DNA from: Sphaerotilus mobilis
Lineage (GTDB): Bacteria > Pseudomonadota > Gammaproteobacteria > Burkholderiales > Burkholderiaceae_C
Assembly: GCF_004216565.1 (NCBI RefSeq)
Contig: NZ_SGWV01000011.1
Coordinates: forward strand, 496,001 to 560,000
Direction of reading: 5' to 3'
DNA: 64,000 nucleotides
Shown: positions 1 to 64,000 of the stretch, piece after piece
Layout: the number at the start of each line of letters is the position of its first letter
Position numbering within the stretch: the first letter of the stretch is position 1
The notes under the pieces: generated by a model
Told to the model about the DNA's origin: nothing
The model's database searches: none
What the model saw: the letters and a program-made list of their open reading frames with translations, nothing else
Translations under genes and position numbers: made by a program

Positions 1-1374
1 TTCGTGCCAGCGGTCATCAGCGGCGGCACAGTCCGGTTGCAGTCCGTCGGCATAGTCGCCATGGCCCAGGTCGTTGGCGATCTGGAATTCGATCGGGAAA
101 TACACGATGCCGTTCCTGCGGTGGCCCTTGAAGCCATAGGGCTTGCCGCAGGTCGTCTCGCCGACCAAGATAACTTGCACGCCGATGCCACGCAGACCAT
201 TGACCAGCGCTTCGCTGGCCGAGCAGGTGCGTGATCCCGCCAGCACGTAGACGCGGCGCAGGCCCAGGGTGGGCAGCGGCGTGTCGTTGGTGCAGCGAAA
301 GCTTGTCGGATTGGGCAGGCACGACGTGGTCACGAAGGGGGTGTTTCGCTCACCGTCGGCCACCGCCGCGTGTCGGGCGCTGAACTGCAGGCGGGTGAAC
401 ATCCGGCCACTCGTGCGGGCGTCGCCTGCCAATGCATGTGCCAGACCATTGGCGATGAAGAGGTAGCCGCCGCCGTTGTAGCGAAGGTCCACCACGACGT
501 CCTTGACCTGGGCCGCCCGGAAGCTGCGGATGGCGTCGGTCAACGGCGCTTCGGCCGACAGGATGTGCTGGTCGAAGGGCAGGTAGCCGACACGATCGCT
601 GGCCGACAGATTCAGCACCCGGGCCGCCGGCACCGGATTTGGCGTGTAGCTGGCGCTGTCGACCAAGACGTCCACGACGGCACCGGTGGCCGCCTTGTAG
701 ATCTGCATCGTTGAACGACAGGTCGTATTGGCTTCAACCGCGCCGACAAAACGATAGAAGCGCGTGCTCGTCTCATCCTGGCGTGTGTCCGAGAGGCGGA
801 CGCCGTCGACCTTCAGCAGCATGTCACCTCGGCGGATCAGCCCTTGGCGTCCGACCGGCGAGTCCGGCTCGACCTTTTCGACCTGAAGCGTGTCGTTCAC
901 GGCGTCGTAGTGCCAGGAGATGCCCGAGCCGATGGTCTGGTCACCGGCGTAATAGGCATCGGACGCCTGGGCGGTCGTCGCGTAGCTGTAGCGGTCACGC
1001 CCCGTCACGTTGCTCAACAGCGCCTTGAAGTAGTTCACCAGCGAGGCATAGGGCTCGGCCGCATCGGCGTAGGCGCTTGCGTTGGCATCGATGTTCGAGA
1101 TCTCGTCGGGCCAGAGGTAGTTGGCCTCCATCATCGATTTCACCCAGGCCTGTTCGGGACCGAGTTGCGTGACCGTCACCCCGCGGGTGTCGACCCCGCT
1201 GCCGGTGTTGTCCCAGGCGGGGCAGGGCGGCGGCGCGGCCTCGTTGCTTCCGCCCCCGCCCCCGCCCCCGCCCCCGCCACAGGCCGCCAGCGTGGCGGCG
1301 ATCAGGACCACTGCCAAGCGGCGTACCGATCGACCTGACCTGCTCGTGGCACAGGCATTCTTGATGTGATGCAT
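1..1374 (-). CDS. S41-family (C-terminal processing) serine peptidase, lipoprotein; 3' end outside window
   Basis: The frame reads 458 codons from an ATG at 1374 and runs off the left edge without a stop, so the C-terminus is missing. The first 32 residues form a lipoprotein signal with lipobox LAAC (Cys32), followed by a run of about nine glycines that tethers the domain to the membrane. A PDZ-like segment lies near residues 140-215 (SPVGRQGLIRRGDMLLKVDG). The catalytic Ser is in CSASE (Ser385) and the general-base Lys in GETTCGKP (Lys411); a gap of about 25 residues is normal for the Ser/Lys dyad of the CtpA/Prc family. A Shine-Dalgarno-like AAGGGA precedes the start. It probably cleaves misfolded or C-terminally tagged envelope proteins in the periplasm; the substrate cannot be told. 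Confidence 0.88.
   Translation of the reverse strand, partial: MHHIKNACATSRSGRSVRRLAVVLIAATLAACGGGGGGGGGGSNEAAPPPCPAWDNTGSGVDTRGVTVTQLGPEQAWVKSMMEANYLWPDEISNIDANASAYADAAEPYASLVNYFKALLSNVTGRDRYSYATTAQASDAYYAGDQTIGSGISWHYDAVNDTLQVEKVEPDSPVGRQGLIRRGDMLLKVDGVRLSDTRQDETSTRFYRFVGAVEANTTCRSTMQIYKAATGAVVDVLVDSASYTPNPVPAARVLNLSASDRVGYLPFDQHILSAEAPLTDAIRSFRAAQVKDVVVDLRYNGGGYLFIANGLAHALAGDARTSGRMFTRLQFSARHAAVADGERNTPFVTTSCLPNPTSFRCTNDTPLPTLGLRRVYVLAGSRTCSASEALVNGLRGIGVQVILVGETTCGKPYGFKGHRRNGIVYFPIEFQIANDLGHGDYADGLQPDCAAADDRWHE
1251..1277. repeat. CCCCCG hexanucleotide repeat encoding the polyglycine linker
   Basis: About four and a half copies of CCCCCG on the + strand encode the polyglycine run just after the lipobox Cys of the S41 protease. 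Because the unit is 6 bp, slippage would change linker length without shifting the frame. Confidence 0.7.
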
Positions 1375-1500
1375 TCCAGCTTCCCTTCATCGACGACCGA
1401 TTCGTCGCGTGGGGGATGTTCTGGATGCCGGCGCTGGAAGGCGATGACCTGTTTAAGTCAAATCGGAGGGGGCTCGGGCGTCGAGCCTGCCCGCAAATCT

Positions 1501-2712
1501 TCAATCCACCTTCCGCGCCCCGATCGCCAAGGCGCCGGCCGCCACGACCACCACGAACATCGCGGCGGTCAGGGATTGGTTGTGGGCGATCACGCCGATC
1601 AGTGGCGGGCCGACCAGGAAGCCGCTGTAGCCGATCGACGAGACCGCCGCGATCGAGGCGGCGCTGCTGGTGCCGGGCACGCGGCTGGCGGCTGTGAAGA
1701 GGATCGGGACAATGGGTGCCAGCCCGATGCCGACCAGGGCGTAGCCGACGATCGAGACCCACGGCGAGCCCGTCAGCAGCACCGTTGCCATGGCCACCGC
1801 CGTCAACGTCGAGCAATGCCGCAGCAGGGCCTGTTCGCTGACATGGGCGCGCAGGTAGTCGCCCCCGAAGCGGGCGGCGGCCATGGCGCCGGCAAAGACG
1901 GCGTAGCCCATCGCGGCGACGTCCTGCGACAGGCCGACTTCCTGCTTCAGGTAGAGCACGCACCAGTCGTACATGACGCCTTCGGCCGTCATGCCCGCAA
2001 AGATCAGCAGGCCGATCAGCAGCAGCAGGCCGTGCGGCCAGGTGAAGTGGCGTTGTTCCTCGCCCGGTGCCGGCGGGGCCGGGCGGGCGTCGAGCATCGA
2101 GCGGTTGGCCACGGCCATCACCGCAGCCGACAACAGGCCGCAGCCGATCAGCTGCACCGCAGGGTCGACCGATGCACGCAGCAGCGCGGCGGCCATGCCG
2201 GCGCCGGCCATGGCACCCAGGCTGAAGCAGCCGTGCAGATTGCCCATGACGGGCTTGCCGCCATCACGTTCCAGGGCCGTGCCTTCGGCGTTGATGGTCA
2301 CGTCGAACACGCTCATCGACATGCCGAACAGCAGGTTGGCGGCCATCAGCACGTACACGTTGGGCCACAGCAGCGCGCAACCCAGCGCGGCGCACAACAC
2401 CAGCCCGGTGATCAGGCTGGCGCGGCGCGCGCCGAGGTGGCCGATGAAGCGACCGGCGACAAACAGCGAGCTGACCGCCCCGACCGCCGCGCTGAACAGC
2501 ACCGCCGACAGCACCGCCTCGTCGATCTCGTAGTGCGACTTGATCGACGGGATGTGCGCACCCCACACACCGGCCAGCAGGCCCAGCGTCGCGAACAGCG
2601 CACGGGTGGCCCAGCGCGCGGCGCCAAGCCGCTGGTGTGCGGTGGCGTTTGTGGCGGGCGGGTCCAGCGCGGCGTCCAGCGCGCTCACCATCGGATCGGG
2701 TGTGGTCATCAA
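1501..2712 (-). CDS. MFS transporter
   Basis: A 403-residue polytopic protein with about 12 hydrophobic segments, the usual size of a major facilitator. After a 30-residue polar N-terminus the first helix carries GVWGAHIPSIKSHYEI, and the sequence resembles the YbjJ-type branch of putative effluxers or sugar-like transporters (helices rich in Gly/Ala, loop RFIGHLGARRAS after TM2, matching the MFS loop 2-3 pattern). It ends 30 bp upstream (in coordinates) of the stop of the ThuB-like gene and reads the same way, so it may be the last gene of that operon and export or import a sugar-related compound. The substrate is unknown. Confidence 0.85.
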   Translation of the reverse strand: MMTTPDPMVSALDAALDPPATNATAHQRLGAARWATRALFATLGLLAGVWGAHIPSIKSHYEIDEAVLSAVLFSAAVGAVSSLFVAGRFIGHLGARRASLITGLVLCAALGCALLWPNVYVLMAANLLFGMSMSVFDVTINAEGTALERDGGKPVMGNLHGCFSLGAMAGAGMAAALLRASVDPAVQLIGCGLLSAAVMAVANRSMLDARPAPPAPGEEQRHFTWPHGLLLLIGLLIFAGMTAEGVMYDWCVLYLKQEVGLSQDVAAMGYAVFAGAMAAARFGGDYLRAHVSEQALLRHCSTLTAVAMATVLLTGSPWVSIVGYALVGIGLAPIVPILFTAASRVPGTSSAASIAAVSSIGYSGFLVGPPLIGVIAHNQSLTAAMFVVVVAAGALAIGARKVD

Positions 2713-2742
2713 CGGCCTTTCAGGGGCGACAGGGCGATAGGT

Positions 2743-3837
2743 TCAGAGCTTGACGGGCGCGCCGGTGCGCGCGCTTTCATAGACCGCGTCGAGCAGTTCC
2801 ATGACGATCAGCCCTTCCTCGCCCGGAGCGGGGTGAGGCTGGCCCGTCAGGATGGCCTCGGCGTAATCGTGCATGGCGGACTTGGCGGGCGTCTTGGGGA
2901 CGTGGATGTGGGTGTCGAGCTGCGCACCGCCGCCGTCGCTGAAGATGAAGGCCTCGAAGTCGTAGCCCTCGCCGACGTTGCGTTGCAGCAGACCGGCCTG
3001 GGTGCCGAGCAGGCGGGTCTCCATCAGCTCGGCCTGCTGGATGTGGGCCGCCCAGGACGCTTCGAGCACCAGCGAGGCGCCGTTCTCGAACCGGATGTAG
3101 GCCGAAGCCAGGTCCTCGACATCGAAGGTCTTGCCGCTGGCCTTGGCGGCTTCGCGGGCGATCGGGTCGTAGGTCGCGCCCATCACCCAGGTCGGCTTGG
3201 GGTAGCCCATCAGCCACAGCGCCAGGTCCAGCCGGTGCACGCCCAGGTCGATCAGCGGACCGCCGCCGGCCAGCGCCTTGTTGCCGAACCAGCCGCCGAA
3301 GCCCGGCATGCCGCGACGGCGATGCCAGACGGTGCGGCCGAAGTAGAACTCGCCGAACTGGCCGGTTGCGACCTGCGCCTTCAGGGCCCGCGACGGCGCG
3401 CTGAAGCGGTAGCTGAAGTTGATCATCAGGCGGCGATCGGCGGCCTGGGCGGCGGCCAGCATCTCGCGGCCTTCGTCCGCGTTCATCGCCATCGGCTTCT
3501 CGCACAGCACATGGCAGCCGGCGGCCAGCGCGGCCAGCGTCAGGTCCTTGTGGAACTTGTTGGGCGTGCAGACGCTGACGACATCCAGCCCGCCGGCGGC
3601 CAGCATGGCCTCGGCGCTGGCGTGCCGGCCGGCGATGCCGAACTGTTCGCCGACAGCGTTCAGGCGGGCCGGGTCCGGATCGGCGATGGCGACGACCTCG
3701 ACATCCGGGTGCTGGCGCCAGCCCTCGATGTGCATGCGGCCGATGCCCAGGCCGATCACGCCGATGCGCAGCTTGCGGCCGGTCGATGCGGTGGCGGCGC
3801 TGCCGCTGGCGGCGGCCTGCTTCTGGTAGTCGCTCAT
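2743..3837 (-). CDS. Gfo/Idh/MocA-family oxidoreductase (ThuB-like)
   Basis: A 364-residue NAD(P)-dependent sugar dehydrogenase. The Rossmann motif [11 protein letters not shown] lies near residues 25-35, followed by the acidic ADPDPARL, and the family signature CEKPMAMN supplies the catalytic-region Lys. The frame stays open further upstream to 3960, but the ATG at 3837 is preferred: it overlaps the stop of the ThuA-like gene by 4 bp (ATGA), and the extra residues would overlap that gene. ThuA and ThuB of rhizobia act together in the 3-keto route of trehalose and related disaccharides; by analogy this enzyme probably oxidises a sugar or polyol C3-hydroxyl. The neighbour relation is seen; the substrate is inferred. 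Confidence 0.87.
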
Positions 3838-4640
3838 TCGATGTCCTTCTTCTCTTGCACCACGCCAGCCTTGGCGAAGCTGATGTTCTTCGGCGCGATC
3901 GGCTCCAGCGCCGGGCTCATCGGGCAGACGTCGACGATCTGCACGCGCGGGTTGGCCCATTGCACCGCGTTGGCGAGCACGCGCTTGACGTTGGCGTCGA
4001 AGTAGGTCGGGTAGGCCTCATGGCCGGGGCGGAAGTAGAAGATGCGGCCGTGGCCACGCTGCCAGCACAGGCCGGAGCGGAACACCTCGCCGCCCTCGAA
4101 CCAGGAGATGAAGACGGTCTCGTCGGGCGCCGGCACGTCGAAGCGCTCGCCGTACATCTCCTCATAGGGCAGCTCGAAGAACTCGCCCAGGCCGGCCGCG
4201 ATCGGGTGCGAGGGCTCGACCACCCACAGGCGTTCCTTCTCGTCGGCCTCGCGCCACTTCAGCGAGCAGTTGGTGCCCAGCATGCGGCGGAAGATCTTCG
4301 AGAAGTGACCCGAGTGCAGCACGATCAGGCCCATGCCTTCGAGCACGCGTTTCTGCACGCGGTCGACGATCGCGTCGGCGACCTTGCCATGGGCCCGGTG
4401 ACCCCACCAGAGCAGCACATCGCACTCGGCCAGGCGGGCTTCGCTCAGGCCGTGTTCGGGCTGGTCCAGCGTGGCGGTCGTGACCTCGACCGGCAACGCG
4501 CCGGGGTTCAGGCCGGGCACCTCGCGCAGGCCGGCCGCGATGGCGCCGTGGATGCCGTCCGGGTAGATCGCGGCGATCGCCGGGTTGGCCTGTTCGTGTT
4601 CGTATTCGTTCCAGACGATGACAGAAATCTTCGACTTCAT
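3834..4640 (-). CDS. thuA: ThuA-like trehalose utilisation protein
   Basis: A 268-residue protein matching the ThuA family, which has a glutamine-amidotransferase-like fold: N-terminal [11 protein letters not shown], then [50 protein letters not shown] and [12 protein letters not shown]. The open frame extends to 4766, but the ATG at 4638-4640 is chosen because the family begins at that point and GGAAG lies about 9 bp upstream. It heads a unit with the ThuB-like dehydrogenase (ATGA overlap) and probably the MFS gene. In rhizobia ThuA is needed for trehalose/maltitol catabolism. A divergent AraC regulator starts 145 bp away and probably controls it. Confidence 0.87.
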
Positions 4641-4785
4641 CGGAAGGTCTTCCAGGTGGGACCCAGGCGGGTCGGTGGGGGTTGCAGGGCTGCGGGACAT
4701 CCGCGCTTGCTCAAGGGGCAGCCGGCAGGATAGATTCGCCGGGCCGGCCCTCTCAAGTGCAAGCAAAGCCAGAAAACTGCGATCG
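4641..4785. promoter_or_regulatory. Divergent promoter region between thuA-like and araC-like genes
   Basis: These 145 bp separate two divergently read genes and must hold both promoters. The part next to the AraC gene (about 4755-4785) is A-rich compared with its surroundings. No convincing -35/-10 pair or AraC half-site repeat could be fixed by eye. Confidence 0.5.
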
Positions 4786-5745
4786 ATGTCAAAAAACCTG
4801 AATCACCGACCCGACTGCCCCGCGCCCTTCGTCGACCCGGCCGACCGCCATCCGGACGAGGACGCGGCGCTCGCCACGCGGCTGCGCGAGCAATTGCGGG
4901 TCTTTGCCGATGGCCTGGGGCGCGGCGGTTGGCCGCTGCACCGCCCGGCCTCGGCGGGGGTGGCCGGCGTCGCGCGTGGCCAGGGCCATTTCCACCTTGC
5001 GCCGGAGCTGTTCCTGCAGGTCTCCGGCTGGACCCGCTTCGGCCTGCCGGGCGGTGCGGTGACCGTCGGCCCGGGCGAGGCCCTGCTGATGCCCGCCCGC
5101 CTGCTGCACCACGAACAGGTCGGTGCCGGTGCGGATGGGCAAGCCTTCTGCAACCTGGTGATCTATGCCGATGGCAGCGTGCTGACCTGCCATCTGGCAC
5201 ACGAGCACGAACCCGGCACGCCGGGCATCCACCACCTCGAATCGCGCCAGGACGCCCAGGCCGCCCGCGCGCTGGAGTGGCTCAGCCATGCCACCGAGGT
5301 GGCCGAGGCCGATGACTGGCAAGTGCGTGCGCTGGTGATTGCGACCGTGGCCGGCGCGCGGCGAGTCATCGACATGGACGGCCTGCCCGCCGCACGGGCA
5401 GAGCCTGCCAGCCTTGCCCGGCTGCGCGTGCTGATCCAGAACCAGCTCGGCGACCATGAACTGAGCGTGCGCCGGCTGGCCGAGCAGAGCGGGGTGAGCG
5501 CCGACTACCTGTCGCACCGCTTCCGGCAGGCCAGTGGCGAGCACCTGGTGGCCTACATCAATCGCCAGCGCATGGAGCGCGCCGCGCGCCTGCTGGGTGA
5601 TACCGACATGGCTGTCAAGGAAATCGCCTGGGCCTGCGGCTATGCCACGCCGGGTTATTTCATCCAGAGTTTCCGGCGCCACTATGGCGACACACCGGGG
5701 CAGTGGCGCGCGGGTCACGTCGGGCCGGCCGTCGTGGCGGCTTGA
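4786..5745 (+). CDS. AraC-family transcriptional regulator
   Basis: A 319-residue regulator starting at the ATG at 4786 (MSKNLNHRP); the frame is open upstream but that part overlaps the divergent thuA promoter. The N-terminal half is a cupin-type sensor ([29 protein letters not shown]). The C-terminal 100 residues carry two helix-turn-helix units: [20 protein letters not shown] and [20 protein letters not shown], the AraC/XylS signature. It is transcribed away from the ThuA/ThuB/MFS genes, so it is most likely their ligand-responsive activator. The sugar-type inducer is inferred from context. Confidence 0.9.
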
Positions 5746-5875
5746 AGCCGGATCGCACCGGCCGGTCGAACCCAACCGGAATCTGCAAAGTTCGGCATCA
5801 TCGACGCCAAGCCGATGGCGTCACGGACCGCAGGTGCGGCCCGACGCCCGGCGCATCGCCCGGAGGAGGAACCTG

Positions 5876-6535
5876 ATGATCCCGACGTTGAACAAGTTGC
5901 TGCATACGTCCTTGCAACGGTCCTTGCACCCGTCCTTGCACCAACGCTTGGCGCAAGCCGCCGTCCTCGCCCTCGCCACGGCCGTGTTGCCGGCCGCCGC
6001 GCAAGGCACCTTCACGCTCGAAAGCCCGGACCTGGCCTCAGGCAGTTTCGGCAACGACTTTGTGCTGGGCGCCTTCGGCTGCAAGGGCATGAACGTCTCG
6101 CCGGCCCTGGTCTGGCGCAACGTGCCGGCCGGCACGAAGTCCTTGGCGCTGCAGGTGCACGATCCGGACGCGCCGACCGGCGCCGGCTTCTGGCACTGGG
6201 CGATCTACAACCTGCCGGCCAGCGCCACCGGCCTGCCACGCGGGGCCGGCAACGCGGCCGCCACCCTGCCGGCACCGGCCTTCGGCGGCAACACCGACTT
6301 CATGGACACCGGCGCGACCGGCGCCAACGGCAACTGGGGCGGCCCCTGCCCGCCGGAAGGTGACAAGCCCCACCGCTACAACTTCACCCTCTACGCCCTG
6401 GCCGTCGACGACGTCATCGCCGCCGCCGGTGTGCCGCGCACCGGCAGCGCGGCGCTGCTGTCCTTCGTCCTGAACAAGGGCCTGGGCGACAAGCTGCTGG
6501 GCAAGGCCACGTTCACGGCCACCTACGGGCGGTGA
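5876..6535 (+). CDS. YbhB/YbcL-family (PEBP/Raf kinase inhibitor-like) secreted protein
   Basis: A 219-residue protein beginning at the ATG at 5876, preceded by GGAGGA at 5862-5867. The first 45 residues include a short repeat (LHTSLQRSLHPSLHQ) and a signal peptide ending near LPAAAQG, so it is exported. The mature part is a phosphatidylethanolamine-binding-protein fold: LVWRNVPAGTKSLALQVHDP, then DAPTGAGFWHWAIYNLP (ligand-pocket motif DPDAP plus the HW pair), WGGPCPPEG and HRYNFTLYAL. Family function in bacteria is unclear. It stands alone between araC and the c-di-GMP-type gene. Confidence 0.87.
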   Translation: MIPTLNKLLHTSLQRSLHPSLHQRLAQAAVLALATAVLPAAAQGTFTLESPDLASGSFGNDFVLGAFGCKGMNVSPALVWRNVPAGTKSLALQVHDPDAPTGAGFWHWAIYNLPASATGLPRGAGNAAATLPAPAFGGNTDFMDTGATGANGNWGGPCPPEGDKPHRYNFTLYALAVDDVIAAAGVPRTGSAALLSFVLNKGLGDKLLGKATFTATYGR

Positions 6536-6559
6536 ACGGCCCGGCACCGACGCCGAAGC

Positions 6560-8434
6560 TCAGTGCTTCAGGCCTCGGGTCGCCGCCTGCGCCGCGCACC
6601 AGCCCTTGACCTGTTCGGGCGGCAGCGGGCGGCTCCACGCATAGCCCTGGGCGGCATGGCAACCGACCTTGAGCAGCCAGGCGGCGGTCTCGGCATCTTC
6701 CACACCGGAGACGACGACCTGGGCGCCGAGGCCCGCGCCCAGCGTCAGCAGCGAGCTGAGCACCGCTGCTCCACGGTCCGGCGTGTGACCACCCAGGCCG
6801 CCGTGCATGCGCTCTGGTGATGGCGCGGGCGCCGTGTGACCGGGGCTGCGACCGAGGCTGCGTAGATCGACCTTGAGTTCGGCAAAGGCGCCCAGCTCGG
6901 CCAGCGACAGGTAGGCCGACAGGCCGCTGCCCAGGTCATCGACGATCAGCCGCACCCCCAGCCGGTCGAGCCGGTGGATCACGTCCTGAGCCACCGTGCC
7001 GGGTTGCGACAACGCCGTGGCGGGCAGTTCCAGCATCAGCGCATCAGCCGGCCATTGATGGGACTGCAGCAGGGTCTGCAGGCGCTCGGGCAGGTCCGGA
7101 TCGTCCAGCAGCCGGGCCGACACATTGATCGACAGCGCCGGCACCAGGCCCTGTTCGCGCCAGGGTGCGGCGGCCTTGAGGGCGCGGTCGAGCATGCGGT
7201 CGGTCAACTGGGCGATCAGGGCATGGTGTTCGGCGATCGGGATGAAGGTCGACGGTGCGATCGGACCCCAGCTGGCGCTGTGCCAGCGGGTCAGCGCCTC
7301 CAGGCGCCGCAGCGTCCAGTCCAGGCTGCCGTCGGCGCCGGGGTGCAGGTTGACGACCGGCTGGAAGACCAGGCCCAGCTCGTCGTGGCCGATCGCGTGG
7401 CTGAGCTGCGCGGCCATCGCCTCCTCGGTCGGCGGCGGCCGTATCGCGTCGGCGCGCAGCATCGTCGGTGCGCTGGCGCCCCCGGCCAGGCCGGCGCCGG
7501 CGCGCAGGCCCAGTCGGGCGTCGTAGACCGCCACCTCGCGGCGGCTGTGCTGGGCCTGTTCCATGGCGGCCTGGGCATGCAGCATCACGCTGCGGGCATC
7601 GGTGCCGTGCTGCGGGCACAGGGCGATGCCCACGCGCACCTTGGGGTCCAGCGAACGGCCGTCGACCATCACCGGGCGGGCCAGCTGTTCGGTGATCTTT
7701 TGCGCCATCGCGGTCGAGCCGGCGACGCTGTTGTTGCCCAGCAGCAGCGCGGCGAAGGTGTGGCCACCGATGCGGGCATAGCTGTCCGAGCGTCGGCCCA
7801 GCCGTTGCAGGCGCCGGGCCAGGGCCTCGATCAGGGTGTCGGCACCGGACGGGCTGAGCGTGTCGGTGCTGCCTTGCGGCCATTCGAAGCCGATCACCAG
7901 CGTCGCGAAGGCGTTGCCGCCGCGCATGACCGAGGCGGTGGCCTGTTCGAGCCGGTCCAGGAAGAGCTCGCGGCTGGGCAGGCCGGTCTGGCGGTCTGAC
8001 AGGCCCATGCGCCGCAGCCGGGTGTCGGACTCTGCCAGCGCCGCCTCCAGTTCGTGGCGGCGCAGGGCCCGCATCAGGCTGGCGTTGAGGCGCTCGAAGG
8101 GCAGACCACCACCGGCGGCCTGCAAGGGGCTGTCATGCCCCGGTTCGCCATGGCCCAGCAGCAAGGCGACGGCTTGGCCTGTCTGGGTCTGCAAGGCGCT
8201 GCGCAGTTCCTGCTCCAGGTCGCTGTGGGCGAAGTCCGAAGGCGGGCCGGAGAGGCTGTCGAGGTTGGTGTCGACGAAGGGCGCGGGCATCGAGTGCTCG
8301 CGCAGCAGGGCAGCGACGTCGTGTCCGCTGAGCCCTTCGAGCTGCCGCAGGTCGATGCCGGGGAGCTGGCCGCTGCGCAAGAGAGCAGGCATGTCGCCGC
8401 CGTCATCGAGGATCACGATGCGCAAGGTCTTCAT
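6560..8434 (-). CDS. Degenerate GGDEF-EAL domain protein
   Basis: A 624-residue protein with an N-terminal receiver-like stretch (LRIVILDDGGDMPALL), a GGDEF-like domain (about residues 145-300) and an EAL-like domain (about 340-610). The cyclase active-site motif is changed to GGHTF, so diguanylate cyclase activity is unlikely. The EAL part keeps LEALTRW, NVSARLL, DDLGSG and KVD, but ELTE has become ELPA, AEGVE has become VSGVE, and the GCD before QGY is GCH, so metal binding is probably weakened. It likely binds c-di-GMP or acts through protein contacts rather than catalysis. It follows the hydrolase gene on the same strand by 48 bp. A C7 run lies in its leader. Confidence 0.88.
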   Translation of the reverse strand: MKTLRIVILDDGGDMPALLRSGQLPGIDLRQLEGLSGHDVAALLREHSMPAPFVDTNLDSLSGPPSDFAHSDLEQELRSALQTQTGQAVALLLGHGEPGHDSPLQAAGGGLPFERLNASLMRALRRHELEAALAESDTRLRRMGLSDRQTGLPSRELFLDRLEQATASVMRGGNAFATLVIGFEWPQGSTDTLSPSGADTLIEALARRLQRLGRRSDSYARIGGHTFAALLLGNNSVAGSTAMAQKITEQLARPVMVDGRSLDPKVRVGIALCPQHGTDARSVMLHAQAAMEQAQHSRREVAVYDARLGLRAGAGLAGGASAPTMLRADAIRPPPTEEAMAAQLSHAIGHDELGLVFQPVVNLHPGADGSLDWTLRRLEALTRWHSASWGPIAPSTFIPIAEHHALIAQLTDRMLDRALKAAAPWREQGLVPALSINVSARLLDDPDLPERLQTLLQSHQWPADALMLELPATALSQPGTVAQDVIHRLDRLGVRLIVDDLGSGLSAYLSLAELGAFAELKVDLRSLGRSPGHTAPAPSPERMHGGLGGHTPDRGAAVLSSLLTLGAGLGAQVVVSGVEDAETAAWLLKVGCHAAQGYAWSRPLPPEQVKGWCAAQAATRGLKH

Positions 8435-8482
8435 GGCGTTCGCGCCCCCCCGGAAACAGCGGTGGAAAAGCAGTTTTTGATG

Positions 8483-9412
8483 CTAGCACTCACCCAGGAA
8501 GAAGCGGCTCAAGGCAAGCGCACAAGCCTCAGGTTGTTCTTCGGGGATGAAGTGGCCGGCGGGCATGGCCAGGCCGGTCACCGGGCCCTCGCAGACGGCC
8601 TGCCAGTCGGCGATCGGATCGAACAGCCGATGCACCACGCCGCGTTCGCCCCACAGCACTTGCAGCGGTGCCTGCACCTTCTGGCCGGCGCTTCGCGACA
8701 TCCGGTCATGGACCAGGTCGATGCTGGCGGCGGCGCGGTAGTCCTCGCAGGCGGCGTGGATGCCCGCGGCGTTGCAGAAGCAGCGCTCGTAGTCCAGCAG
8801 GGCCGGTGGCTCGACATGGTCCAGCCCATCGGCGCCCCAGCCACCGAGCTTGGCGTGCAGGTAGTAGGTCGCGTTGCCGCCGATCATGCGTTCGGGCAGT
8901 GGCGCGCTCTGGATCAGGTGGAACCAGTGGTAGTAGGCCGAGGCGAAGGCCATGTCGGTGCGCTCGTACATGGTCAGCGTTGGCACGACGTCGATGACGC
9001 AGAGCCGGTCGACGCGCTCCGGATGGTCCAGCGCCATGCGGTGAGCGACCCGTGCGCCGCGGTCATGGCCGCAGACGTTGTAGCGGCGGTGACCCAGCGC
9101 GGCCATCAGGCCGACCAGATCGGCCGCCATGACCCGCTTGCTGTAGTTGGCATGGTCGGGCAGGCCGGGCGGCTTGTCGGAATCGCCATAGCCACGCAGG
9201 TCCGGGATGACCAACCGGAAGTGCGGCGCCAGCCGCAGCGCGACGCGGTGCCACATCGCATGGGTCTGCGGGAAACCGTGCAACAGCAGCAGCACCGGCG
9301 CACCCGTATCGTCGGCTGGCCGGCCGCCCAGGCGGGCAAAGAGGCGCTGGCCGTCGACCTCGAACTGTTGCGAATGGAAGCCCTCGAACCAGGCGGTGTG
9401 CAGGCCGGACAT
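8483..9412 (-). CDS. Alpha/beta hydrolase, haloacetate dehalogenase type
   Basis: A 309-residue alpha/beta hydrolase starting at the ATG at 9412 (GGAG 7 bp upstream). The nucleophile elbow is GHDRGAR, with Asp117 in place of the usual Ser, exactly as in fluoroacetate/haloacetate dehalogenases. DLRGYGDSDKP supplies the substrate-carboxylate Arg pair, HGFPQTHAMW the oxyanion region, YYHWFHL the halide-site His-Trp pair, and GHFIPEEQP the catalytic His. Known members release halide from haloacetate, giving glycolate; some relatives are epoxide hydrolases, which cannot be excluded. An SDR gene is divergent from it. Confidence 0.87.
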   Translation of the reverse strand: MSGLHTAWFEGFHSQQFEVDGQRLFARLGGRPADDTGAPVLLLLHGFPQTHAMWHRVALRLAPHFRLVIPDLRGYGDSDKPPGLPDHANYSKRVMAADLVGLMAALGHRRYNVCGHDRGARVAHRMALDHPERVDRLCVIDVVPTLTMYERTDMAFASAYYHWFHLIQSAPLPERMIGGNATYYLHAKLGGWGADGLDHVEPPALLDYERCFCNAAGIHAACEDYRAAASIDLVHDRMSRSAGQKVQAPLQVLWGERGVVHRLFDPIADWQAVCEGPVTGLAMPAGHFIPEEQPEACALALSRFFLGEC

Positions 9413-9545
9413 GGCAGTCTCCGTGGATGGCGCGACGCGCTCGCCGCGTACCTCCAAACCATAACCGCGCCGACCCTGTCCGTGATGACGGCGGGCAAAG
9501 TCGGCCACCTTGCACCGCCGTTCCTTCACCACCAGGACCCCCGCC

Positions 9546-10379
9546 ATGACCCAGGACACGTTTGCCCGCTGGCCCGATGACGCCTTGACCCTGCGCCCGC
9601 CCGCGCCCGCCGCCGACGGTCGCCAGCCGCTGCTGCTGATCACCGGCGGCAGTCGCGGCATCGGTGCGGCCACGGCCCGGCTGGCCGCCGCCGCCGGCTG
9701 GCATGTGGCGCTGACCTTTGCCAGCGACGTCGCGGCCGCCGACGCGGTCGTCGACGAGTTGCGTCAGGGCGGCCGGCAGGCCCGCGCCTGGCGGCTCGAC
9801 GTCGCCGACGAGGCCCAGGTGCTGGCCGTCTGCGCCGAGGTCGACGCCTGGGCGCTCGCCCAGGGGCTGGCGCTGCGTGGCCTGGTCAACAACGCCGGGG
9901 TGGTCGACCGGGCCCAGCGTTGCGACGAGATGAGCGGCGAACGCCTGCGCCGCATGGTCGGCATCAACCTGCTGGGCGCGATGTACGTGGCGCGCGAGGC
10001 GGTGCGCCGACTCAGCACCCGCCACGGCGGCGCGGGCGGCGCGATCGTCAACCTGTCCTCGGTCGCTGCGCGGCTGGGCGCGGCCGGTCAATACGTCGAC
10101 TACGCGGCCACCAAGGCGGCGCTGGACATCTGGACCCAAGGCCTCGCACGCGAGGTCGCCGCCGAGGGCGTGCGGGTCAACTCGGTGCGCCCCGGCGTGA
10201 TCGACACCGACATCCACGCCAGCGGCGGCCAGCCCGACCGCGCCTGGCAACTCGCCCCCCAGATCCCGCAGCAGCGCCCCGGCACCGCCGAGGAGATCGC
10301 CCAAACCATCGTCTGGCTGCTGGCCCCGCAGTCGTCCTACACGACCGGCGCGATCGTCGAGGTGGCGGGTGGGCGTTAA
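9546..10379 (+). CDS. SDR-family NAD(P)-dependent oxidoreductase
   Basis: A 277-residue short-chain dehydrogenase. The cofactor motif TGGSRGIG lies near residues 36-43, NNAG follows at about 120, the catalytic Ser in NLSSVAA, and YxxxK as YAATK. RPGVIDTDIHASGG is the usual segment after the catalytic core. A start at 9510 is possible, but the ATG at 9546 puts a typical 30-residue lead before the first strand. It is divergent from the haloacetate-dehalogenase-type gene (133-bp gap) and its TAA stop overlaps the convergent TIR-like gene stop. The substrate is unknown; it resembles YgfF-type/glucose dehydrogenase-like SDRs. Confidence 0.87.
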   Translation: MTQDTFARWPDDALTLRPPAPAADGRQPLLLITGGSRGIGAATARLAAAAGWHVALTFASDVAAADAVVDELRQGGRQARAWRLDVADEAQVLAVCAEVDAWALAQGLALRGLVNNAGVVDRAQRCDEMSGERLRRMVGINLLGAMYVAREAVRRLSTRHGGAGGAIVNLSSVAARLGAAGQYVDYAATKAALDIWTQGLAREVAAEGVRVNSVRPGVIDTDIHASGGQPDRAWQLAPQIPQQRPGTAEEIAQTIVWLLAPQSSYTTGAIVEVAGGR

Positions 10380-12202
10380 CCCGGGCAGCCGTTGACCTGT
10401 CGCGCCCCGGCGCGGCACAGGTCCTGGTCCAGCCAGAGTTCGTAGACGTCGCCGCTCGGGCGAGCCTGCCGGAGGTGGACCAAGTCTGCGGTCTGGCCGA
10501 CCTGGTCGCTGGCCAGCCGGCGTACCCAGCGTGCCAGGCCCTGATGGCTGGTGCCTTGGCTGCGCAGCTCGGTGCGGCTGGGGGCCTGGTCGCCGACCAC
10601 GGCCAGCGCGGGCACCCGCCAGCCGGCTTCGGCCAACTGGGTGGCCAGACGCATGGCCAGCGGGCGCTGGACCTCGTCGGCGAGCTGGATGTAGATGACC
10701 GGCTGCGGCACCCGCGTGAAGCCGGTGATGCGCTCGCGCACTTGTTCGCCTTGCTGGCGCGCCTCCGGACCGAGCACGGCGGCGGCATCGACGAAGCGCA
10801 GCACCGCCTGGCGGTGCAGCGCCAGCGTCAGCGGGCTGGCCTCGCCGAGCAACGTCAGCGTGTGGCGGGCTGCCTCGGTGACGGCCGCCGTGCCGGCGCG
10901 GTGCAGCAGGTTGGCCTCGGCACGTTCGACGGCCAGTGGTAAGACGTCCGAATGCAGCTGGCTGGACACGTCCAGCTCGCTGGCCGCGCTCCAGCGCACC
11001 TGCGGATCGACGGCATAGAGGGCATCGAGCCGCAAGGCCAGCTCGCGTTGCAGCTCGGACGAGGGCGCGATGCGCGACGCCAGCAGGGCCAGCTCGGGCG
11101 CGTCGGCACCGAACAGCAGGTCGGACGAGGGCTGCGGGCGCATCGCGGCCAGGGCGGCCCGTTCGGCCTGGGCGGCAATCGCCTCGATGTCGCGTTTGCC
11201 GGGCTTGCCACGGACGGGGCGCGCACCCGGGCGGGTGCCCGCCGCTGTCGGCTCGGAGGGGATCTCCAGGCCGCCATCGGTCACGGCCGGTGCGCTGGCG
11301 GCCACCGCCAGGTGGTCGATCGGTCGCTCGACCGGCGTCGGCTCGTCGTCGACCGACAGCATGGCCATCAGGCGCAAGGCTTCCTGCCGCCGCGCGGTGG
11401 GCAGGCCGTCGTGGTCTCGCAGGGCGGCCGAGAGGTGTTCGCGTGCCCGCGTGAACTCGCGCTGGCGCAGCAGCAGGTGGGCCAGCTGGAAGTGCGCCAC
11501 GCCAATGTCCGGCCGGGCCGCCAGGGCCCGTTCATAGGCCTGCCGGGCAGCGACCAGGTCGGGCGTGATCGAGAACTGGGCCTGTTGCGCCAGCGTCATC
11601 TGCACCTGGGCCTCGCGCTCGTCGAGGGCCTCCAGGCCGACCTGGGTCGCGCCGGCAAGCAGCAAGGCCAAGACGCCAACGGTCGTCAGCGTGCGCCACC
11701 CTCGGCGCGCCGGTGCCGCGCCGGCCAGCGCGGGTGCGCCGTGTTCGTCGGTCAGGAAGCCGAGCGTTGCGAGTTCGGCGCACAAGGCCGCCAGGTCGGC
11801 GCCCCAGTGGCTGTGTCGCAGCGGCAAGGACGGCTGGGTCGCCAGCGTGACCAGGTCCGGCGACAGGCCATGGGCCAGCAGCGGCGCCGTCTGGTCGATG
11901 CGCAGCACCTGCAGATGGGCGCGGGTGGCCAGGGCGGCCAGCAGGTGACGCCGCACCGGCTCGCTCGGCGCGCCGGCACCGTCGGCATCGGGGTCGGCGG
12001 GCAGGTCGGCGTAGTCGGGCGTCAGCAGCACCAGCAGCACGCTGCCGGGGCCGAGCTGGCTGGGGACCTCGTCCTCGGCCAGCTTCACCAGATCGACAAC
12101 CGGCTCGCCGAACAGCTCGCGCAAGCCGGCCTGCAGACGCTGGGCGGCACGCGCACCCTGCTCGCCACGGTGGCTCAGGCAGATCGGGGCATGCAGGGGC
12201 AT
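10376..12202 (-). CDS. TIR-like / transmembrane / TPR protein next to a caspase
   Basis: A 608-residue multidomain protein, start at the ATG at 12202, 29 bp after the caspase stop. Residues 1-145 resemble a bacterial TIR domain: ICLSHRGEQGARAAQRLQ, an acidic loop AEDEV, the hydrophobic strand SVLLVLLTPDYADL, and RRHLLAALATRAHLQVLRI. The Glu that NADase TIR domains carry in that helix appears to be replaced. A single transmembrane helix spans about 172-191. One or two TPR-like repeats follow (about 216-265), then a Pro/Ala-rich and helical region, and a C-terminal alpha/beta domain (about 520-600) resembling LytR_C/SPOR-type modules. No characterised protein comes to mind. It is the last gene of the amidase-caspase set. 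Confidence 0.8.
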   Translation of the reverse strand: MPLHAPICLSHRGEQGARAAQRLQAGLRELFGEPVVDLVKLAEDEVPSQLGPGSVLLVLLTPDYADLPADPDADGAGAPSEPVRRHLLAALATRAHLQVLRIDQTAPLLAHGLSPDLVTLATQPSLPLRHSHWGADLAALCAELATLGFLTDEHGAPALAGAAPARRGWRTLTTVGVLALLLAGATQVGLEALDEREAQVQMTLAQQAQFSITPDLVAARQAYERALAARPDIGVAHFQLAHLLLRQREFTRAREHLSAALRDHDGLPTARRQEALRLMAMLSVDDEPTPVERPIDHLAVAASAPAVTDGGLEIPSEPTAAGTRPGARPVRGKPGKRDIEAIAAQAERAALAAMRPQPSSDLLFGADAPELALLASRIAPSSELQRELALRLDALYAVDPQVRWSAASELDVSSQLHSDVLPLAVERAEANLLHRAGTAAVTEAARHTLTLLGEASPLTLALHRQAVLRFVDAAAVLGPEARQQGEQVRERITGFTRVPQPVIYIQLADEVQRPLAMRLATQLAEAGWRVPALAVVGDQAPSRTELRSQGTSHQGLARWVRRLASDQVGQTADLVHLRQARPSGDVYELWLDQDLCRAGARQVNGCPG

Positions 12203-12231
12203 GTGGGGACCAGGGACCACGTCAGGGCGGC

Positions 12232-13314
12232 TCAGATCAGGAAGGGCGTGTGCGTCAGCATGGTCGTCGCCGGGCCGAGCGTGTAGAGGTTGGGCGACTG
12301 CGTCGGCGGCAGGCCGGCGCGCACGCGGCTGTGGAACAGGCGGTGGTTGCCCTTGAACTTGCCGCCGTTCCAGACCTTGAGCACCTGCTCGGTGAAGGCT
12401 CCGTTGTGCTCGCCGTCCATCGAGGTCTGGTTGTCCTGACAACCCGAGATCAGCACGACCGAGGCCTTGAAGCGGCTGACGATGCCGGTCAGCCGGTTGC
12501 TGTTCGGGGCGATGGTCAGGCTGGCCAGGACCGCATCCGGGTCGGCGCTGGCAGCCCGGCCGGCCGCCGTCTTGGCGAGCTTGCGCTGCAGCTGGTCGTA
12601 GAAGGCCTGGTGGGCCGCGTAGGTGCGCCGCGCGATGGCGGTGGGCATCTGGCGCGGCCGGGGGCCGAACGATGCCAGGCCGGGCTGGGGCGGAGCGGCC
12701 CGCACCGAGGTGCCGCTGTGGCAGCTGTCGGTCAGGACCAGGATGCGCACGCCGGCGGCGAAGCGGCTCAGAGCCAGGTAGGTCTCGTCGTCGATCAGCT
12801 GGCTGTCGTAGAGGCACCAGGTCTCGTCGAGCTTGTCGTCCTCGTCGCCGGTGACGTCGTCGACCTGCCCGCCATGTCCGGAAAAGGTCAGCAGAAAGTA
12901 GTCGCCCGAGACCAGCGTCTGCGCCGCCTTGTCCAGCGCGGCCAGCACCTTGGCGCGGGTGGCGGCCTTGGTCAGCAGCACGGTGGGCTTGAGCCCGCGC
13001 GCGGTGGCGATCGCGGCCATGTCGTGCGCATCGGCCTCGCAGGCGACCAGGTCACCGGTCCAGCCGCCGTAGTGCTTGGGGCTGACCGAGTTCAGGCCCA
13101 GGTGCAGCGACAGGCCGATCGGCTTGCGCGTGACCTTGGCGGGGGTCTTGGTGGCGACCTTGCCAGCGACCTTCGTGGCGACCTTCGTGGCAACCTTTGA
13201 GGCAACCTTCCCCGCACTGGCCTTCCTGACGGGGCCCTTGAGGGTGGCGGTGCCCTTCTTGGCGGGGGCCCGCTCGACGGCGGCCGGCGGGGTTGCGATC
13301 GGTTCTTGTGCCAT
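12232..13314 (-). CDS. Caspase-like (peptidase C14) protein with histone-H1-like N-terminal tail
   Basis: A 360-residue cysteine protease. The catalytic His lies in LTFSGHGGQ (His147) and the Cys in LTDSCHSG (Cys198), the classic clan CD/metacaspase pair; GDEDD and DETWCLYD lie between them as in bacterial orthocaspases/metacaspases. Residues 18-64 are a Lys/Ala-rich tail with five KVA(S/T/G) tetrads, like histone H1 or AlgP tails. The ATG at 13314 is preferred because AGGAG sits 7 bp upstream; an upstream ATG at 13353 has no ribosome site. No signal peptide is seen, so it is cytoplasmic. It sits between an AmpD-like amidase and a TIR-like TPR protein, suggesting a regulated proteolysis or cell-death role, which is inference. 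Confidence 0.9.
13151..13210 (-). repeat. Five 12-bp tandem repeats encoding the basic KVAx tail of the caspase
   Basis: Five consecutive imperfect 12-bp units (consensus on the coding strand AAGGTCGCCACG) encode [16 protein letters not shown] and KVAT. Recombination between units would lengthen or shorten the basic tail in frame. Confidence 0.8.
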
Positions 13315-13450
13315 GTCCTGCTCCTGGGTGCTTGTTGTCATGTCCGGGTTCATGCGTGTCCGGAAGAAACGGCCGACGAGTACAGCGCAAGGCCTCGCAC
13401 GCTGTCCAGTGCGCAGCCGTATCTGAAAGTTTCGACGCGGCGGGCAGGCC

Positions 13451-14356
13451 TCAGCGTGCCCGTGTCGTCTTCTTGCCCGCGACCTTCATGGCGGACTTCA
13501 CGGCCTTCGCGGCCAGCTTCTTCGGCGCGGCGCGTGTTCCGGCTGGCGGCTGATCGACCAGGAAGCTGTTGTTGACCCAGCCTTCCAGGTCGGTCGGGCC
13601 GGCCACCTCGACCCGGCTCCAGCGGCTGCCGACTTCCAGCAGCAGCAGCTCGGTGCCCCGCGCCAGCGGCGGCGCCACCACCGCAGCGAGGCCGTCTGGT
13701 GCGCTGCGGATGTTGAGCGTGCTGGCGTTGACCCAGCGGCGCGGCAGCGCGTCGTCCTCGCGGCCGAAGGCCTGGCTGCGCAGGGCGGCCATGGGGAAGG
13801 CGGGCCCGGGGTCGGACTTGCGGCCCGGGGCGATGTCCTCGTGGCCCAGCACCTCCTGCAGGCCGTAGGTGCTCACCAGCAGCTCGGCCAGCTCGATGGC
13901 CCGCTCGATCTGCACGCCGCTGTAGGCATGCCAGCCCCGCACCGGCCCGCCTTGCGCATGGGCGCCGACGTGCACCTGATCCTCCGGATAGGCCTGCTTG
14001 AACCAGCTCATGTACTGGGCGCCGACGCGGTCCAGCGCCCCGGCGTTGTCCATCTCGATGCCGATGCTGTGCGAATTGAGGCCGGTCAGACCATCCCAGG
14101 CGCTGATGCCGGCATGCCAGGTCACGACGTTGAACGGCGCGAGCTGGACGATGCGGCCGTCACGCCCGAGCACGAGGTGCGCCGAGGCGTTGCCGCTGGG
14201 CTTCTTCGTGCACAAGGAGGCGACCGAGCTCTCCAGCGAGCGCCCGGCCGTGTAGTGCATCACCAGGTAGCGCGGGCTCAGAGGCCCGCCAATGTTGGGC
14301 GTGGCCTGGAACGAACAGCCGTCGCCGACAAGCCTGTGGTTCTTGATGCTGAGCAT
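13451..14356 (-). CDS. N-acetylmuramoyl-L-alanine amidase (AmpD-like) with SH3b domain and basic tail
   Basis: A 301-residue amidase_2 protein. Zinc ligands are His34 (LVMHYTAG), His172 (LGHEDIAPG) and Asp182 (KSDPGPAF), matching AmpD spacing, with Lys180 near the active site. An SH3b-like segment follows (about 207-270: [20 protein letters not shown]), likely for wall binding. The last 27 residues form a Lys/Ala-rich tail ([19 protein letters not shown]) similar to the tail of the neighbouring caspase. No signal peptide is seen, so it resembles a cytoplasmic AmpD or an endolysin. The start is supported by GGAGG 6 bp upstream. The caspase gene begins 136 bp after its stop. Confidence 0.88.
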
Positions 14357-14499
14357 GACCGACCTCCTGCATGAAAGGGGCCTGATCTTGCGCCGAGGCC
14401 CACTGTGCGGACCAGCGCTGTCTCGTCCGTTTCATGGAGGGGTCTGCGCAGGATTGCGCATTTCAGGGCGGCGGGCGCGCGGAGCCCGCCGAGCCCCGC

Positions 14500-16359
14500 T
14501 CAATCACCCAGCAAGGACAGGTCCCGCACGGCGCCCTTGTCGGCGCTGGTGGCCAGCAGGGCGTAGGCCTTCAGGGCGGCCGAGACCTTGCGCGGGCGCG
14601 GCTGGGCCGGCTTCCAGCCGAGCGCGTCCTGCTCGGTGCGGCGGCGGGCGAGTTCCTCGTCGCTCAGCAGCACGTCGATGCGGCGCTGGACGATGTCGAT
14701 GCGGATGCGGTCGCCGTTGCGCACCAGGCCGATCGCGCCGCCGGCCGCCGCCTCGGGCGAGCAGTGGCCGATCGACAGGCCCGAGGTGCCGCCCGAGAAG
14801 CGGCCATCGGTCAGCAGCGCGCAGGCCTTGCCCAGGCCCTTGGACTTGATGTAGCTGGTCGGGTAGAGCATCTCCTGCATGCCGGGGCCGCCCTTCGGGC
14901 CCTCGTAGCGCACGACCACGATGTCGCCGGCCTTCACCTGATCGGCCAGGATGTGCTCGACCGCTTCGTCCTGGCTTTCGACCACATGGGCCGGGCCTTC
15001 GAAGACCATCAGGCTGTCGTCGACGCCGGCGGTCTTGACGACGCAGCCGTCCAGCGCGATGTTGCCGCGCAGCACGGCCAGGCCGCCCTGCTGGGAGAAG
15101 GCGTGTTCATGGGAGCGGATGCAGCCCTCGGCGCGGTCGGTGTCCAGGCTGGGCCAGCGGGTGGACTGGCTGAAAGCGACCTGGGTCGGGATGCCGGCCG
15201 GGCCGGCCTTGAAGAAGGTCTGCACCGCCTCGGACGGCTGGCGGGCGATGTCCCACTGGTCGAGCGCGTCCTTCATGGTCGGCGCGTGCACGGTCGGCAC
15301 GTCGGTGTGCAGCTTGCCGGCGCGGTCGAGCTCACCCAGGATGGCCATGATCCCGCCCGCGCGGTGCACGTCCTCGATGTGGTACTTGTTCGTGTTGGGG
15401 GCGACCTTGCACAGCTGCGGCACGTCGCGCGACAGGCGGTCGATGTCGTTCATGTCGAAGTCGATGCCGGCTTCCTGCGCGGCGGCCAGGATGTGCAGGA
15501 TGGTGTTGGTCGAACCGCCCATCGCGATGTCCAGCGTCATCGCGTTCTCGAAGGCCTTCTTGCCGATCGAGCGCGGCAGGATGCTGTGGTCGTCCTGCTC
15601 GTAGTGGCGCTTGCACAGGTCGACGGCCAGGCGGCCGGCGCGCTTGAACAGGTCCTCGCGGTCGGCATGGGTGGCCAGCACCGTGCCATTGCCCGGCAGC
15701 GAGAGGCCCAGCGCCTCGGTCAGGCAGTTCATCGAGTTGGCGGTGAACATGCCCGAGCAGGAGCCGCAGGTCGGGCAGGCCGAACGCTCGACCTCGGCGA
15801 GGTCGGCGTCGCTGACCTTGCTGTCGGCAGCCATGACCATGGCGTCGATCAGGTCCAGCTTCTTGATCTGGATGGTCTGCGTGCCCGGCACCGCCAGGCG
15901 CACCTTGCCGGCTTCCATCGGGCCGCCGGAGACGAAGACCACGGGGATGTTCAGGCGCATCGCCGCCATCAGCATCCCGGGGGTGATCTTGTCGCAGTTG
16001 GAGATGCACACCAGCGCATCGGCACAGTGGGCGTTGACCATGTACTCGACCGAGTCCGCGATGATGTCGCGGCTGGGCAGCGAATACAGCATGCCGTCGT
16101 GGCCCATCGCGATGCCGTCGTCGACGGCGATGGTGTTGAACTCCTTGGCGACACCGCCGACCGCCTCGATCTCGCGGGCGACCAGCTGGCCCAGGTCCTT
16201 CAGGTGCACATGGCCGGGCACGAACTGGGTGAAGGAGTTGGCGATCGCGATGATGGGCTTGCTGAAGTCGTCGTCCTTCATCCCGGTGGCGCGCCACAGC
16301 GAGCGCGCGCCCGCCATGTTGCGGCCGGCGGTGGAGGTCTTGGAACGGTAGGCGGGCAT
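14500..16359 (-). CDS. ilvD: Dihydroxy-acid dehydratase
   Basis: A 619-residue enzyme of the usual length (about 615) for the third common step of valine, leucine and isoleucine synthesis: dehydration of 2,3-dihydroxy-isovalerate or its methylvalerate homologue to the keto acid. The Fe-S cluster Cys motif is visible as [19 protein letters not shown], the N-terminal [15 protein letters not shown] is typical, and [15 protein letters not shown] is the C-terminal signature. TTGGS-like segments ([12 protein letters not shown]) complete the match. The start ATG at 16359 has CGAGGAAG upstream. It is monocistronic. The upstream 203-bp gap contains TAGAAT near 16430, a possible -10 box. Confidence 0.97.
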
Positions 16360-16562
16360 CGGGTCTTCCTCGGAGGATTCGTGTGGAGCGGCGAGGCAAT
16401 CGCCAAGCCGGGCCCTTCAGGGCGCGCGAATTCTAAGAGTGAGGCCCCGCCGCCCGGGCCGGGCCAGACCACCGTCGGGCAGCACACGCCCTGTCATCTT
16501 GAAACCTTCAAACCGTCGCTGTCTGTTGAGAAGGGTGCGCGGCTGCCAGGCTCGCTGGACAC

Positions 16563-17366
16563 TCAGAACGCGTAGGTGGCGACCAGCAGGCCAGAGGCGC
16601 TGGTCTTCTTCTGCACCAGGGGGCTGTCGGCTGCATCGCCCAGCAAGGTCGAGATGCCCAGCCCCAGCATCACGGACGTGCGTGCGTTGAAGCGGTGGCT
16701 CAGCGTCGCGCTGGTGCGCACATCGCGCAGGCCGGCGCCCGGGGCGTAGGCGCCGTAGCCGCTGGTGGCGGCCTGGGCCTGGCTGACGCCGAAGTCGGAC
16801 TGCATGGATTCGGCGTTGGCCGCCGTGATGTTTGAACCGACGCTGAAGCGCCAGCGCTGCGCGAAGGGCATGGCGTAGCCGATGCCGACGTTGGCCACGA
16901 GGCCATGGCCATCGATGCCGCTGCCATAGCGCACCGCACTCGTCAGCGACAGACCTTCGGTCAGCGCGTGGTTGAAGAAGCCGCCAAGCTCGGCCTTGGC
17001 CTTGATGTCACCCATGCCGCGCAAGGCTGTCGACCGGTTTTCCTTGCGACCGAAATCCGCAGTGATCCGCAACCCGTATTGCATGTCCGGCTGGCCCGAG
17101 AAGTTGTAGCCCAAACCGTTGGTGGTGCCAGCGAACCAGCCATTGGCCCATTGGTAGTCCAGCACGGGCAGCACGAGCGTGCGGCGGTCCTTGGAGCCGG
17201 GGTACTCGGTGCTCGCAAGGACCACGGAGCCCATCAGCCCACCATCCTTGCCGGGTGGGGCTGCGAAGAGGCGCACCGCATCGAAGGCCTGTGCCTGGGC
17301 ACCGGTGCCAGCAGACAGGGTGGCCACCAGGGCGATCAGGTGGAGGCGGGGAAGTCGTTGGGTCAT
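16563..17366 (-). CDS. MipA/OmpV-family outer-membrane protein
   Basis: A 267-residue protein with a signal peptide ending near TGAQAQA, then alternating polar/aromatic strands typical of a small beta-barrel: VVLASTEYPGSKDRRTLVLP, DYQWANGWFAGTTNGLGYNF and LRITADFGRKENRS. It ends in the aromatic LLVATYAF, the recognition signal for outer-membrane assembly. The family includes the MltA-interacting scaffold MipA and OmpV porins; the exact role is open. It stands between ilvD and a TetR-controlled membrane gene, with 168 bp of leader that contains short GCGGGAAG repeats. Confidence 0.85.
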   Translation of the reverse strand: MTQRLPRLHLIALVATLSAGTGAQAQAFDAVRLFAAPPGKDGGLMGSVVLASTEYPGSKDRRTLVLPVLDYQWANGWFAGTTNGLGYNFSGQPDMQYGLRITADFGRKENRSTALRGMGDIKAKAELGGFFNHALTEGLSLTSAVRYGSGIDGHGLVANVGIGYAMPFAQRWRFSVGSNITAANAESMQSDFGVSQAQAATSGYGAYAPGAGLRDVRTSATLSHRFNARTSVMLGLGISTLLGDAADSPLVQKKTSASGLLVATYAF

Positions 17367-17399
17367 GAAGTTTCCAGTTCGGAGAAAAGTAAGCCGAGA

Positions 17400-17430
17400 A
17401 GGCGGGAAGGCGGGAAAGCGGGAAGGCGCG
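17400..17430. repeat. GCGGGAAG short tandem repeat
   Basis: Three to four imperfect copies of an 8-bp GCGGGAAG-type unit lie in the leader upstream of the MipA/OmpV gene. They may merely reflect slippage; no regulatory role is shown. Confidence 0.5.
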
Positions 17431-17534
17431 ATCGAACACGCCGGGGGCTGGCCTGCCGTTGCAGGCCAGTGCTGCGGGATGGGGTGGGGAAAGGGCGGCC
17501 CCGTGAACGAGTCGCCCGGCTTGGCGGTGCCGGA

Positions 17535-18305
17535 TCAGGCAGGCATGGCGGGCCTCTGGGACGCTTGTCCGTCGCTGGCACGCCAGCCCTGGATGCCCAG
17601 GGTCACGGCCAGCGCGGCGAGCCAGGCCTCCCAGCCCATGAAGGCCAGCGGGATCACTTCGATGGCGGGTACGCCCGGCACGACGCCATGGAGCAGTTCG
17701 GTCTGGCCCAGCAGCCAGAACGGCAGGGTCAGCAGGCCCGCCGCCGCCAGCCAACGAGGTACCAGGCGCGAGCGCAACAGACGGATCGCCACGAGCCCGG
17801 TCCAGGCCGCAAGCAGCAACTGCCCGATCATTTCGCCCAGCACCATGCCGCCGTAGCGATGCACCGCGTCGAACACGACCAGGGTCGCGTCGCGTGCTGC
17901 CGGGCTCGTCTCTGGGGCGACATAGGTGGCCGCGAGCCCGGGGATCACCAGCACCCAGCGGAGCAGCCCGATGGCCTGGGCCAGCGCCGAGCCGATGCCG
18001 AGCATGGTGGTGCCGCGGTCACTCACCCAGTGCGCATCGAACAGCCGGCTGAAAGCGTCGACGACCACGATGAACAACAGCGCGCTCATGGCGAAGGCGA
18101 ACCAGGCCAGCACCAGCGGCGAGCCGCCTTCATGGAAGCGTTGCAGCACGACCGCCGCTGGCTCACGCAGGATGTCGTCGTACCCAAAGTTCTCGATCAG
18201 CCAGACGTAGGGCAGGGTCGCAGCCACCAGGAAGGCGAGCAGGGCCAGCGCCAGCTGGCGCATGGCTGCGGCCGTCTGAGGCGTGTGTGTGATGACGGAA
18301 CTCAT
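17535..18305 (-). CDS. DUF4386-like integral membrane protein
   Basis: A 256-residue protein with six to seven hydrophobic segments (LALALLAFLVAATLPYVWLI, VLAWFAFAMSALLFIVVVDA and others), resembling the DUF4386 family of unknown function. The start ATG at 18305 overlaps the TetR stop by 4 bp (ATGA), and the open frame upstream of it belongs to the TetR region, so it is translationally coupled to the regulator. This arrangement suggests that the TetR protein controls its own two-gene operon. Confidence 0.8.
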   Translation of the reverse strand: MSSVITHTPQTAAAMRQLALALLAFLVAATLPYVWLIENFGYDDILREPAAVVLQRFHEGGSPLVLAWFAFAMSALLFIVVVDAFSRLFDAHWVSDRGTTMLGIGSALAQAIGLLRWVLVIPGLAATYVAPETSPAARDATLVVFDAVHRYGGMVLGEMIGQLLLAAWTGLVAIRLLRSRLVPRWLAAAGLLTLPFWLLGQTELLHGVVPGVPAIEVIPLAFMGWEAWLAALAVTLGIQGWRASDGQASQRPAMPA

Positions 18306-19042
18306 GACGTTGTCCTCTTGCGTGCCGGCTTGCCGGTTTGGGGTGTGGTGGGGTGAGCGGCGGGTGGGGTCGCCGGCTGGGTGGCGTACGTGCGCTCGGT
18401 GATGAGCCGCAGCGCTGTGGCGATGCGTGTTGCGCCCTCGGGTGTCGACAAGTCGACGCCTGCAAAGCTGCCGAGTGACTGTTCGCGCAGTGCCAGGTAG
18501 TGCAGCCCGGCCAGCAACACCGCATTGACCGCCGGTGCATCGATGCCATCGGGTACGGGTGCTGCGGCTGCGCGCAGGTTCTGCACCCACGGCACCATGG
18601 CCGCGGAGCGGGTCACCTCAAGTTCCTTGAGCGCATCGGTGGGCTCCACCAGTTCCCAGGCAAGCAAGCGCAGCACCAAGGGATTGCCGCGCAAGGCGCA
18701 GCCGTACTCCGTGAGCAAGCGGTGCACGGCCTCGCCATAGGGTTCGCCCTCGCGGGGCTGCAACGGCGTGCCGAGCCAGAGCTCCAGCCGCTCACCCAGC
18801 TTGCGCACCACGCCATCGAGTCCGCCGAAGTGGTAGTAGATGAGCTGCTTGTCGACGCCCGCAGCGGCCGACAGCGCGTTGATGCCCAGCGCCGTGAAGC
18901 CACTCTCGGCCAGCAGCCGGGTGGCCGCGTCCAGGATGCACTGCATCGTGGCGGCAGCGTCATGGGTGCGCTGTGTGCGTGGTGCACGTGGTGCGCGGGG
19001 CTTCGCCGCCTGGGTCGACGGTGCAGATTTGGTCGGGCTCAT
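18302..19042 (-). CDS. TetR-family transcriptional regulator
   Basis: A 246-residue regulator. After a Pro/Arg-rich lead of about 30 residues comes the TetR helix-turn-helix: ILDAATRLLAESGFTALGIN, then ALSAAAGVDKQLIYYHFGG with the conserved YYHF. The C-terminal domain is a TetR_C-like helical bundle. It is overlapped by the downstream membrane gene. A 42-bp perfect inverted repeat lies about 97 bp before its start and is a strong candidate for its own operator. The ligand is unknown. Confidence 0.9.
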   Translation of the reverse strand: MSPTKSAPSTQAAKPRAPRAPRTQRTHDAAATMQCILDAATRLLAESGFTALGINALSAAAGVDKQLIYYHFGGLDGVVRKLGERLELWLGTPLQPREGEPYGEAVHRLLTEYGCALRGNPLVLRLLAWELVEPTDALKELEVTRSAAMVPWVQNLRAAAAPVPDGIDAPAVNAVLLAGLHYLALREQSLGSFAGVDLSTPEGATRIATALRLITERTYATQPATPPAAHPTTPQTGKPARKRTTS

Positions 19043-19406
19043 GGGTGGGGCTTCTTGCTCTTGGGATGGGTGAATGGCGATGGGTGAAGGGCCATGGGTC
19101 TTGGCGATGGGTCTTGGCGAGGCAGGCTGATGCCATAACTACACCGACTGGTGAAGAATTTACTTCACCAGTCGGTGTAGTGTCAAGCGATGACCGGTTT
19201 TCGCGCGCCCGTGTCGGTGCGGCCGAGCTTCAGACTCTGTGGTGCCGTGCCCGCGCCGGCATCGATGGCAGGCACATCCATGGGGGGGGCCCATGTGCTT
19301 CGAGCCCTTGAACCATCGAGGTCGGTCTCGCTGGCTGGCGGTCCACGCACAGCGCTCGCCTCTTGCGCCAACGGACCCGTCGTCTCGCGGGGGTCCGGCG
19401 CAGGAC
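19043..19406. other. 364-bp intergenic region between a phosphatidyltransferase-like gene and tetR
   Basis: It holds the TetR operator palindrome (19139-19180) and, on the side of the phosphatidyltransferase stop, about 220 bp without a convincing gene. A G8 run lies at 19282-19289 inside CCATGGGG...CCCATG. A 75-codon open frame on the + strand from 19190 has no ribosome site or recognisable product, so it is not called. No clear terminator is seen. Confidence 0.6.
19139..19180. promoter_or_regulatory. 42-bp perfect inverted repeat, putative TetR operator
   Basis: Two 18-nt arms (19139-19156 and 19163-19180) are exact reverse complements around the 6-nt spacer AATTTA. Each arm contains its own dyad, CACC-N4-GGTG (CACCGACTGGTG and CACCAGTCGGTG), so two TetR dimers could bind. 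It lies 97 bp upstream of the tetR start. No T-run follows on either strand, which argues against a terminator. Confidence 0.75.
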
Positions 19407-20015
19407 TCAGGGACTGAAGGCCTTCAGTCCGGCCGCGATGCGCGTCACGACCGTCACGCCACACAGCGCGGCGAAGCCAAACGCCAGCGGGTTGAACCAG
19501 GCCGGCATCAGGCACATCAGGCTGAACACCGCGATGGTTTCGGTGCTCTCGGTCAGACCGCCCAGGTAGTGGAAGCCCTTGCCGGTGAAGGTCGTGCTGG
19601 TCAGGCCACGCTGGGCGGCGATCACCGCAAAGGCCAGGAAGGTCGAGCCGGTGCCGATGAAGGCATAGATCAGCACGGCGGCGGCCAGGCCGTGGCGGGC
19701 CGGGTCGGCCAGGGCGAAGGCCAGCGGGATGGCCGAATAGAACAGGAAGTCCAGCGAGATGTCGAGGAAGGCACCGCGGTCGGTCGGCTGGCTCTGCCGC
19801 GCCATCGCGCCGTCCAGGCCGTCGGCCAGGCGGTTGAGCAAGATGCACACGAGCGCGAGGTCAGACCGGCCAGTGGCGATCAGCGGCACGGCGCCGAGGC
19901 CGATCACGAAGCCGATCCAGCTGACCGTGTCGGGCCGCAGACCGGCGCGCAGCAGGCTGCGGGCGAATGAGTCGAGCGGTCGCTTGAGCAGGGTGTTGAG
20001 GCGGGCGTCGAACAT
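19407..20015 (-). CDS. CDP-alcohol phosphatidyltransferase family protein (YnjF-like)
   Basis: A 202-residue membrane protein with the family signature D-x2-DG-x2-AR-x8-G-x3-D-x3-D, visible as DGLDGAMARQ followed by GAFLDISLD. These Asp residues bind the metal and CDP-linked lipid. About six transmembrane segments follow. Its position as the last gene after a YnjBCD-type ABC transporter mirrors the E. coli ynjB-C-D-(E)-F cluster. Known family members swap CMP for an alcohol to make phospholipid head groups; the acceptor here is unknown. It starts 8 bp after the DUF3047 gene stop. Confidence 0.87.
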   Translation of the reverse strand: MFDARLNTLLKRPLDSFARSLLRAGLRPDTVSWIGFVIGLGAVPLIATGRSDLALVCILLNRLADGLDGAMARQSQPTDRGAFLDISLDFLFYSAIPLAFALADPARHGLAAAVLIYAFIGTGSTFLAFAVIAAQRGLTSTTFTGKGFHYLGGLTESTETIAVFSLMCLMPAWFNPLAFGFAALCGVTVVTRIAAGLKAFSP

Positions 20016-20023
20016 CGCTCAGC

Positions 20024-20806
20024 TCATCCCGGTGTGGCGGAGAGTTCCAGGTCGCCGAACCAGGTCGTGACCCGGTCGCTGGTGTTGTCGGTGTCGGCCC
20101 CGACGGCCAGCCCGGCCACCCGTGGCATTGGACCGCCGAAGGCTTCGGCCCAGTCTTGCGCCAGGTTGCGCTGGTGGCGTTGCCAACGGCCGGCGCGGGC
20201 GTCGCCGCTGTCCATCACCACCATGCGGACCCGGTCGGTGTAGGGGTTCCAGGCGGTGCTGCCCACCGGCTGGGCATGGCCCCAGACGTAACACAGCGCG
20301 GCGGCCGGCAGGTCGGCCCCGGACAAGGCCCGGGCGGCGGAGATGCGCAGCCGGTCACCCAGCGACAAGCGGTCCAGCGGCAGGTCAAAGATGACGTAGA
20401 GGCGGGCCGCATGGTCGTCGCCCGTCTTCACGCGCAGGTCCGACCCGGCCAGTGCCCGGTCGACCTTCCAGCGCCAGCGCAGCCAGGGGCGTTCGCTGGC
20501 GTCCACGTCCAGCCGGGCCAGCCAGGTCGAGGCCGATGCCGCCGAGCGGATCTGCAGCACCGCCGTGCCCTCGTCGGCCACGACCTCGTGCTCGTTGGCA
20601 CGCGCCACCTTGGGCAGGCGCTGGTGTTGCCAGCCGTCGACGGACGAGGCGCCGACCGGGGCGGTGGAGAACAGCGGCACCGTCGTGCGGCCAGGGCCTG
20701 TGGTGTTGGCCCGGACGCCGCCGGGCGGGAATGGCAGCAAGGCGGCCAGGCCAAGGGCGGCGAGCTGGCGGCGGGTCGGCTGCGGGTTCTGGGTGGGGTG
20801 GCTCAT
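20024..20806 (-). CDS. DUF3047 family secreted protein
   Basis: A 260-residue protein with an N-terminal export signal containing an Arg pair (TRRQLAALGLAALLPF), possibly Tat-like, then a DUF3047-like beta-rich domain: WLRWRWKVDRAL, KTGDDHAARLYVIFDLP, AALCYVWGH and RVRMVVMDSGDA. The family has no assigned function. The ATG at 20806 overlaps the ABC ATPase stop by 4 bp. Its start region shares a 24-bp identity (20796-20819) with the start of the aldo/keto reductase at 36345-36368. It probably acts in the periplasm with the Ynj-type transporter. Confidence 0.8.
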   Translation of the reverse strand: MSHPTQNPQPTRRQLAALGLAALLPFPPGGVRANTTGPGRTTVPLFSTAPVGASSVDGWQHQRLPKVARANEHEVVADEGTAVLQIRSAASASTWLARLDVDASERPWLRWRWKVDRALAGSDLRVKTGDDHAARLYVIFDLPLDRLSLGDRLRISAARALSGADLPAAALCYVWGHAQPVGSTAWNPYTDRVRMVVMDSGDARAGRWQRHQRNLAQDWAEAFGGPMPRVAGLAVGADTDNTSDRVTTWFGDLELSATPG

Positions 20807-21489
20807 CGGGTGATCCTGTCGTCGGTGTGGTCCGTGTCCGCCATCGCCAGGCTGACGACGGGCCCGAGCGCGGCGCGGGCATCGTCCTCGTCGTGCGTGA
20901 CCAGCACGGTCGGCAGGCCGCGCGCGCGGACGTGGGCGAAGACGAAGCGGCGCATGTCCTCGCGCCGTGCGTGGTCGAGCTTGCCGAAGGGCTCGTCGAG
21001 CAGCAGCGCATCCGGCTCGGCCAGCAGGGTGCGCAACAAGGCCACGCGGGCGCGCTGGCCGCCCGACAGCGTGACGGGGTCGCGCTCGGCATGACCGGCC
21101 AGGCCGGCGTCGGCCAGCGCCTGTTCGATGCGTGCGCGCCGTTCGTGGCGGTCGCGGATCCGCGCCGGCAGCGCGAAGGCGAGGTTGCCGCCGACGCTCA
21201 GATGCGGGAACAGCAGGTCGTCCTGGAACAGGATGCCGATGCGGCGCTGTTCGGGGGGCAGTGTGGTGACGTCGCGTTCGCCGATGCACACGCGCCCTTC
21301 GGCCGTGAAGGCCACATCGAGCGTGCCCGCCAGCCAGGCCAGCAGGCTGGACTTGCCACTGCCGCTCGGCCCCATCAGCGTCCAGCAATGGCCCGGCGGG
21401 ATGTGGGCATCCAGCGGCCCGAGCAAGGTGCGCGGCCCCAGGCGCAGGCGCACCCGGTCGAGGATCAGTGGCGCTCGGTCGTCGTTCAA
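20803..21489 (-). CDS. ynjD: ABC transporter ATP-binding protein (YnjD-like)
   Basis: A 228-residue ATPase: Walker A GPSGSGKSS, a Q-loop in GILFQDDLLFP, signature LSGGQRARVALLR, Walker B ALLLDEPFGKLD and the switch His in VTHDEDD. The phrase around the Q-loop and signature closely follows E. coli YnjD. No ATG lies before Walker A in this frame; the start is read as TTG at 21487-21489, which overlaps the permease stop as TTGA. The stop overlaps the DUF3047 start. It energises the importer formed with the YnjC-like permease and YnjB-like binding protein. Confidence 0.87.
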   Translation of the reverse strand: MNDDRAPLILDRVRLRLGPRTLLGPLDAHIPPGHCWTLMGPSGSGKSSLLAWLAGTLDVAFTAEGRVCIGERDVTTLPPEQRRIGILFQDDLLFPHLSVGGNLAFALPARIRDRHERRARIEQALADAGLAGHAERDPVTLSGGQRARVALLRTLLAEPDALLLDEPFGKLDHARREDMRRFVFAHVRARGLPTVLVTHDEDDARAALGPVVSLAMADTDHTDDRITR

Positions 21490-23195
21490 GCAAGTCCCCG
21501 TCGATGTCGGTAGAGCAGGCGCGGCAGCGTGGCCGCCGCCAGGTAGGCCAGCAGCGGCAGCAGCGCCTGCAGGAGCGCCCAGGTGCCGATGACGCGGCGG
21601 TCGGCACCGCTGGCGAGCGTGACAGCCTCGGTCGTCAACGTGGCGACGCGGCCGGCGCCGGCATAGAGCGTTGGCAGGTACTGGCCGGCGCTGACCGCGA
21701 AGCCGATGGCTGCGGCCAGCAGCACCGGCCGCAGCAGCACCGGCAGCTTGACGCGCCAGAAGATGCGCGCCGGCGACGCCCCCAGGCTGGCCGCCGTGCG
21801 CGCCAGCCGTGGGTCGAGCGCACGCCACGGATCGGCCAGCGACAGGTGCAGGTAGGGCAGCACAAAGACCAGGTGGCAGGCGATCACCGCAAGCAGCCGG
21901 CCATCGGCGCCCAGCCGCACCAGCAGCACCTGCAGCCCGAACAGGAAGGCGACCTGCGGCACCAGCAGCGGCAGGTAGAGCCAGGGCACGGCGCGGCTGC
22001 GGCGCTTCGAACGCGACTCGTGTTCGAGACCGGACAGCACCAGCACCAGCGCGATCAGCGTGGACGCGGCGCCGATCACCAGCGTCGTCAGCGCGGGCAA
22101 GGCCAGCGAGCCGGCCTGTCGCGTCCAGTTCGCGGCGGTCCAGGCGGTCGGCAGGGCCGCCGGATAGCGCCAGCTGGCCGCGAAGGACCACAGCACGAGG
22201 CCGACGACGGCCAGCACCGCGCTGGCCAGCAAGAGCCCGCCCAGGCGGGTGGCCAGCCGGGCCAGCGGCTCGCTCGCACCACCGCGTCGACCCCGGGCGA
22301 GGTGGCGGACATGCCAGGCGGCGATGCCGTGTTCGACCCCGCGCAGCACGGCGAGGCTGGCCGCGACCACGCCCAGCAGGACCATCGCGGCGGCCGAGGC
22401 CGGGAAGATCCAGCCCGGGTCCGGATCGGCGAACCAGCGCACCGCCAGCACCGCCAGCGTCGGCGGGTTGCCGGGGCCCAGCACCAGGGCGACGTCGACC
22501 ACCGACAGCGAGAACGCCAGCACCGCATAGACCGGCCAGCGGATCTGCCGCCAGAGCGGCGGCAGCACGACGGCCAGCCAGGCCTGCGCCGGCCCGTAGC
22601 CCATCGAGCGGGCGACGTCGACCTGGGCCCGCGCCGGCACCTGGTTCAACGCGGCCAGCAGCATCAGCACGAGGTAGGGCACTTCCTTGATCAGCAGCGC
22701 CAGCACGACCGGCCAGCCCGACGGGTGGCCGATGGTGGCGACGTCCGGCGGCACGTCCCAGCCGGTCCAGGCTGGCGAGACCCAGCGCACCAGCCAGCCG
22801 GAGGGCGAGATCAGGAAGGCCAGGCCGATGGCGAGCGCCGCATGTGGCATGGCCAGCAAGGGTGCCAGCCACTCGGCCAGGCGCGTGCTGCGACCGCGCG
22901 GGTGCAGCGCCGCGACGATGCCGACCGCCAGCAGCAGCGACAGCAGCGTGGCGGACCAGCCGGTGGCGAGCGTCAGGGCCAGCGCGCTCGCCACACCGGG
23001 CGCGGCCAGCAGCTCGCGCCAGGGTTGCAGGCTGACGCCCGATCCGCCGATCGCCGGCAAGTAGCCGAAGGCCGGCAGCAGCGTGCCCAGCAGGCCGGCG
23101 GCGATCGGCGCCGTGAAGGCCAGCAGCGTCAGCGGCCGGGCCCATGCCAGCACGGACCATGGGCGGCGCCGGGTGGGCGCATCCGGCGGGGTCAT
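21486..23195 (-). CDS. ynjC: ABC transporter permease, fused double-domain (YnjC/ThiP-like)
   Basis: A 569-residue protein with about 12 transmembrane helices in two halves, each carrying a binding-protein-dependent permease EAA-type loop: SMGYGPAQAWLAVVLPP near residue 200 and ASLGASPARIFWRVKLP near 460. Such fused permeases occur in ThiP, AfuB and YnjC. The start ATG at 23195 lies 48 bp after the binding-protein stop; another in-frame ATG at 23267 would overlap that gene by 25 bp and encode a Pro-rich lead, and neither has a clear ribosome site. It forms an importer with the genes on both sides. Confidence 0.87.
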   Translation of the reverse strand: MTPPDAPTRRRPWSVLAWARPLTLLAFTAPIAAGLLGTLLPAFGYLPAIGGSGVSLQPWRELLAAPGVASALALTLATGWSATLLSLLLAVGIVAALHPRGRSTRLAEWLAPLLAMPHAALAIGLAFLISPSGWLVRWVSPAWTGWDVPPDVATIGHPSGWPVVLALLIKEVPYLVLMLLAALNQVPARAQVDVARSMGYGPAQAWLAVVLPPLWRQIRWPVYAVLAFSLSVVDVALVLGPGNPPTLAVLAVRWFADPDPGWIFPASAAAMVLLGVVAASLAVLRGVEHGIAAWHVRHLARGRRGGASEPLARLATRLGGLLLASAVLAVVGLVLWSFAASWRYPAALPTAWTAANWTRQAGSLALPALTTLVIGAASTLIALVLVLSGLEHESRSKRRSRAVPWLYLPLLVPQVAFLFGLQVLLVRLGADGRLLAVIACHLVFVLPYLHLSLADPWRALDPRLARTAASLGASPARIFWRVKLPVLLRPVLLAAAIGFAVSAGQYLPTLYAGAGRVATLTTEAVTLASGADRRVIGTWALLQALLPLLAYLAAATLPRLLYRHRRGLA

Positions 23196-23242
23196 GGGCG
23201 TTGGTGGTGGGGGCGGTGGCGGCGTTGGCGATGTCAGCAGCG

Positions 23243-24487
23243 TCAGCGGGTGTAGCGCTTCTGCCATTCGGCCGTGATGCGGGTCATCCACGACGCATGC
23301 GGCTCCAGCAGCGGCGCGCCAAGGTCGGCCGCGCTGGGCAGTGCCGGGCTGGCGGTGATCTGGTCGAAGGGCGCCCGTTCGGCCGGGCCGAGCCGGGCCA
23401 GGTCCAGCACGTTGTAGGCGCCCATCTCGCGGATGTCCTGGGCGCGTGCCTGCGTGGCGGGCTCGATCAGGAAGTTGGCAAGCACCAACGCACCTTCGGC
23501 GTGGGCGGCGTTGTAGGGGATGGCGATGAAGCTGGTGTTGCCGATCGTGCCCTTGCTGAAGGTGAAAGTCCGCACGCTCGGCGGCATCAGGCCGGCGGCG
23601 ATCGAGACGGCCGCTTCGGCCGGGTCGAAGGACAGCGTGATGTCGATCTCGCCGTCGTTGAGCAACTGGCGCTGGGCCGGCCCGCTGTCGGGGAACTGCT
23701 GGCCGCGTCGCCACAGGCTCGGTCGGATCTGGTCGTACCAGGTCCACAGCGGGGCGGTGACGGCGGCAAAGCTGGCGTCCGTGGCCGGGCGCTGCAAGCC
23801 GGCCGGGTCGCTCACCAGGTCCAGCAGCGCCTGCTTGAGGAAGGTCGAGCCGAGGAAGTTGCTGACCTCCGGATGTGTCAGCCGGCCGGGGTGGCGGCGG
23901 GCCCAGTCCAGCATGGCGGCGGCCGAGCGCGGCACATCGGCATCGCGGATGCGCGCGCCGTCGTACACGAACACGACCTGCGCCAGCCGCCAGGGCACCG
24001 CCATGCCGTCGACCGGCGTGGTGAAGTCGACCACGTTGGAGCGCTTGCGCACCGTGTCGACCCAGCGCATGTTGGGCAGGGCCTGTGTGACCGGGCCGAG
24101 CAGCAGGCCCTGCTGCTTCATCGCCAGGAAGTTGGGGCCGTTGATCCAGATGAGGTCGACGCTGCCGTCGCGGTCGCGCCCGGCGGCCTTCTCGGCGACG
24201 ACGCGGTTGACGGCCTCGGCCGTGTCCTTCAGGCGCACATGCTGCACCGTCACACCGTGGCGGGTCTGCAACTGCCGGCCGGCCCAGGCGATGAAGTCGT
24301 TGGTCTTCTCGTCACCGGCCCAGGCGTTCCAGTAGACCGTCTGGCCGCGCGCCTTGGCGAGCACCTCGGTCCAGGGCGGGATCGGTCGCGTTCGGGACGG
24401 AGCCTGGCCCTGCGCGAAGGCCCAGGGCGTGGCGAGGGCAGAAGCGCCGAGGATGGCGAAGTGGCGGCGGTGCATCAACGAAGGCAT
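23243..24487 (-). CDS. ynjB: ABC transporter substrate-binding protein (YnjB-like)
   Basis: A 414-residue extracytoplasmic solute-binding protein. The N-terminus MHRRHFAILGASALATPWAFAQ has an Arg pair (RRHF) and an AFA-Q cleavage site, so it is exported, perhaps by Tat. Family segments include VYWNAWAGDEKTNDFIAW, DLIWINGPNF, VDFTTPVDGMAVPW and GTIGNTSFIAIPYNAAH. The group binds an unidentified substrate in E. coli; ThiB-like thiamine binding has been suggested for relatives. It follows the glutathione reductase gene after 61 bp on the same strand. Confidence 0.87.
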   Translation of the reverse strand: MPSLMHRRHFAILGASALATPWAFAQGQAPSRTRPIPPWTEVLAKARGQTVYWNAWAGDEKTNDFIAWAGRQLQTRHGVTVQHVRLKDTAEAVNRVVAEKAAGRDRDGSVDLIWINGPNFLAMKQQGLLLGPVTQALPNMRWVDTVRKRSNVVDFTTPVDGMAVPWRLAQVVFVYDGARIRDADVPRSAAAMLDWARRHPGRLTHPEVSNFLGSTFLKQALLDLVSDPAGLQRPATDASFAAVTAPLWTWYDQIRPSLWRRGQQFPDSGPAQRQLLNDGEIDITLSFDPAEAAVSIAAGLMPPSVRTFTFSKGTIGNTSFIAIPYNAAHAEGALVLANFLIEPATQARAQDIREMGAYNVLDLARLGPAERAPFDQITASPALPSAADLGAPLLEPHASWMTRITAEWQKRYTR

Positions 24488-24525
24488 GGCGGTCGGGTGT
24501 GTCAGAGGATGGGTGATGTGGGGAT

Positions 24526-24561
24526 CAGGTCGCAGCTCAGGTCGCAGCTCAGGTCGCGGTG
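24526..24561. repeat. 12-bp tandem repeat across the gor stop codon
   Basis: Three units (two exact CAGGTCGCAGCT and one imperfect) span the gap and the last codons of the glutathione reductase gene. A gain or loss of units would mainly alter the spacing to the downstream ynjB-like gene. Confidence 0.65.
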
Positions 24562-25931
24562 CGGTCGTGAGGCAGGCGCCGCGCCGGTGTGCGCATCAGC
24601 ACGAACTCCTCGGCCGCCGTCGGGTGCACGGCCACGGTGCGGTCGAGGTCGCGCTTGGTGGCGCCGCAGCTCAGCGCGACGGCCAGGCTCTGGACGATCT
24701 CGGGCGCGTCGGCGCCGATCATGTGCACGCCCAGCACGCGTTCGTCCAGGCCGTCGACCACCAGCTTCATGTAGGTGCGCGCCTCATGGCCGGCAAAGGC
24801 CGTCTTCATCGGACGGAAGTCCGCCTCGTAGATGTCGACCGGGCCGAGACGGACGGCGGCTTCCTCGCTCAGGCCGACGGTCGCGATGGGCGGGTCGGTG
24901 AAGACGGCGCTGGCGACCTGGCGGTGGTCCACCCGCATCGGCCGGCCGCCGAATTCGGTGTCGGCAAAGGCCCGGCCCTCGGCAATGGCCACCGGTGTCA
25001 GGTTGACGCGCTGGGTGACATCGCCGACCGCCCAGATGCCGGGCGCGGTGCTGCGGCTGTCGGCATCGACCACGATGGCGCCTCGGCTGTCGAGCGCCAC
25101 GCCGGCCTCGCTCAGACTCAGCCCGGCGGTGTTGGGCTGGCGGCCAGTGGCATTCAACGCGGCGGCCGCGCGCAGCACCGAGCCGTCCGCCCGGTGCAGG
25201 GCGACGCCGTCAGGCCCGTGTTCGAAGGCCTGCATCGCCTGTCCACCGGCCAGCGTGATGCCGCGTGCGCTCAGGGCGCTGGCCAGGCGGCGGCGCAGGT
25301 CGGCGTCGAAGCCGCGCAGCGGCAGTGTGTCGCGCATGGCCAGCGTCACGGCGGTGCCCAGGCCGGCCAGGATGCTGGCGAACTCGACCGCGATGTAGCC
25401 GCCGCCCAGCACCAGCAGGCTCGCGGGCAGTTCGCGCAGGTTCAGCACCTCGTCGGACGTCATGGCCTGCGCCAGACCGGGCAGCGTGTCGCGCGCCGGC
25501 GCGCCACCGGTGGCGATCAGCACCCGCGGCGCCCGCACCTCGCGCGTGCCGATCACGACCCGGCCGTCGCCCTGCAGCCGGGCATGTCCCAGTGCCAGTT
25601 CGACGCCGGAATCGGCCAGCAGGCGGCGGTAGATGGCTTCGAGCCGGTCGATCTCGCTCGCCTTGGCCGCTGCCCAGCGGGCCATGTCGAAGTGGCCGCT
25701 GACGTCGGTCCAGCCATAAGCGCGGGCCTCCTCGAAGGCCTGGGCGTAGCCGGCCGCGTACATCATCAGCTTCTTGGGCACGCAGCCACGGATCACGCAG
25801 GTGCCGCCGACGCGGTCAGCCTCGGCGATCAGGACGCGGGCGCCGTGGGCGGCGGCGCGGCGGGCGGCGGCGACACCACCGGAGCCCGCGCCGATCACCA
25901 GCAGGTCATGGGTGTGGCTGGCTGTGGTCAT
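24549..25931 (-). CDS. gor: Glutathione-disulfide reductase (class I flavin disulfide reductase)
   Basis: A 460-residue FAD/NAD(P)H disulfide reductase. FAD motif GAGSGGVAAARRA lies at the N-terminus, the redox-active disulfide is in GGTCVIRGCVPKK, the nucleotide-binding GGGYIAVEFA and second FAD motif IWAVGDVTQRVNLTP are present, and the C-terminal dimer-interface base is in AVHPTAAEEFV. The disulfide motif and the C-terminal HPT-EE match glutathione reductases. It reduces oxidised glutathione with NADPH in the cytoplasm. Its ATG overlaps the preceding FAD-dependent gene stop by 4 bp, placing it in the redox operon. Confidence 0.92.
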   Translation of the reverse strand: MTTASHTHDLLVIGAGSGGVAAARRAAAHGARVLIAEADRVGGTCVIRGCVPKKLMMYAAGYAQAFEEARAYGWTDVSGHFDMARWAAAKASEIDRLEAIYRRLLADSGVELALGHARLQGDGRVVIGTREVRAPRVLIATGGAPARDTLPGLAQAMTSDEVLNLRELPASLLVLGGGYIAVEFASILAGLGTAVTLAMRDTLPLRGFDADLRRRLASALSARGITLAGGQAMQAFEHGPDGVALHRADGSVLRAAAALNATGRQPNTAGLSLSEAGVALDSRGAIVVDADSRSTAPGIWAVGDVTQRVNLTPVAIAEGRAFADTEFGGRPMRVDHRQVASAVFTDPPIATVGLSEEAAVRLGPVDIYEADFRPMKTAFAGHEARTYMKLVVDGLDERVLGVHMIGADAPEIVQSLAVALSCGATKRDLDRTVAVHPTAAEEFVLMRTPARRLPHDRTAT

Positions 25932-27157
25932 GGCGGGGTTTCCGGTTCGAGGGCGGTGCGTGGTGCGGGATCTGCCCAGCGGCGCATGAAGGCACGGTCG
26001 ATGTGGTCCTTCCAGCGCCAGACCCAGTGCCCGCGCCAGGACCAGCGGCCCCAGGTGGCCAGTGCGTGGCGGTCGCCGGTGCTGATCAGGTAGAGCGCGC
26101 GCGCCTGCGGCGTCCAGTCCCGCAGCGGCTGGCCGAGGCAGCCCGCGCGCAGGTTGTCGGCCAGCACCGGACCGGCACGCACCGCGTAGACGCCCGAGCG
26201 CGGCCGTGCATCGGCCAGCGCCGCGACATCGCCAGCGGCGAACACCGTCGGGTGCGAGACGCTGCGCAAGCGGCGGTCGACGCGGATGAAGCCGCCGGCA
26301 TCGGTGGCCAGGCCGCTGGCGGACGGCCAGTCAGGGGCGGCCGCGCCGGTGGTCGTCAGGCAGGCGTCGAAGCTCAGCATGGTTGCGCCTTCCGAGCCCG
26401 CCACGTCCTGCAGGTGCAGCCGACCGGCGGCGACCGCGCGTGCGCGGCTCGATGCATGCCAGACGATGCCGCGCTCGCGCATCAGGTCCAGGGCTTGCCG
26501 GCGCACCCGTGGCGGCGCACCCGGCAGTGGCAAGGCCTCGCTGCCGACCACCGTCAGCCGCAGCGCCGACCAGCCTTCGACGCGGGCCCGGTGCCCGATC
26601 GCGAAGGCCAGCTCGATGCCCCCGGCGCCCGCGCCGAGGATCACCAGCTCGAAGCGCCCGGCGTGGTGGCGGATGCGCTCAACCAGCCTCGGCCACTCGG
26701 CGATGAAACGTTCGATCGGCCGGATCGGCAGGGTGTGGTCCGCACTGCCCGGCAGGCGGGCCAGGCCGGCGACCGGGCCGGTGTCGATCGACAGCAGGTC
26801 CCAGGGCCGGTCGACGCCATCGGCGCCGTGGACGGCTTGCCGTGCCAGGTCCAGGCCGGTGCCGGCGGTCTGCTGGAAGTCCACCCCGGCACGCCGGCAC
26901 AAGGGGTCCAGGTCGATCGCGCAGGCCTCGATCGGGTAATGCCCGGCGACCCAGCCCGGCAACATGCCCGAGTAGATCTGCCGCCGCCAGGGCGAGACCA
27001 GCTGCACCGTCCAGCCGGCCAGCGGCTGTTCGGCCAAGGCCGCCAGCACCTGCACATGGGCATGGCCGCCGCCCAGCAGCAGCAGGCGCTTGCCGGGCTG
27101 CATCGGCTGCATCGGCTGCGTCTGCTGCATCGGCTGCTCTGGCTGCATCCGCGTCAT
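25928..27157 (-). CDS. FAD-dependent pyridine nucleotide-disulphide oxidoreductase, NDH-2-like
   Basis: A 409-residue two-dinucleotide-fold flavoprotein: FAD motif LLLGGGHAHVQVL, second nucleotide motif VILGAGAGGIELA, and FAD motif VFAAGDVAAL. It has no CxxxxC disulfide, so it resembles type II NADH dehydrogenases and the domain found next to or fused with SelD, whose N-terminus has the same GGGHAHV. The first 20 residues are Met/Gln/Pro repeats encoded by a CTGCATCGG-type repeat, so the true start could be any of several in-frame ATGs. Both ends overlap neighbours by 4 bp. The electron acceptor is unknown. Confidence 0.83.
   Translation of the reverse strand: MTRMQPEQPMQQTQPMQPMQPGKRLLLLGGGHAHVQVLAALAEQPLAGWTVQLVSPWRRQIYSGMLPGWVAGHYPIEACAIDLDPLCRRAGVDFQQTAGTGLDLARQAVHGADGVDRPWDLLSIDTGPVAGLARLPGSADHTLPIRPIERFIAEWPRLVERIRHHAGRFELVILGAGAGGIELAFAIGHRARVEGWSALRLTVVGSEALPLPGAPPRVRRQALDLMRERGIVWHASSRARAVAAGRLHLQDVAGSEGATMLSFDACLTTTGAAAPDWPSASGLATDAGGFIRVDRRLRSVSHPTVFAAGDVAALADARPRSGVYAVRAGPVLADNLRAGCLGQPLRDWTPQARALYLISTGDRHALATWGRWSWRGHWVWRWKDHIDRAFMRRWADPAPRTALEPETPP
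27098..27150. repeat. CTGCATCGG-type repeats at the start of the NDH-2-like gene
   Basis: Imperfect 9-bp units (CTGCATCGG, CTGCGTCTG, CTGCTCTGG) encode the Met/Gln/Pro-rich N-terminus. Several units contain ATG on the coding strand, so they multiply possible starts. Confidence 0.6.
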
Positions 27158-29328
27158 CCGCGCCGCCAGGCGTGGAAGCGTGCCACCCAGGCCAGCAGCG
27201 CCTGCGGCGCGTGGGCGCGCTTCCAGGTGCCAGCGGCGTACTTGTTGGCCTCGGCCAGCGTCGGGTAGGTGTGGATGGTGCCGAGGATCTTGTTCAGGCC
27301 GATGCCGTGTTTCATCGCCAGCACGTATTCGGCCAGCAGGTCGGCGGCGTGTTCACCGACCAGGGTGACGCCGAGGATCTTGTCCTTGCCCGGCACCGTC
27401 AGCACCTTGACGAAGCCGTGTGCCTCGCTGTCGGCGATGGCGCGGTCCAGGTCGTCGATGCCGTAGACCGTGACCTCGTGCGGGATGCCCTTCTCCTTGG
27501 CTTCCAGCTCGTTGAGGCCGACACGGGCGACCTCTGGCTCGACGAAGGTGGCCCAGGGGATGACGCGGTAGTCGGCGCTGAACTTCTTGAACGGATCGAA
27601 CAGCGCATTGACCGCCGCATACCAGGCCTGATGGGCCGCGACATGGGTGAACTGGTAGGGCCCGGCGACGTCGCCCGCCGCGAAGATGTTCGGGATGTTG
27701 GTCTGCAGGTAGCCGTTGACCTCGACCGTGCGGCCGGTCGTGACGCCCAGTTCCTCCAGGCCGTAGCCCTTGAGGTTGGCGACGCGGCCGACGGCGACCA
27801 GCAGGGCATCGAAGGGGATCGACCGCTCCTGGCCCTCGACCTCGACCACCAGCACCTTCTGCGAGCCTTCGACCGCCACACGCAGCGCCTTGTGGCCGGT
27901 CAGCACGGTGATGCCTTCGGCGCGGAAGCGGGCCGTGACGAGGGCGGAGACGTCCTCGTCCTCCCGACCCAGGATGCGCGCGGCCATCTCGACCTGCGTG
28001 ACCTGCGAGCCCAGCCGCGCAAAGGCCTGCGTCAGCTCGCTGCCGATCGGGCCGCCGCCGAGCACCACCAGGCGAGCCGGCCGCTGGCGCAGTTGCCAGA
28101 CGTTGTCGGAGGTCAGCAGCTCGGTCGGGCCGAGCCGGTCCAGTCCCGGGATCGGCGGGACAAAAGGCCGCGCACCGGCGGCGATGACGATGGCGCGGGT
28201 GGTCAGCGTCTCGACCCTGCCGTCGTGGTGGGTGATCTCGACGGCCCAGGGCGACACGATGCGGGCCCGGCCTTGCGCCACGTCCACGCCCAGGCCGGTG
28301 TAGCGCTCGACCGAGTCGTGCGGCTCGATCGCCTGCACGACACGTTGGACCCGTTCCATGACCTCGCCGAAGTCGAAGTCGGCGCTGGCGCTGCGCATGC
28401 CGAACTCCGGGGCACGCCGCACGTGCGACAGGAACTTGGCCGATCGGATCAGCGCCTTGGACGGCACGCAGCCGGTGTTCAGGCAATCACCGCCGAGCGC
28501 GTGTTGCTCGACCAGCGTGACCCGGGCCTTGATCGCCGCGGCGATGTAGGCCGTCACCAGCCCGGCCGAGCCACCGCCGATGACGACGAGGTTGCGGTCA
28601 AAGCGCGCGGGCTGCTTGAACCGGGCGTAGACCTTGCGCGCCTTGAACAGGTCGATGAGCTTGCGGGCGATCAGCGGAAAGACACCCAGCAGCACCAGCG
28701 AGCCCAGCACGCCGGGCGAGACGATTCCCGAGAGCGACTGGATCTGGCCCAGCTGCGTGCCGGCGTTCACGTAGACGAGGGTGCCGGCAAACATGCCGAT
28801 CTGGCTGACCCAGTAGAAGGTCCAGGTGCGCAGCGTCGTCACGCCCATCGCCAGGTTGATGACGAAGAAGGGCAGCACTGGCACCAGGCGCAGCGTGAAC
28901 AGGTAGAAGCCGCCGTCGCGGGCGATGCCCGCGTTCAGCGTCGCCAGCCGATCGCCGAAGCGCGCCTGCACCCAGCCACCCAGCAGCCAGCGCGAGGCCA
29001 GAAAGGCCAGCGTCGCCCCGATCGACGAGGCGAAGGACACGATCAGCGTGCCCCAGCCCAGCCCGAACATCGCCCCGCCCGCCAGCGTCATCACCGCCGC
29101 ACCCGGCAGCGACAGCGCCGTGACCACCACGTAGGCGCCAAAGTAGATCAGCCCGGCCAGCACGGGTCGGGCCTCGCGCCACGCCTGCAGCTCGGCCTGG
29201 CTGGCCTGGATGGCGTCCAGGCTCAGGTAACGACCCAGATCCAGCCCGATGTAGGCGGCGACCAGCGCGGCCAGCGCCATGGCCACGAGCCACCGCCGCC
29301 ACCGCTGTCCCTGCTTGTCCTTGCTCAT
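27154..29328 (-). CDS. TVP38/TMEM64 membrane domain fused to a mercuric-reductase-like flavoprotein
   Basis: A 724-residue fusion. Residues 1-225 form a TVP38/DedA-like membrane domain with about six helices and the GGAMFGLGWGTL and F-RLVPVLPFFVINLAMG motifs. Residues 240-715 are a flavin disulfide reductase with GGGSAGLVTAYIAAA, the redox pair in GGDCLNTGCVPSK, nucleotide motif GGGPIGSELTQAF and FAD motif IFAAGDVAGPYQF, ending in HTYPTLAEA. The frame is open to 29406, but ATG 29328 with AAGGA 8 bp upstream gives a normal cytosolic lead. It heads the redox/Ynj operon and overlaps the next gene by 4 bp. The fusion suggests membrane-bound electron transfer to an unknown acceptor. Confidence 0.88.
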   Translation of the reverse strand: MSKDKQGQRWRRWLVAMALAALVAAYIGLDLGRYLSLDAIQASQAELQAWREARPVLAGLIYFGAYVVVTALSLPGAAVMTLAGGAMFGLGWGTLIVSFASSIGATLAFLASRWLLGGWVQARFGDRLATLNAGIARDGGFYLFTLRLVPVLPFFVINLAMGVTTLRTWTFYWVSQIGMFAGTLVYVNAGTQLGQIQSLSGIVSPGVLGSLVLLGVFPLIARKLIDLFKARKVYARFKQPARFDRNLVVIGGGSAGLVTAYIAAAIKARVTLVEQHALGGDCLNTGCVPSKALIRSAKFLSHVRRAPEFGMRSASADFDFGEVMERVQRVVQAIEPHDSVERYTGLGVDVAQGRARIVSPWAVEITHHDGRVETLTTRAIVIAAGARPFVPPIPGLDRLGPTELLTSDNVWQLRQRPARLVVLGGGPIGSELTQAFARLGSQVTQVEMAARILGREDEDVSALVTARFRAEGITVLTGHKALRVAVEGSQKVLVVEVEGQERSIPFDALLVAVGRVANLKGYGLEELGVTTGRTVEVNGYLQTNIPNIFAAGDVAGPYQFTHVAAHQAWYAAVNALFDPFKKFSADYRVIPWATFVEPEVARVGLNELEAKEKGIPHEVTVYGIDDLDRAIADSEAHGFVKVLTVPGKDKILGVTLVGEHAADLLAEYVLAMKHGIGLNKILGTIHTYPTLAEANKYAAGTWKRAHAPQALLAWVARFHAWRRG

Positions 29329-29458
29329 CTCGATCCTTGTTGTGGCGTCCACCGAGGGTGTCCCTGCCCGCTTCTGGCTCCCGAGGCTTGGACGTGCCAG
29401 GGGCACGGTTTCTTACACACGCCCTGAATGGATGCTGGCGATGCGCAGGTCGAACCGC

Positions 29459-30151
29459 TCAGTCCACCCGCACCTTGAAGCTGGCACGGGATGCGGTCGC
29501 CTCGATCAGGCGGGCGTTGGGCTCGTCGGTCACGGCGACCCAGTCGCGTGCCTGCTGCTCGCTGCGGCCGAACTGCATGTGGCGTGCGACCAGACGCTGC
29601 AGGCGCAAGGCCGGGTCGACGTCGACGAACCAGATCTCGTCCATGAGAGCGGCGACATGCCGCCAGCCGCCCTCGTCATGCGCGAGGTAGTTGCCTTCGG
29701 CGATCAGCAGCTCGGCATGGGGATGGATCGGGATGGCGCCGGCGATCGGCTCCTCGATCTCGCGCCGGAAGGTCGGCGCATAGACGATCTCGTCGGCGCC
29801 CTGGTCACGCAGGCGGTGCAGCAGCGCGACATAGCCGTGGCTGTCGAAGGTGTCGGGCGCGCCCTTGCGGCCGGCCCGTCCCAGCCGCGCCAGTTCGACG
29901 TTGGCGAGGTGGTAGCCGTCCATCGGCACGATCTGCGACCGCTCGGGGTGCAGCGCTTGAAGTTGCTCGGCCAGCGTCGACTTGCCCGCGCCCGGCGGGC
30001 CGACGATGCCCAGCAGCGTGCGCTTGCCCCGGGCCAGGAAGGTGGCCAGCCGTGCGCTGGCTTCTGCAAGGTTGAGCGTGGGGATGGTGGGTGTCGTGCT
30101 CATCGTCGTGCTCATGGTCGTTGTCGCGCTCATGCTCTTGGTCGTCGTCAT
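29459..30151 (-). CDS. Nucleoside/nucleotide kinase family P-loop protein
   Basis: A 230-residue kinase of the phosphoribulokinase/uridine kinase group. Walker A is GPPGAGKST, followed by PMDGYHLANVEL (the substrate-binding Asp-Gly-Tyr-His of the PanK/uridine-kinase fold), the lid region FRREIEEP and the segment LLIAEGNYLAHD. It resembles YggC/FrcK-type sugar or nucleoside kinases. The first 20 residues are a Thr/Met/Ser low-complexity run encoded by repeats, so the exact start may lie at a later ATG. It sits 24 bp after the EamA transporter stop on the same strand, and 130 bp before the redox operon. Confidence 0.82.
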   Translation of the reverse strand: MTTTKSMSATTTMSTTMSTTPTIPTLNLAEASARLATFLARGKRTLLGIVGPPGAGKSTLAEQLQALHPERSQIVPMDGYHLANVELARLGRAGRKGAPDTFDSHGYVALLHRLRDQGADEIVYAPTFRREIEEPIAGAIPIHPHAELLIAEGNYLAHDEGGWRHVAALMDEIWFVDVDPALRLQRLVARHMQFGRSEQQARDWVAVTDEPNARLIEATASRASFKVRVD

Positions 30152-30175
30152 CCCGTCGGTGTGTTGCCAGACCCG

Positions 30176-31123
30176 TCAACGCCGCAGCGACGACACCGCA
30201 ATCCCCGCCACGATCAGCCCGAAGGCGATGCCGTGGTAGCCCTGGGGCGCGTCGCCCAGCATGGCGGTGGACATCAGGGCGGCGAAGAGCGGGGTCAGGT
30301 TGGTGAAGATGCCGGCGGTCGTCGGGCCGGCCTGGGCGACCGCCTCGCCCCAGAACTTGTAGGCCAGCAGCGACGGGCCGATGGTGATGTAGAGCAGCGC
30401 CACCGCGACGGCCGGCGTCCACTGCGCGGCGAGGTCGACCATGACGGCTTCCAGACCGGCCGAGGTGCTCGACCAGAACAGGCCGAACAGCGTCTGCACC
30501 AGCAGGTATTCGGCCCAGTTCCAGGTCCGCGGCTGGCCGTCGGCGCCGATCACACGCGGCCGGTTGGCCGGCAACATGGACTCGGGCGGACGCACCAGCA
30601 GCCAGGAGTAGCCGGCCCAGCAGGCCGCCGCCAGCAGCATGTAGAGGTCGCCCTGCACGAAGTGGATCTGCGCCAGCTTGGACCAGTCGCCGCGCCCCAG
30701 CACCGTGGCGACGCCGGCCAGCGACAAGGCGGCGCCGATCATCTGCCGCAGCTGCGGCTTCTCGTGAAAGAAGACGCCGCCGACCAGCAGCATCCACAGC
30801 GGCATGCTCGATGCGATCAGCGTCACGTTGATCGGCGTGGACGTGGTCAGCGCCAGGTACTGCAGCGAGTTGTAGGCGCCCACGCCGAGCAGGCCGACCA
30901 GCGCGAGGTAGCGCCAGCGCGCCCGGATGTCCGCGCGGGCGCTGGCGGTGGCGATGGCGCGCCGGCCGATCACCAGCAGGACGATCGCCACGGTGAGCCA
31001 GCGCAACAGGTTGAGCAGCAGGGGCGGTACCAACGGCACGGTCAGCCGACCGGCGATGGCGTTGCCGGCCCACAGCAGCGGCGGCATCGTCAGCATCAGG
31101 GTCAGGCGCGGGGTGAGCTTCAT
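30176..31123 (-). CDS. EamA/DMT-family transporter
   Basis: A 315-residue transporter with ten predicted helices in two EamA repeats: LWAGNAIAGRLTVPLVPPLL, then LLGVGAYNSLQYLALTTSTPIN in the first and YITIGPSLLAYKFWGEAVAQAG in the second. The ATG at 31123 is used; the frame also opens with a TTG at 31159, which adds an Arg/Pro-rich lead not seen in this family. Members move metabolites such as amino acids or nucleotide precursors out of the cell; the substrate is unknown. It lies upstream of the kinase gene, from which it is separated by 24 bp. Confidence 0.86.
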   Translation of the reverse strand: MKLTPRLTLMLTMPPLLWAGNAIAGRLTVPLVPPLLLNLLRWLTVAIVLLVIGRRAIATASARADIRARWRYLALVGLLGVGAYNSLQYLALTTSTPINVTLIASSMPLWMLLVGGVFFHEKPQLRQMIGAALSLAGVATVLGRGDWSKLAQIHFVQGDLYMLLAAACWAGYSWLLVRPPESMLPANRPRVIGADGQPRTWNWAEYLLVQTLFGLFWSSTSAGLEAVMVDLAAQWTPAVAVALLYITIGPSLLAYKFWGEAVAQAGPTTAGIFTNLTPLFAALMSTAMLGDAPQGYHGIAFGLIVAGIAVSSLRR

Positions 31124-31318
31124 GGGCGTGCGCGGGTGGCGTCCCGGTCGACGTGGCAAGGGCGCGGATCGTAGCGGTGCAGGCTTGCGCAGGGGCCCGC
31201 ACCGCCGCGCGACGGGTGGGGCGCAAGGCCGTCATGCCGGTGACGTGTGGCTGCGGCCCGCCTGACCTATGCTGATGCCGTCACCGTCCTGTCCCACCTT
31301 GCGAGGAGCCCGAAGAAC
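31124..31318. other. 195-bp divergent gap between EamA and quinone oxidoreductase genes
   Basis: Genes read away from this gap in both directions, so it should hold two promoters. I see no operator-like repeat or clear -35/-10 pair. An AGGAG at about 31302 serves the quinone oxidoreductase start. Confidence 0.45.
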
Positions 31319-32302
31319 ATGTCCCGTGCGATCCAGATCCTGGCCTTTGGCGGCCCTGAAGCGATGCAACTCGTCGACGTCGACGTCGGCCAGCCCGGCC
31401 CCGGCGAGGTGCGCATCCGCCACCACGCTGCCGGCCTGAACTTCATTGATGTCTACCAGCGCACGGGTCTCTATCCGAACGCCTTGCCGCTGTCGCTGGG
31501 CATGGAGGGCGCTGGCCTGGTCGAGGCGGTCGGTGAGGGCGTCGAGCACCTGTCGGTCGGCGACCGGGTGGCCTATGCCAGCCAGCCGCCGGGCAGCTAC
31601 TGCGAAGCCCGCGTGATGCCTGCCAAGTGCGTCGTGCAACTGCCCGATGCGATCGACTTCGAGACCGGCGCGGCCATGATGCTCAAGGGCCTGACGGTGC
31701 AGTACCTGCTGCGCAGCACCCAGCCGCAGGGCGGCCTGCAGCCCGGCGACTTCGTGCTCTTCCATGCGGCGGCCGGTGGCGTGGGCCTGATCGCCTGCCA
31801 GTGGGCCAAGGCCATGGGCCTGAACCTGATCGGCACGGCCGGCTCGGACGAGAAGTGCCAACTGGCGCTGGACCTGGGCGCCAGCCACGCCATCAACTAC
31901 CGCAGCGGCAACTTCGTCGAGCAGGTCAAGGCGATCACCGGCGGGCGTGGCGTCAAGGTGGTCTACGACTCGATCGGCAAGGACACCTTCGAGGGCTCGC
32001 TGGACTGCCTCTCGCCCTTCGGCCTGATGGTCAACTTCGGCAATGCCTCCGGGCCGGTGACGGCCTTCAACCTCGGCGTGCTCGGTGCCAAGGGCTCGCT
32101 CTACGTGACCCGGCCGACGCTGTTCACCCACATCGCCACACGCGAGCGCACCCAGGCCATGGCCGACGACCTGTTCGGCATGGTCACCAGCGGCGCGGTG
32201 CGCATCCGCATCGACCAGCGCTACTCGCTCGATCAGGTCGCCCAGGCCCACCGGGACCTGGAAGCCCGCGCGACGACGGGGTGCAGCATCTTGACGATCT
32301 GA
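31319..32302 (+). CDS. NADPH:quinone oxidoreductase (zinc-free MDR family)
   Basis: A 327-residue medium-chain dehydrogenase/reductase starting at the ATG at 31319. It begins IQILAFGGPEAMQL, has the QOR signature AAGLNFIDVYQRTGLYP, the NADPH motif HAAAGGVGLIACQWAK and GTAGSDEKCQLALDLGA. Zinc-binding cysteines of alcohol dehydrogenases are absent, as in QorA. It reduces quinones with NADPH in the cytoplasm; length equals that of E. coli QorA. The preceding gap is shared with the divergent EamA gene. The downstream DUF2189 gene converges on it. Confidence 0.92.
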   Translation: MSRAIQILAFGGPEAMQLVDVDVGQPGPGEVRIRHHAAGLNFIDVYQRTGLYPNALPLSLGMEGAGLVEAVGEGVEHLSVGDRVAYASQPPGSYCEARVMPAKCVVQLPDAIDFETGAAMMLKGLTVQYLLRSTQPQGGLQPGDFVLFHAAAGGVGLIACQWAKAMGLNLIGTAGSDEKCQLALDLGASHAINYRSGNFVEQVKAITGGRGVKVVYDSIGKDTFEGSLDCLSPFGLMVNFGNASGPVTAFNLGVLGAKGSLYVTRPTLFTHIATRERTQAMADDLFGMVTSGAVRIRIDQRYSLDQVAQAHRDLEARATTGCSILTI

Positions 32303-32340
32303 AGGTTGACGGGGCCGGGGCCGTGGCAGGGCGGCCCGGC

Positions 32341-33177
32341 TCAGCCCGCGTCGTCCGGCACGGCGACGCCGGGCAGCGCGTCGAGGGCCTCGGGCGCCTC
32401 GACCGCACCGCGGTAGGCATGCCAGCTGGCATGACCCAGCACCGGGCCGATCACCAGCAGCCCCAGGAACCAGGGCAGCAGCGCGGCCAGCACCGCGATC
32501 ACCAGCAGGGCGCCCCACCACAGCATCACGCCGGGCTGGGTCAGCACCAGGCGCAGGCTGGTCAGGCCGGCGGTGATGGCGTCGACGCGGCGGTCCAACA
32601 TCATCGGGATGCTGACCACGCTGACCGCGAAGATCAGGCCGGCGAACAGCGCGCCAACGCCGACGTAGGCCACGATGAACTCAAGGTTCTGCGGGTCCAG
32701 CAAGGCCAGCAGCGAGCCCTTGAAGTCGGGCATGCCGTCGAAGCTGACCGCGAAGATGACCAGTGAGGCACGGCCCCAGATCATCTCCAGCACCAGCAGC
32801 ACAAAGCCGAAGATCGCCATCTGCCCGATGTGTTCGTCCCAGGCGGTCAGGGCATCGCCGAAGTCGGGGCGTTCGCCGCGTTCGAGCCGGCGGCTCACCT
32901 GGTACAGGCCCATGCAGATGAACGGTCCCATCAGCAAGAAGCCAGCCGACAGGGCCAGCGTCCAGGCGGGTGCCTGCTGGAAGACCTTCATCAACGCCCA
33001 GCCCATGGCGGCGAAGCACAGGCCGAAGAACAGGCCGATGCCGGGGTGGCGGATGAAGTCGCGCCAGCCGCGCGCCAGCCAGCGTGGCGGATCGGACCAG
33101 GTCAGCTGGCGCAGCCGGATCGGTGCGGCGCGGCGGGAGGGGTCATCGGGCAAGGTGGTCGAGGTGGTCGAGGTCAT
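32341..33177 (-). CDS. DUF2189 family membrane protein
   Basis: A 278-residue inner-membrane protein with about six helices. Family segments are WLARGWRDFIRHPGIGLFFG, GPFICMGLYQVSRRLERGE, FGDALTAWDEH and LTQPGVMLWWG. The family is common in beta- and alphaproteobacteria and has no established function. It is monocistronic, ends 38 bp from the convergent quinone oxidoreductase, and begins after a short Thr-rich segment. Confidence 0.85.
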   Translation of the reverse strand: MTSTTSTTLPDDPSRRAAPIRLRQLTWSDPPRWLARGWRDFIRHPGIGLFFGLCFAAMGWALMKVFQQAPAWTLALSAGFLLMGPFICMGLYQVSRRLERGERPDFGDALTAWDEHIGQMAIFGFVLLVLEMIWGRASLVIFAVSFDGMPDFKGSLLALLDPQNLEFIVAYVGVGALFAGLIFAVSVVSIPMMLDRRVDAITAGLTSLRLVLTQPGVMLWWGALLVIAVLAALLPWFLGLLVIGPVLGHASWHAYRGAVEAPEALDALPGVAVPDDAG

Positions 33178-33296
33178 GCGGTCGGGGTCGGGCTCAGCCA
33201 GGATGGCTGCACCTTAGGGGCAGCATCCCGACTTGACCAGCCGGGCTGACACCGACACGTCCGCTTCGGATCGTCCGCCCGGGCCCTTCGCCGACC

Positions 33297-34070
33297 TCAG
33301 CGACGCTTGCGCCGCCGGGCCTGCCAGCCGATGACGGCCAGGCCGGCCAGCATCATGGCGTAGGTCTCCGGTTCCGGCACCGGCGTCACGGGGCCGGTGG
33401 TGCCACCGCCGCCGCCATTGCCACCGCCACCACCGCCGCCGCTGTTGATCGGACCGCCGGTGCCCGTGTTGGGCAGGGCGGCGCGGCGCGCGAAGCCCTC
33501 GCCGCCGTCCAGGTCCAGGCCCGTGCCCGGGGGCGACGCGTCACCGCCGCCGCCGCCCAGCGGATCGTTGTTGCCGTCGTCGAGCTGGGCAAAGACCTGC
33601 GGCTCGCCAGCGGCCGGCGGATCGAACACCAGCTCTTCATTGGGGTCGACCGGCGGCGGCTTGATGCCAGCGGCCCGGTCCTCGCGCACCGGTGCCTCGC
33701 GCTTGCGGACCGCAGGCTTGACGGCAGGGCGGACCTGTCGCGGCGCGGCGGCAACGACCTGATTGACCTGTTCGGCGGGGCCGGCGATGACCGGCGTGCC
33801 GGCCTGTACGCCACCACCGCCGGCCGGCGCTGCGCCACTGGCAGCGATCGGTCCGGGGCTGATGCCCTTGTTGCGGTTCATCAGGCCGTAGCCCAGCGTG
33901 CCGGCGGCCAGCATGCCGGCGATCAGCCACAGCAGCATCAGGCGGCGCTTGCGGCGTTGTTCCTCGTCCTGTGCCTGCGCGCCGGTGGGGTTCTTGAAGA
34001 CCCGGGCAGACGTGTTCGTTGAAGGTGCGGAGCCGCTGTTGCCGGCCGGATTGGGGGGTGTGAAGCTCAT
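33297..34070 (-). CDS. PEP-CTERM sorting-domain protein with N-terminal transmembrane helix
   Basis: A 257-residue protein with no recognisable enzyme domain. A cytoplasmic basic segment (EEQRRKRR) precedes a single helix LMLLWLIAGMLAAGTLGYGLM (about 45-66). The middle is Pro/Gly/Asp-rich and includes a long poly-Gly run. The C-terminus is a PEP-CTERM signal: VPEPETYAMMLAGLAVIGW followed by QARRRKRR, recognised by exosortase. AGGAAAG precedes the start at 34070. It lies directly after lspA on the same strand. PEP-CTERM proteins usually reach the exterior with exopolysaccharide; an N-terminal anchor instead of a cleaved signal is unusual. Confidence 0.85.
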   Translation of the reverse strand: MSFTPPNPAGNSGSAPSTNTSARVFKNPTGAQAQDEEQRRKRRLMLLWLIAGMLAAGTLGYGLMNRNKGISPGPIAASGAAPAGGGGVQAGTPVIAGPAEQVNQVVAAAPRQVRPAVKPAVRKREAPVREDRAAGIKPPPVDPNEELVFDPPAAGEPQVFAQLDDGNNDPLGGGGGDASPPGTGLDLDGGEGFARRAALPNTGTGGPINSGGGGGGGNGGGGGTTGPVTPVPEPETYAMMLAGLAVIGWQARRRKRR

Positions 34071-34198
34071 GGTGCTTTCCTGTCCACGGCAGTGGAAAGC
34101 TGCAGATGTGAGCGATGTTAAGGAGCTGTTCGGAGTTGCAACAGACTCCATTTCGGGGGGTCTAGCCCCTCCAGACCGACCCCGAACACCCCGCCCGA

Positions 34199-34741
34199 TC
34201 AGCTGCGCCGCACCCGCCGCAGCTCGTCGAGCACCAGCGCGATCGCCCCGCCGGAAATGGCGCTGTCGGCGACGTTGAAGGCCGGGAAATAGCCGCCGGG
34301 GAAGATGCCGGCGAGGAAGTCCCAGTGGACCTGCAGGAAGTCGATCACGTGGCCGTGCCACATCCGGTCGATGACATTGCCGATGGCCCCGCCCAGCAAC
34401 AGCGTCAGCGCCAGCGCGAACAGCCGCTGGTTGGCATGGGCGCGCAACAGCCAGATGAAGAGCCCGGAGGCCAGCACGCCGATGCCGGTGAAGAACCAGC
34501 GCTGCCAGCCCGAGGCATCAGACAGGAAGCTGAAGGCCGCGCCCGGGTTGTGCACCCGCACGAGGTTGAACCAGCTGGTGACGACGACGCTGTCGCCATG
34601 CGCGAAGCGGCCGACGATGAGCACCTTGGTGAACTGGTCGAGCACGATGATCAGCAGGGCCAGCGCCAGCCAGGTCCACAGACCGGGACCGGAGGCGGCG
34701 TGGCGGCGGGTGGTCGTGGTCGACTTCTTGGCAGGCGGCAT
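34199..34741 (-). CDS. lspA: Lipoprotein signal peptidase (signal peptidase II)
   Basis: A 180-residue enzyme with four transmembrane helices. The catalytic aspartates are in GNVIDR and FNVADSAIS, and the family N-box VLDQFTK is present. It removes the signal peptide of prolipoproteins in the inner membrane, e.g. the S41 and RlpA lipoproteins here. The ATG at 34741 is used rather than the TTG 9 bp upstream. An N-terminal Lys/Thr-rich extension of about 20 residues precedes the first helix. In many proteobacteria lspA follows ileS directly; here two other genes lie between. Confidence 0.95.
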
Positions 34742-34800
34742 GGCGATCAAGCGTGTTCGTGGGGCGACGGACGGCGTCGCCAGCAGGGAAGGGGAGCGGC

Positions 34801-35349
34801 TCAGGCCTGCGGGCTGACGCTGCCGAAGCGGCGCTGCGCGTAGACCAGGCTGCTGGCCTGGGCGGCGGCGCCGGGGGCGCCGAAATCGCCGATGCGGCCG
34901 ATCAGGATCTCGTGGTCACCGGCGCGCAGCACCTCGTGCAGCGTGCAGTCGAACCAGGCCACCGTGTCAGCCAGGCGGGCCCGGCCACTGGGCAGGCGCT
35001 CGATCCGGGACCCTGCAAAACGCTCGGCTTGCGAGCCCTTGGCGAAGTGGCGCGCCAGGTGGGCCTGGTCGGCCGCCAGCACGTTGACGCAGTAGCCACC
35101 CCCCAAGTCAGCCGGTCGGGTGAAGGCCGCATGGCTCGCCGAGCCGCGGTGCAGGCACCACAGCACCAAGGACGGCTCCAGCGAGACGGTGGTGAAGGAG
35201 CTGCAGGTCATGCCCCAGTCGTGGCCGTCGTGGTGGGCGGTGACGATGACCACGCCCGCACTGACGCAGGCCATGCCGTCCTTGAGGGCTTGCAGGCGTT
35301 CGGCCTGGGCAATGTCAGCGGGCGGCGCGGGGTTCATGCGGGGATCCAT
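34801..35349 (-). CDS. Flavin reductase domain protein (FMN-binding)
   Basis: A 182-residue flavin reductase-like protein: [23 protein letters not shown] and [19 protein letters not shown] form the flavin-binding core, and [20 protein letters not shown] follows, as in the HpaC/DIM6-NTAB family. It would use NAD(P)H to supply reduced FMN/FAD to a monooxygenase or act on another partner, but no monooxygenase is nearby. It is read between the aldo/keto reductase and lspA genes on the same strand. Start at 35349 or the in-frame ATG at 35337; neither has a clear ribosome site. Confidence 0.86.
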
Positions 35350-35428
35350 GGGAAAGGGGCTGCGGGGCCGGGGCGCGCATCATCGCAGCGCCGCCGGACG
35401 CTCGTGTGCCATGGGACATCGCGGGATG

Positions 35429-36355
35429 TCACGGAACCTCATGCCCGCAGGCCAGGGTCCACAGCTCGAACCAGTCCTGCCGGTCCAGCGTGACCCGGAA
35501 GGCATCGGACAGGCGGGCGATGCGGTCGAGTCTGTTGGTGCCAGCCACCGGCAGGATGCCGGCCGGGTGCATCAGCAGCCAGGCCAGCGCCACCGCATCC
35601 GGCCCGACGTCGAAGGCGCGGCCAATACGCTGCAGCGCCGGCAGCACCCGCGCGCCGACCGGCTGGCTGGCGTCCAGCAAGGCCCCGCCACCGAGTGGCG
35701 ACCAGGCCATCGGCCGGATGCGCTGCTGCTGCGCGTAGGCCAGCTGGCCATCGGTCCAGGGCGAACGGGCGGCCAGGCTCAGCTCGATCTGGTTGGTGAC
35801 CAGCGGATGTTTCATGCGCGAGGCCAGCAGCGCGACGTCGTGCGGCAGGAAGTTGGACACACCCGCCGCCGCGATCAGGCCCTCGTCGACCAGCGCATCG
35901 AGCGCCGCGCCGGTGGCATCGGCGTCCAGCAGCGGATCGGGCCGGTGGATCAGCAGCAGGTCCAGGCGCTCGACGCCCAGCAGCGCCAGCGAGCGCAACA
36001 CCGAAGCGCGGATGTGTGCCGGCGTGGTGTCGTAGAACTTCAGCCGGGGCTGGCCGTGCAGGCCGCCGGGGATGACGATGTCGCACTTGCTGACCAACTG
36101 GATGCGCGCCTTCAGGTCCGGCCGGGCGCGCAGCGCGTCGCCGAACAGCGCCTCGCAGCGGTGGCCGCCGTAGAGGTCGGCATGGTCGAAGGTCGTGATG
36201 CCCTGGGCCAGGCAGGCGTCGATCTTGGCCGCGACGTGTGCCGTGGACGTGTCGGCGTCATCGGCCAGCCGCCAGGCACCGTAGACCAGCTGGCTGAAGG
36301 CCGGCAGGCTCGGGTGCAGCGTGACACGCGGGACTTGAACGGCAGGGTGGCTCAT
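35429..36355 (-). CDS. Aldo/keto reductase (YdhF-like)
   Basis: A 308-residue AKR. The beta/alpha barrel motifs are SQLVYGAWRLA, the catalytic Tyr in TTFDHADLYGG, LVSKCDI (Lys), HRPDPLLD with the catalytic His, GVSNFLPHDV and the C-terminal cofactor loop PVAGTNRLDRI. It resembles E. coli YdhF. It reduces aldehydes or ketones with NADPH; substrate unknown. ATG at 36355; the 24 bp around this start equal those of the DUF3047 start at 20796-20819. It sits between ileS and the flavin reductase on the same strand. Confidence 0.9.
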   Translation of the reverse strand: MSHPAVQVPRVTLHPSLPAFSQLVYGAWRLADDADTSTAHVAAKIDACLAQGITTFDHADLYGGHRCEALFGDALRARPDLKARIQLVSKCDIVIPGGLHGQPRLKFYDTTPAHIRASVLRSLALLGVERLDLLLIHRPDPLLDADATGAALDALVDEGLIAAAGVSNFLPHDVALLASRMKHPLVTNQIELSLAARSPWTDGQLAYAQQQRIRPMAWSPLGGGALLDASQPVGARVLPALQRIGRAFDVGPDAVALAWLLMHPAGILPVAGTNRLDRIARLSDAFRVTLDRQDWFELWTLACGHEVP

Positions 36356-36395
36356 CGGGTGATCCTGTGGCGTGATGGGGCGGTGCGCGGCCGCC

Positions 36396-39371
36396 TCAGG
36401 CGAAGGTCCGGACGTCGCCCGGGCCTTCGAGGTTGCTGACGCAGCGCCCGCAGATCGTCGGGTGCGCGGCGTGGGCTCCGACATCGTCGCGGTAGTGCCA
36501 GCAGCGTTCGCACTTGACGGCGCTGCTCGGGCTGACGCGCACGGCCAGCGCCTCGGCGTCGACCACGGTGGCAGCCGAGGTGATGGTGACGTAGCGCAGG
36601 TCCTCGCGCAGCGAACGCAGCAGCGCCGCGTCCTCCGGGCCGGCCTCGATCGCCAGCACCGCCTGCAGCGAGGCACCGACCGCGCCGGTGGTGCGCACCG
36701 CCTCGATCTCCTTGTTGGCGATGTCGCGGATCTCGCGGATGCGGCCCCACTTGGCCAGCAGCGCGGCGTCGACCGGGCCGAGGTCGGCGTAGGTCTCGGT
36801 GAAGATCGATCCGCTCGTCTTGCCGGCCGCGAAGATGGCCCAGGCCTCTTCGGCGGTGAAGCTCAGGAAGGGCGCCATCCAGCGCAGCATCGCGTCGGTG
36901 ATGCGCCAGAGCACCGTCTGGGCCGAGCGCCGCGCGTGGCTGTCGGCCGCGCTGGTGTAGAGGCGGTCCTTGAGCACGTCGAGGTAGAAGGCGCCCAGGT
37001 CTTCCGAGCAATAGACCTGCAGCTTGGCCACGACCGGGTGGAACTCGTAGCGCTCGAAGTGGCCGAGGATCTCGGCCTGCAAGGCGGACGCGCGGGTCAG
37101 CGCATAGCGGTCCATCTCCAGCAGCTCGGCCGCCGGCACGCTGTGCCGGGCGGGGTCGAAGTCGCTGGTGTTGGCCATCAGGAAACGCAGCGTGTTGCGG
37201 ATGCGGCGGTAGGCATCGACCACGCGGGCGAGGATCTTGTCGTCGATGTTGAGGTCGCCCGAGTAGTCGGTCGACGCCACCCACAGGCGCACGATCTCCG
37301 CGCCGAGCTTGTTCGTCACGCTCTGCGGCTCGACCGTGTTGCCCAGGCTCTTGCTCATCTTGCGGCCCTGGCCGTCGGTGGCGAAGCCGTGGGTCAGCAG
37401 GCCCCGGTACGGCGCCCGGTCATGCAGCGCGCAGCCCAGCAGCAAGGAGCTGTGGAACCAGCCGCGGTGCTGGTCATGGCCTTCGAGGTAGAGATCGGCT
37501 TCCGGGCCGCTGTCGTGGTGGCTGGCCCCGGGGTAGGCATGGGCATGGCTGCCGCGCAGCACGTGCTGGAAGGTCGATCCGGAGTCGAACCAGACCTCCA
37601 GGATGTCGGTGCTCTTGGTGTAGCGCGCGGCGTCCTCGGCACCCAGGATGTCTTCGGTCGTGACACGGCTCCAGGCTTCGATGCCGCCGGCCTCGACGAT
37701 GTCGGCGGCCTGATCGAGGATGGCCATGGTGCGCGGGTGCAGCTCGCCCGAATCGACGTGCAGGAAGAAGGGCACCGGCACGCCCCAGCTGCGCTGGCGG
37801 CTGATGCACCAGTCGGGCCGGTTGGCGATCATGTCGCGCAGCCGGCTGCGGCCGTTCTCCGGGTAGAAGGCGGTGTGGTCGATGGCGTCAAGCGCGAGCT
37901 GGCGCAGCGTCTTCGGGGCCTTGTCCTGCGTGAACACGCCCTCGCCCTCGTCCATGCGGATGAACCACTGCGCGGCGGCGCGGTAGATCACCGGCGTCTT
38001 GTGGCGCCAGCAGTGCGGGTAGCTGTGGGTGATGGGCTGCGTGGCCATCAGCCGGTCGCTCTGGCCCAGCACCTCCAGGATTCGCGGGACGGCCTTCCAG
38101 ATGTGCTCGCCGCCGAAGAAGGGCAGTTCCTCGGCATAGACGCCGTTGCCCTGCACCGGGTTGAGGATGTCGTCGTAGGCCAGGCCATGGGCGACGCAGG
38201 AGTTGAAGTCGTCCACGCCATAGGCTGGCGCCGAATGCACGATGCCGGTGCCGTCGGCGGCCGTGACGTAGTCGGCCAGGTAAAGCGGCGCGGTGCGGTG
38301 GTAGCTGTACTTGCCACCTTGTTCGGCGCTGACGGTGTCGTGCAGCGGGTGCCGGAAGACCAGACCGCGCAGCGCCTCGCCCTGGGCCGTGGCGACCACC
38401 GTGCCGGCCAGGCCGTAACGCGTCAGGCAGGCCTCGACCAGGCTGGCGGCCAGCAGCAGCAGGCCACGCGGCGTGTCGACCAGGGCGTAGTCCAGTTCCG
38501 GATGGGCATTGAGCGCCTGGTTGGCGGGGATCGTCCAGGCGGTCGTGGTCCAGATGACGGCAAAGGCCTTCTTGTTGCCGTCGCCCGGAAGTGCCGCCAG
38601 GCCGAAGGCACGGGCCAGCGCAGCGGGGTCATCGGCCTCGAAGGCGACGTCCAGCGTGTCGGACTTCTTGTCGGCGTATTCGATCTCGAACTCGGCCAGC
38701 GAGGAGCCGCAGTCGAAGCACCAGTAGACCGGCTTGAGGCCGCGGTAGACGAAGCCGCGCTCGATCACGCGCTTGAAGGCGCGGATCTGGCCGGCCTCGT
38801 TGGCCGGGTCCATCGTGCGATAGGGCATCTCCCAGTCGCCCAGCACGCCCAGGCGCTTGAAGTCCTCGCGCTGCTGGCCGATCTGTTCGCTCGCATAGGC
38901 GCGCGACTTGGCCTGCATCGCGTCACGGCCGAGGTTGCGGCCGTGCAGCTTCTCGATCGCGTTCTCGATCGGCAGGCCGTGGCAGTCCCAGCCGGGGATG
39001 TACTGCGCGTCGAAGCCGGCCAGCTGGCGGCTCTTGACGATCATGTCCTTGAGCACCTTGTTCAGCGCGTGACCGATGTGCAGCTTGCCGTTTGCGTAGG
39101 GCGGGCCGTCGTGCAGCACAAACAGCGGTGCGCCCTTGCGGGCCGCGCGCAGTCGCATGTAGAGCCCGCCGTCGCGGCCACCGGCGTTCCAGTCGGCGAC
39201 CCAGGCGGGCTCGCGCTTCGGCAGATCGCCCCGCATCGGGAAGGGCGTGTCGGGCATGTTCAGCGTGGCGCGGTAGGCGCCTTGCTCGGCACCTCGTTCG
39301 GCAGATTTCTCGCTGCGATCGGCCTTCTCGGCGGTGGGCTTGTTGGCGTCTTGCGGGGCAGATGAGGTCAT
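36396..39371 (-). CDS. ileS: Isoleucyl-tRNA synthetase
   Basis: A 991-residue class I synthetase with the HIGH-type motif in [11 protein letters not shown], the KMSKS motif in [10 protein letters not shown], and a C-terminal zinc module in [10 protein letters not shown] with CGRC. It charges tRNA-Ile and edits mischarged Val. Length is near the 940-residue norm plus a 40-residue polar lead ([15 protein letters not shown]). The ATG at 39371 is used; a GTG at 39386 is also possible. A 9-bp stem hairpin (39379-39399) sits immediately before the start. It lies downstream of ribF on the same strand, the usual ribF-ileS-lspA order. Confidence 0.97.
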
Positions 39372-39378
39372 CGCGACT

Positions 39379-39399
39379 CGCGCCACCTCGGGTGGCGCG
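39379..39399 (-). promoter_or_regulatory. Perfect 9-bp stem hairpin just upstream of the ileS start
   Basis: On the ileS strand CGCGCCACC and GGTGGCGCG pair around a CGA loop, ending 7 nt before the ATG at 39371. The only Shine-Dalgarno-like GAGG lies in the loop and the 3' arm, so the hairpin could limit ribosome access. No terminator-like U-run follows. Confidence 0.6.
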
Positions 39400-39513
39400 C
39401 CTGGTCAGGGGAACAAGAGGGAAGGGCGGCGGGGGCGATGCCTTCGGGCAGCGTCCCGGGTCGGGGTGCGGCAGCCGGCAGGATCGCGCAGATCGAGGCC
39501 GGCTCCGGGACGG

Positions 39514-40572
39514 TCAAATTCGGTCGCGGGTGGTCTGGCGACGATCGGCCGCATGGGACGCGGCCACGGCACTGGCGGCCTCGCGGGCGAACCATGCGCG
39601 GGCCTGCGCCACATCGTGATCGATGGCGGCGGTCAGGGCTTCAAGGCCGTCGTAGCGGGCCTCGTCGCGCAGTTTTTCGAGCAGTTCCACACGCACGATT
39701 TTACCGTAGCCCCCCTCGCGGCCGAGGCTGGCGGGCCAGTGCAGGCAGTAGGTCTCCAGCAGCACCCGGCCGGCATCCTCGACGGTCGGTCGCACGCCCA
39801 GGCTGGCGACGCCGTCCAGAGGCTGGTCATGCAGGCCATGCACACGGACCACGAAGATGCCGGCGGCGGCGGGGCGGCCCTGCGGGAAACGCACGTTGAG
39901 CGTGCGCAGCCCGTCGGCCGCGCCGCTGTGCGACTCGCCCAGCGTGCGGCCGAGCTTCTGGCCGTGCACGACGTGGCCGCTGATGCTGTAGGGCCGACCC
40001 AGCAGCTGCGCGGCGCGGGTCATGTCGCCGGCCTGGAGGGCCTCGCGCACGGCGGAGCTGGACACGCGCAGGCCATGCACCTCGTAGCTCAGCATCCGGG
40101 CGACGTCGAAGCCGGCGCTCGAGCCGGCCGCGTCCAGCATCGCGTAGTCGCCGGCCCGCTTCGCGCCGAAGCGGAAGTCGTCGCCGACCAGCACATAACG
40201 CGCGCCCAGCGCACCGACCAGCACATCGTCGATGAAGGCCTGGGGCGACTGGCTGGCGAAGGCGGCGTCGAAGCGCACCAGCACGACCTGGTCAATGCCA
40301 CAACGCTCCAGCTCGGCCAGCTTGTCGCGCAGCGTGGCGATGCGCGCCGGCGCCTTCTCCGGCTGGCCGGCGAGGGCGGCGAACCAGTCGCGCGGGTGCG
40401 GCTCGAAGGTCAGCACGCAGCTGGGCAGACCACGGTGCCGGGCCTCGTTCTTCAGCAGCGCCAGCATGGCCTGGTGGCCCCGGTGGACGCCGTCGAAATT
40501 GCCGATGGTGACGGCGCAGGAACGGACCGGACGTCGAAGGTCCAGGAGTCGGTGGCCGCGGATGACTTGCAT
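39514..40572 (-). CDS. ribF: Bifunctional riboflavin kinase / FAD synthetase
   Basis: A 352-residue enzyme. The adenylyltransferase half begins TIGNFDGVHRGHQAML (nucleotide-binding HxGH-type motif) and includes LVGDDFRFGAKRAGD and RVSSSAVREAL. The kinase half has GRPYSISGHVVHGQKLGR and SLGVRPTVED. It converts riboflavin to FMN and FMN to FAD. It starts 57 bp from a divergent P-type ATPase gene and lies upstream of ileS. A 40-residue Ala/Arg-rich C-terminal tail is longer than usual. Confidence 0.96.
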   Translation of the reverse strand: MQVIRGHRLLDLRRPVRSCAVTIGNFDGVHRGHQAMLALLKNEARHRGLPSCVLTFEPHPRDWFAALAGQPEKAPARIATLRDKLAELERCGIDQVVLVRFDAAFASQSPQAFIDDVLVGALGARYVLVGDDFRFGAKRAGDYAMLDAAGSSAGFDVARMLSYEVHGLRVSSSAVREALQAGDMTRAAQLLGRPYSISGHVVHGQKLGRTLGESHSGAADGLRTLNVRFPQGRPAAAGIFVVRVHGLHDQPLDGVASLGVRPTVEDAGRVLLETYCLHWPASLGREGGYGKIVRVELLEKLRDEARYDGLEALTAAIDHDVAQARAWFAREAASAVAASHAADRRQTTRDRI

Positions 40573-40629
40573 GGGGCGGGATTATCTGGTGCCTGATCGA
40601 CGTCATCCGCGCGGCGAGGGTGCGACCGT

Positions 40630-43386
40630 ATGCTGGTGCGCATGAAGCAAGCCCCCGCGACGTCGCCCGCTGAACCCGCCGGTCCGCCCTGGCATGTCCT
40701 CACGGCCGCCGAAGCCTTGCGCCGGCAGACGGTGGATGCGACCACCGGCCTGTCGACCGAAGAGGTCCGCCGACGCCAGTCCCTGCACGGCCCCAACGCC
40801 CTGCCCGAGGCCGCCCCGCCGTCTGCGCTGCGGCGTTTGCTGCGCCAGTTCGTCAGCCCGCTGATTGCGATCCTGGGCGTGGCGGCTCTGCTGGCGATCG
40901 TGCTGGGCCATGCCGGCGATGCGGTGGTGATCGCGCTGGTGGTGCTCGTCAACGCCCTGATCGGCGCCTACCAGGAAGGTCGGGCCGACCGCTCGATGGC
41001 CGCCTTGCGCCAGCTTGCGTCGCTGCAGGTGCGGGTCTGGCGCGACGGGGCCGAGCAGGCCATCGCCGCGCATGAACTGGTGCCGGGCGACATCCTGCTG
41101 CTGGCCGCCGGTGATGCCGTCGGCGCCGATGCACGCCTGATCGAGGCGGCCCTGCTGCAGGCCGCCGAGGCCGCGCTGACCGGCGAGTCGGTGCCGGTGG
41201 CCAAGACCGTCGACGCCCAGCACGAGGCCTGCGGCCTGGCCGATCGGCACGGCATGGTGCACTCGGGCACCCACATCACGGCTGGTCGCGCCCGCGCGGT
41301 CGTCGTCGCCATCGGGCCGGACACCGAGGTCGGCCAGATCGCCGACCTGACCACCCGCGCCGTCGACCCTCACACGCCGCTGGAGCTGCGGCTGGACCGC
41401 TTCGGCCGCGGTCTGGTGATCGCCGCCTTGCTGCTGTTCGCGCTGGTGCTGGCGCTGGGCCTGCTGCGTGGCCTGCCGCTGTCGGAGGTGCTGATGGTGG
41501 CGATCAGCCAGATGGTCTCGATGGTCCCCGAGGGCCTGCCGGTGGCCATCACCATCGCGCTGGCCGTGGGCATGCAGCGCATGGCCGCCCAGGGCGCCAT
41601 CGTGCGGCGCCTGTCGGCGGTCGAGACACTGGGTTCGACCACCGTCATCTGTTCGGACAAGACCGGCACGCTGACGCGCAACGAGATGACCGTGACGCGG
41701 CTGTGGCTGGCCGATGGGCGGCAGTGGGGCGTCGATGGCACCGGCTACGTGCCGACCGGCGCGTTGCTGGGCGAGCGCTTGCCTGAGCCCGGCGACCCGC
41801 TGCTGTCGGACCTGCTGCGTGCCGCCCTGCTGTGCAACGACGCCGATTTGCTGGCCCCCGACGACGGCGAGCGCAGCGCATGGACCGCCTTGGGCGATCC
41901 GACCGAGGCCGCGCTGGTCGTGCTGGCCCGCAAGATCGGTCCCGCCCTCGCCTTGCCGACCGACACGCTGCGGCGCGACTGGCCGCGCCAGGCCGAGCTG
42001 CCCTTCGATGCCGACACCCAGCTGATGGCAACCCGCCATGTCGCGCCCGACGGCCACCTTGTCGTCTACCTGAAGGGCGCGCCCGAACGCCTGCTGCGGC
42101 TGTGTCACGGACCGGCCTCGATGGAGACCCTCGCGGCGGCGCGCGAACAGGCCGAGGCCATGGCCCAGGGCGCACTGCGTGTGCTGGCCTTCGGTGCCGT
42201 CGAGCTGGACCCGGCGCTGGCGGTGGCAGCGCTGGATGTCGACACGCTGGCCGGTCACGTGCGCCTGCTCGGGCTGGCTGGCCAGATCGACCCGCCACGC
42301 GATGAGGTCCGCACGGCGGTGGCCGCCTGCCGCGCCGCCGGCATCCGGCCGGTCATGGTGACCGGCGACCACAAGCTGACCGGGCTGGCGATCGCCCGAC
42401 AGCTGGGCATCGCCGGGCCGGACGACCGGGCCATCGACGGCGTCGAGCTGGAGCGCCTGGGCGAGGCTGAGTTGCGCGCCGTCCTGCCGCATGTCGCGGT
42501 GTTCGCCCGCGTCCAGCCGGCGCAGAAGCTGCGCATCGTTGAGGCCTTCCAGGCCCGCGGCGACGTGGTCGCGATGACCGGCGACGGCGTCAACGACGCG
42601 CCGGCACTGGCGCGGGCCGATGTCGGTGTGGCGATGGGCCGCAGCGGCACCGAGGTCGCCAAGGGCGCCGCCCGCATCGTGCTGGTCGACGACGACTTCG
42701 CCACGCTGGTCCGTGCGGTCGAGCAGGGCCGGCTGACCTGGGCCAACCTGCGCAAGGTGCTGCTCTACCTGTTCGCCACCTCGCTGGACGAGGTCGTGGT
42801 GCTGATGGCCGCGCTGCTGGCCGGCCTGCCACTGCCGCTGCAGGCGGTGCAGATCCTGTGGGTCAACATCGTCACCGAGGCCACGCTGACGGTGAACCTG
42901 GTGATGGACCCGGCCGAAGGCGACGAGATGCGACGCCCACCGACCGCCAGCAATGCCGCGCTGATCGACCGCGAGATGCTTGGCCGTCTGCTGCTGATGG
43001 GCCTGACTTCGGCGGCCGTCACGCTGGCCTGGTTCACCTGGCGCGTCGGGCTGGACCTGCCGCTGGCGCAGGTTCGCACGGAGGTCTTCACGCTGACCGT
43101 GCTGGCGCAGTGGTTCAACGTGCTGAACTGCCGCAGCGCGACACGTTCGGCGCTGAAGGTCTCGCTGCTGTCCAACCGCTGGCTGCTGGGCGGCCTGCTG
43201 CTCAGCGTCGTGCTGCAGGCCGGCGTGCTGTTCTGGCCGCCGCTGGCCGGGCTGTTCCATGCCGTGCCGCTGTCGGGCGAGACCTTGCTGGCCATCCTGG
43301 CCGTGGCCAGTTCGGTGCTGTGGGTGGAAGAGGTCCGCAAGTGGGCGGTGCGGCGCCGGAACGTCCCGGCGCCGGGCGTTCAGTAA
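40630..43386 (+). CDS. P-type cation-transporting ATPase (P2A, Ca2+-type-like)
   Basis: A 918-residue ion pump. The cation_ATPase N-terminal motif is GLSTEEVRRRQSLHGPN, the actuator loop ALTGESVPVAK, the phosphorylated Asp343 in ICSDKTGTLTRNEM, and the hinge MTGDGVNDAPAL. TM4 has PEGLP as in SERCA-type pumps, while TM6 reads VNIVTEATLTVNLVMDP, with Glu-Ala-Thr-Leu where SERCA has Asp-Gly. It may move Ca2+, Mg2+ or a monovalent cation; the ion is not settled by eye. It is divergent from ribF, and its 3' end overlaps the convergent retropepsin gene by 7 bp. Confidence 0.92.
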   Translation: MLVRMKQAPATSPAEPAGPPWHVLTAAEALRRQTVDATTGLSTEEVRRRQSLHGPNALPEAAPPSALRRLLRQFVSPLIAILGVAALLAIVLGHAGDAVVIALVVLVNALIGAYQEGRADRSMAALRQLASLQVRVWRDGAEQAIAAHELVPGDILLLAAGDAVGADARLIEAALLQAAEAALTGESVPVAKTVDAQHEACGLADRHGMVHSGTHITAGRARAVVVAIGPDTEVGQIADLTTRAVDPHTPLELRLDRFGRGLVIAALLLFALVLALGLLRGLPLSEVLMVAISQMVSMVPEGLPVAITIALAVGMQRMAAQGAIVRRLSAVETLGSTTVICSDKTGTLTRNEMTVTRLWLADGRQWGVDGTGYVPTGALLGERLPEPGDPLLSDLLRAALLCNDADLLAPDDGERSAWTALGDPTEAALVVLARKIGPALALPTDTLRRDWPRQAELPFDADTQLMATRHVAPDGHLVVYLKGAPERLLRLCHGPASMETLAAAREQAEAMAQGALRVLAFGAVELDPALAVAALDVDTLAGHVRLLGLAGQIDPPRDEVRTAVAACRAAGIRPVMVTGDHKLTGLAIARQLGIAGPDDRAIDGVELERLGEAELRAVLPHVAVFARVQPAQKLRIVEAFQARGDVVAMTGDGVNDAPALARADVGVAMGRSGTEVAKGAARIVLVDDDFATLVRAVEQGRLTWANLRKVLLYLFATSLDEVVVLMAALLAGLPLPLQAVQILWVNIVTEATLTVNLVMDPAEGDEMRRPPTASNAALIDREMLGRLLLMGLTSAAVTLAWFTWRVGLDLPLAQVRTEVFTLTVLAQWFNVLNCRSATRSALKVSLLSNRWLLGGLLLSVVLQAGVLFWPPLAGLFHAVPLSGETLLAILAVASSVLWVEEVRKWAVRRRNVPAPGVQ

Positions 43387-44075
43387 CGCCGTTCAAGCAC
43401 CATCTGTTCGCCGTCGCGCTGCATCCGGAAGCGGCTCAGGAAGCTGTTGCCCAGCAGCACGACCGGCATGTCCTGCGAGCCGACGACGGCATCGACCTGG
43501 TGCAGTTCGACCTCGCCAATGCGGACCCGGTCGATGCTGATGCGCCAGGCCGGCGTCACGCCGTTGGCGGTCTGCATGGCCACGCGCTTGCCGGCACGCC
43601 AGTTCAGGCCCAGCCGTTCAGCCTCTTGCTGCGACATCGACACCGCCGTCGCGCCGGTGTCGACCAGGAAGCGCACCGGCTGGCCGCCGATGCTGCCGTT
43701 GACCTGGAAGTGGCCGTCCGCACCGGCGCCCAGCACGATGCGCTGGCCACTGTCGCGGGCCGGGCCGCTGGCCTCGGCCGCCGCCGGTGCCGCACCCACG
43801 CTGGCCGGCTGCGCACCCATGCGCAGCGCCAGGCGCTGGTTGCGGATCATCACGGTGGCGTTGTCGCCGTCGAGCATCAGCAGCTTGACGCCCTGGGCCT
43901 CCTGCCCGAGCGCGAGCGTGCGCGGCGCGCCGTCGATCACCAGCAAGGCACGGTCGCCCATGCGGCCGGAGTAGCTGACGTTCTGGGCCCAGGCCTGCGG
44001 GGCCGGCAAGGCCAGCAGCGCGGCGCAGGCCAGCAGCAGGGGCTTGAGGAGCCGACCCCTCGGGCGCGACGTCAC
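43380..44075 (-). CDS. Retropepsin-like aspartic protease (clan AA, TIGR02281-type)
   Basis: A roughly 231-residue exported protein. After a signal peptide (LLKPLLLACAALLALPAPQA) and a region of about 100 residues comes the retroviral-protease-like core: FLVDTGATAVSMS carries the single catalytic Asp, followed by GVTPAWRISIDRVRIGEV and VVLLGNSFLSRF. Proteins of this type work as dimers in the periplasm. The start is uncertain: GTG 44075 lies 8 bp after the yajQ stop and gives a good signal peptide, whereas the ATG at 44117 lies inside yajQ. No clear ribosome site is visible. Confidence 0.85.
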   Translation of the reverse strand: MTSRPRGRLLKPLLLACAALLALPAPQAWAQNVSYSGRMGDRALLVIDGAPRTLALGQEAQGVKLLMLDGDNATVMIRNQRLALRMGAQPASVGAAPAAAEASGPARDSGQRIVLGAGADGHFQVNGSIGGQPVRFLVDTGATAVSMSQQEAERLGLNWRAGKRVAMQTANGVTPAWRISIDRVRIGEVELHQVDAVVGSQDMPVVLLGNSFLSRFRMQRDGEQMVLERRY

Positions 44076-44082
44076 CGCGCGC

Positions 44083-44571
44083 TCAGTCGCGGAAGTTGTT
44101 GAACGACAGCGGCACATCGTCGACGTCCTTGCGGATCAGCGCCATGGCCGCCTGCAGGTCGTCGCGCTTGGCGCCGGTGACACGCACCGTGTCGCCCTGG
44201 ATGCTGGCCTGGACCTTGATCTTGCTGTCCTTGATGGCCTTCTGGATGCGCTTGGCCACGTCGCCCTCGATGCCGGCCTTGACCAGCACCTTCTGCTTGA
44301 GCTTGTCGTGGCTCATCTTCTCGGGCTTGGCCGTGGTGTCGAGGAAGCGGATGTCGACGCTGCGCTTGCTCATCTTGGCCAGCAGCACGTCGGTCACCTG
44401 CTGGAGCTGGAAATCGCTGTCGGCATACAGCGTGATCTCCTTGTCCTTTTGCTCGACGCGGGCGTCGCTGCCCTTGAAGTCGAAGCGGGTGCCGATCTCC
44501 TTGTTGCTCTGGTCGATGGCGTTCTTCACCTCGACGAGGTTCGGTTCAAGGACGGTGTCGAAGCTGGGCAT
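44083..44571 (-). CDS. yajQ: YajQ-family nucleotide-binding protein
   Basis: A 162-residue protein of standard length beginning [20 protein letters not shown], with [39 protein letters not shown] and [19 protein letters not shown]. YajQ proteins bind nucleic acid or nucleotides; in Xanthomonas and Pseudomonas members bind cyclic di-GMP and regulate virulence. It is upstream of the retropepsin gene on the same strand. Confidence 0.95.
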
Positions 44572-44661
44572 GGTGGGTGTCTGAGGTTGATCTGGAAAAG
44601 GGCAGGCGGACAGTTTCGCACCGCGTTCATGGGGGGCGGGTGTGCCTGGATCCCGGCGTGT

Positions 44662-45015
44662 TCAACGGCGCGCGCGGGCACCCACACCTTCTGACAGCAT
44701 CGACACCACGAGCGTGTTCATGCTGACGCCTTCCTGTTCGGCACGTGCAGCAAGGCGGGTATGCAGGCTTCGGGGGACGCGTGCGACGAACTTGCCCGAC
44801 TCACCACCCGTGCTCGGCGCGGGGATCGGGTCGCCATGTTCGGTGGCCACGTCCAGCCATGCCTGAGCAGCGCCGTAGCCGTCCGCGATCGCGCTTTCCG
44901 GTGTATCGCCGTCACCCATGCAACCGGGCAGGTCAGGGAAGGTGACCAGCCAGCCACCGCCGTCTTCGTCGGCCAGGGGGCGCACTTCGATCGGGTACTT
45001 CTTTGGGTCACTCAT
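44662..45015 (-). CDS. hicB: HicB-family antitoxin
   Basis: A 117-residue antitoxin with the degenerate RNase H-like domain (GGWLVTFPDLPGCMGDGDTPESAI and AAQAWLDVA) and a C-terminal ribbon-helix-helix (FVARVPRSLHTRLAARAEQEGVS). It neutralises HicA and represses the operon by binding DNA. Its ATG overlaps the HicA stop by 4 bp. Toxin first and antitoxin second, as is common for HicAB. Located between yajQ and murB. Confidence 0.93.
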   Translation of the reverse strand: MSDPKKYPIEVRPLADEDGGGWLVTFPDLPGCMGDGDTPESAIADGYGAAQAWLDVATEHGDPIPAPSTGGESGKFVARVPRSLHTRLAARAEQEGVSMNTLVVSMLSEGVGARARR

Positions 45016-45254
45016 TCGTCATCTCCTTGCCCATCTTGGATCAGTCGCAGCAGTGCCTTGATGTAGACCGGCTTGATGGGTCGGTGCGCAGGCACGCTGA
45101 TTTTCCGGCCGGCCACGTTTCGAAGGATGTGGTGGCTACCGCCTGGGCAGCGCACCGTCAGACCGGCATGTCGCGCAACGGTCAGCACCTGCTCGATGCT
45201 CCAGTCGCGCGGGTTGTTCGCCATCGCGTCCAGCAGTTTCTGCGCATTGCTCAT
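45012..45254 (-). CDS. hicA: HicA-family mRNA interferase toxin
   Basis: An 80-residue protein of normal HicA size starting at the ATG at 45254. It has the double-stranded RNA-binding fold with the catalytic His in RCPGGSHHILRN, and SVPAHRPIKPVYIKALLRLI at the C-terminus. HicA cleaves mRNA and blocks translation. It overlaps hicB by 4 bp. A dyad (45263-45282) lies just upstream and may be the HicB operator. The frame is open much further upstream but that part is antisense to murB. Confidence 0.93.
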   Translation of the reverse strand: MSNAQKLLDAMANNPRDWSIEQVLTVARHAGLTVRCPGGSHHILRNVAGRKISVPAHRPIKPVYIKALLRLIQDGQGDDE

Positions 45255-45262
45255 GGGTTTGA

Positions 45263-45282
45263 TGATACTGAAGGCGATATCA
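45263..45282. promoter_or_regulatory. TGATA-N10-TATCA dyad, possible HicB operator
   Basis: Perfect 5-nt arms (45263-45267 and 45278-45282) lie 9 bp upstream of the hicA start in a stretch richer in A+T than its surroundings. HicB repressors bind dyads in their own promoter; this site is a plausible candidate, not proven. Confidence 0.5.
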
Positions 45283-45383
45283 AGTGTGGCGGCTGGTCGT
45301 CTGTCTTGCGAGCAGTGTCCAAGCGTTGCGAGAGCGGCCAGCGGACTGCCGACCGGTGCGGCGGCCTGGCAGACAATCCGTCC

Positions 45384-46421
45384 ATGCACATCGAACAGGA
45401 CGTCAGCCTCCTCGCCCACAACACCTTCGGCCTGCCGGCGGTGGCGCACACGCTGGTGCGGATCGGCAGCGATGCGGATGTCCGGCGGGTGGTCGATCAC
45501 CCGACGCTGGGGCGCTCGCCGAAATTTGTGCTGGGGGGCGGCAGCAACGTCGTGCTGACGCGCGACATCGAGGCGGTTGTGTTGAAGATCGAGGTCGGTG
45601 GCCTGCGCATCGTCGAGCGGCGCGAGGACGCGGTGATCGTCGAGGCCGGTGCCGGCGTGGGTTGGCACGAGCTGGTCGCCTGGACGCTGGACCAGGGCGA
45701 GCCGGGGCTCGAGAACATGGCGCTGATCCCCGGCACCGTCGGTGCGGCGCCGGTGCAGAACATCGGCGCGTACGGGCTTGAGATGGCCGACCGCTTCGAG
45801 TCGCTCGATGCCGTCGATCTGGTGACCGGGCGCAGCGTCACGCTGGACCGGGCGGCCTGCCGCTTTGGCTACCGCGATTCGGTCTTCAAGCAGGCGCTGG
45901 CCGGCAAGAGCGTCATCACCCGGGTGCGCCTGCGCCTGCCACGGCCCTGGCGGCCGGTGCTGGACTACCTCGACCTGCAGCGCCGCATGGCCGAGACCGG
46001 CCACAGCGCCGATCCGGCCCTGGGTCCGGTGCCCGATGCCCGAACCTTGTTCGACTGGGTGGTGGCGATCCGGCGCGCCAAGCTGCCGGACCCGGCGGTG
46101 ATCGGCAATGCCGGCAGCTTCTTCAAGAACCCGGTGGTCACGCCCGAGCAGTGCCGCGACATCATCACCCGCGATCCACATCTGGTGCACTACCCGATGG
46201 ACGACGGCAACTACAAGCTCGCCGCCGGCTGGCTGATCGACGCGTGTGGCTGGAAGGGCAAGAGCGTGGGCGCGGCGGCCGTCTACGAGAAGCAGGCGCT
46301 GGTGCTGGTCAACCGGGGCGGGGCCCGCGGTGCCGAGGTGATGACGCTGGCCCGAGCGATCCAGGAAAGCGTCTACGGCCGTTTTGGCATCCGGCTGGAG
46401 CCCGAACCGGTCGTGGTCTGA
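45384..46421 (+). CDS. murB: UDP-N-acetylenolpyruvoylglucosamine reductase
   Basis: A 345-residue type I MurB starting at the ATG at 45384. The FAD-binding domain has NTFGLPAVAHT, LGGGSNVVLT, GVGWHELVAWTLDQGEPGLE and GTVGAAPVQNIGAYGLE; the catalytic part has FGYRDSVFK, NAGSFFKNPVV (proton-donor Ser) and the C-terminal GARGAEVMTLA. It makes UDP-MurNAc with NADPH in peptidoglycan synthesis. It is divergent from hicAB. Confidence 0.96.
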   Translation: MHIEQDVSLLAHNTFGLPAVAHTLVRIGSDADVRRVVDHPTLGRSPKFVLGGGSNVVLTRDIEAVVLKIEVGGLRIVERREDAVIVEAGAGVGWHELVAWTLDQGEPGLENMALIPGTVGAAPVQNIGAYGLEMADRFESLDAVDLVTGRSVTLDRAACRFGYRDSVFKQALAGKSVITRVRLRLPRPWRPVLDYLDLQRRMAETGHSADPALGPVPDARTLFDWVVAIRRAKLPDPAVIGNAGSFFKNPVVTPEQCRDIITRDPHLVHYPMDDGNYKLAAGWLIDACGWKGKSVGAAAVYEKQALVLVNRGGARGAEVMTLARAIQESVYGRFGIRLEPEPVVV

Positions 46422-46545
46422 CGATGCGGTCGGGTGCCGGGATGGCACCTGTGGTTCTTGACGGGTTGTCGCCTGGGTTTGTCATGCGAATGTCACGCAC
46501 CTCGCCGACCCTCAACGCTTCCCGCCACTTCCGAACCATCCCGAC

Positions 46546-48063
46546 ATGTTGCTCCGCTCCGTGACCTCTCCGTTGATCCGTGCCATGGCCGCTGCCGTGG
46601 CGGGTCTGTGCCTCACCGTGCCGCTGGCGCATGCCAAGGACGACCCCGCGCCGGTGGTGACGTTCGAGCGCCTCTGGCGTCATGCCCATGTCGACGGCGG
46701 CGTCGTCGGCCAGAAGTCCGAGATCGTGGCCCATGACGAGCGCACCGACACGCTCTGGGTCGCCGGCGTCGTCGGCGTCGACGTGCTGGACCGCCGCAGC
46801 GGCGCGAAGCTGGCGCACATCGACGTCCAGCCCTGGGGCGCCGTCAACAGCGTCGCCATCCACGACGGCCTCGCCGCGCTGGCCATCGAGAACACCAGCG
46901 ACCGCGCCGAGCCCGGCGTGGTGCTGTTTGTCGACACCCGCAGCCGCACGATCAGCGGCGCGCCGGTGCCGGTCGGCTCGCTGCCGGACATGCTGACCTT
47001 CACGCCCGACGGCCGCCGCGTGCTGGTGGCCAACGAGGCGACGCCCAATGCCCGCGCCGCAACCGATCCGGCCGGCAGCGTCAGCATCGTCGACGTGCGT
47101 CAACGCAGCGTCGTGACCTTGCCGATCAGCGCCAGCATCCCCGGCTACGCCGCGCTGCGCCAGTTCCCGGCGCTGGGCAATGGCACGACCCGTCCGAACT
47201 TCACGCCGCAGGACCCGGAGCCCGAGTACATCGCCGTCGATCGCGAAGGCCACAAGGCCTATGTGGTGCTGCAGGAAGCCAACGGCATCGCTGTGCTGGA
47301 TCTGCGCAAGCAGGCCTTCGAACGCATCTTCAGCCTCGGCCTCAAGGACTTCAGCCTGCCCGGCAACGAGATCGATCCGGGCGACCGGGACGGCGTCATC
47401 GCGCTGCGCAGCGTGCCGGTCTTCGGCCTCTACCAGCCCGACAGCCTCGCGACCTACCGCCATGAGGACCGCACCTATCTGGTCATGGCCAACGAGGGCG
47501 ATGCCCGCGAGGACGAGGCCGACGAACGCCGCGGTGGCGCCGGCAGCGGCGCTGCCGAATACGAGAGCGACAGCAGCGAGCTGGCCCGGCTGACGCTCTC
47601 CAACGTCGACTCGGCCAAGGGTGGCCCGCTGGTGAAGTTCGGTGCCCACTCGATGACCATCCGCGACACCGACGGCACGGTGGTCTACGACAGCGGCCGC
47701 ACGCTGGACGAGGCCGCCATCGCGCGCGGCATCTACGACGACGGCCGCAGCGACAACAAGGGCGTCGAGCCCGAGGGTCTGGCGCTGCTGAAGATCGAGG
47801 ACCGCACGCTGGCCTTTGTCGGCCTGGAGCGCGCGACCACCTCGGCCATCGGCGTGTTCGACATCACCGACCCGCGCAAGGTCCGCTTTCTCGACCTGAT
47901 CGTCAGCGCGGACGACCTGTCGCCCGAAGGCCTGAGCGTCTTCAAGGTCAAGGGCCGCCACTACCTGGCCATCGCCAACGAGGTCAGCGACTCGACCTCG
48001 CTGTTCCGGGTGCGGATCGGCGATCGGGATGCTTCGGACGACGGCAAGGACGACGGCCGCTGA
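46546..48063 (+). CDS. Secreted choice-of-anchor I type beta-propeller protein
   Basis: A 505-residue exported protein with a signal peptide ending near LAHAKDD. It follows the choice-of-anchor I family: VDVLDRRSGAKLAHIDVQPW, LPDMLTFTPDGRRVLVANEA, GSVSIVDVRQRSVV, LVMANEGDAREDEADE and ISDP-like FDITDPRKV. These domains occur in secreted proteins, often with alkaline phosphatases or nucleases, but here no anchor, nuclease or phosphatase domain follows and the protein ends in a short Asp/Lys-rich tail. Function unknown. It is monocistronic, 124 bp after murB. Confidence 0.85.
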   Translation: MLLRSVTSPLIRAMAAAVAGLCLTVPLAHAKDDPAPVVTFERLWRHAHVDGGVVGQKSEIVAHDERTDTLWVAGVVGVDVLDRRSGAKLAHIDVQPWGAVNSVAIHDGLAALAIENTSDRAEPGVVLFVDTRSRTISGAPVPVGSLPDMLTFTPDGRRVLVANEATPNARAATDPAGSVSIVDVRQRSVVTLPISASIPGYAALRQFPALGNGTTRPNFTPQDPEPEYIAVDREGHKAYVVLQEANGIAVLDLRKQAFERIFSLGLKDFSLPGNEIDPGDRDGVIALRSVPVFGLYQPDSLATYRHEDRTYLVMANEGDAREDEADERRGGAGSGAAEYESDSSELARLTLSNVDSAKGGPLVKFGAHSMTIRDTDGTVVYDSGRTLDEAAIARGIYDDGRSDNKGVEPEGLALLKIEDRTLAFVGLERATTSAIGVFDITDPRKVRFLDLIVSADDLSPEGLSVFKVKGRHYLAIANEVSDSTSLFRVRIGDRDASDDGKDDGR

Positions 48064-48124
48064 GCCCGGCCGGGCGGGGCGCTGAGCCCCGTCCCGGGCC
48101 GCAGGCATGGCACGGGATCTGCTG

Positions 48125-48147
48125 ATACCAGTCGGTATACCAGTTGG
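48125..48147 (+). promoter_or_regulatory. Putative GntR operator upstream of the AtzF-like gene
   Basis: ATACC-N4-GGTATACC lies here with a flanking CAGTTGG. The inner 17 nt (48131-48147, GTCGGTATACCAGTTGG) recur exactly, in reverse orientation, at 52521-52537 before the BMP gene. FCD-type GntR regulators bind dyads with a GGTATACC-like core. The site lies about 60-80 bp before the AtzF-like start at 48209. Confidence 0.75.
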
Positions 48148-48208
48148 CGCACCGGATCTGTGCGCCGCCGCTGGAACGCCGATGCTGCATGCAGCAGGGA
48201 GCCCGGCC

Positions 48209-49825
48209 ATGCGCGAGAACGTCCCGCCACCGAACCACCTGCCACCGCTGACGCTGTCGGGCTGGCGGTCGCTTCAAGATCGTCCCGACCACCTGCACGC
48301 CGCCCTGGCTGCCACGCTGGACCTCGTGCACGCCAGCGCCGCGGCTGGCATCTGGATCAGCCTGTGCCCGCGCGCCGCCTGGGTCGCCCAGCTCGACCTG
48401 CTGGCCGAGCGGCTGGACGCCGGTGCCGACTTGTCCGAGCGCCGCCGCCGCTGGCCGCTGCTGGGCGTGCCCTTTGGCATCAAGGACAACATCGACGTGG
48501 CCGGCGTGCCGACCACCGCCGCCTGTCCGGCCTTCCGGCGCCTGCCGACCGAACACGCCAGCGCGGTGCAGCGCCTGCTCGATGCCGGTGCGCTTTGGGT
48601 GGGCAAGACCAATCTGGACCAGTTCGCGACCGGCCTGGTGGGCACCCGCTCGCCCTATGGTCGACCCGCCAGCGTGGTCGACCCGATGCGCATCAGCGGC
48701 GGCTCCAGTTCCGGCTCGGCCGTTGCCGTGGCGCAAGGTCAGGTGCCCTTCGCGCTTGCCACCGACACGGCGGGATCGGGCCGCGTGCCGGCCGGCTTCA
48801 ATGGCCTGGTGGGCCTGAAGCCGACACCCGGGCGCGTCGGCAATGGCGGCGTGCTGCCGGCCTGCCGCACGCTGGACTGCGTCGCGGTGCTGGCCCACAC
48901 GGTGGCCGATGCGGCGCAGGTGCTCGCCTTGATCGAAGGCCCGGACCCGCGCGATGCCTACAGCGACTTCCAGCCCGGTGCTGCCCGCCTTCCCACGTCC
49001 TTGCGCATCGGCGTGCCGCAGCGGCCCGACCTGGATGACGCCATCGGCTACACCGGCGCCTGGGCCGGCGCACAGGCTCGCCTGTCGGCGCTGGGACACC
49101 GCCGCGTCGAGGTCGACATGGCGCCGCTGGCGGCGGTCGCGGCCTTGCTCTATGACGGCCCCTGGGTCGCCGAGCGCCATGCCGTCGTGCGCGAGCTGCT
49201 GGCGCGTCAGCCGCTGGCCTTCGATGCGACCGTGCGACGTGTCATCGAGCGGGCCTTGACCTTGAGCGCCACCGATGCCTTCGAGGGCCTCTACCGCCTG
49301 CAGGCGCTCAAGGCCGTCGCCGCCGAGCTGTGGCAGGGCGTCGACCTGCTGATGCTGCCGACCGCTCCGACCCACCCCACCTTTGCCGAGGTCGATGCCG
49401 ACCCCATCGGCGTCAACACCCGGCTGGGCACCTACACCAACTTCGTCAATCTGCTGGGCTGGTGCGCGCTGGCGCTGCCGGCCGGCACGACCGGTGCAGG
49501 GCTGCCGTTTGGCGTCACCTTCGTGGCCCCGGGCGGCCTGGATGCGGCCTTGGCGCGTGTCGGCCTGGCCTGGTGCGGCGAGGCCGAGCCCGATCCGCAA
49601 GACTGGCCCGCGAGCGCCTCGCCGCCGCATCCGGCCGACGCCATCGCCGCGCGCATCGGCCTGCCGCTGGCCGAGGCCCACCGGCCGGGTGTGCGACGTT
49701 ATTTCGACCTGGCCGCCGGCATGGCCGACCTCGTGATGGGCTTGCCACTGGCCATCGGCGACGAGCCGGCCGAGACCTTCGTGCCGATCGGCCCTGTCTC
49801 GATGGTCAGCGGAGAAGACCGATGA
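48209..49825 (+). CDS. atzF: Amidase-signature hydrolase, allophanate-hydrolase (AtzF)-like, short form
   Basis: A 538-residue amidase starting at the ATG at 48209 (GGGAG 10 bp upstream; earlier in-frame ATGs lack one). The Ser-Ser-Lys triad is in PFGIKDNIDVAG (Lys about 92), SGGSSSGSA (about 166) and ATDTAGSGRVPAGFNGLVGL (nucleophile Ser about 190); TDTAGSGRVPA is the allophanate-hydrolase signature. Full-length AtzF carries a C-terminal domain of about 130 residues that is not recognisable here; the protein ends soon after the amidase fold. It would split allophanate-like compounds to CO2 and ammonia. The stop overlaps the AtzE-like start by 4 bp. Confidence 0.85.
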   Translation: MRENVPPPNHLPPLTLSGWRSLQDRPDHLHAALAATLDLVHASAAAGIWISLCPRAAWVAQLDLLAERLDAGADLSERRRRWPLLGVPFGIKDNIDVAGVPTTAACPAFRRLPTEHASAVQRLLDAGALWVGKTNLDQFATGLVGTRSPYGRPASVVDPMRISGGSSSGSAVAVAQGQVPFALATDTAGSGRVPAGFNGLVGLKPTPGRVGNGGVLPACRTLDCVAVLAHTVADAAQVLALIEGPDPRDAYSDFQPGAARLPTSLRIGVPQRPDLDDAIGYTGAWAGAQARLSALGHRRVEVDMAPLAAVAALLYDGPWVAERHAVVRELLARQPLAFDATVRRVIERALTLSATDAFEGLYRLQALKAVAAELWQGVDLLMLPTAPTHPTFAEVDADPIGVNTRLGTYTNFVNLLGWCALALPAGTTGAGLPFGVTFVAPGGLDAALARVGLAWCGEAEPDPQDWPASASPPHPADAIAARIGLPLAEAHRPGVRRYFDLAAGMADLVMGLPLAIGDEPAETFVPIGPVSMVSGEDR

Positions 49826-51321
49826 ACAAGGACATCCCCGCGATCGACGTCGAGGCCTTGCTCGACGGCCCGGCCCACGCCATGGCCGACGCGGTCCGCT
49901 GCGGCCATGTCAGCGCCCGGACCCTGACCGATGCCGCGCTGGCCCGCATCGCCGAGCGCGATCCGCTCGCGCTCGGCGGCGTCAACGCCTGCACCGCCGT
50001 GCTGGACGAGCGTGCGCGCCGCGAGGCCGATGCGATCGACGCCCGGCTCGCCGCAGGCGATGCGGCCACCGCCGCGTTGCCGCTGCTGGGCGTGCCCTAT
50101 GCCGTCAAGAACCTGTTCGACGTGGCGGGCATCCCCACGCTGGCGGGCTCGAAGATCGAGCGCGATGCCGCGCCCGCCGCGCAGGACGGTCTGCTGCTGC
50201 GGCGCCTGCAGGCCGCCGGTGCGGTGCTGCTGGCCGCGCTCAACATGGATGAATACGCCTACGGCTTCACGACCGAGAACAGCCACGCGGGTGCCTGCCG
50301 CAATCCGCACGATCACCGCCTTGTGGCGGGTGGCTCATCGGGTGGATCGGCGGCGGCCATCGCGGCCGGCGAGGTGCCGTTGACGCTGGGCTCGGACACC
50401 AACGGCTCGATCCGCGTGCCCTCGTCGCTGTGCGGTGTCTTCGGCCTCAAGCCGACCTTCGGCCGTCTGCCGCGCACCGGCAGCTACCCCTTCGTCGCCA
50501 GCCTGGACCACCTCGGCCCCTTCGGCCGCAGCACCCGCGACCTGGCACTCGCCTACGACGCCATGCAGGGCCACGATGCCCACGACGCCGGCTGTGTCGA
50601 GCGAACCGTCGAGCCCGTCGCCGCTTTGCTGGAGACGCCCGAAGCCGGCCTGCGCGTGGGCGTGCTAGGCGGCTGGTTCCACGACATGGCCGATGAGGAC
50701 GCGCGTGCGGCCGTCGCCCGCGTCGCCGAGGCCTTGCGCATGGCACCGGGCGTGGCCTCGGTGCGCCCGGTCCACTGGCCCGAGGTCGAGCGTGCCCGCG
50801 CCGCCGCCTTCCTGATCACCAATGTCGAAGGCGCCAACCTGCACCTCGACGATCTGCGGCGCCGGCCCGAGGACTTCGAGCCCTTGTCACGCGACCGCTT
50901 CCTGGCCGGTGCGCTGCTGCCCGCGACCTGGGTCGTGCAGGCCCAGCGGGTGCGGCGCTGGTTCGCACGCCAGGTGGCGGCGTCCTTGGCCGACATCGAT
51001 CTCTTCATCGCCCCGGCCACGCCCTGCGTGGCACCGGCCATCGGCAGCGAATGGATCACGCTGCAGGGCCAGCGCCTGCCCGCCCGACCCAGCATCGGCG
51101 TGCTGACCCAGCCGGTCTCCTGCATCGGCCTGCCGGTCTGCGCGGTGCCGGTCTGGGGCGTGCATGCGCACCTGCCGATCGGCGTGCAACTGATCGCGGC
51201 GCCGTGGCGCGAGGACCGTGTGCTGCGTGCGGCCCGCCTGCTCGAATTGGCGGGCACGGTGCACGCGCCCGTCGCCGCCTGGCCCCCACGCACATCGACC
51301 CGAGGAGCCGTGCCATGTTGA
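49822..51321 (+). CDS. atzE: AtzE-family amidohydrolase (1-carboxybiuret hydrolase-like)
   Basis: A 499-residue amidase-signature enzyme. Lys is in [12 protein letters not shown], the AtzE hallmark [19 protein letters not shown] follows, then [11 protein letters not shown] and the nucleophile Ser in [20 protein letters not shown]. In cyanurate breakdown AtzE removes ammonia from 1-carboxybiuret and needs the small partner AtzG; no AtzG frame is seen here. It overlaps the AtzF-like gene (ATGA) and the AtzH-like gene (7 bp), so the three are translated together. The exact substrate in this locus is inferred. Confidence 0.87.
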
Positions 51322-51692
51322 TCAACATTCCCGAGGTGCATGCCGAACTGCTCGCCGTGTTCGAGCGCTACGAGCAGGCGCTGGTGCGCAACGACATCGA
51401 CGTGCTCGACGAGCTGTTCTGGCCCAGCGCCCACACCGTGCGTTATGGCGTCGCCGAGAACCTCGTCGGCATCGAGGCGATCCGGGCCTTTCGGGCCGCC
51501 CGTCCGGCCGTCGGTCTGGCGCGCACGCTGGCCAACACCGTCATCACGACCTATGGACACGACTGTGGCACCGCGATGACCGAGTTCCACCGCAAGGGCA
51601 GCATCCGCACCGGCCGGCAGAGCCAGACCTGGGTGCGCCTGCCCGAAGGCTGGCGGGTGGTGGCCGCGCATGTGAGCCTGATGGCCGACTGA
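51315..51692 (+). CDS. atzH: AtzH/HpxZ-like small protein (DUF3225, SnoaL-like)
   Basis: A 125-residue NTF2/SnoaL-like protein: [53 protein letters not shown] and [19 protein letters not shown]. AtzH and HpxZ of the cyanurate and oxalurate pathways belong to this group; AtzH was reported to act between the hydrolysis steps. GGAG lies 7 bp before the ATG, which overlaps the AtzE-like gene by 7 bp. Confidence 0.85.
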
Positions 51693-51784
51693 ATGCCGCA
51701 TGTCTTGCCGCATGTGTTGCCGCATGCAGGGCCGGGCCCATCGCCAACCGTTGTCCAACCAGGGTGCTTGCTAGCATCGACCGC

Positions 51785-52480
51785 ATGTCCAGCGCACCCG
51801 TTCTTGTTCCGACCGGCAACCTTGCGACCCAGGTCTATCAGGCGCTGAAGTCGCAGATGCACGATTTCCAGCTGGTGCCCGGTGACCGCTTCTCGGAGGC
51901 CGAGATCGCGGCCCGTCTTGGGGTCAGCCGCACGCCGGTGCGCGAGGCCCTGTTCCGGCTTCGCAACGAGGGCCTGCTGGACGTCGAGGCCAAGAGCGGC
52001 TGGTTCGTGCGCCCCATTGACTTCGACCGCCTCGAACAGCTCTACGACCTGCGTGTGCTGCTCGAATGCGCCTGCGTCGCGCGGCTGTGCGGCCGCAGCG
52101 AACCGGCGCCGGAGCTCGATGCGCTCAAGGCCGTCTGGCTGGTGCCGGCGGCCGAACGCATCCTCGACGGGCGCGAAGTCGGTGCACTCGACGAGTCCTT
52201 CCACGCCACGCTGGTGCGCGCGGCCGGCAACGACGAGATCGCGCGGGTGCACTGGGATGTCACCGAGCGCATCCGCATCATCCGGCGGCTGGACTTCACC
52301 CGCGCCGATCGCATCGAGGCGACCTGGACTGAACACGCCAAGATCCTGCGCGCCATCGTGCAGCGCAAGGCCGACCAGGCGCAGTTGCTGCTGCGCAGCC
52401 ACATCGAACAGAGCAAGGCGGAGGTGCGCAGCATCTCGCTGGCCTCGTTGCACGAGGCCCGCCAGCGCAACCGGCGCTGA
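51785..52480 (+). CDS. GntR-family (FCD/FadR-type) transcriptional regulator
   Basis: A 231-residue regulator. The winged helix is in residues 10-75 (QVYQALKSQMHDFQLVPGDR, EIAARLGVSRTPVREALFRL, and the wing KSGWFVRP), followed by an FCD ligand domain with helix-rich acidic and His residues for metal/ligand binding (DESFHATLVRAAGNDEI, EHAKILRAI). It lies between the AtzF/E/H genes and the transport genes. The 17-bp inverted sites at 48131-48147 and 52521-52537 are its likely operators, so it probably controls both units with a pathway metabolite as inducer. Confidence 0.9.
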   Translation: MSSAPVLVPTGNLATQVYQALKSQMHDFQLVPGDRFSEAEIAARLGVSRTPVREALFRLRNEGLLDVEAKSGWFVRPIDFDRLEQLYDLRVLLECACVARLCGRSEPAPELDALKAVWLVPAAERILDGREVGALDESFHATLVRAAGNDEIARVHWDVTERIRIIRRLDFTRADRIEATWTEHAKILRAIVQRKADQAQLLLRSHIEQSKAEVRSISLASLHEARQRNRR

Positions 52481-52517
52481 GTTTTGCGCCGGGCGGCGTC
52501 GGCACGGCTCTTGCTGA

Positions 52518-52540
52518 ATACCAACTGGTATACCGACACG
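52518..52540 (-). promoter_or_regulatory. Putative GntR operator upstream of the BMP importer operon
   Basis: ATACC-N4-GGTATACC again. The segment 52521-52537 is the exact reverse complement of 48131-48147. It lies 38 bp after the gntR stop and about 175 bp before the BMP start, in a 232-bp gap that should hold the promoter of the transport operon. The long leader after the operator shows no other recognisable element. Confidence 0.75.
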
Positions 52541-52712
52541 TGCACCGATGCGGCGCAAGCCGACTCGGCCCACCCAGGCCCGCCTCGGCCCGGAACGTGC
52601 GTGCGGTCCAGCCAGTCGCCGCGTGGCGGCCGCCGCTTGCCAGCGGCGACGCCGACGCACCTGTCGAGCCTCGGGACGCACCCGCGCCCATGTCCTTCCA
52701 CACGGAGCCGCC

Positions 52713-53816
52713 ATGAACCACGACCTCTCCCGCCGCCGCGCCCTTGCCCAGATGTCCGCCGCCTCGCTTGCCGCCATGGCGCCCTGGGCGCTGGCCCAGA
52801 AGGCCCTGACGGTGGGCTACATCTATGTCGGCCCGAAGGACGACTTTGGCTACAACCAGGCCCATGCCGAGGCCGCCGCCGAGATCCGCAAGCTCGCGGG
52901 CATCAAGGTGGTCGAAGAAGAGAACGTGCCCGAGACCAACGTGGTCCAGAAGACCATGCAGGGCATGATTTCGCAGGACGGTGCGGCGCTGCTCTTTCCG
53001 ACCTCCTTCGGCTACTTCGACCCGCACATGCTGGCGATGGCGGCCAAGAACACCGGCGTGCGCTTTGCCCATTGCGGCGGCATGTGGACCGCAGGCAAGC
53101 ACCCGGCCAACACCGGCAGCTTCTTCGGCTACATCGACGAGGCGCAGTACCTCAACGGCGTCATCGCCGGCCACATGAGCAAGAGCAAGAAGCTCGGCTT
53201 CGTGGCCGCCAAGCCCATCCCGCAGGTGCTGCGCAACATCAACGCCTTCACGATGGGCGCACGCTCGGTCGACCCGAAGATCACGACCTCGGTGATCTTC
53301 ACCGGCGACTGGTCGATGGCGGTCAAGGAGGCCGAGGCCACCAACAGCCTGGCCGATCAGGGCATCGACGTCTTCACCATGCACGTCGACGGTCCCAAGG
53401 TCATCGTTGAGACCGCCGCCAAGCGGGGCCGCATGGTCTGCGGCTACCACGCCAGCCAGGCCAAGCTCGCGCCGAACGCCTACCTGACCGGCGCCGAGTG
53501 GAACTGGATCACCGCCTACAAGCAGATCATCGAAGCCGCCCGCAGCGGCGCGGCGCATCCGAACTTCGTGCGTGGCGGCCTCAAGGACGGCTTCGTCAAG
53601 ACCTCGCCTTATGGGTCGATGGTCAGCGAGGCGGCACGCAAGAACGCCGATGCGGTCAAGGCCAAGATGATGTCCGGCGCCTTCGACATCTTCGGTGGCG
53701 AACTCAAGGACAACACCGGCAAGGTCGTCATCCCCAAGGGCAAGGTCTACAAGCAGACCGACCTGGAACTCGAAGGCATGAACTACCTGGTCGAAGGCGT
53801 GATCGGCAAGGCCTGA
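52713..53816 (+). CDS. BMP/PnrA-family ABC transporter substrate-binding protein
   Basis: A 367-residue binding protein. The N-terminus HDLSRRRALAQMSAASLAAMAPW is a signal with a twin-Arg-like SRRRAL, cleaved after ALAQ. The mature chain has VGYIYVGPKDDFGYNQAHAE (the BMP-type opening strand), LLFPTSFGYFDPHMLA and ITTSVIFTGDW. BMP proteins bind nucleosides in characterised systems, but here the associated hydrolases point to a small carbamoyl compound. ATG 52713 has GGAG 6 bp upstream. It is the first gene of a six-gene same-strand unit. Confidence 0.9.
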   Translation: MNHDLSRRRALAQMSAASLAAMAPWALAQKALTVGYIYVGPKDDFGYNQAHAEAAAEIRKLAGIKVVEEENVPETNVVQKTMQGMISQDGAALLFPTSFGYFDPHMLAMAAKNTGVRFAHCGGMWTAGKHPANTGSFFGYIDEAQYLNGVIAGHMSKSKKLGFVAAKPIPQVLRNINAFTMGARSVDPKITTSVIFTGDWSMAVKEAEATNSLADQGIDVFTMHVDGPKVIVETAAKRGRMVCGYHASQAKLAPNAYLTGAEWNWITAYKQIIEAARSGAAHPNFVRGGLKDGFVKTSPYGSMVSEAARKNADAVKAKMMSGAFDIFGGELKDNTGKVVIPKGKVYKQTDLELEGMNYLVEGVIGKA

Positions 53817-53868
53817 GCCGACCGCCGAGATCGACCGACGTCCCTGACCCACGCCGAGGAGGGCTGCG

Positions 53869-55017
53869 ATGCCTGCCGTCGAATCATCCGGTCGCTGGCG
53901 CGATCCGGCCGAGGCCGTGTTGCTGCCGGTGCTGGCGCTGCTGGGTGCCCTGCTGGCCTTCGGCGTGTTTGTCTGGCTGTCTGGCCAGAGCGCGCTGGAG
54001 GCCTGGAAGCTGCTGTTCCTGGGGGCTTTCGGCGACAGCTTCTCGTGGCAGAACACGCTGCAGCGGGCCGCCCCGCTGATGCTGACCGCATTGGCCGTGG
54101 CCCTGCCGGCGCAGGCCGGCCTGACGGTGATCGGCGGCGAGGGCGCGCTCGTGCTCGGTGCCCTGGCCGCTGCAGCCTTGCCCTATGCCTTTCCCGCGCT
54201 GGCCGGCACCGGCGGCACCGCCGTGATGCTGCTGGTCGGTGCGATGGCCGGCGCGGCCTGGGTCGCGCTGGCGGGTTGGCTGCGGCAGGGTCGGGGCGTC
54301 AACGAGACCATCTCCAGCCTGCTGCTGGCCTATCTGGCCATTGCCGTGTTCAAGCACCTGGTCGAAGGCCCGCTGCGTGATCCGGCCAGCCTGAACAAGC
54401 CGTCGACCCGGCCGGTGGCCGAGACGCTGCGCATCGGCGGCATGCCCTGGGACGGCGTGCCCACCGATGTGCACTGGGGCCTGGCCTGGGGCGTGGGCCT
54501 GTGCGTGGCGGCGGGCATCTGGCTGAGCTTCACCGCATCGGGCTTTGCGATGCGCGTCGTCGGCGGCAACTTGCGCACCGCCCGTGGCGTCGGCCTGCCG
54601 GCGCTGGCGCTGATCCTGCTGGCCTGCGGCCTGGGCGGCGCGGCGGCCGGCCTGGCCGGTGCCATCGAGGTCATGGCGGTGCACACCTCGGCCAATGCCT
54701 CGCTGATCGCCGGGCTGGGCTACACCGGCATCCTGGTGGCCTTCGTGGCGCGCCACAACCCCTGGGCCATCCCGCCGGTCGCCATCTTGTTTGGCGGCTT
54801 TGGTGCGGCTGGCAGCTTGCTGCAGCGCCGGCTGGGCCTGCCCGATGCGTCGGTGCTGGTGCTGCAGGGCTTTGCCTTTGTGCTGATCCTGGCGGCGGAA
54901 GCGGGTCGGGGCCGGCTGCTGGCGGCCCGCGCCGCCAAGGCCAAGGCCACGCAGCCCCCGGCCACAGGCTCATCGAATGAGCCTGTGGCGGTGGCGATGC
55001 CGGCCATCCCGACCTGA
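53869..55017 (+). CDS. ABC transporter permease 1 (BMP-associated)
   Basis: A 382-residue permease with eight to ten helices and the family segment RVVGGNLRTARGVGLPALAL plus YTGILVAFVARHNPWAIPP. It begins at an ATG with GGAGGG just upstream, 52 bp after the BMP stop. The last 45 residues form a cytoplasmic tail with TGSSNEPV encoded by a perfect palindrome (54962-54988), suggesting a late-added repeat element. It pairs with the next permease. Confidence 0.9.
   Translation: MPAVESSGRWRDPAEAVLLPVLALLGALLAFGVFVWLSGQSALEAWKLLFLGAFGDSFSWQNTLQRAAPLMLTALAVALPAQAGLTVIGGEGALVLGALAAAALPYAFPALAGTGGTAVMLLVGAMAGAAWVALAGWLRQGRGVNETISSLLLAYLAIAVFKHLVEGPLRDPASLNKPSTRPVAETLRIGGMPWDGVPTDVHWGLAWGVGLCVAAGIWLSFTASGFAMRVVGGNLRTARGVGLPALALILLACGLGGAAAGLAGAIEVMAVHTSANASLIAGLGYTGILVAFVARHNPWAIPPVAILFGGFGAAGSLLQRRLGLPDASVLVLQGFAFVLILAAEAGRGRLLAARAAKAKATQPPATGSSNEPVAVAMPAIPT
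54962..54988. repeat. Perfect palindromic repeat (CGA loop) in the permease tail
   Basis: Arms 54962-54973 and 54977-54988 (CCACAGGCTCAT and ATGAGCCTGTGG) pair around CGA. The core GGCTCATCGNNNGAGCCTGT recurs at 56740-56759 and, with one change, at 20800-20819 and 36349-36368. It encodes GSSNEPV near the protein C-terminus. Confidence 0.65.
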
Positions 55018-55061
55018 ACATCCCGGTTCAGGCCACCAGACCCCTTCCGATCGGAGCCCCC

Positions 55062-55982
55062 ATGGACGCACAAGCCTGGATCGACGTCACGCTGGCGGTG
55101 CTGGGCGGTGCGATCCGTGTCGGCACGCCCTTCCTCTTCGTCAGTCTGGGCGAGTGCCTGACCGAGAAGTCCGGCCGCATCAACCTGGGCCTCGAAGGCG
55201 TGCTGGTGCTGTCGGCCATGGCCGGCTTTGGCGGCAGCTACCTGAGCGGCTCGGCCTGGATCGGCATCGTGCTGGCCGGCTGCGTCGGTGCGCTGTTGGC
55301 GCTGTTGCACGGCCTGCTGTGTTCGCTCGACCGCGTCAGCGACATCGCCACCGGTATCGCGTTGATGCTGTTCGGCTCGGGCCTGGCCTTCTACCTGGGC
55401 AAGCCGCTGATCCAGCCGCAGGCACCGCAGATCCCGGCCTTTGCGCTGGGCGGCTGGAGCGACTCGCCGGCGGTGCAGTCGGCCCTGACCATCAACGCGC
55501 TGTTCCCGCTCGGTGTGCTGCTGGCGGTGCTGCTGCACATCGGCTTGGCGCGCACCCGCTGGGGCTTGCTGGTGCGCATGGTGGGAGACTCCAGCGACGC
55601 GGCGCGGGCGCTGGGCGCGTCGGTGTCCGGCGTGCGCATCGCGGCGACCACGGCCGGCGGCTTCATCGCCGGGCTGGGTGGCGCGTCGCTGTCCTTGTAC
55701 TACCCCGGCAGCTGGAACGAGGGCCTGTCCAGCGGCCAGGGCCTGATCGCGGTGGCGCTGGTCATCTTCGCCCGCTGGCGGCCGCTGGCCTGCCTGGGTG
55801 CCGCGCTGCTGTTTGGTGGCGCCGGGGCCCTCGGGCCGGCGCTGCAGTCGGTTGGCGTGTCGGGCTATTACCACCTGTTCAATGCGGTGCCCTATGCGCT
55901 GACGCTGCTCATCTTGCTGGCCACCTGCTCGCCGCACCGGGCCATCCGGGGCGCACCGGCCGAACTGGGCGCGACCCGCTGA
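55062..55982 (+). CDS. ABC transporter permease 2 (BMP-associated)
   Basis: A 306-residue permease with eight to nine helices. It carries GECLTEKSGRINLGLEGVLV, the hallmark of the BMP/simple-sugar ABC permeases, and RVSDIATGIALMLFGSGLAF and MVGDSSDAARALGASVSGVR for contact with the ATPase. It starts 45 bp after permease 1 and the isochorismatase-like gene begins 56 bp after its stop. Confidence 0.9.
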   Translation: MDAQAWIDVTLAVLGGAIRVGTPFLFVSLGECLTEKSGRINLGLEGVLVLSAMAGFGGSYLSGSAWIGIVLAGCVGALLALLHGLLCSLDRVSDIATGIALMLFGSGLAFYLGKPLIQPQAPQIPAFALGGWSDSPAVQSALTINALFPLGVLLAVLLHIGLARTRWGLLVRMVGDSSDAARALGASVSGVRIAATTAGGFIAGLGGASLSLYYPGSWNEGLSSGQGLIAVALVIFARWRPLACLGAALLFGGAGALGPALQSVGVSGYYHLFNAVPYALTLLILLATCSPHRAIRGAPAELGATR

Positions 55983-56037
55983 TCCCCCGGGACGCTGACC
56001 CGCTGTCCTGTTGACCCGCCAACCGGAGTCTCATCCG

Positions 56038-56781
56038 ATGAGCCTGTCCTACCTTGCGTCCCAGCCCTACCCGTGGCCCTTCGACGGCGCGCTGAGCCCG
56101 GCCAACACGGCGCTGGTGGTCATCGACATGCAGACCGACTTCTGCGGCGTCGGCGGCTATGTCGACACCATGGGCTACGACCTGGCCATGACCCGCGCGC
56201 CGATCGCACCGATCGCCCGGCTGCTGGCCGAGGCGCGTCGCACCGGCCTGCATGTCATCCACACCCGCGAGGGCCATCGGCCCGACCTGGCCGACCTGCC
56301 GGCCAACAAGCGCTGGCGCTCGCAGCGCATCGGCGCGGGCATCGGGGATGCGGGGCCGTGTGGCCGCATCCTGGTGCGCGGTGAGCCGGGCTGGGACATC
56401 ATTGCCGAGCTGGCGCCCTGGCCCGGCGAGGTCATCATCGACAAGCCCGGCAAGGGCAGCTTCTGCGCCACCGACCTGGAGCTGATCCTGAACCTGCGCG
56501 GCATCCGCAACCTGGTGCTGACCGGCATCACGACCGATGTGTGCGTGCACACCACGATGCGCGAGGCCAACGACCGTGGCTTTGAATGCGTCATGCTGAC
56601 CGACTGCACCGGCGCGACCGATGCCGGCAATCACGCGGCTGCGATCCGCATGATCCACATGCAGGGCGGCGTGTTTGGCGCCACGGCCGCATCGGACGAC
56701 CTGCTGAAGGTGATGGCCGATTGGCCGTCCTTGCCGATAGGCTCATCGACCGAGCCTGTCATGGCGGGAGCCTCGACATGA
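56038..56781 (+). CDS. Isochorismatase-like cysteine hydrolase 1 (biuret/ureido-type)
   Basis: A 247-residue hydrolase with the Asp-Lys-Cys triad in VVIDMQTDF (Asp30), IDKPGKGSF (Lys136/139) and TTDVCVHTT (Cys169). The insert [14 protein letters not shown] matches the biuret-hydrolase/ureidoacrylate branch of the superfamily. It probably removes an amide from a biuret- or ureido-like compound. It starts at ATG 56038; its stop overlaps the ATPase start by 4 bp. A palindrome-like repeat (56740-56759) encodes GSSTEPV near its C-terminus, as in permease 1. Confidence 0.87.
56740..56759. repeat. Copy of the GGCTCATCGNNNGAGCCTGT repeat
   Basis: AGGCTC and GAGCCT pair around ATCGACC, and with one mismatch the stem extends to nine pairs. 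It lies 22 bp before the isochorismatase-like stop and encodes GSSTEPV, nearly the same peptide as the copy in permease 1. Confidence 0.6.
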
Positions 56782-58424
56782 CCGCCCCGCTCGACCCGCC
56801 CGACCCGGCCCGTGCGCCCACCGGTGCCCTTGCGCTCGACACCTACCGGTTGACCCGCCGCTTCGGCGCCTTCACCGCGCTGGACGATGTGACGCTGACC
56901 GTGCGCCCCGGCACCGTGCACGCCCTGCTGGGCGAGAACGGCGCGGGCAAGAGCACGTTGGTCAAGTGTGTCGTCGGCTATCAATTGCCGAGCGCTGGCA
57001 GCGTGCTGATCGATGGTCGTGAGCAGGCCATCACCTCGCCGACGGTGGCCCGTGCGCTCGGCATCGGCATGGTCTACCAGCACTTCACCGTCGTGCCGGG
57101 CATGACGGTGGCCGAGAACCTGCTGCTGGCCCGTGGCACCTTGCCAGCCTGGATCGACTGGAAGGCCGTCAAGCGCGAGCTGTCGGCCTTTCTGGAGACG
57201 ACGCCCTTCCGGCTGGACCTGGACGCCACGCCGGCCGACCTGTCGGCCGGCGAGAAGCAGAAGCTGGAGATCCTCAAGCAGCTCTACCTCCGGCCGCGCC
57301 TGCTGATCCTCGACGAGCCGACCTCGGTGCTGACGCCGCAGGAGGCCGATGAGGTGCTGGGGGCGCTGCGCGAGCGGGCCCATGCGGGCGACTGCAGCAT
57401 CGTCATGATCACGCACAAGTTCCGCGAGGTCATTGCCTATGCCGATGACGTCAGCGTGTTGCGGCGAGGCCGGCTGATCCACACCGGTGCGGTCGCCGAC
57501 ACGACGCCGCAGAAGCTGGCCGAGGCCATGGTGGGTGGCGGGGCGAGCGACGAGCTGGCGGCCGAGGTCGCCGCCGAGATCCGTGAGGAGCTGGCTCACG
57601 ACATGAGCCCGCAGACGTCCGCTGCCGGGTCTCCCGTCCCGAGCGGTCCGGCACGCCTGCAGATCCGCGGCCTGAAGGTCATGGGCGACCGGGGCGAGCC
57701 CTCCGTCCAGGACTTCGACCTGGAGGCCCATGCCGGCGAGATCGTCGGCGTGGCCGGGGTTTCCGGCAATGGCCAGCGCGAGCTGATGGAGGCGCTGGTC
57801 GGCCAGCGACCGCGTGCGGCCGGCACCGTCACCGTCTCGGGCGAGGCCTATGCCGCACGGCGGGCGCAGAACCGCCGGTTGAAGGTCCGCAGCCTGCCCG
57901 AGGAACCCTTGCGCAATGCCTGCGTCGGTCACCTCAGCGTGGCGCAGAACATGGCGCTGCGCAGCTTCGACGCGCCCGAATACGCCCGTGGCGGCTGGGT
58001 CCGCTGGGGCCGATTGAGGGCCCGGGCCCGCGCCTGGATCGCCGAGTACGGCGTCAAGACCCGGGGCGAGGACGCGCCGATCCGCACGCTCTCGGGCGGC
58101 AATGTGCAGCGCGCCGTGCTGGCGCGTGAACTGGGCGAGCTGGCCGACCTGCTGCTGGTGGCCAACCCGGTGTTCGGGCTGGACTTCGCGGCCGTGGCCG
58201 AGATCCACACCCGCTTGCGCGCCGCCCGCGACGGCGGCACCGCCGTGCTGCTGGTCAGCGAGGACCTTGATGAGCTGCTCGCCCTGTCCGACCGCATCGT
58301 GGTGATGAGCGAAGGCCGCATCGTGTTTGGCTGCGCGGCGGCGGATGCGGACCGGCACACGCTCGGGGCGCACATGGGTGGACATGCGGCCGGGCATGGC
58401 ACGGAACATCCGGAGGCGACATGA
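56778..58424 (+). CDS. ABC transporter ATP-binding protein, double NBD (BMP/nucleoside type)
   Basis: A 548-residue protein of two fused ATPase domains. NBD1 has Walker [10 protein letters not shown], signature [12 protein letters not shown] and Walker [17 protein letters not shown]2 has a P-loop replaced by [10 protein letters not shown], as is normal for this family, a signature [14 protein letters not shown], and a Walker B-like [12 protein letters not shown] in which the usual PTRGLD is altered. It powers the importer of the two permeases. It overlaps the genes on both sides by 4 bp (ATGA), so the two hydrolases and the ATPase are coupled. Confidence 0.92.
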
Positions 58425-59101
58425 GCAGCACCACCTTCCAGCTGGCCGCACGTCCTTTTGCGATGACCTTGGCCGGCGCCGGTGGCACCGCGCTGGTCGT
58501 CATCGACATGCAGCGCGACTTTGTCGAGCCCGGCGGCTTTGGCGCCTCGCTGGGCAATGACGTGAGCCTGCTGCACGCCGCCATCGAACCCATCGCCGAC
58601 CTGCTGGCGGCCTGGCGTTCGCGCGGTTGGCCGATCGTGCACACCCGCGAATGCCATCGCCCGGACCTGAGCGACTGCCCAGACGCCAAGCTCGGCCGCG
58701 GCGACCCCAGCCTGCGGATCGGCGAATCCGGACCGATGGGTCGTCTGCTGATCGCCGGTGAGCCCGGCGCGGACATCATCCCGGCGCTGTACCCGCAGCC
58801 CGGCGAGTGGGTCATCGACAAGCCGGGCAAGGGCATGTTCTGGGCCACCGGCCTGCATGAGCGGCTGCAGGCGGCCGGCATCACGCACCTCGTCTTCACG
58901 GGGGTCACGACCGAGGTCTGCGTGCAGACCTCGATGCGCGAGGCCAACGACCGGGGCTACGACAGCGTCATCGTCGAGGACGCGACCGAGAGCTACTTCC
59001 CGGCCTACAAGCGCGCCGCCATCGAGATGATCACAGCCCAGGGCGCCATCGTTGGCTGGAGCACCGACAGCGCCACGCTGTTGCGGGCCTTGCCGGGCTG
59101 A
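58421..59101 (+). CDS. Isochorismatase-like cysteine hydrolase 2 (biuret-hydrolase-like)
   Basis: A 226-residue paralogue of hydrolase 1: Asp29 in VVIDMQRDF, Lys134/137 in IDKPGKGMF and Cys167 in [26 protein letters not shown] is closer than in hydrolase 1 to the BiuH/triuret-hydrolase pattern. It may act on the next intermediate in a chain, for example triuret to biuret or biuret to allophanate. It is the last gene of the operon and starts inside the ATPase stop (ATGA). Confidence 0.87.
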
Positions 59102-59113
59102 AGCGCAAGCGTC

Positions 59114-59542
59114 TCAGGGCTGGGTCGGCTTGACCATCGGCCAGCCACGCTGGGCCCAGCCGCTCATGCCGCCGTCGACGTAGCGCACGTTGCCGTAGCC
59201 ACCGCGCTCGCGCAGCGCCTTGAGCACGCTGCTGGAGCGGTTCTGGGTGTTGCAGATCAGCAGGACCGGTCTCGACGGATCGTTGGGGATCTCCGCCAGC
59301 CGACGGCCGAGTTGGCGCATCGGCAACAGCTGCGCACCGGCTGCCACGCCGGTGGCGTGTTCCTGCGGCTCGCGGATGTCGATCAGCACCGCGCGACCCG
59401 CCTCGAACTCGGCCCGCGCGGTCTCCAGGCTGACGTGGTTCGCGTCGTCGGCCGCCTGGCTGCAGGCGGCAAATCCCCAACCCAGCGTGGCGGTCAGGAT
59501 CAACAAGGTGCGACGGCGGGGCTGCGGGTTCGGCGTGGTCAT
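59114..59542 (-). CDS. Rhodanese-like domain lipoprotein
   Basis: A 142-residue protein with a lipobox-like FAAC (Cys27) after a short signal containing an Arg triplet, then a single rhodanese domain: SLETARAEFEAGRAVLIDIRE and the active loop LLICNTQNRSSSVLKAL with the catalytic Cys. It would transfer sulfane sulfur or bind thiols at the periplasmic face. It converges on the isochorismatase gene with 12 bp between stops. Confidence 0.86.
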   Translation of the reverse strand: MTTPNPQPRRRTLLILTATLGWGFAACSQAADDANHVSLETARAEFEAGRAVLIDIREPQEHATGVAAGAQLLPMRQLGRRLAEIPNDPSRPVLLICNTQNRSSSVLKALRERGGYGNVRYVDGGMSGWAQRGWPMVKPTQP

Positions 59543-59649
59543 GGGTGGCTTCGGAGGTGATTCATCAGTCTATGCTGATGGATGCAAGTTCGTCCACCGT
59601 CCACCGTCCACCGTCCGGCTCTTCAGGCTCTTCAGGCGCATCAGGCGCA

Positions 59650-60948
59650 TCAGGCGCTGAACAGCGCCTCGCAGCGCTCGCGCAGACCGGTCGGCACCTT
59701 GCCGGTGACGGCCAGTGCGACCGGCTGCGCCAGCAACCCTGCGAAGCAGGCCCGCACCGCCTCGGCATCGACCGCCTCGATGGCCGCACGTGTGTCGGCC
59801 GCGCTGCGCACGCGGCCCAGCACGAACAGGTCGATGGCGGCGTCCTCCAGCCGACGCAGCGGCCGCTCCAGCGCGTGCAACTGGCGCACCACCAGCTGCT
59901 TGCGGGCGCGCTCCAGGTCGACCGGCTCGATGCGGGTGGCCTGCAGGCGCAGCAGCCGCATCGTCTCGGCCAGGAACTCGGCCAGCTGGTCCGAACCCGT
60001 GGCGGCCTCGATCACGAACTGGCTGCCCAGCTCCAGCGGGTCGGCATTGGCGCTGACGTGGTAGGCCAGCCCGCGGCGCTCGCGCAGCTCGTCGAGCAGC
60101 GGCGAGCTCATGCCCTCGCCGAACACCGCCGCCGCGACCTGGGCGGTGGCGTCCTGCGTGGCCAGTGCCGGTGCCGGCCAGCCCATCACCAGCTGGCTCT
60201 GGCTGCTGCCGCTGTGGCGCTTGATGCGGATGCCGCCGCGCCAGGTCGGCGGCTCGACCGTGTTGGGCGTGCCTTCGGGCAGGTGGCCGAAGGCCGCTGC
60301 GACGGCGGCGCGGACCTCCTCGGGCGGCATCGGCCCGGCCACCGCGACGATCAGGTTGCAGCCGGTGTAGCGCGCCTGCACATGCGCGATCAGCGTGTCG
60401 CGGTCGAAGCGTTCGATGTTGCGGCGCGTGCCGATCACCGGCCGGGCAAAGGGGTGCAGGCCGTAGCAGGCGCCATCGAACAGGCGGTAGGCGACGGCGT
60501 AGGCGTCGTCCTCCAGATCGGTCAGCTCATGCAGGATGACCTGACGCTCGCGCTCCAGCTCGGCGGCCGGGAAGGTCGGCTTGAGCACCAGGTCGGCCAG
60601 CATGTCGATGAAGGCGTGCGTGTCGGCCGCAAGCCCGCGCATCTGGTAGGCGGTGTGGTCGCGGTCGGTGTGGGCGTTGACCTCGGCACCCAGGCGCTCG
60701 GCGTCCAGGTTGATCTGCTGGCAGTTGCGCGCGACCGTGCCCTTGAAGGCCATGTGTTCGATCACATGGCTGATGCCGTTGAGCGTGGCCCGCTCATGCT
60801 GGCTGCCACTGCGCACGAAGACGCTGACGCTGGCACCGGCGGCGGCGGGCTGGTGGATGGTCACCGCGCGCACGCCGTTGGGCAGGCGGTGCACGGTGGT
60901 GTCGTCGATCTGGACGGTGTGGGCGGCGTTCGAGGAGGTGGAGGGCAT
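59650..60948 (-). CDS. M16-family (pitrilysin/insulinase) zinc peptidase
   Basis: A 432-residue protease with the inverted zinc motif HVIEH plus downstream Glu in ERERQVILHELTDLEDD, and the second-domain R/Y segment ERRGLAYHVSANAD. It resembles the processing-peptidase/YmxG-type M16B proteins. Start at ATG 60948; an in-frame ATG at 61001 overlaps the rlpA stop. It sits after rlpA on the same strand. The substrate is unknown, likely an envelope protein or peptide. Confidence 0.9.
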   Translation of the reverse strand: MPSTSSNAAHTVQIDDTTVHRLPNGVRAVTIHQPAAAGASVSVFVRSGSQHERATLNGISHVIEHMAFKGTVARNCQQINLDAERLGAEVNAHTDRDHTAYQMRGLAADTHAFIDMLADLVLKPTFPAAELERERQVILHELTDLEDDAYAVAYRLFDGACYGLHPFARPVIGTRRNIERFDRDTLIAHVQARYTGCNLIVAVAGPMPPEEVRAAVAAAFGHLPEGTPNTVEPPTWRGGIRIKRHSGSSQSQLVMGWPAPALATQDATAQVAAAVFGEGMSSPLLDELRERRGLAYHVSANADPLELGSQFVIEAATGSDQLAEFLAETMRLLRLQATRIEPVDLERARKQLVVRQLHALERPLRRLEDAAIDLFVLGRVRSAADTRAAIEAVDAEAVRACFAGLLAQPVALAVTGKVPTGLRERCEALFSA

Positions 60949-60998
60949 CGCAGGGGCAGGGGATCGGGTCAGGTCAGGTCGGTTCTGGCAGGACGGCA

Positions 60999-62261
60999 TC
61001 AACGCCGCTCGACCAGCATCGGCACCAGCTGCAGCTGGCCGCGCAGGCGCTCGGCGGCGGCCTGGGCCTCGGCCTTGCTGGGGAAGGGACCGGCCTGCAA
61101 CTTGTTGAGCGATTGCTCGCGGAACAGCGTCATCAGCGGCGCCAGCCAGTCGGCCTCGCCGCTGAGCTTGCGCTGGAACTGGGCCGCACCCTCGGCCGCC
61201 TTGAAGGCGCCGAGCTGCAGCCACCAGCCGCGCGCGGCCTGGGTGCCAGCGCGCTCCTGCGGCATCACCTCGGCCGGCGTGGCCTGGCGGGCGGCCGGGC
61301 TGGGCTGCGTCTCCCAGGCGGCAGGTGCCACGGCCGGCGCAGCCGTCGCCACCGGTGCAGGGATCAGGGCCGGCGCCGGCTCGGGCGCCAGATCCCGGCT
61401 CTGCGAGGCCGCCGGGGCCAGCACCAGGCCGATCGTGGCGGGCGCGGGCGGCGCCACCAGCAGGGGCGCCGCAGCCGGCGTGCTCGATGGGGTCGATGAG
61501 CCCGATGAGATCGATGAGCCCGATGAGCCCGATGGGTTCGACGGGCCCGAGTTCGCGTCCACGACGCGGGCCGGCGCTGCAGCGGTGGCCGAGTTGCCGG
61601 CCCCGTCGCGGCGCCAGCTGCCGGTGCGGATGGCCTCGTGGGTCAGCCGTTCGACCTCGACCGGCGCAACGCCACCGAGCAGGCCCAGCTTCAGCGCGGC
61701 GGTGTAGGACAGGTCGATCACCCGGCCGGCCTTGAACGGACCGCGGTCGTTGATGCGCACGACCACCTCGCGGCCGTTGGCCGGGTTGCGCACGCGGGCA
61801 TAGCTGGGGATGGCGAAGGTGGGGTGCGCCGCCGTCATCGCGTACATGTTGTAGAGCTCGCCGCTGGCGGTCTGACGGCCGTGGAACTTGCGGCCATACC
61901 AGGACGCCAGGCCGCGCTCGACCGCCGCGTCGTCGCCGGTCATCGGCGTGTAGCGGGTGCCGTCGATCTCATAGGGCTTGTTGGGCCCGCCCCGGCGCAG
62001 CGGCTCGACCCGTGGCTCGGCATCGGGCACGCGGTGCAGGTCGGGCGGTGGGTTGGCTTCGGCGCCGTCGCGGCTGCCGTCCCAGGGCGCGATCGGCGGC
62101 ACGGCTTGTGCACCCCTCGCGCCGGACGGGCTGCGCACCGGTGCGCTGCTGCAGGCGGCCAGCACCAGAGTGGCCAGCAGCACGGTGGCCAGTAGCACGG
62201 CGGCGATCGGGCGGCCAGGAGCCGGCGCGGGATCGGTCGTCAGGACGTGTGAGGCGTGCAT
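60999..62261 (-). CDS. rlpA: Septal ring lytic transglycosylase RlpA with SPOR domain
   Basis: A 420-residue lipoprotein. Lipobox LAAC (Cys37) ends the signal. The double-psi beta-barrel has GLASWYGRKFHGRQTASGE, MTAAHPTFAIPSYARV and VVRINDRGPFKAGRVIDLS, with the catalytic Asp/His region of RlpA. A long Pro/Ala/Ser linker, including a repeated SSGSS run (about 61488-61550), leads to a C-terminal SPOR domain (WWLQLGAFKAAEGA, LQAGPFPSKAEAQ) that binds denuded septal glycan. It cleaves such glycans during division. A second RlpA lies 88 bp upstream. Confidence 0.92.
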   Translation of the reverse strand: MHASHVLTTDPAPAPGRPIAAVLLATVLLATLVLAACSSAPVRSPSGARGAQAVPPIAPWDGSRDGAEANPPPDLHRVPDAEPRVEPLRRGGPNKPYEIDGTRYTPMTGDDAAVERGLASWYGRKFHGRQTASGELYNMYAMTAAHPTFAIPSYARVRNPANGREVVVRINDRGPFKAGRVIDLSYTAALKLGLLGGVAPVEVERLTHEAIRTGSWRRDGAGNSATAAAPARVVDANSGPSNPSGSSGSSISSGSSTPSSTPAAAPLLVAPPAPATIGLVLAPAASQSRDLAPEPAPALIPAPVATAAPAVAPAAWETQPSPAARQATPAEVMPQERAGTQAARGWWLQLGAFKAAEGAAQFQRKLSGEADWLAPLMTLFREQSLNKLQAGPFPSKAEAQAAAERLRGQLQLVPMLVERR

Positions 62262-62349
62262 GGCGCGGATGTTCGCCCAAAACCCGTCACACCCCGGGCC
62301 TTGACCCTGACTCCGGGTGGTCGCGCGTCTGCAGGGCAGACGGCGCGTG

Positions 62350-63129
62350 TCAGGAGGGCTCGTTGCCCCGGTCGCGCCAGCTGCCGGTGCGGATCGCGTC
62401 CGGCGTGATGCGTTCGACGATCACCCGCGCGGTGCCCTTGCCCTTGGCGAAGCCGAGCCGGTGCGCGGCGGTGTACGACAGGTCGATGATCCGGCCGTAT
62501 CGGAACGGCCCGCGGTCGTTGATGCGCACGACCACCGTGCGGCCGTTGGCCGGGTTGTGGACCCGCGCATAGCTTGGGATCGGCAGCGTGGGATGCGCGG
62601 CCGTCATCGCGTGCATGTCGTAGACCTCGCCACCGGCCGTGCGCCGGCCGTGGAACTTGCGGCCGTACCAGGACGCCAGCCCGACCTGACGCAGCGGCGC
62701 GTCCGCCTTGAGCGGCACATGGCTCTCACCGCGCGCGACATAGGGCTTGTTGGGCGCGCCGTCGCGGATGAACTCGATGCGCGGCACGGCGTCCGGCACC
62801 TGACCGAGCCAGGGCGGCGGGTTCGGATGCGGGCCGTCCGGGCCGTCCCAGAGCGGGGTCGATGCCGATGAGCGCGGGATGTGCGGGATGCGCGGGATGC
62901 GTGGGACGCGTGGACCGCGCGGCGCAGCGCCATTGGCGTCGACCGGCGCCGGCAGCGCCGGCCGCACAGCCTGGGCATCGGTGGCCATCTGGCGCTCGGG
63001 CATCGCGGGCTCGGCGGGGCGTGTCAACTGCGGTGGCAGCACCCCCGAACAAGCGGCCAGACCGGCCGTCGCGATCAACAGGGCTGCCAGGCGCAGGCCA
63101 CGTTCGGAGGGGCGAGGGCAGGTCCACAT
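62350..63129 (-). CDS. RlpA-like lipoprotein without SPOR domain
   Basis: A 259-residue paralogue of the downstream RlpA. Lipobox LAAC (Cys27), then a Pro/Arg-rich linker with repeated RIPRIPHIPR units, and a double-psi barrel almost identical in motif order: LASWYGRKFHGRRTAGGE, MTAAHPTLPIPSYARV and VVRINDRGPFRYGRIIDLS. The SPOR domain is absent; it ends 25 residues after the barrel. It may be a transglycosylase with different targeting. Same strand, 88 bp from rlpA. Confidence 0.88.
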   Translation of the reverse strand: MWTCPRPSERGLRLAALLIATAGLAACSGVLPPQLTRPAEPAMPERQMATDAQAVRPALPAPVDANGAAPRGPRVPRIPRIPHIPRSSASTPLWDGPDGPHPNPPPWLGQVPDAVPRIEFIRDGAPNKPYVARGESHVPLKADAPLRQVGLASWYGRKFHGRRTAGGEVYDMHAMTAAHPTLPIPSYARVHNPANGRTVVVRINDRGPFRYGRIIDLSYTAAHRLGFAKGKGTARVIVERITPDAIRTGSWRDRGNEPS

Positions 63130-63221
63130 GAGGTGGACATCGGCGCCTCGCCGCGCCGCTGGAGCCCGTCCGCCGCCGAGCGTGCGGCGGGCGTGACGGA
63201 AGTCGCTGGATCAGCGTCCCA

Positions 63222-63998
63222 TCACGTCAGGGCCAGCTCGACCCAGACCGGCGCGTGGTCGCTGGGCCGCTCGTTCTTGCGCGGCAGCTTGTCGATCTGG
63301 CAGGCGCTCACGCCCCCGCGCAGCGCGGTGCTGACCAGCACGTGGTCGATGCGCAGGCCCTGGTTCTTGCGGAAGGCCAGGTTGCGGTAGTCCCACCAGC
63401 TCCAGCTCTTGGCGGGTTGTTCGAACAGCCGGAAGGCATCGACCAGACCCAGTCCGACCAGACCCTGGAAGTGGGCCCGTTCCTCGGCCGTGCAGTGGAT
63501 CTGGCCGGTCCAGCCGATCGGGTCGTAGACATCGGCATCGGTGGGCGCGATGTTGAAGTCGCCCATCAGCACCAGCTGCGGATGGCGCGCCAACTCGTCG
63601 GCCAGCCAGGCCCGCAGGGCATCCAGCCAGGCCATCTTGTAGGCGAACTTCTCGCTGCCCGGCGCCTGACCGTTCGGGAAGTAGCCCCCGACGACCCGCA
63701 CGCCACCGACGGTCGCCGCGATCACGCGGGCCTGCTCATCGGCAAAGCCAGGGATGTTGCGCACGACGTCCAGCGGCGCCGCATCCCCCCGCGCCAGCAG
63801 CGCCACGCCGTTGTAGGTCTTCTGCCCGAACCACACGACCCGATACCCCGCCGCCTCGATCTCGGCGGCCGGAAACTTGTCATCGGTGAGCTTGGTCTCC
63901 TGCAGCACCAGCACATCCGGCAGCGCGCTGGCCAGCCAGTCGAGCAATTGCGGCAGTCGGACGGCGAGCGAGTTGACGTTCCAGGTGGCGAGTTTCAA
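63222..63998 (-). CDS. xthA: Exodeoxyribonuclease III
   Basis: A 258-residue endonuclease/exonuclease/phosphatase-fold enzyme of standard length: [33 protein letters not shown] (metal-binding Glu), [22 protein letters not shown] and the C-terminal RIDHVLVS with [10 protein letters not shown] (catalytic His). It acts as an AP endonuclease and 3'-5' exonuclease in base-excision repair. It lies at the window's right end; the sequence just before its ATG is outside. Confidence 0.96.
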
Positions 63999-64000
63999 GA

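Follow-up and report, generated by a model that had tools for sequence, protein, structure and literature searches.

Type IV Thoeris, described by Rousset in 2025, reportedly joins a signal-making TIR protein to a caspase-like effector. In the Canu system, according to passages of PMC12799240, a caspase activates a neighbouring pro-nuclease. Passages of PMC9612521 place endolysin-like amidases and lysozymes near bacterial gasdermin and caspase operons and propose holin-endolysin mimicry. Because such amidases are already recorded there, the first-pass annotation of the locus described here, which had offered an amidase, a caspase-like protease and a TIR/TPR protein as an undescribed module, was too strong in that word; we found no text describing the amidase-caspase-TIR trio in the open-access PubMed Central literature.

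The three genes lie on the minus strand of the window, the 64,000-nucleotide stretch of Sphaerotilus mobilis DNA analysed here, and they are real: domain and fold searches bore out an amidase with Amidase_2 and SH3b domains, a metacaspase-type caspase and a TIR-fold/transmembrane/TPR protein, as previously annotated (Table 1). The amidase gene leads the set, and the gaps are 97 bp between amidase and caspase genes (213 bp in Leptothrix discophora) and 29 bp between caspase and TIR/TPR genes. No further gene was called within 10376-14356, the nearest flanks belonging to named Pfam families, and no holin, gasdermin or lipase gene was seen in the operon. A promoter/terminator scan at the locus gave nothing above chance, and PADLOC returned only a generic caspase model for the three proteins.

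Table 1 Features of the three-gene locus, in positions of the window
Feature	Position	Strand	Remarks
AmiD/AmpD-type N-acetylmuramoyl-L-alanine amidase, 301 aa	13451..14356	-	no visible signal peptide; phage endolysin kin
Amidase_2 catalytic domain, Zn ligands H34, H172, D182	13763..14356	-	Pfam 1.1e-27
SH3b domain, aa 206-264	13565..13741	-	weak HMM and fold match
Lys/Arg-rich C-terminal tail, aa 269-301, 10 K/R	13454..13552	-	pLDDT <50 from 274; candidate caspase substrate
Caspase-like protease, Peptidase_C14, metacaspase-type, 373 aa	12232..13353	-	
Lys/Ala-rich N-terminal region of caspase	13123..13272	-	candidate autoprocessing region
Catalytic His160 (H147 counted from M14)	12874..12876	-	
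Catalytic Cys211 (C198 counted from M14)	12721..12723	-	
TIR-fold/TM/TPR/C-terminal domain protein, 608 aa	10376..12202	-	
Degenerate TIR domain, aa 1-150	11753..12202	-	His86 at relatives' catalytic Glu position
Single predicted transmembrane segment, aa 172-190	11633..11689	-	hydropathy 1.79
TPR repeats, about aa 215-285	11348..11560	-	
C-terminal domain, about aa 368-600	10403..11101	-	common to other TIR/TPR proteins near caspase

Eleven flanking genes were called, and the ten scanned with Pfam gave eight named families, among them AraC, GGDEF-EAL, SDR, IlvD, MipA and TetR, and two DUFs. Ten were also submitted to PADLOC, which gave no hit; the two sets differ in that IlvD was missing from the PADLOC set and the gene at 19407 from the Pfam set. 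A defence island around the locus, a location that the first-pass annotation had put up for checking, was thus rejected on the ten of eleven flanking genes covered by each method.

The caspase matches 3bij (E=6e-89) and eukaryotic metacaspases. Its His147/Cys198 dyad is intact, as previously reported, and the dyad is present in 54/54 caspases. By motif, the S1-pocket residues Cys92, Asp95, Ser156 and Asp211 of TbMCA2 correspond to C105, D108, S158 and D209 of the window protein, a pattern kept in 48/51 caspases (43/54 with a stricter pattern). With both the dyad and the acidic pocket, the protein belongs with the metacaspases/orthocaspases (C14).

The third protein has a TIR fold, and the catalytic position is occupied by histidine both here and in L003, while the 7 other aligned TIRs all have glutamate, so that the signature of NAD-cleaving TIRs is absent. 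The lack of the relatives' catalytic Glu suggests that the TIR/TPR protein serves as a scaffold. A whole-chain fold search gave no clear fold name for its C-terminal domain.

To see how far the three genes travel together, we compared 54 caspase loci, from which the duplicates L140 and L143 had been removed and in which the near-copies L004-L006 and L009/L011 were retained. An amidase lies directly beside the caspase on the same strand in 7 of them (L009/L011 included), in the order amidase-caspase-TIR in 2 and caspase-amidase-giant in 5. A TIR gene is near the caspase at 8/54 loci, and amidase, caspase and a TIR gene occur together at 4/54 (the window, L003, L014 and L074); at the last two of these a large CHAT protein intervenes and the TIR protein differs from that of the window. 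The commonest caspase neighbour is a large CHAT protein (22/54 loci), a count in which L021 was scored "none" because the giant there is cut off by the contig end and in which some further "none" loci (L015, L018, L029) have short flanks. Genes of the other genomes were called with an in-house program based on a codon model, which failed to find the caspase of L013. In its present form the complete trio was found only here and in L. discophora (2/13 genus genomes).

The adjacency of caspase and amidase looks non-random. Among 27 caspase-bearing genomes, 5 have the amidase and 3 of these have both genes adjacent. The probability of this by chance, with some 4,000 genes per genome, is about 1e-9; the calculation takes the genomes as independent, although the three include a pair of sister species. 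Across whole genomes the co-occurrence is weak (15 and 6 out of 399, with 2 in common; p=0.018, or 0.16 without the window's own genome), and the linkage argument therefore rests on adjacency. On the amidase tree the linked members occur at two separate positions, starred branches forcing at least two changes, and the linked caspases also fall in two places, with 2 changes needed by a quick method on the caspase tree (51 rows, L005, L006 and L021 also being left out). L141, the sister of the window pair on that tree, has a TIR/TPR protein, and its genome has no match to the window amidase. The pairing of amidase with caspase thus appears to have arisen more than once, a single recruitment followed by losses being a possible alternative account of the linked loci.

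What did not hold is the trio as a fixed unit. Independent occurrence of the homologues, which the first-pass annotation had itself named as refuting its module, is common: 22/27 caspase-bearing genomes are without the amidase, and 13/15 amidase-bearing genomes of the order gave no match to the caspase. These absences are soft, since the whole-genome searches scored a small number of preliminary candidates in each genome (4 in one search, 5 in another), but the components occur apart across the genomes searched and an obligate trio was rejected; what survives of the module is the caspase/amidase linkage and the TIR genes near caspases.

The same data bear on another reading, in which the amidase serves wall recycling or stress on its own account, as a cytoplasmic AmpD-like enzyme, and stands beside the caspase/TIR pair by chance; we consider this unlikely but far from negligible. 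Such a role would suit the amidase-caspase gaps, the location of the two genes on different contigs in S. hippei and G157, and the amidase relatives that lie away from any caspase, several without a same-strand partner (Pfam scanning of amidase neighbours outside the caspase loci was selective, 40 scans, 39 genes). Against it stands the placement of both genes side by side on one strand, seen in two lineages and in two gene orders and, per genome, far more often than chance would give. An SH3b domain and homology to phage lysins are also unlike AmpD recycling enzymes.

The amidase itself has the AmpD/AmiD fold, with AmiD, AmpDh2 and phage lysins as closest kin. It matches PHROGs lysis families and 51 phage records, 15 of them with at least 80% query coverage. 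No signal peptide was seen by eye in the 20 amidases aligned, and the window copy has no hydrophobic segment; kinship to annotated lysins and the missing signal peptide together place it with phage endolysins. Plasmid-borne spread was considered, and 2/72,556 plasmid records match at E<=1e-20 (31 and 40% identity). The Drosophila and Apis PGRP-SA proteins also match the fold (E 1.5e-4 and 2.1e-4), and with the apparently cytoplasmic location and the first place of the gene they would fit an amidase acting as sensor or processor: it would trim muropeptides that have been imported or set free by phage, and either the product or the amidase in its bound state would then trigger TIR/caspase, as animal PGRPs do. 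We find this improbable, because the Zn ligands H34, H172 and D182 are invariant in 20/20 aligned amidases and the strongest kin are not PGRPs.

Under a further reading, the amidase is delivered against other bacteria by a contractile injection system of the T6SS or eCIS type, with the caspase in the same effector set. This would account for the surroundings of several relatives: L129 lies in what looks like an operon, together with Hcp, patatin, proteases and a caspase, L239 is two genes away from an eCIS_core protein, and L134 and L136 have a patatin or lipase as neighbour; passages of PMC9612521 also remark on similarity to T6SS effectors. Such delivery is nevertheless quite improbable here: Hcp (PF05638), the sole T6SS family searched, is absent from the window's own 100%-complete genome while the E. 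coli control is detected, so that T6SS delivery is not supported for this genome, and PAAR and VgrG families are absent from the ten flanking genes scanned. That the amidase is a functionless relic of a prophage lysis gene, as phage-lysin homology might suggest, is very improbable, given the invariant Zn ligands, the 78% amidase identity and conserved trio shared with L. discophora, relatives in several families and ten Pfam-scanned flanking genes (of eleven called) with no phage family and hence no lysis cassette.

A basic tail of 29-52 aa with 7-15 K/R was found in 13/13 members of the amidase's clade and in 0/20 other bacterial relatives, and the proteins are accordingly longer (297-321 aa vs 264-290 aa). 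The rule was run on 33 bacterial and 23 viral rows; the viral rows, in which the anchor motif was often not found, were not counted, nor were the longer stretches given by two of them, L159 and L176, taken as tails. In the last 30 residues the Lys/Arg ranges overlap (viral rows 2-10, clade 5-11, other bacterial rows 1-5), and basic ends alone therefore do not separate the clade from viral rows. The tail is also present in 5 caspase-unlinked members and in one beside a TIR gene, and is thus a trait of the clade and not of linkage. In the structure model the tail is disordered. Since it is clade-specific and rich in Lys/Arg, and the caspase keeps the metacaspase S1-pocket residues, the tail is a plausible caspase substrate. 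From the tail and the pocket we infer a concrete form for the chain from signal to protease to hydrolase proposed in the first-pass annotation.

Our preferred reading, held tentatively and at somewhat less than even confidence, is that the locus may be a cell-death cassette of mosaic make-up, centred on the caspase, into which an endolysin-like amidase was recruited for programmed lysis, and the repeated amidase-caspase pairing suggests, at the level of sequence, a self-destruct switch. The membrane-anchored TIR/TPR protein would be a non-enzymatic scaffold that assembles on a cue and activates the caspase. The caspase would then cleave, behind Lys or Arg residues, both its own N-terminal region and the tail of the amidase. 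Thus released, the amidase would digest the wall as soon as the inner membrane had lost its integrity, and the resulting lysis would probably abort phage infection. In the Hydrogenophaga form, a neighbouring protein with two lipase-like hydrolase domains and CHAT could get the amidase past the membrane. In its boldest version, which we regard as doubtful, this would be a gasdermin-free suicide switch, in which a catalytically dead TIR/TPR membrane scaffold assembles a metacaspase-type protease that frees a domesticated phage endolysin by cleaving it in the Lys/Arg tail, and the endolysin would have been taken into service independently in two or more bacterial lineages. If true, it would directly demonstrate the holin-endolysin mimicry proposed in passages of PMC9612521, with a cell-death protease controlling a wall hydrolase and not a pore, nuclease or NADase. 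Bacterial caspases would be tied to programmed lysis, a bacterial metacaspase-type enzyme would gain a physiological substrate, and phage lysis genes would have been recruited into host death cassettes. Testing is easy because substrate, sites and enzyme lie in two small adjoining genes.

The amidase resembles AmiD, AmpDh2 and phage amidase lysins in fold, Zn site and SH3b or sequence kinship, and differs from them in its basic tail, its caspase neighbour and the lack of a visible signal peptide. As in type IV Thoeris, a TIR gene adjoins a caspase-like gene, but here, with no catalytic Glu in the TIR and a fusion of that domain to TM/TPR, signal synthesis is unlikely. Conflict systems of a caspase and an alpha/beta-hydrolase are described in passages of PMC7159879; similarly, at many of the loci compared here, relatives of the window caspase pair with a giant hydrolase/CHAT/TPR-S protein, whereas the window has no giant and no MoxR/vWA/VMAP core among its scanned flanks. 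LypABC of Caulobacter is likewise an immune-like protease module driving host lysis; its architecture, in the portions of PMC13236601 concerned, is CARD-NLR/trypsin without an endolysin, unlike the window set. The gasdermin operons of PMC9612521, as far as its passages describe them, share a caspase/CHAT protease with an amidase nearby, whereas the window operon shows a TIR/TPR scaffold and no gasdermin gene was seen in it. In Canu, as set out in passages of PMC12799240, a caspase also lies beside a hydrolase, with TPR proteins, and the protease activates a gated effector; no nuclease was found in the trio or the ten flanking genes scanned, and in place of an MBL-fold nuclease with a gating insertion the window has a wall amidase with a basic tail.

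The surroundings of the caspase were compared in 54 loci in which the gene caller had placed it (two duplicates were dropped and L013 was missed). Within three genes of the caspase there is a CHAT protein in 26 loci, a TIR protein in 8 and the amidase in 7, while 23 loci have none of the three; four have both the amidase and a TIR protein. In 7/7 loci that have the amidase near, it lies immediately beside the caspase and on the same strand. Clustering of the 105 immediate neighbours into 52 families places the CHAT partner first (22), followed by the amidase (7) and an opposite-strand gene bound to one genus-specific site (6). The order is amidase to caspase in the window and Leptothrix discophora, and caspase to amidase in four Hydrogenophaga loci and the genome G114. 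Among 27 caspase-bearing genomes (for G157 the copy counted is a distant one), the amidase occurs in five and adjoins the caspase in three of them, two of the three being sister species, against a chance adjacency of about 2/4,000 per genome.

The first-pass annotation had proposed the amidase, the caspase and the TIR/TPR protein as a single cell-death or immune module. The finding is real, but it is less unified than claimed: in a set of 399 genomes from the order, 15 have the amidase subfamily (E below 1e-50), 6 have the caspase (E ≤ 1e-30) and 2 have both (p = 0.018; p = 0.16 without the window's own genome), so that the parts of the trio occur separately. Among 150 family genomes, the caspase is found at E below 1e-50 in 16 and at E ≤ 0.001 in 34, and the amidase at E ≤ 0.001 in 146, with strong full-length matches in two (G000 and G114); no full-length relative of the TIR/TPR protein was found among them outside the window genome, nine others giving weak or partial matches. 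In the genus group (13 genomes, including L. discophora, L003, and Sphaerotilus hippei, L012) 12 have a strong caspase match. Besides the window's genome, L. discophora alone among these genomes and the compared loci has the trio in the window's form, at a common site with the same downstream and a different upstream flank. It is better supported as a caspase-endolysin pair of putative function. Far from the trio, contig C1 of the window's genome (L245, L002) also has another gene with an above-cut-off TIR_2 hit, as well as a distant caspase-like frame, the second in this genome.

Linked amidases fall in two places on the amidase tree (56 rows, IQ-TREE): the pair from the window and L. discophora has the unlinked S. 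hippei and G157 amidases as its sister (97/93), and the Hydrogenophaga and G114 copies, five in all, make up a clade of their own (100/100). Linked caspases likewise fall in two places on a 51-row tree built by a quick method with no bootstrap, where the L141 caspase is sister to the window pair. The L141 locus carries a TIR/TPR protein together with a second copy that lacks the TIR; no amidase family match was found in its genome. Both trees are compatible with two amidase-caspase recruitments or with one and several losses, and two are favoured because the gene orders differ.

Coordinates of features in the window and compared loci, with effector-type genes near amidases outside caspase loci
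Locus	Coordinates	Strand	Feature
Window	10376-14356	-	Amidase, caspase, TIR/TPR genes
Window	10403-11101	-	TIR/TPR C-terminal region
Window	9546-10379	+	SDR
Window	8483-9412	-	Alpha/beta hydrolase
L141	9041-10450		TIR-less copy adjoining caspase
L030	9915-15449		Caspase, then same-strand CHAT protein
L127	7872-9975		ThsB1-like TIR + receiver fusion (ThsB1 model, 4e-54) directly upstream of tail-bearing amidase
L129	5214-16814		Operon-like run: Hcp, astacin-like and papain-like proteases, second caspase, amidase, patatin
L131	6351-9281		Family of about 976 aa near amidase
L134	2264-5197		Family of about 976 aa near amidase
L134			Lipase_3, then patatin
L136			Patatin
L132			Papain-like protease
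L236			Alpha/beta hydrolase
L239	5973-12280		Amidase between AAA and eCIS_core proteins

The His/Cys dyad is intact in 54/54 caspases, and the closest solved structure is GSU0716 of Geobacter (3bij), with metacaspases next. Metacaspases are specific for cleavage after basic residues. The S1-pocket residues given for the metacaspase TbMCA2 in PMC4357240 (Cys92, Asp95, Ser156 and Asp211) correspond by motif spacing to C105, D108, S158 and D209 of the window caspase. This pattern is kept in 48/51 caspases, and a stricter one in 43/54, so cleavage after basic residues is predicted. The main mechanistic clue, which is not proof, is that this predicted specificity matches a Lys-rich stretch preceding the caspase domain and the Lys/Arg-rich tail of the neighbouring amidase. 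The tail (29-52 aa, 7-15 Lys/Arg) is found in the 13-member clade holding the window amidase and in 0/20 other bacterial relatives, total lengths being 297-321 aa versus 264-290 aa; in the model of the window amidase, residues 274-301 of it have pLDDT under 50. It is also present in members not linked to a caspase, and is therefore older than, or independent of, the linkage; the last 30 residues are equally basic in some viral relatives. L032, a contig of an archaeal MAG that bears the label Nitrososphaera, also has a caspase, of 47% identity.

The TIRs of the window and L. discophora have His (His86) at the catalytic-Glu position, versus Glu in 7/7 other aligned TIRs, and the upstream loop is shortened, which makes NAD-based signalling unlikely; a scaffold would be the simpler reading. 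The C-terminal region has no Pfam match in the window or L141 protein. It recurs in the caspase-neighbouring TIR/TPR proteins of L012, L022 and L141 as well as in a 1,248-aa protein of L076; the TIR-less copy in L141 shows that the TIR is optional. The window has no giant CHAT protein and its TIR/TPR gene directly follows the caspase, the order in L014 and L074 being caspase, amidase, giant, TIR. The one full-length giant scanned (L030, 1,844 aa) has DUF7379 and LCAT hydrolase domains, CHAT and TPR-S, and two nucleophile motifs and the CHAT His/Cys motifs are present in 5/5 copies examined. Of 22 CHAT copies adjoining the caspase (the L021 copy is cut by the contig end), 16 have 1,830-2,053 aa and 6 have 603-971 aa; two short ones scanned have CHAT without the hydrolase domains. 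The caspase followed by a same-strand CHAT protein (L030 and 21 other loci) is the commonest arrangement of this caspase subfamily, possibly a separate system. In one genus (L144-L149) the caspase keeps a constant chromosomal site, possibly an insertion hotspot, and only some of the species have a CHAT partner (603-924 aa) there.

As the likeliest reading we tentatively propose that the membrane TIR/TPR protein would bring the caspase together and activate it in response to some cue, that the caspase would then cut itself and the amidase tail, and that the amidase would lyse the cell once the membrane fails, perhaps as an anti-phage response. Gene anatomy, linkage, conserved residues, the tail and the absence of the TIR Glu are observed, whereas the order of activation, the cleavage, the lysis and an anti-phage role are inferred. 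The window's cassette has no part that would breach the membrane; a candidate for this role in the Hydrogenophaga form is the lipase-like giant. Fifteen of 51 phage records matching the amidase cover 80% or more of its length, IMG/VR contigs match it at up to 51% identity, and PHROGs lysis families match as well. No signal peptide was seen by eye in 20/20 aligned relatives, nor is there a hydrophobic segment in the window amidase.

That the amidase is an independent wall enzyme is unlikely, if still the most credible alternative. Thirty amidase loci outside caspase loci were viewed (29 with the gene called), and among 39 selected neighbours scanned an effector-type gene adjoins the amidase or lies within two genes in seven loci (L127, L129, L132, L134, L136, L236 and L239; Table); in the other loci the scanned neighbours are housekeeping or without assignment. 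The L127 fusion is a third immune-type context, and the proteins of about 976 aa, a family that Pfam does not match, occur in one case together with Lipase_3 and patatin. A muropeptide sensor is improbable; by sequence, the solved structures closest to the amidase are AmiD and AmpDh2. Slightly more doubtful is injected cargo: Hcp was not found in the window's complete genome. The L129 run looks like a T6SS effector island, and L238 has a phage or GTA tail gene close by. A relic is the least probable, H34, H172, D182 and E101 being kept in 20/20 aligned relatives.

Our searches of the open-access literature gave no description of a caspase-amidase pair that lacks a gasdermin and has TIR/TPR or CHAT partners. 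Parts of the scheme proposed here have precedents: PMC9612521 notes operons with caspase/CHAT proteases in which endolysin-like amidases or lysozymes lie close to bacterial gasdermins, and already proposes holin-endolysin mimicry. PMC12799240 demonstrates a neighbouring pro-nuclease activated by a caspase and cites a TIR-caspase Thoeris, and PMC13236601 demonstrates lysis driven by an immune-like module. The main text of PMC7159879, where the words amidase and lipase are absent, includes a lysozyme-like effector in another conflict system and caspases paired with alpha/beta hydrolases; in the window, by contrast, the alpha/beta hydrolase that follows the trio and, like the opposite-strand SDR, is syntenic in L. 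discophora is set apart from the trio by that SDR.
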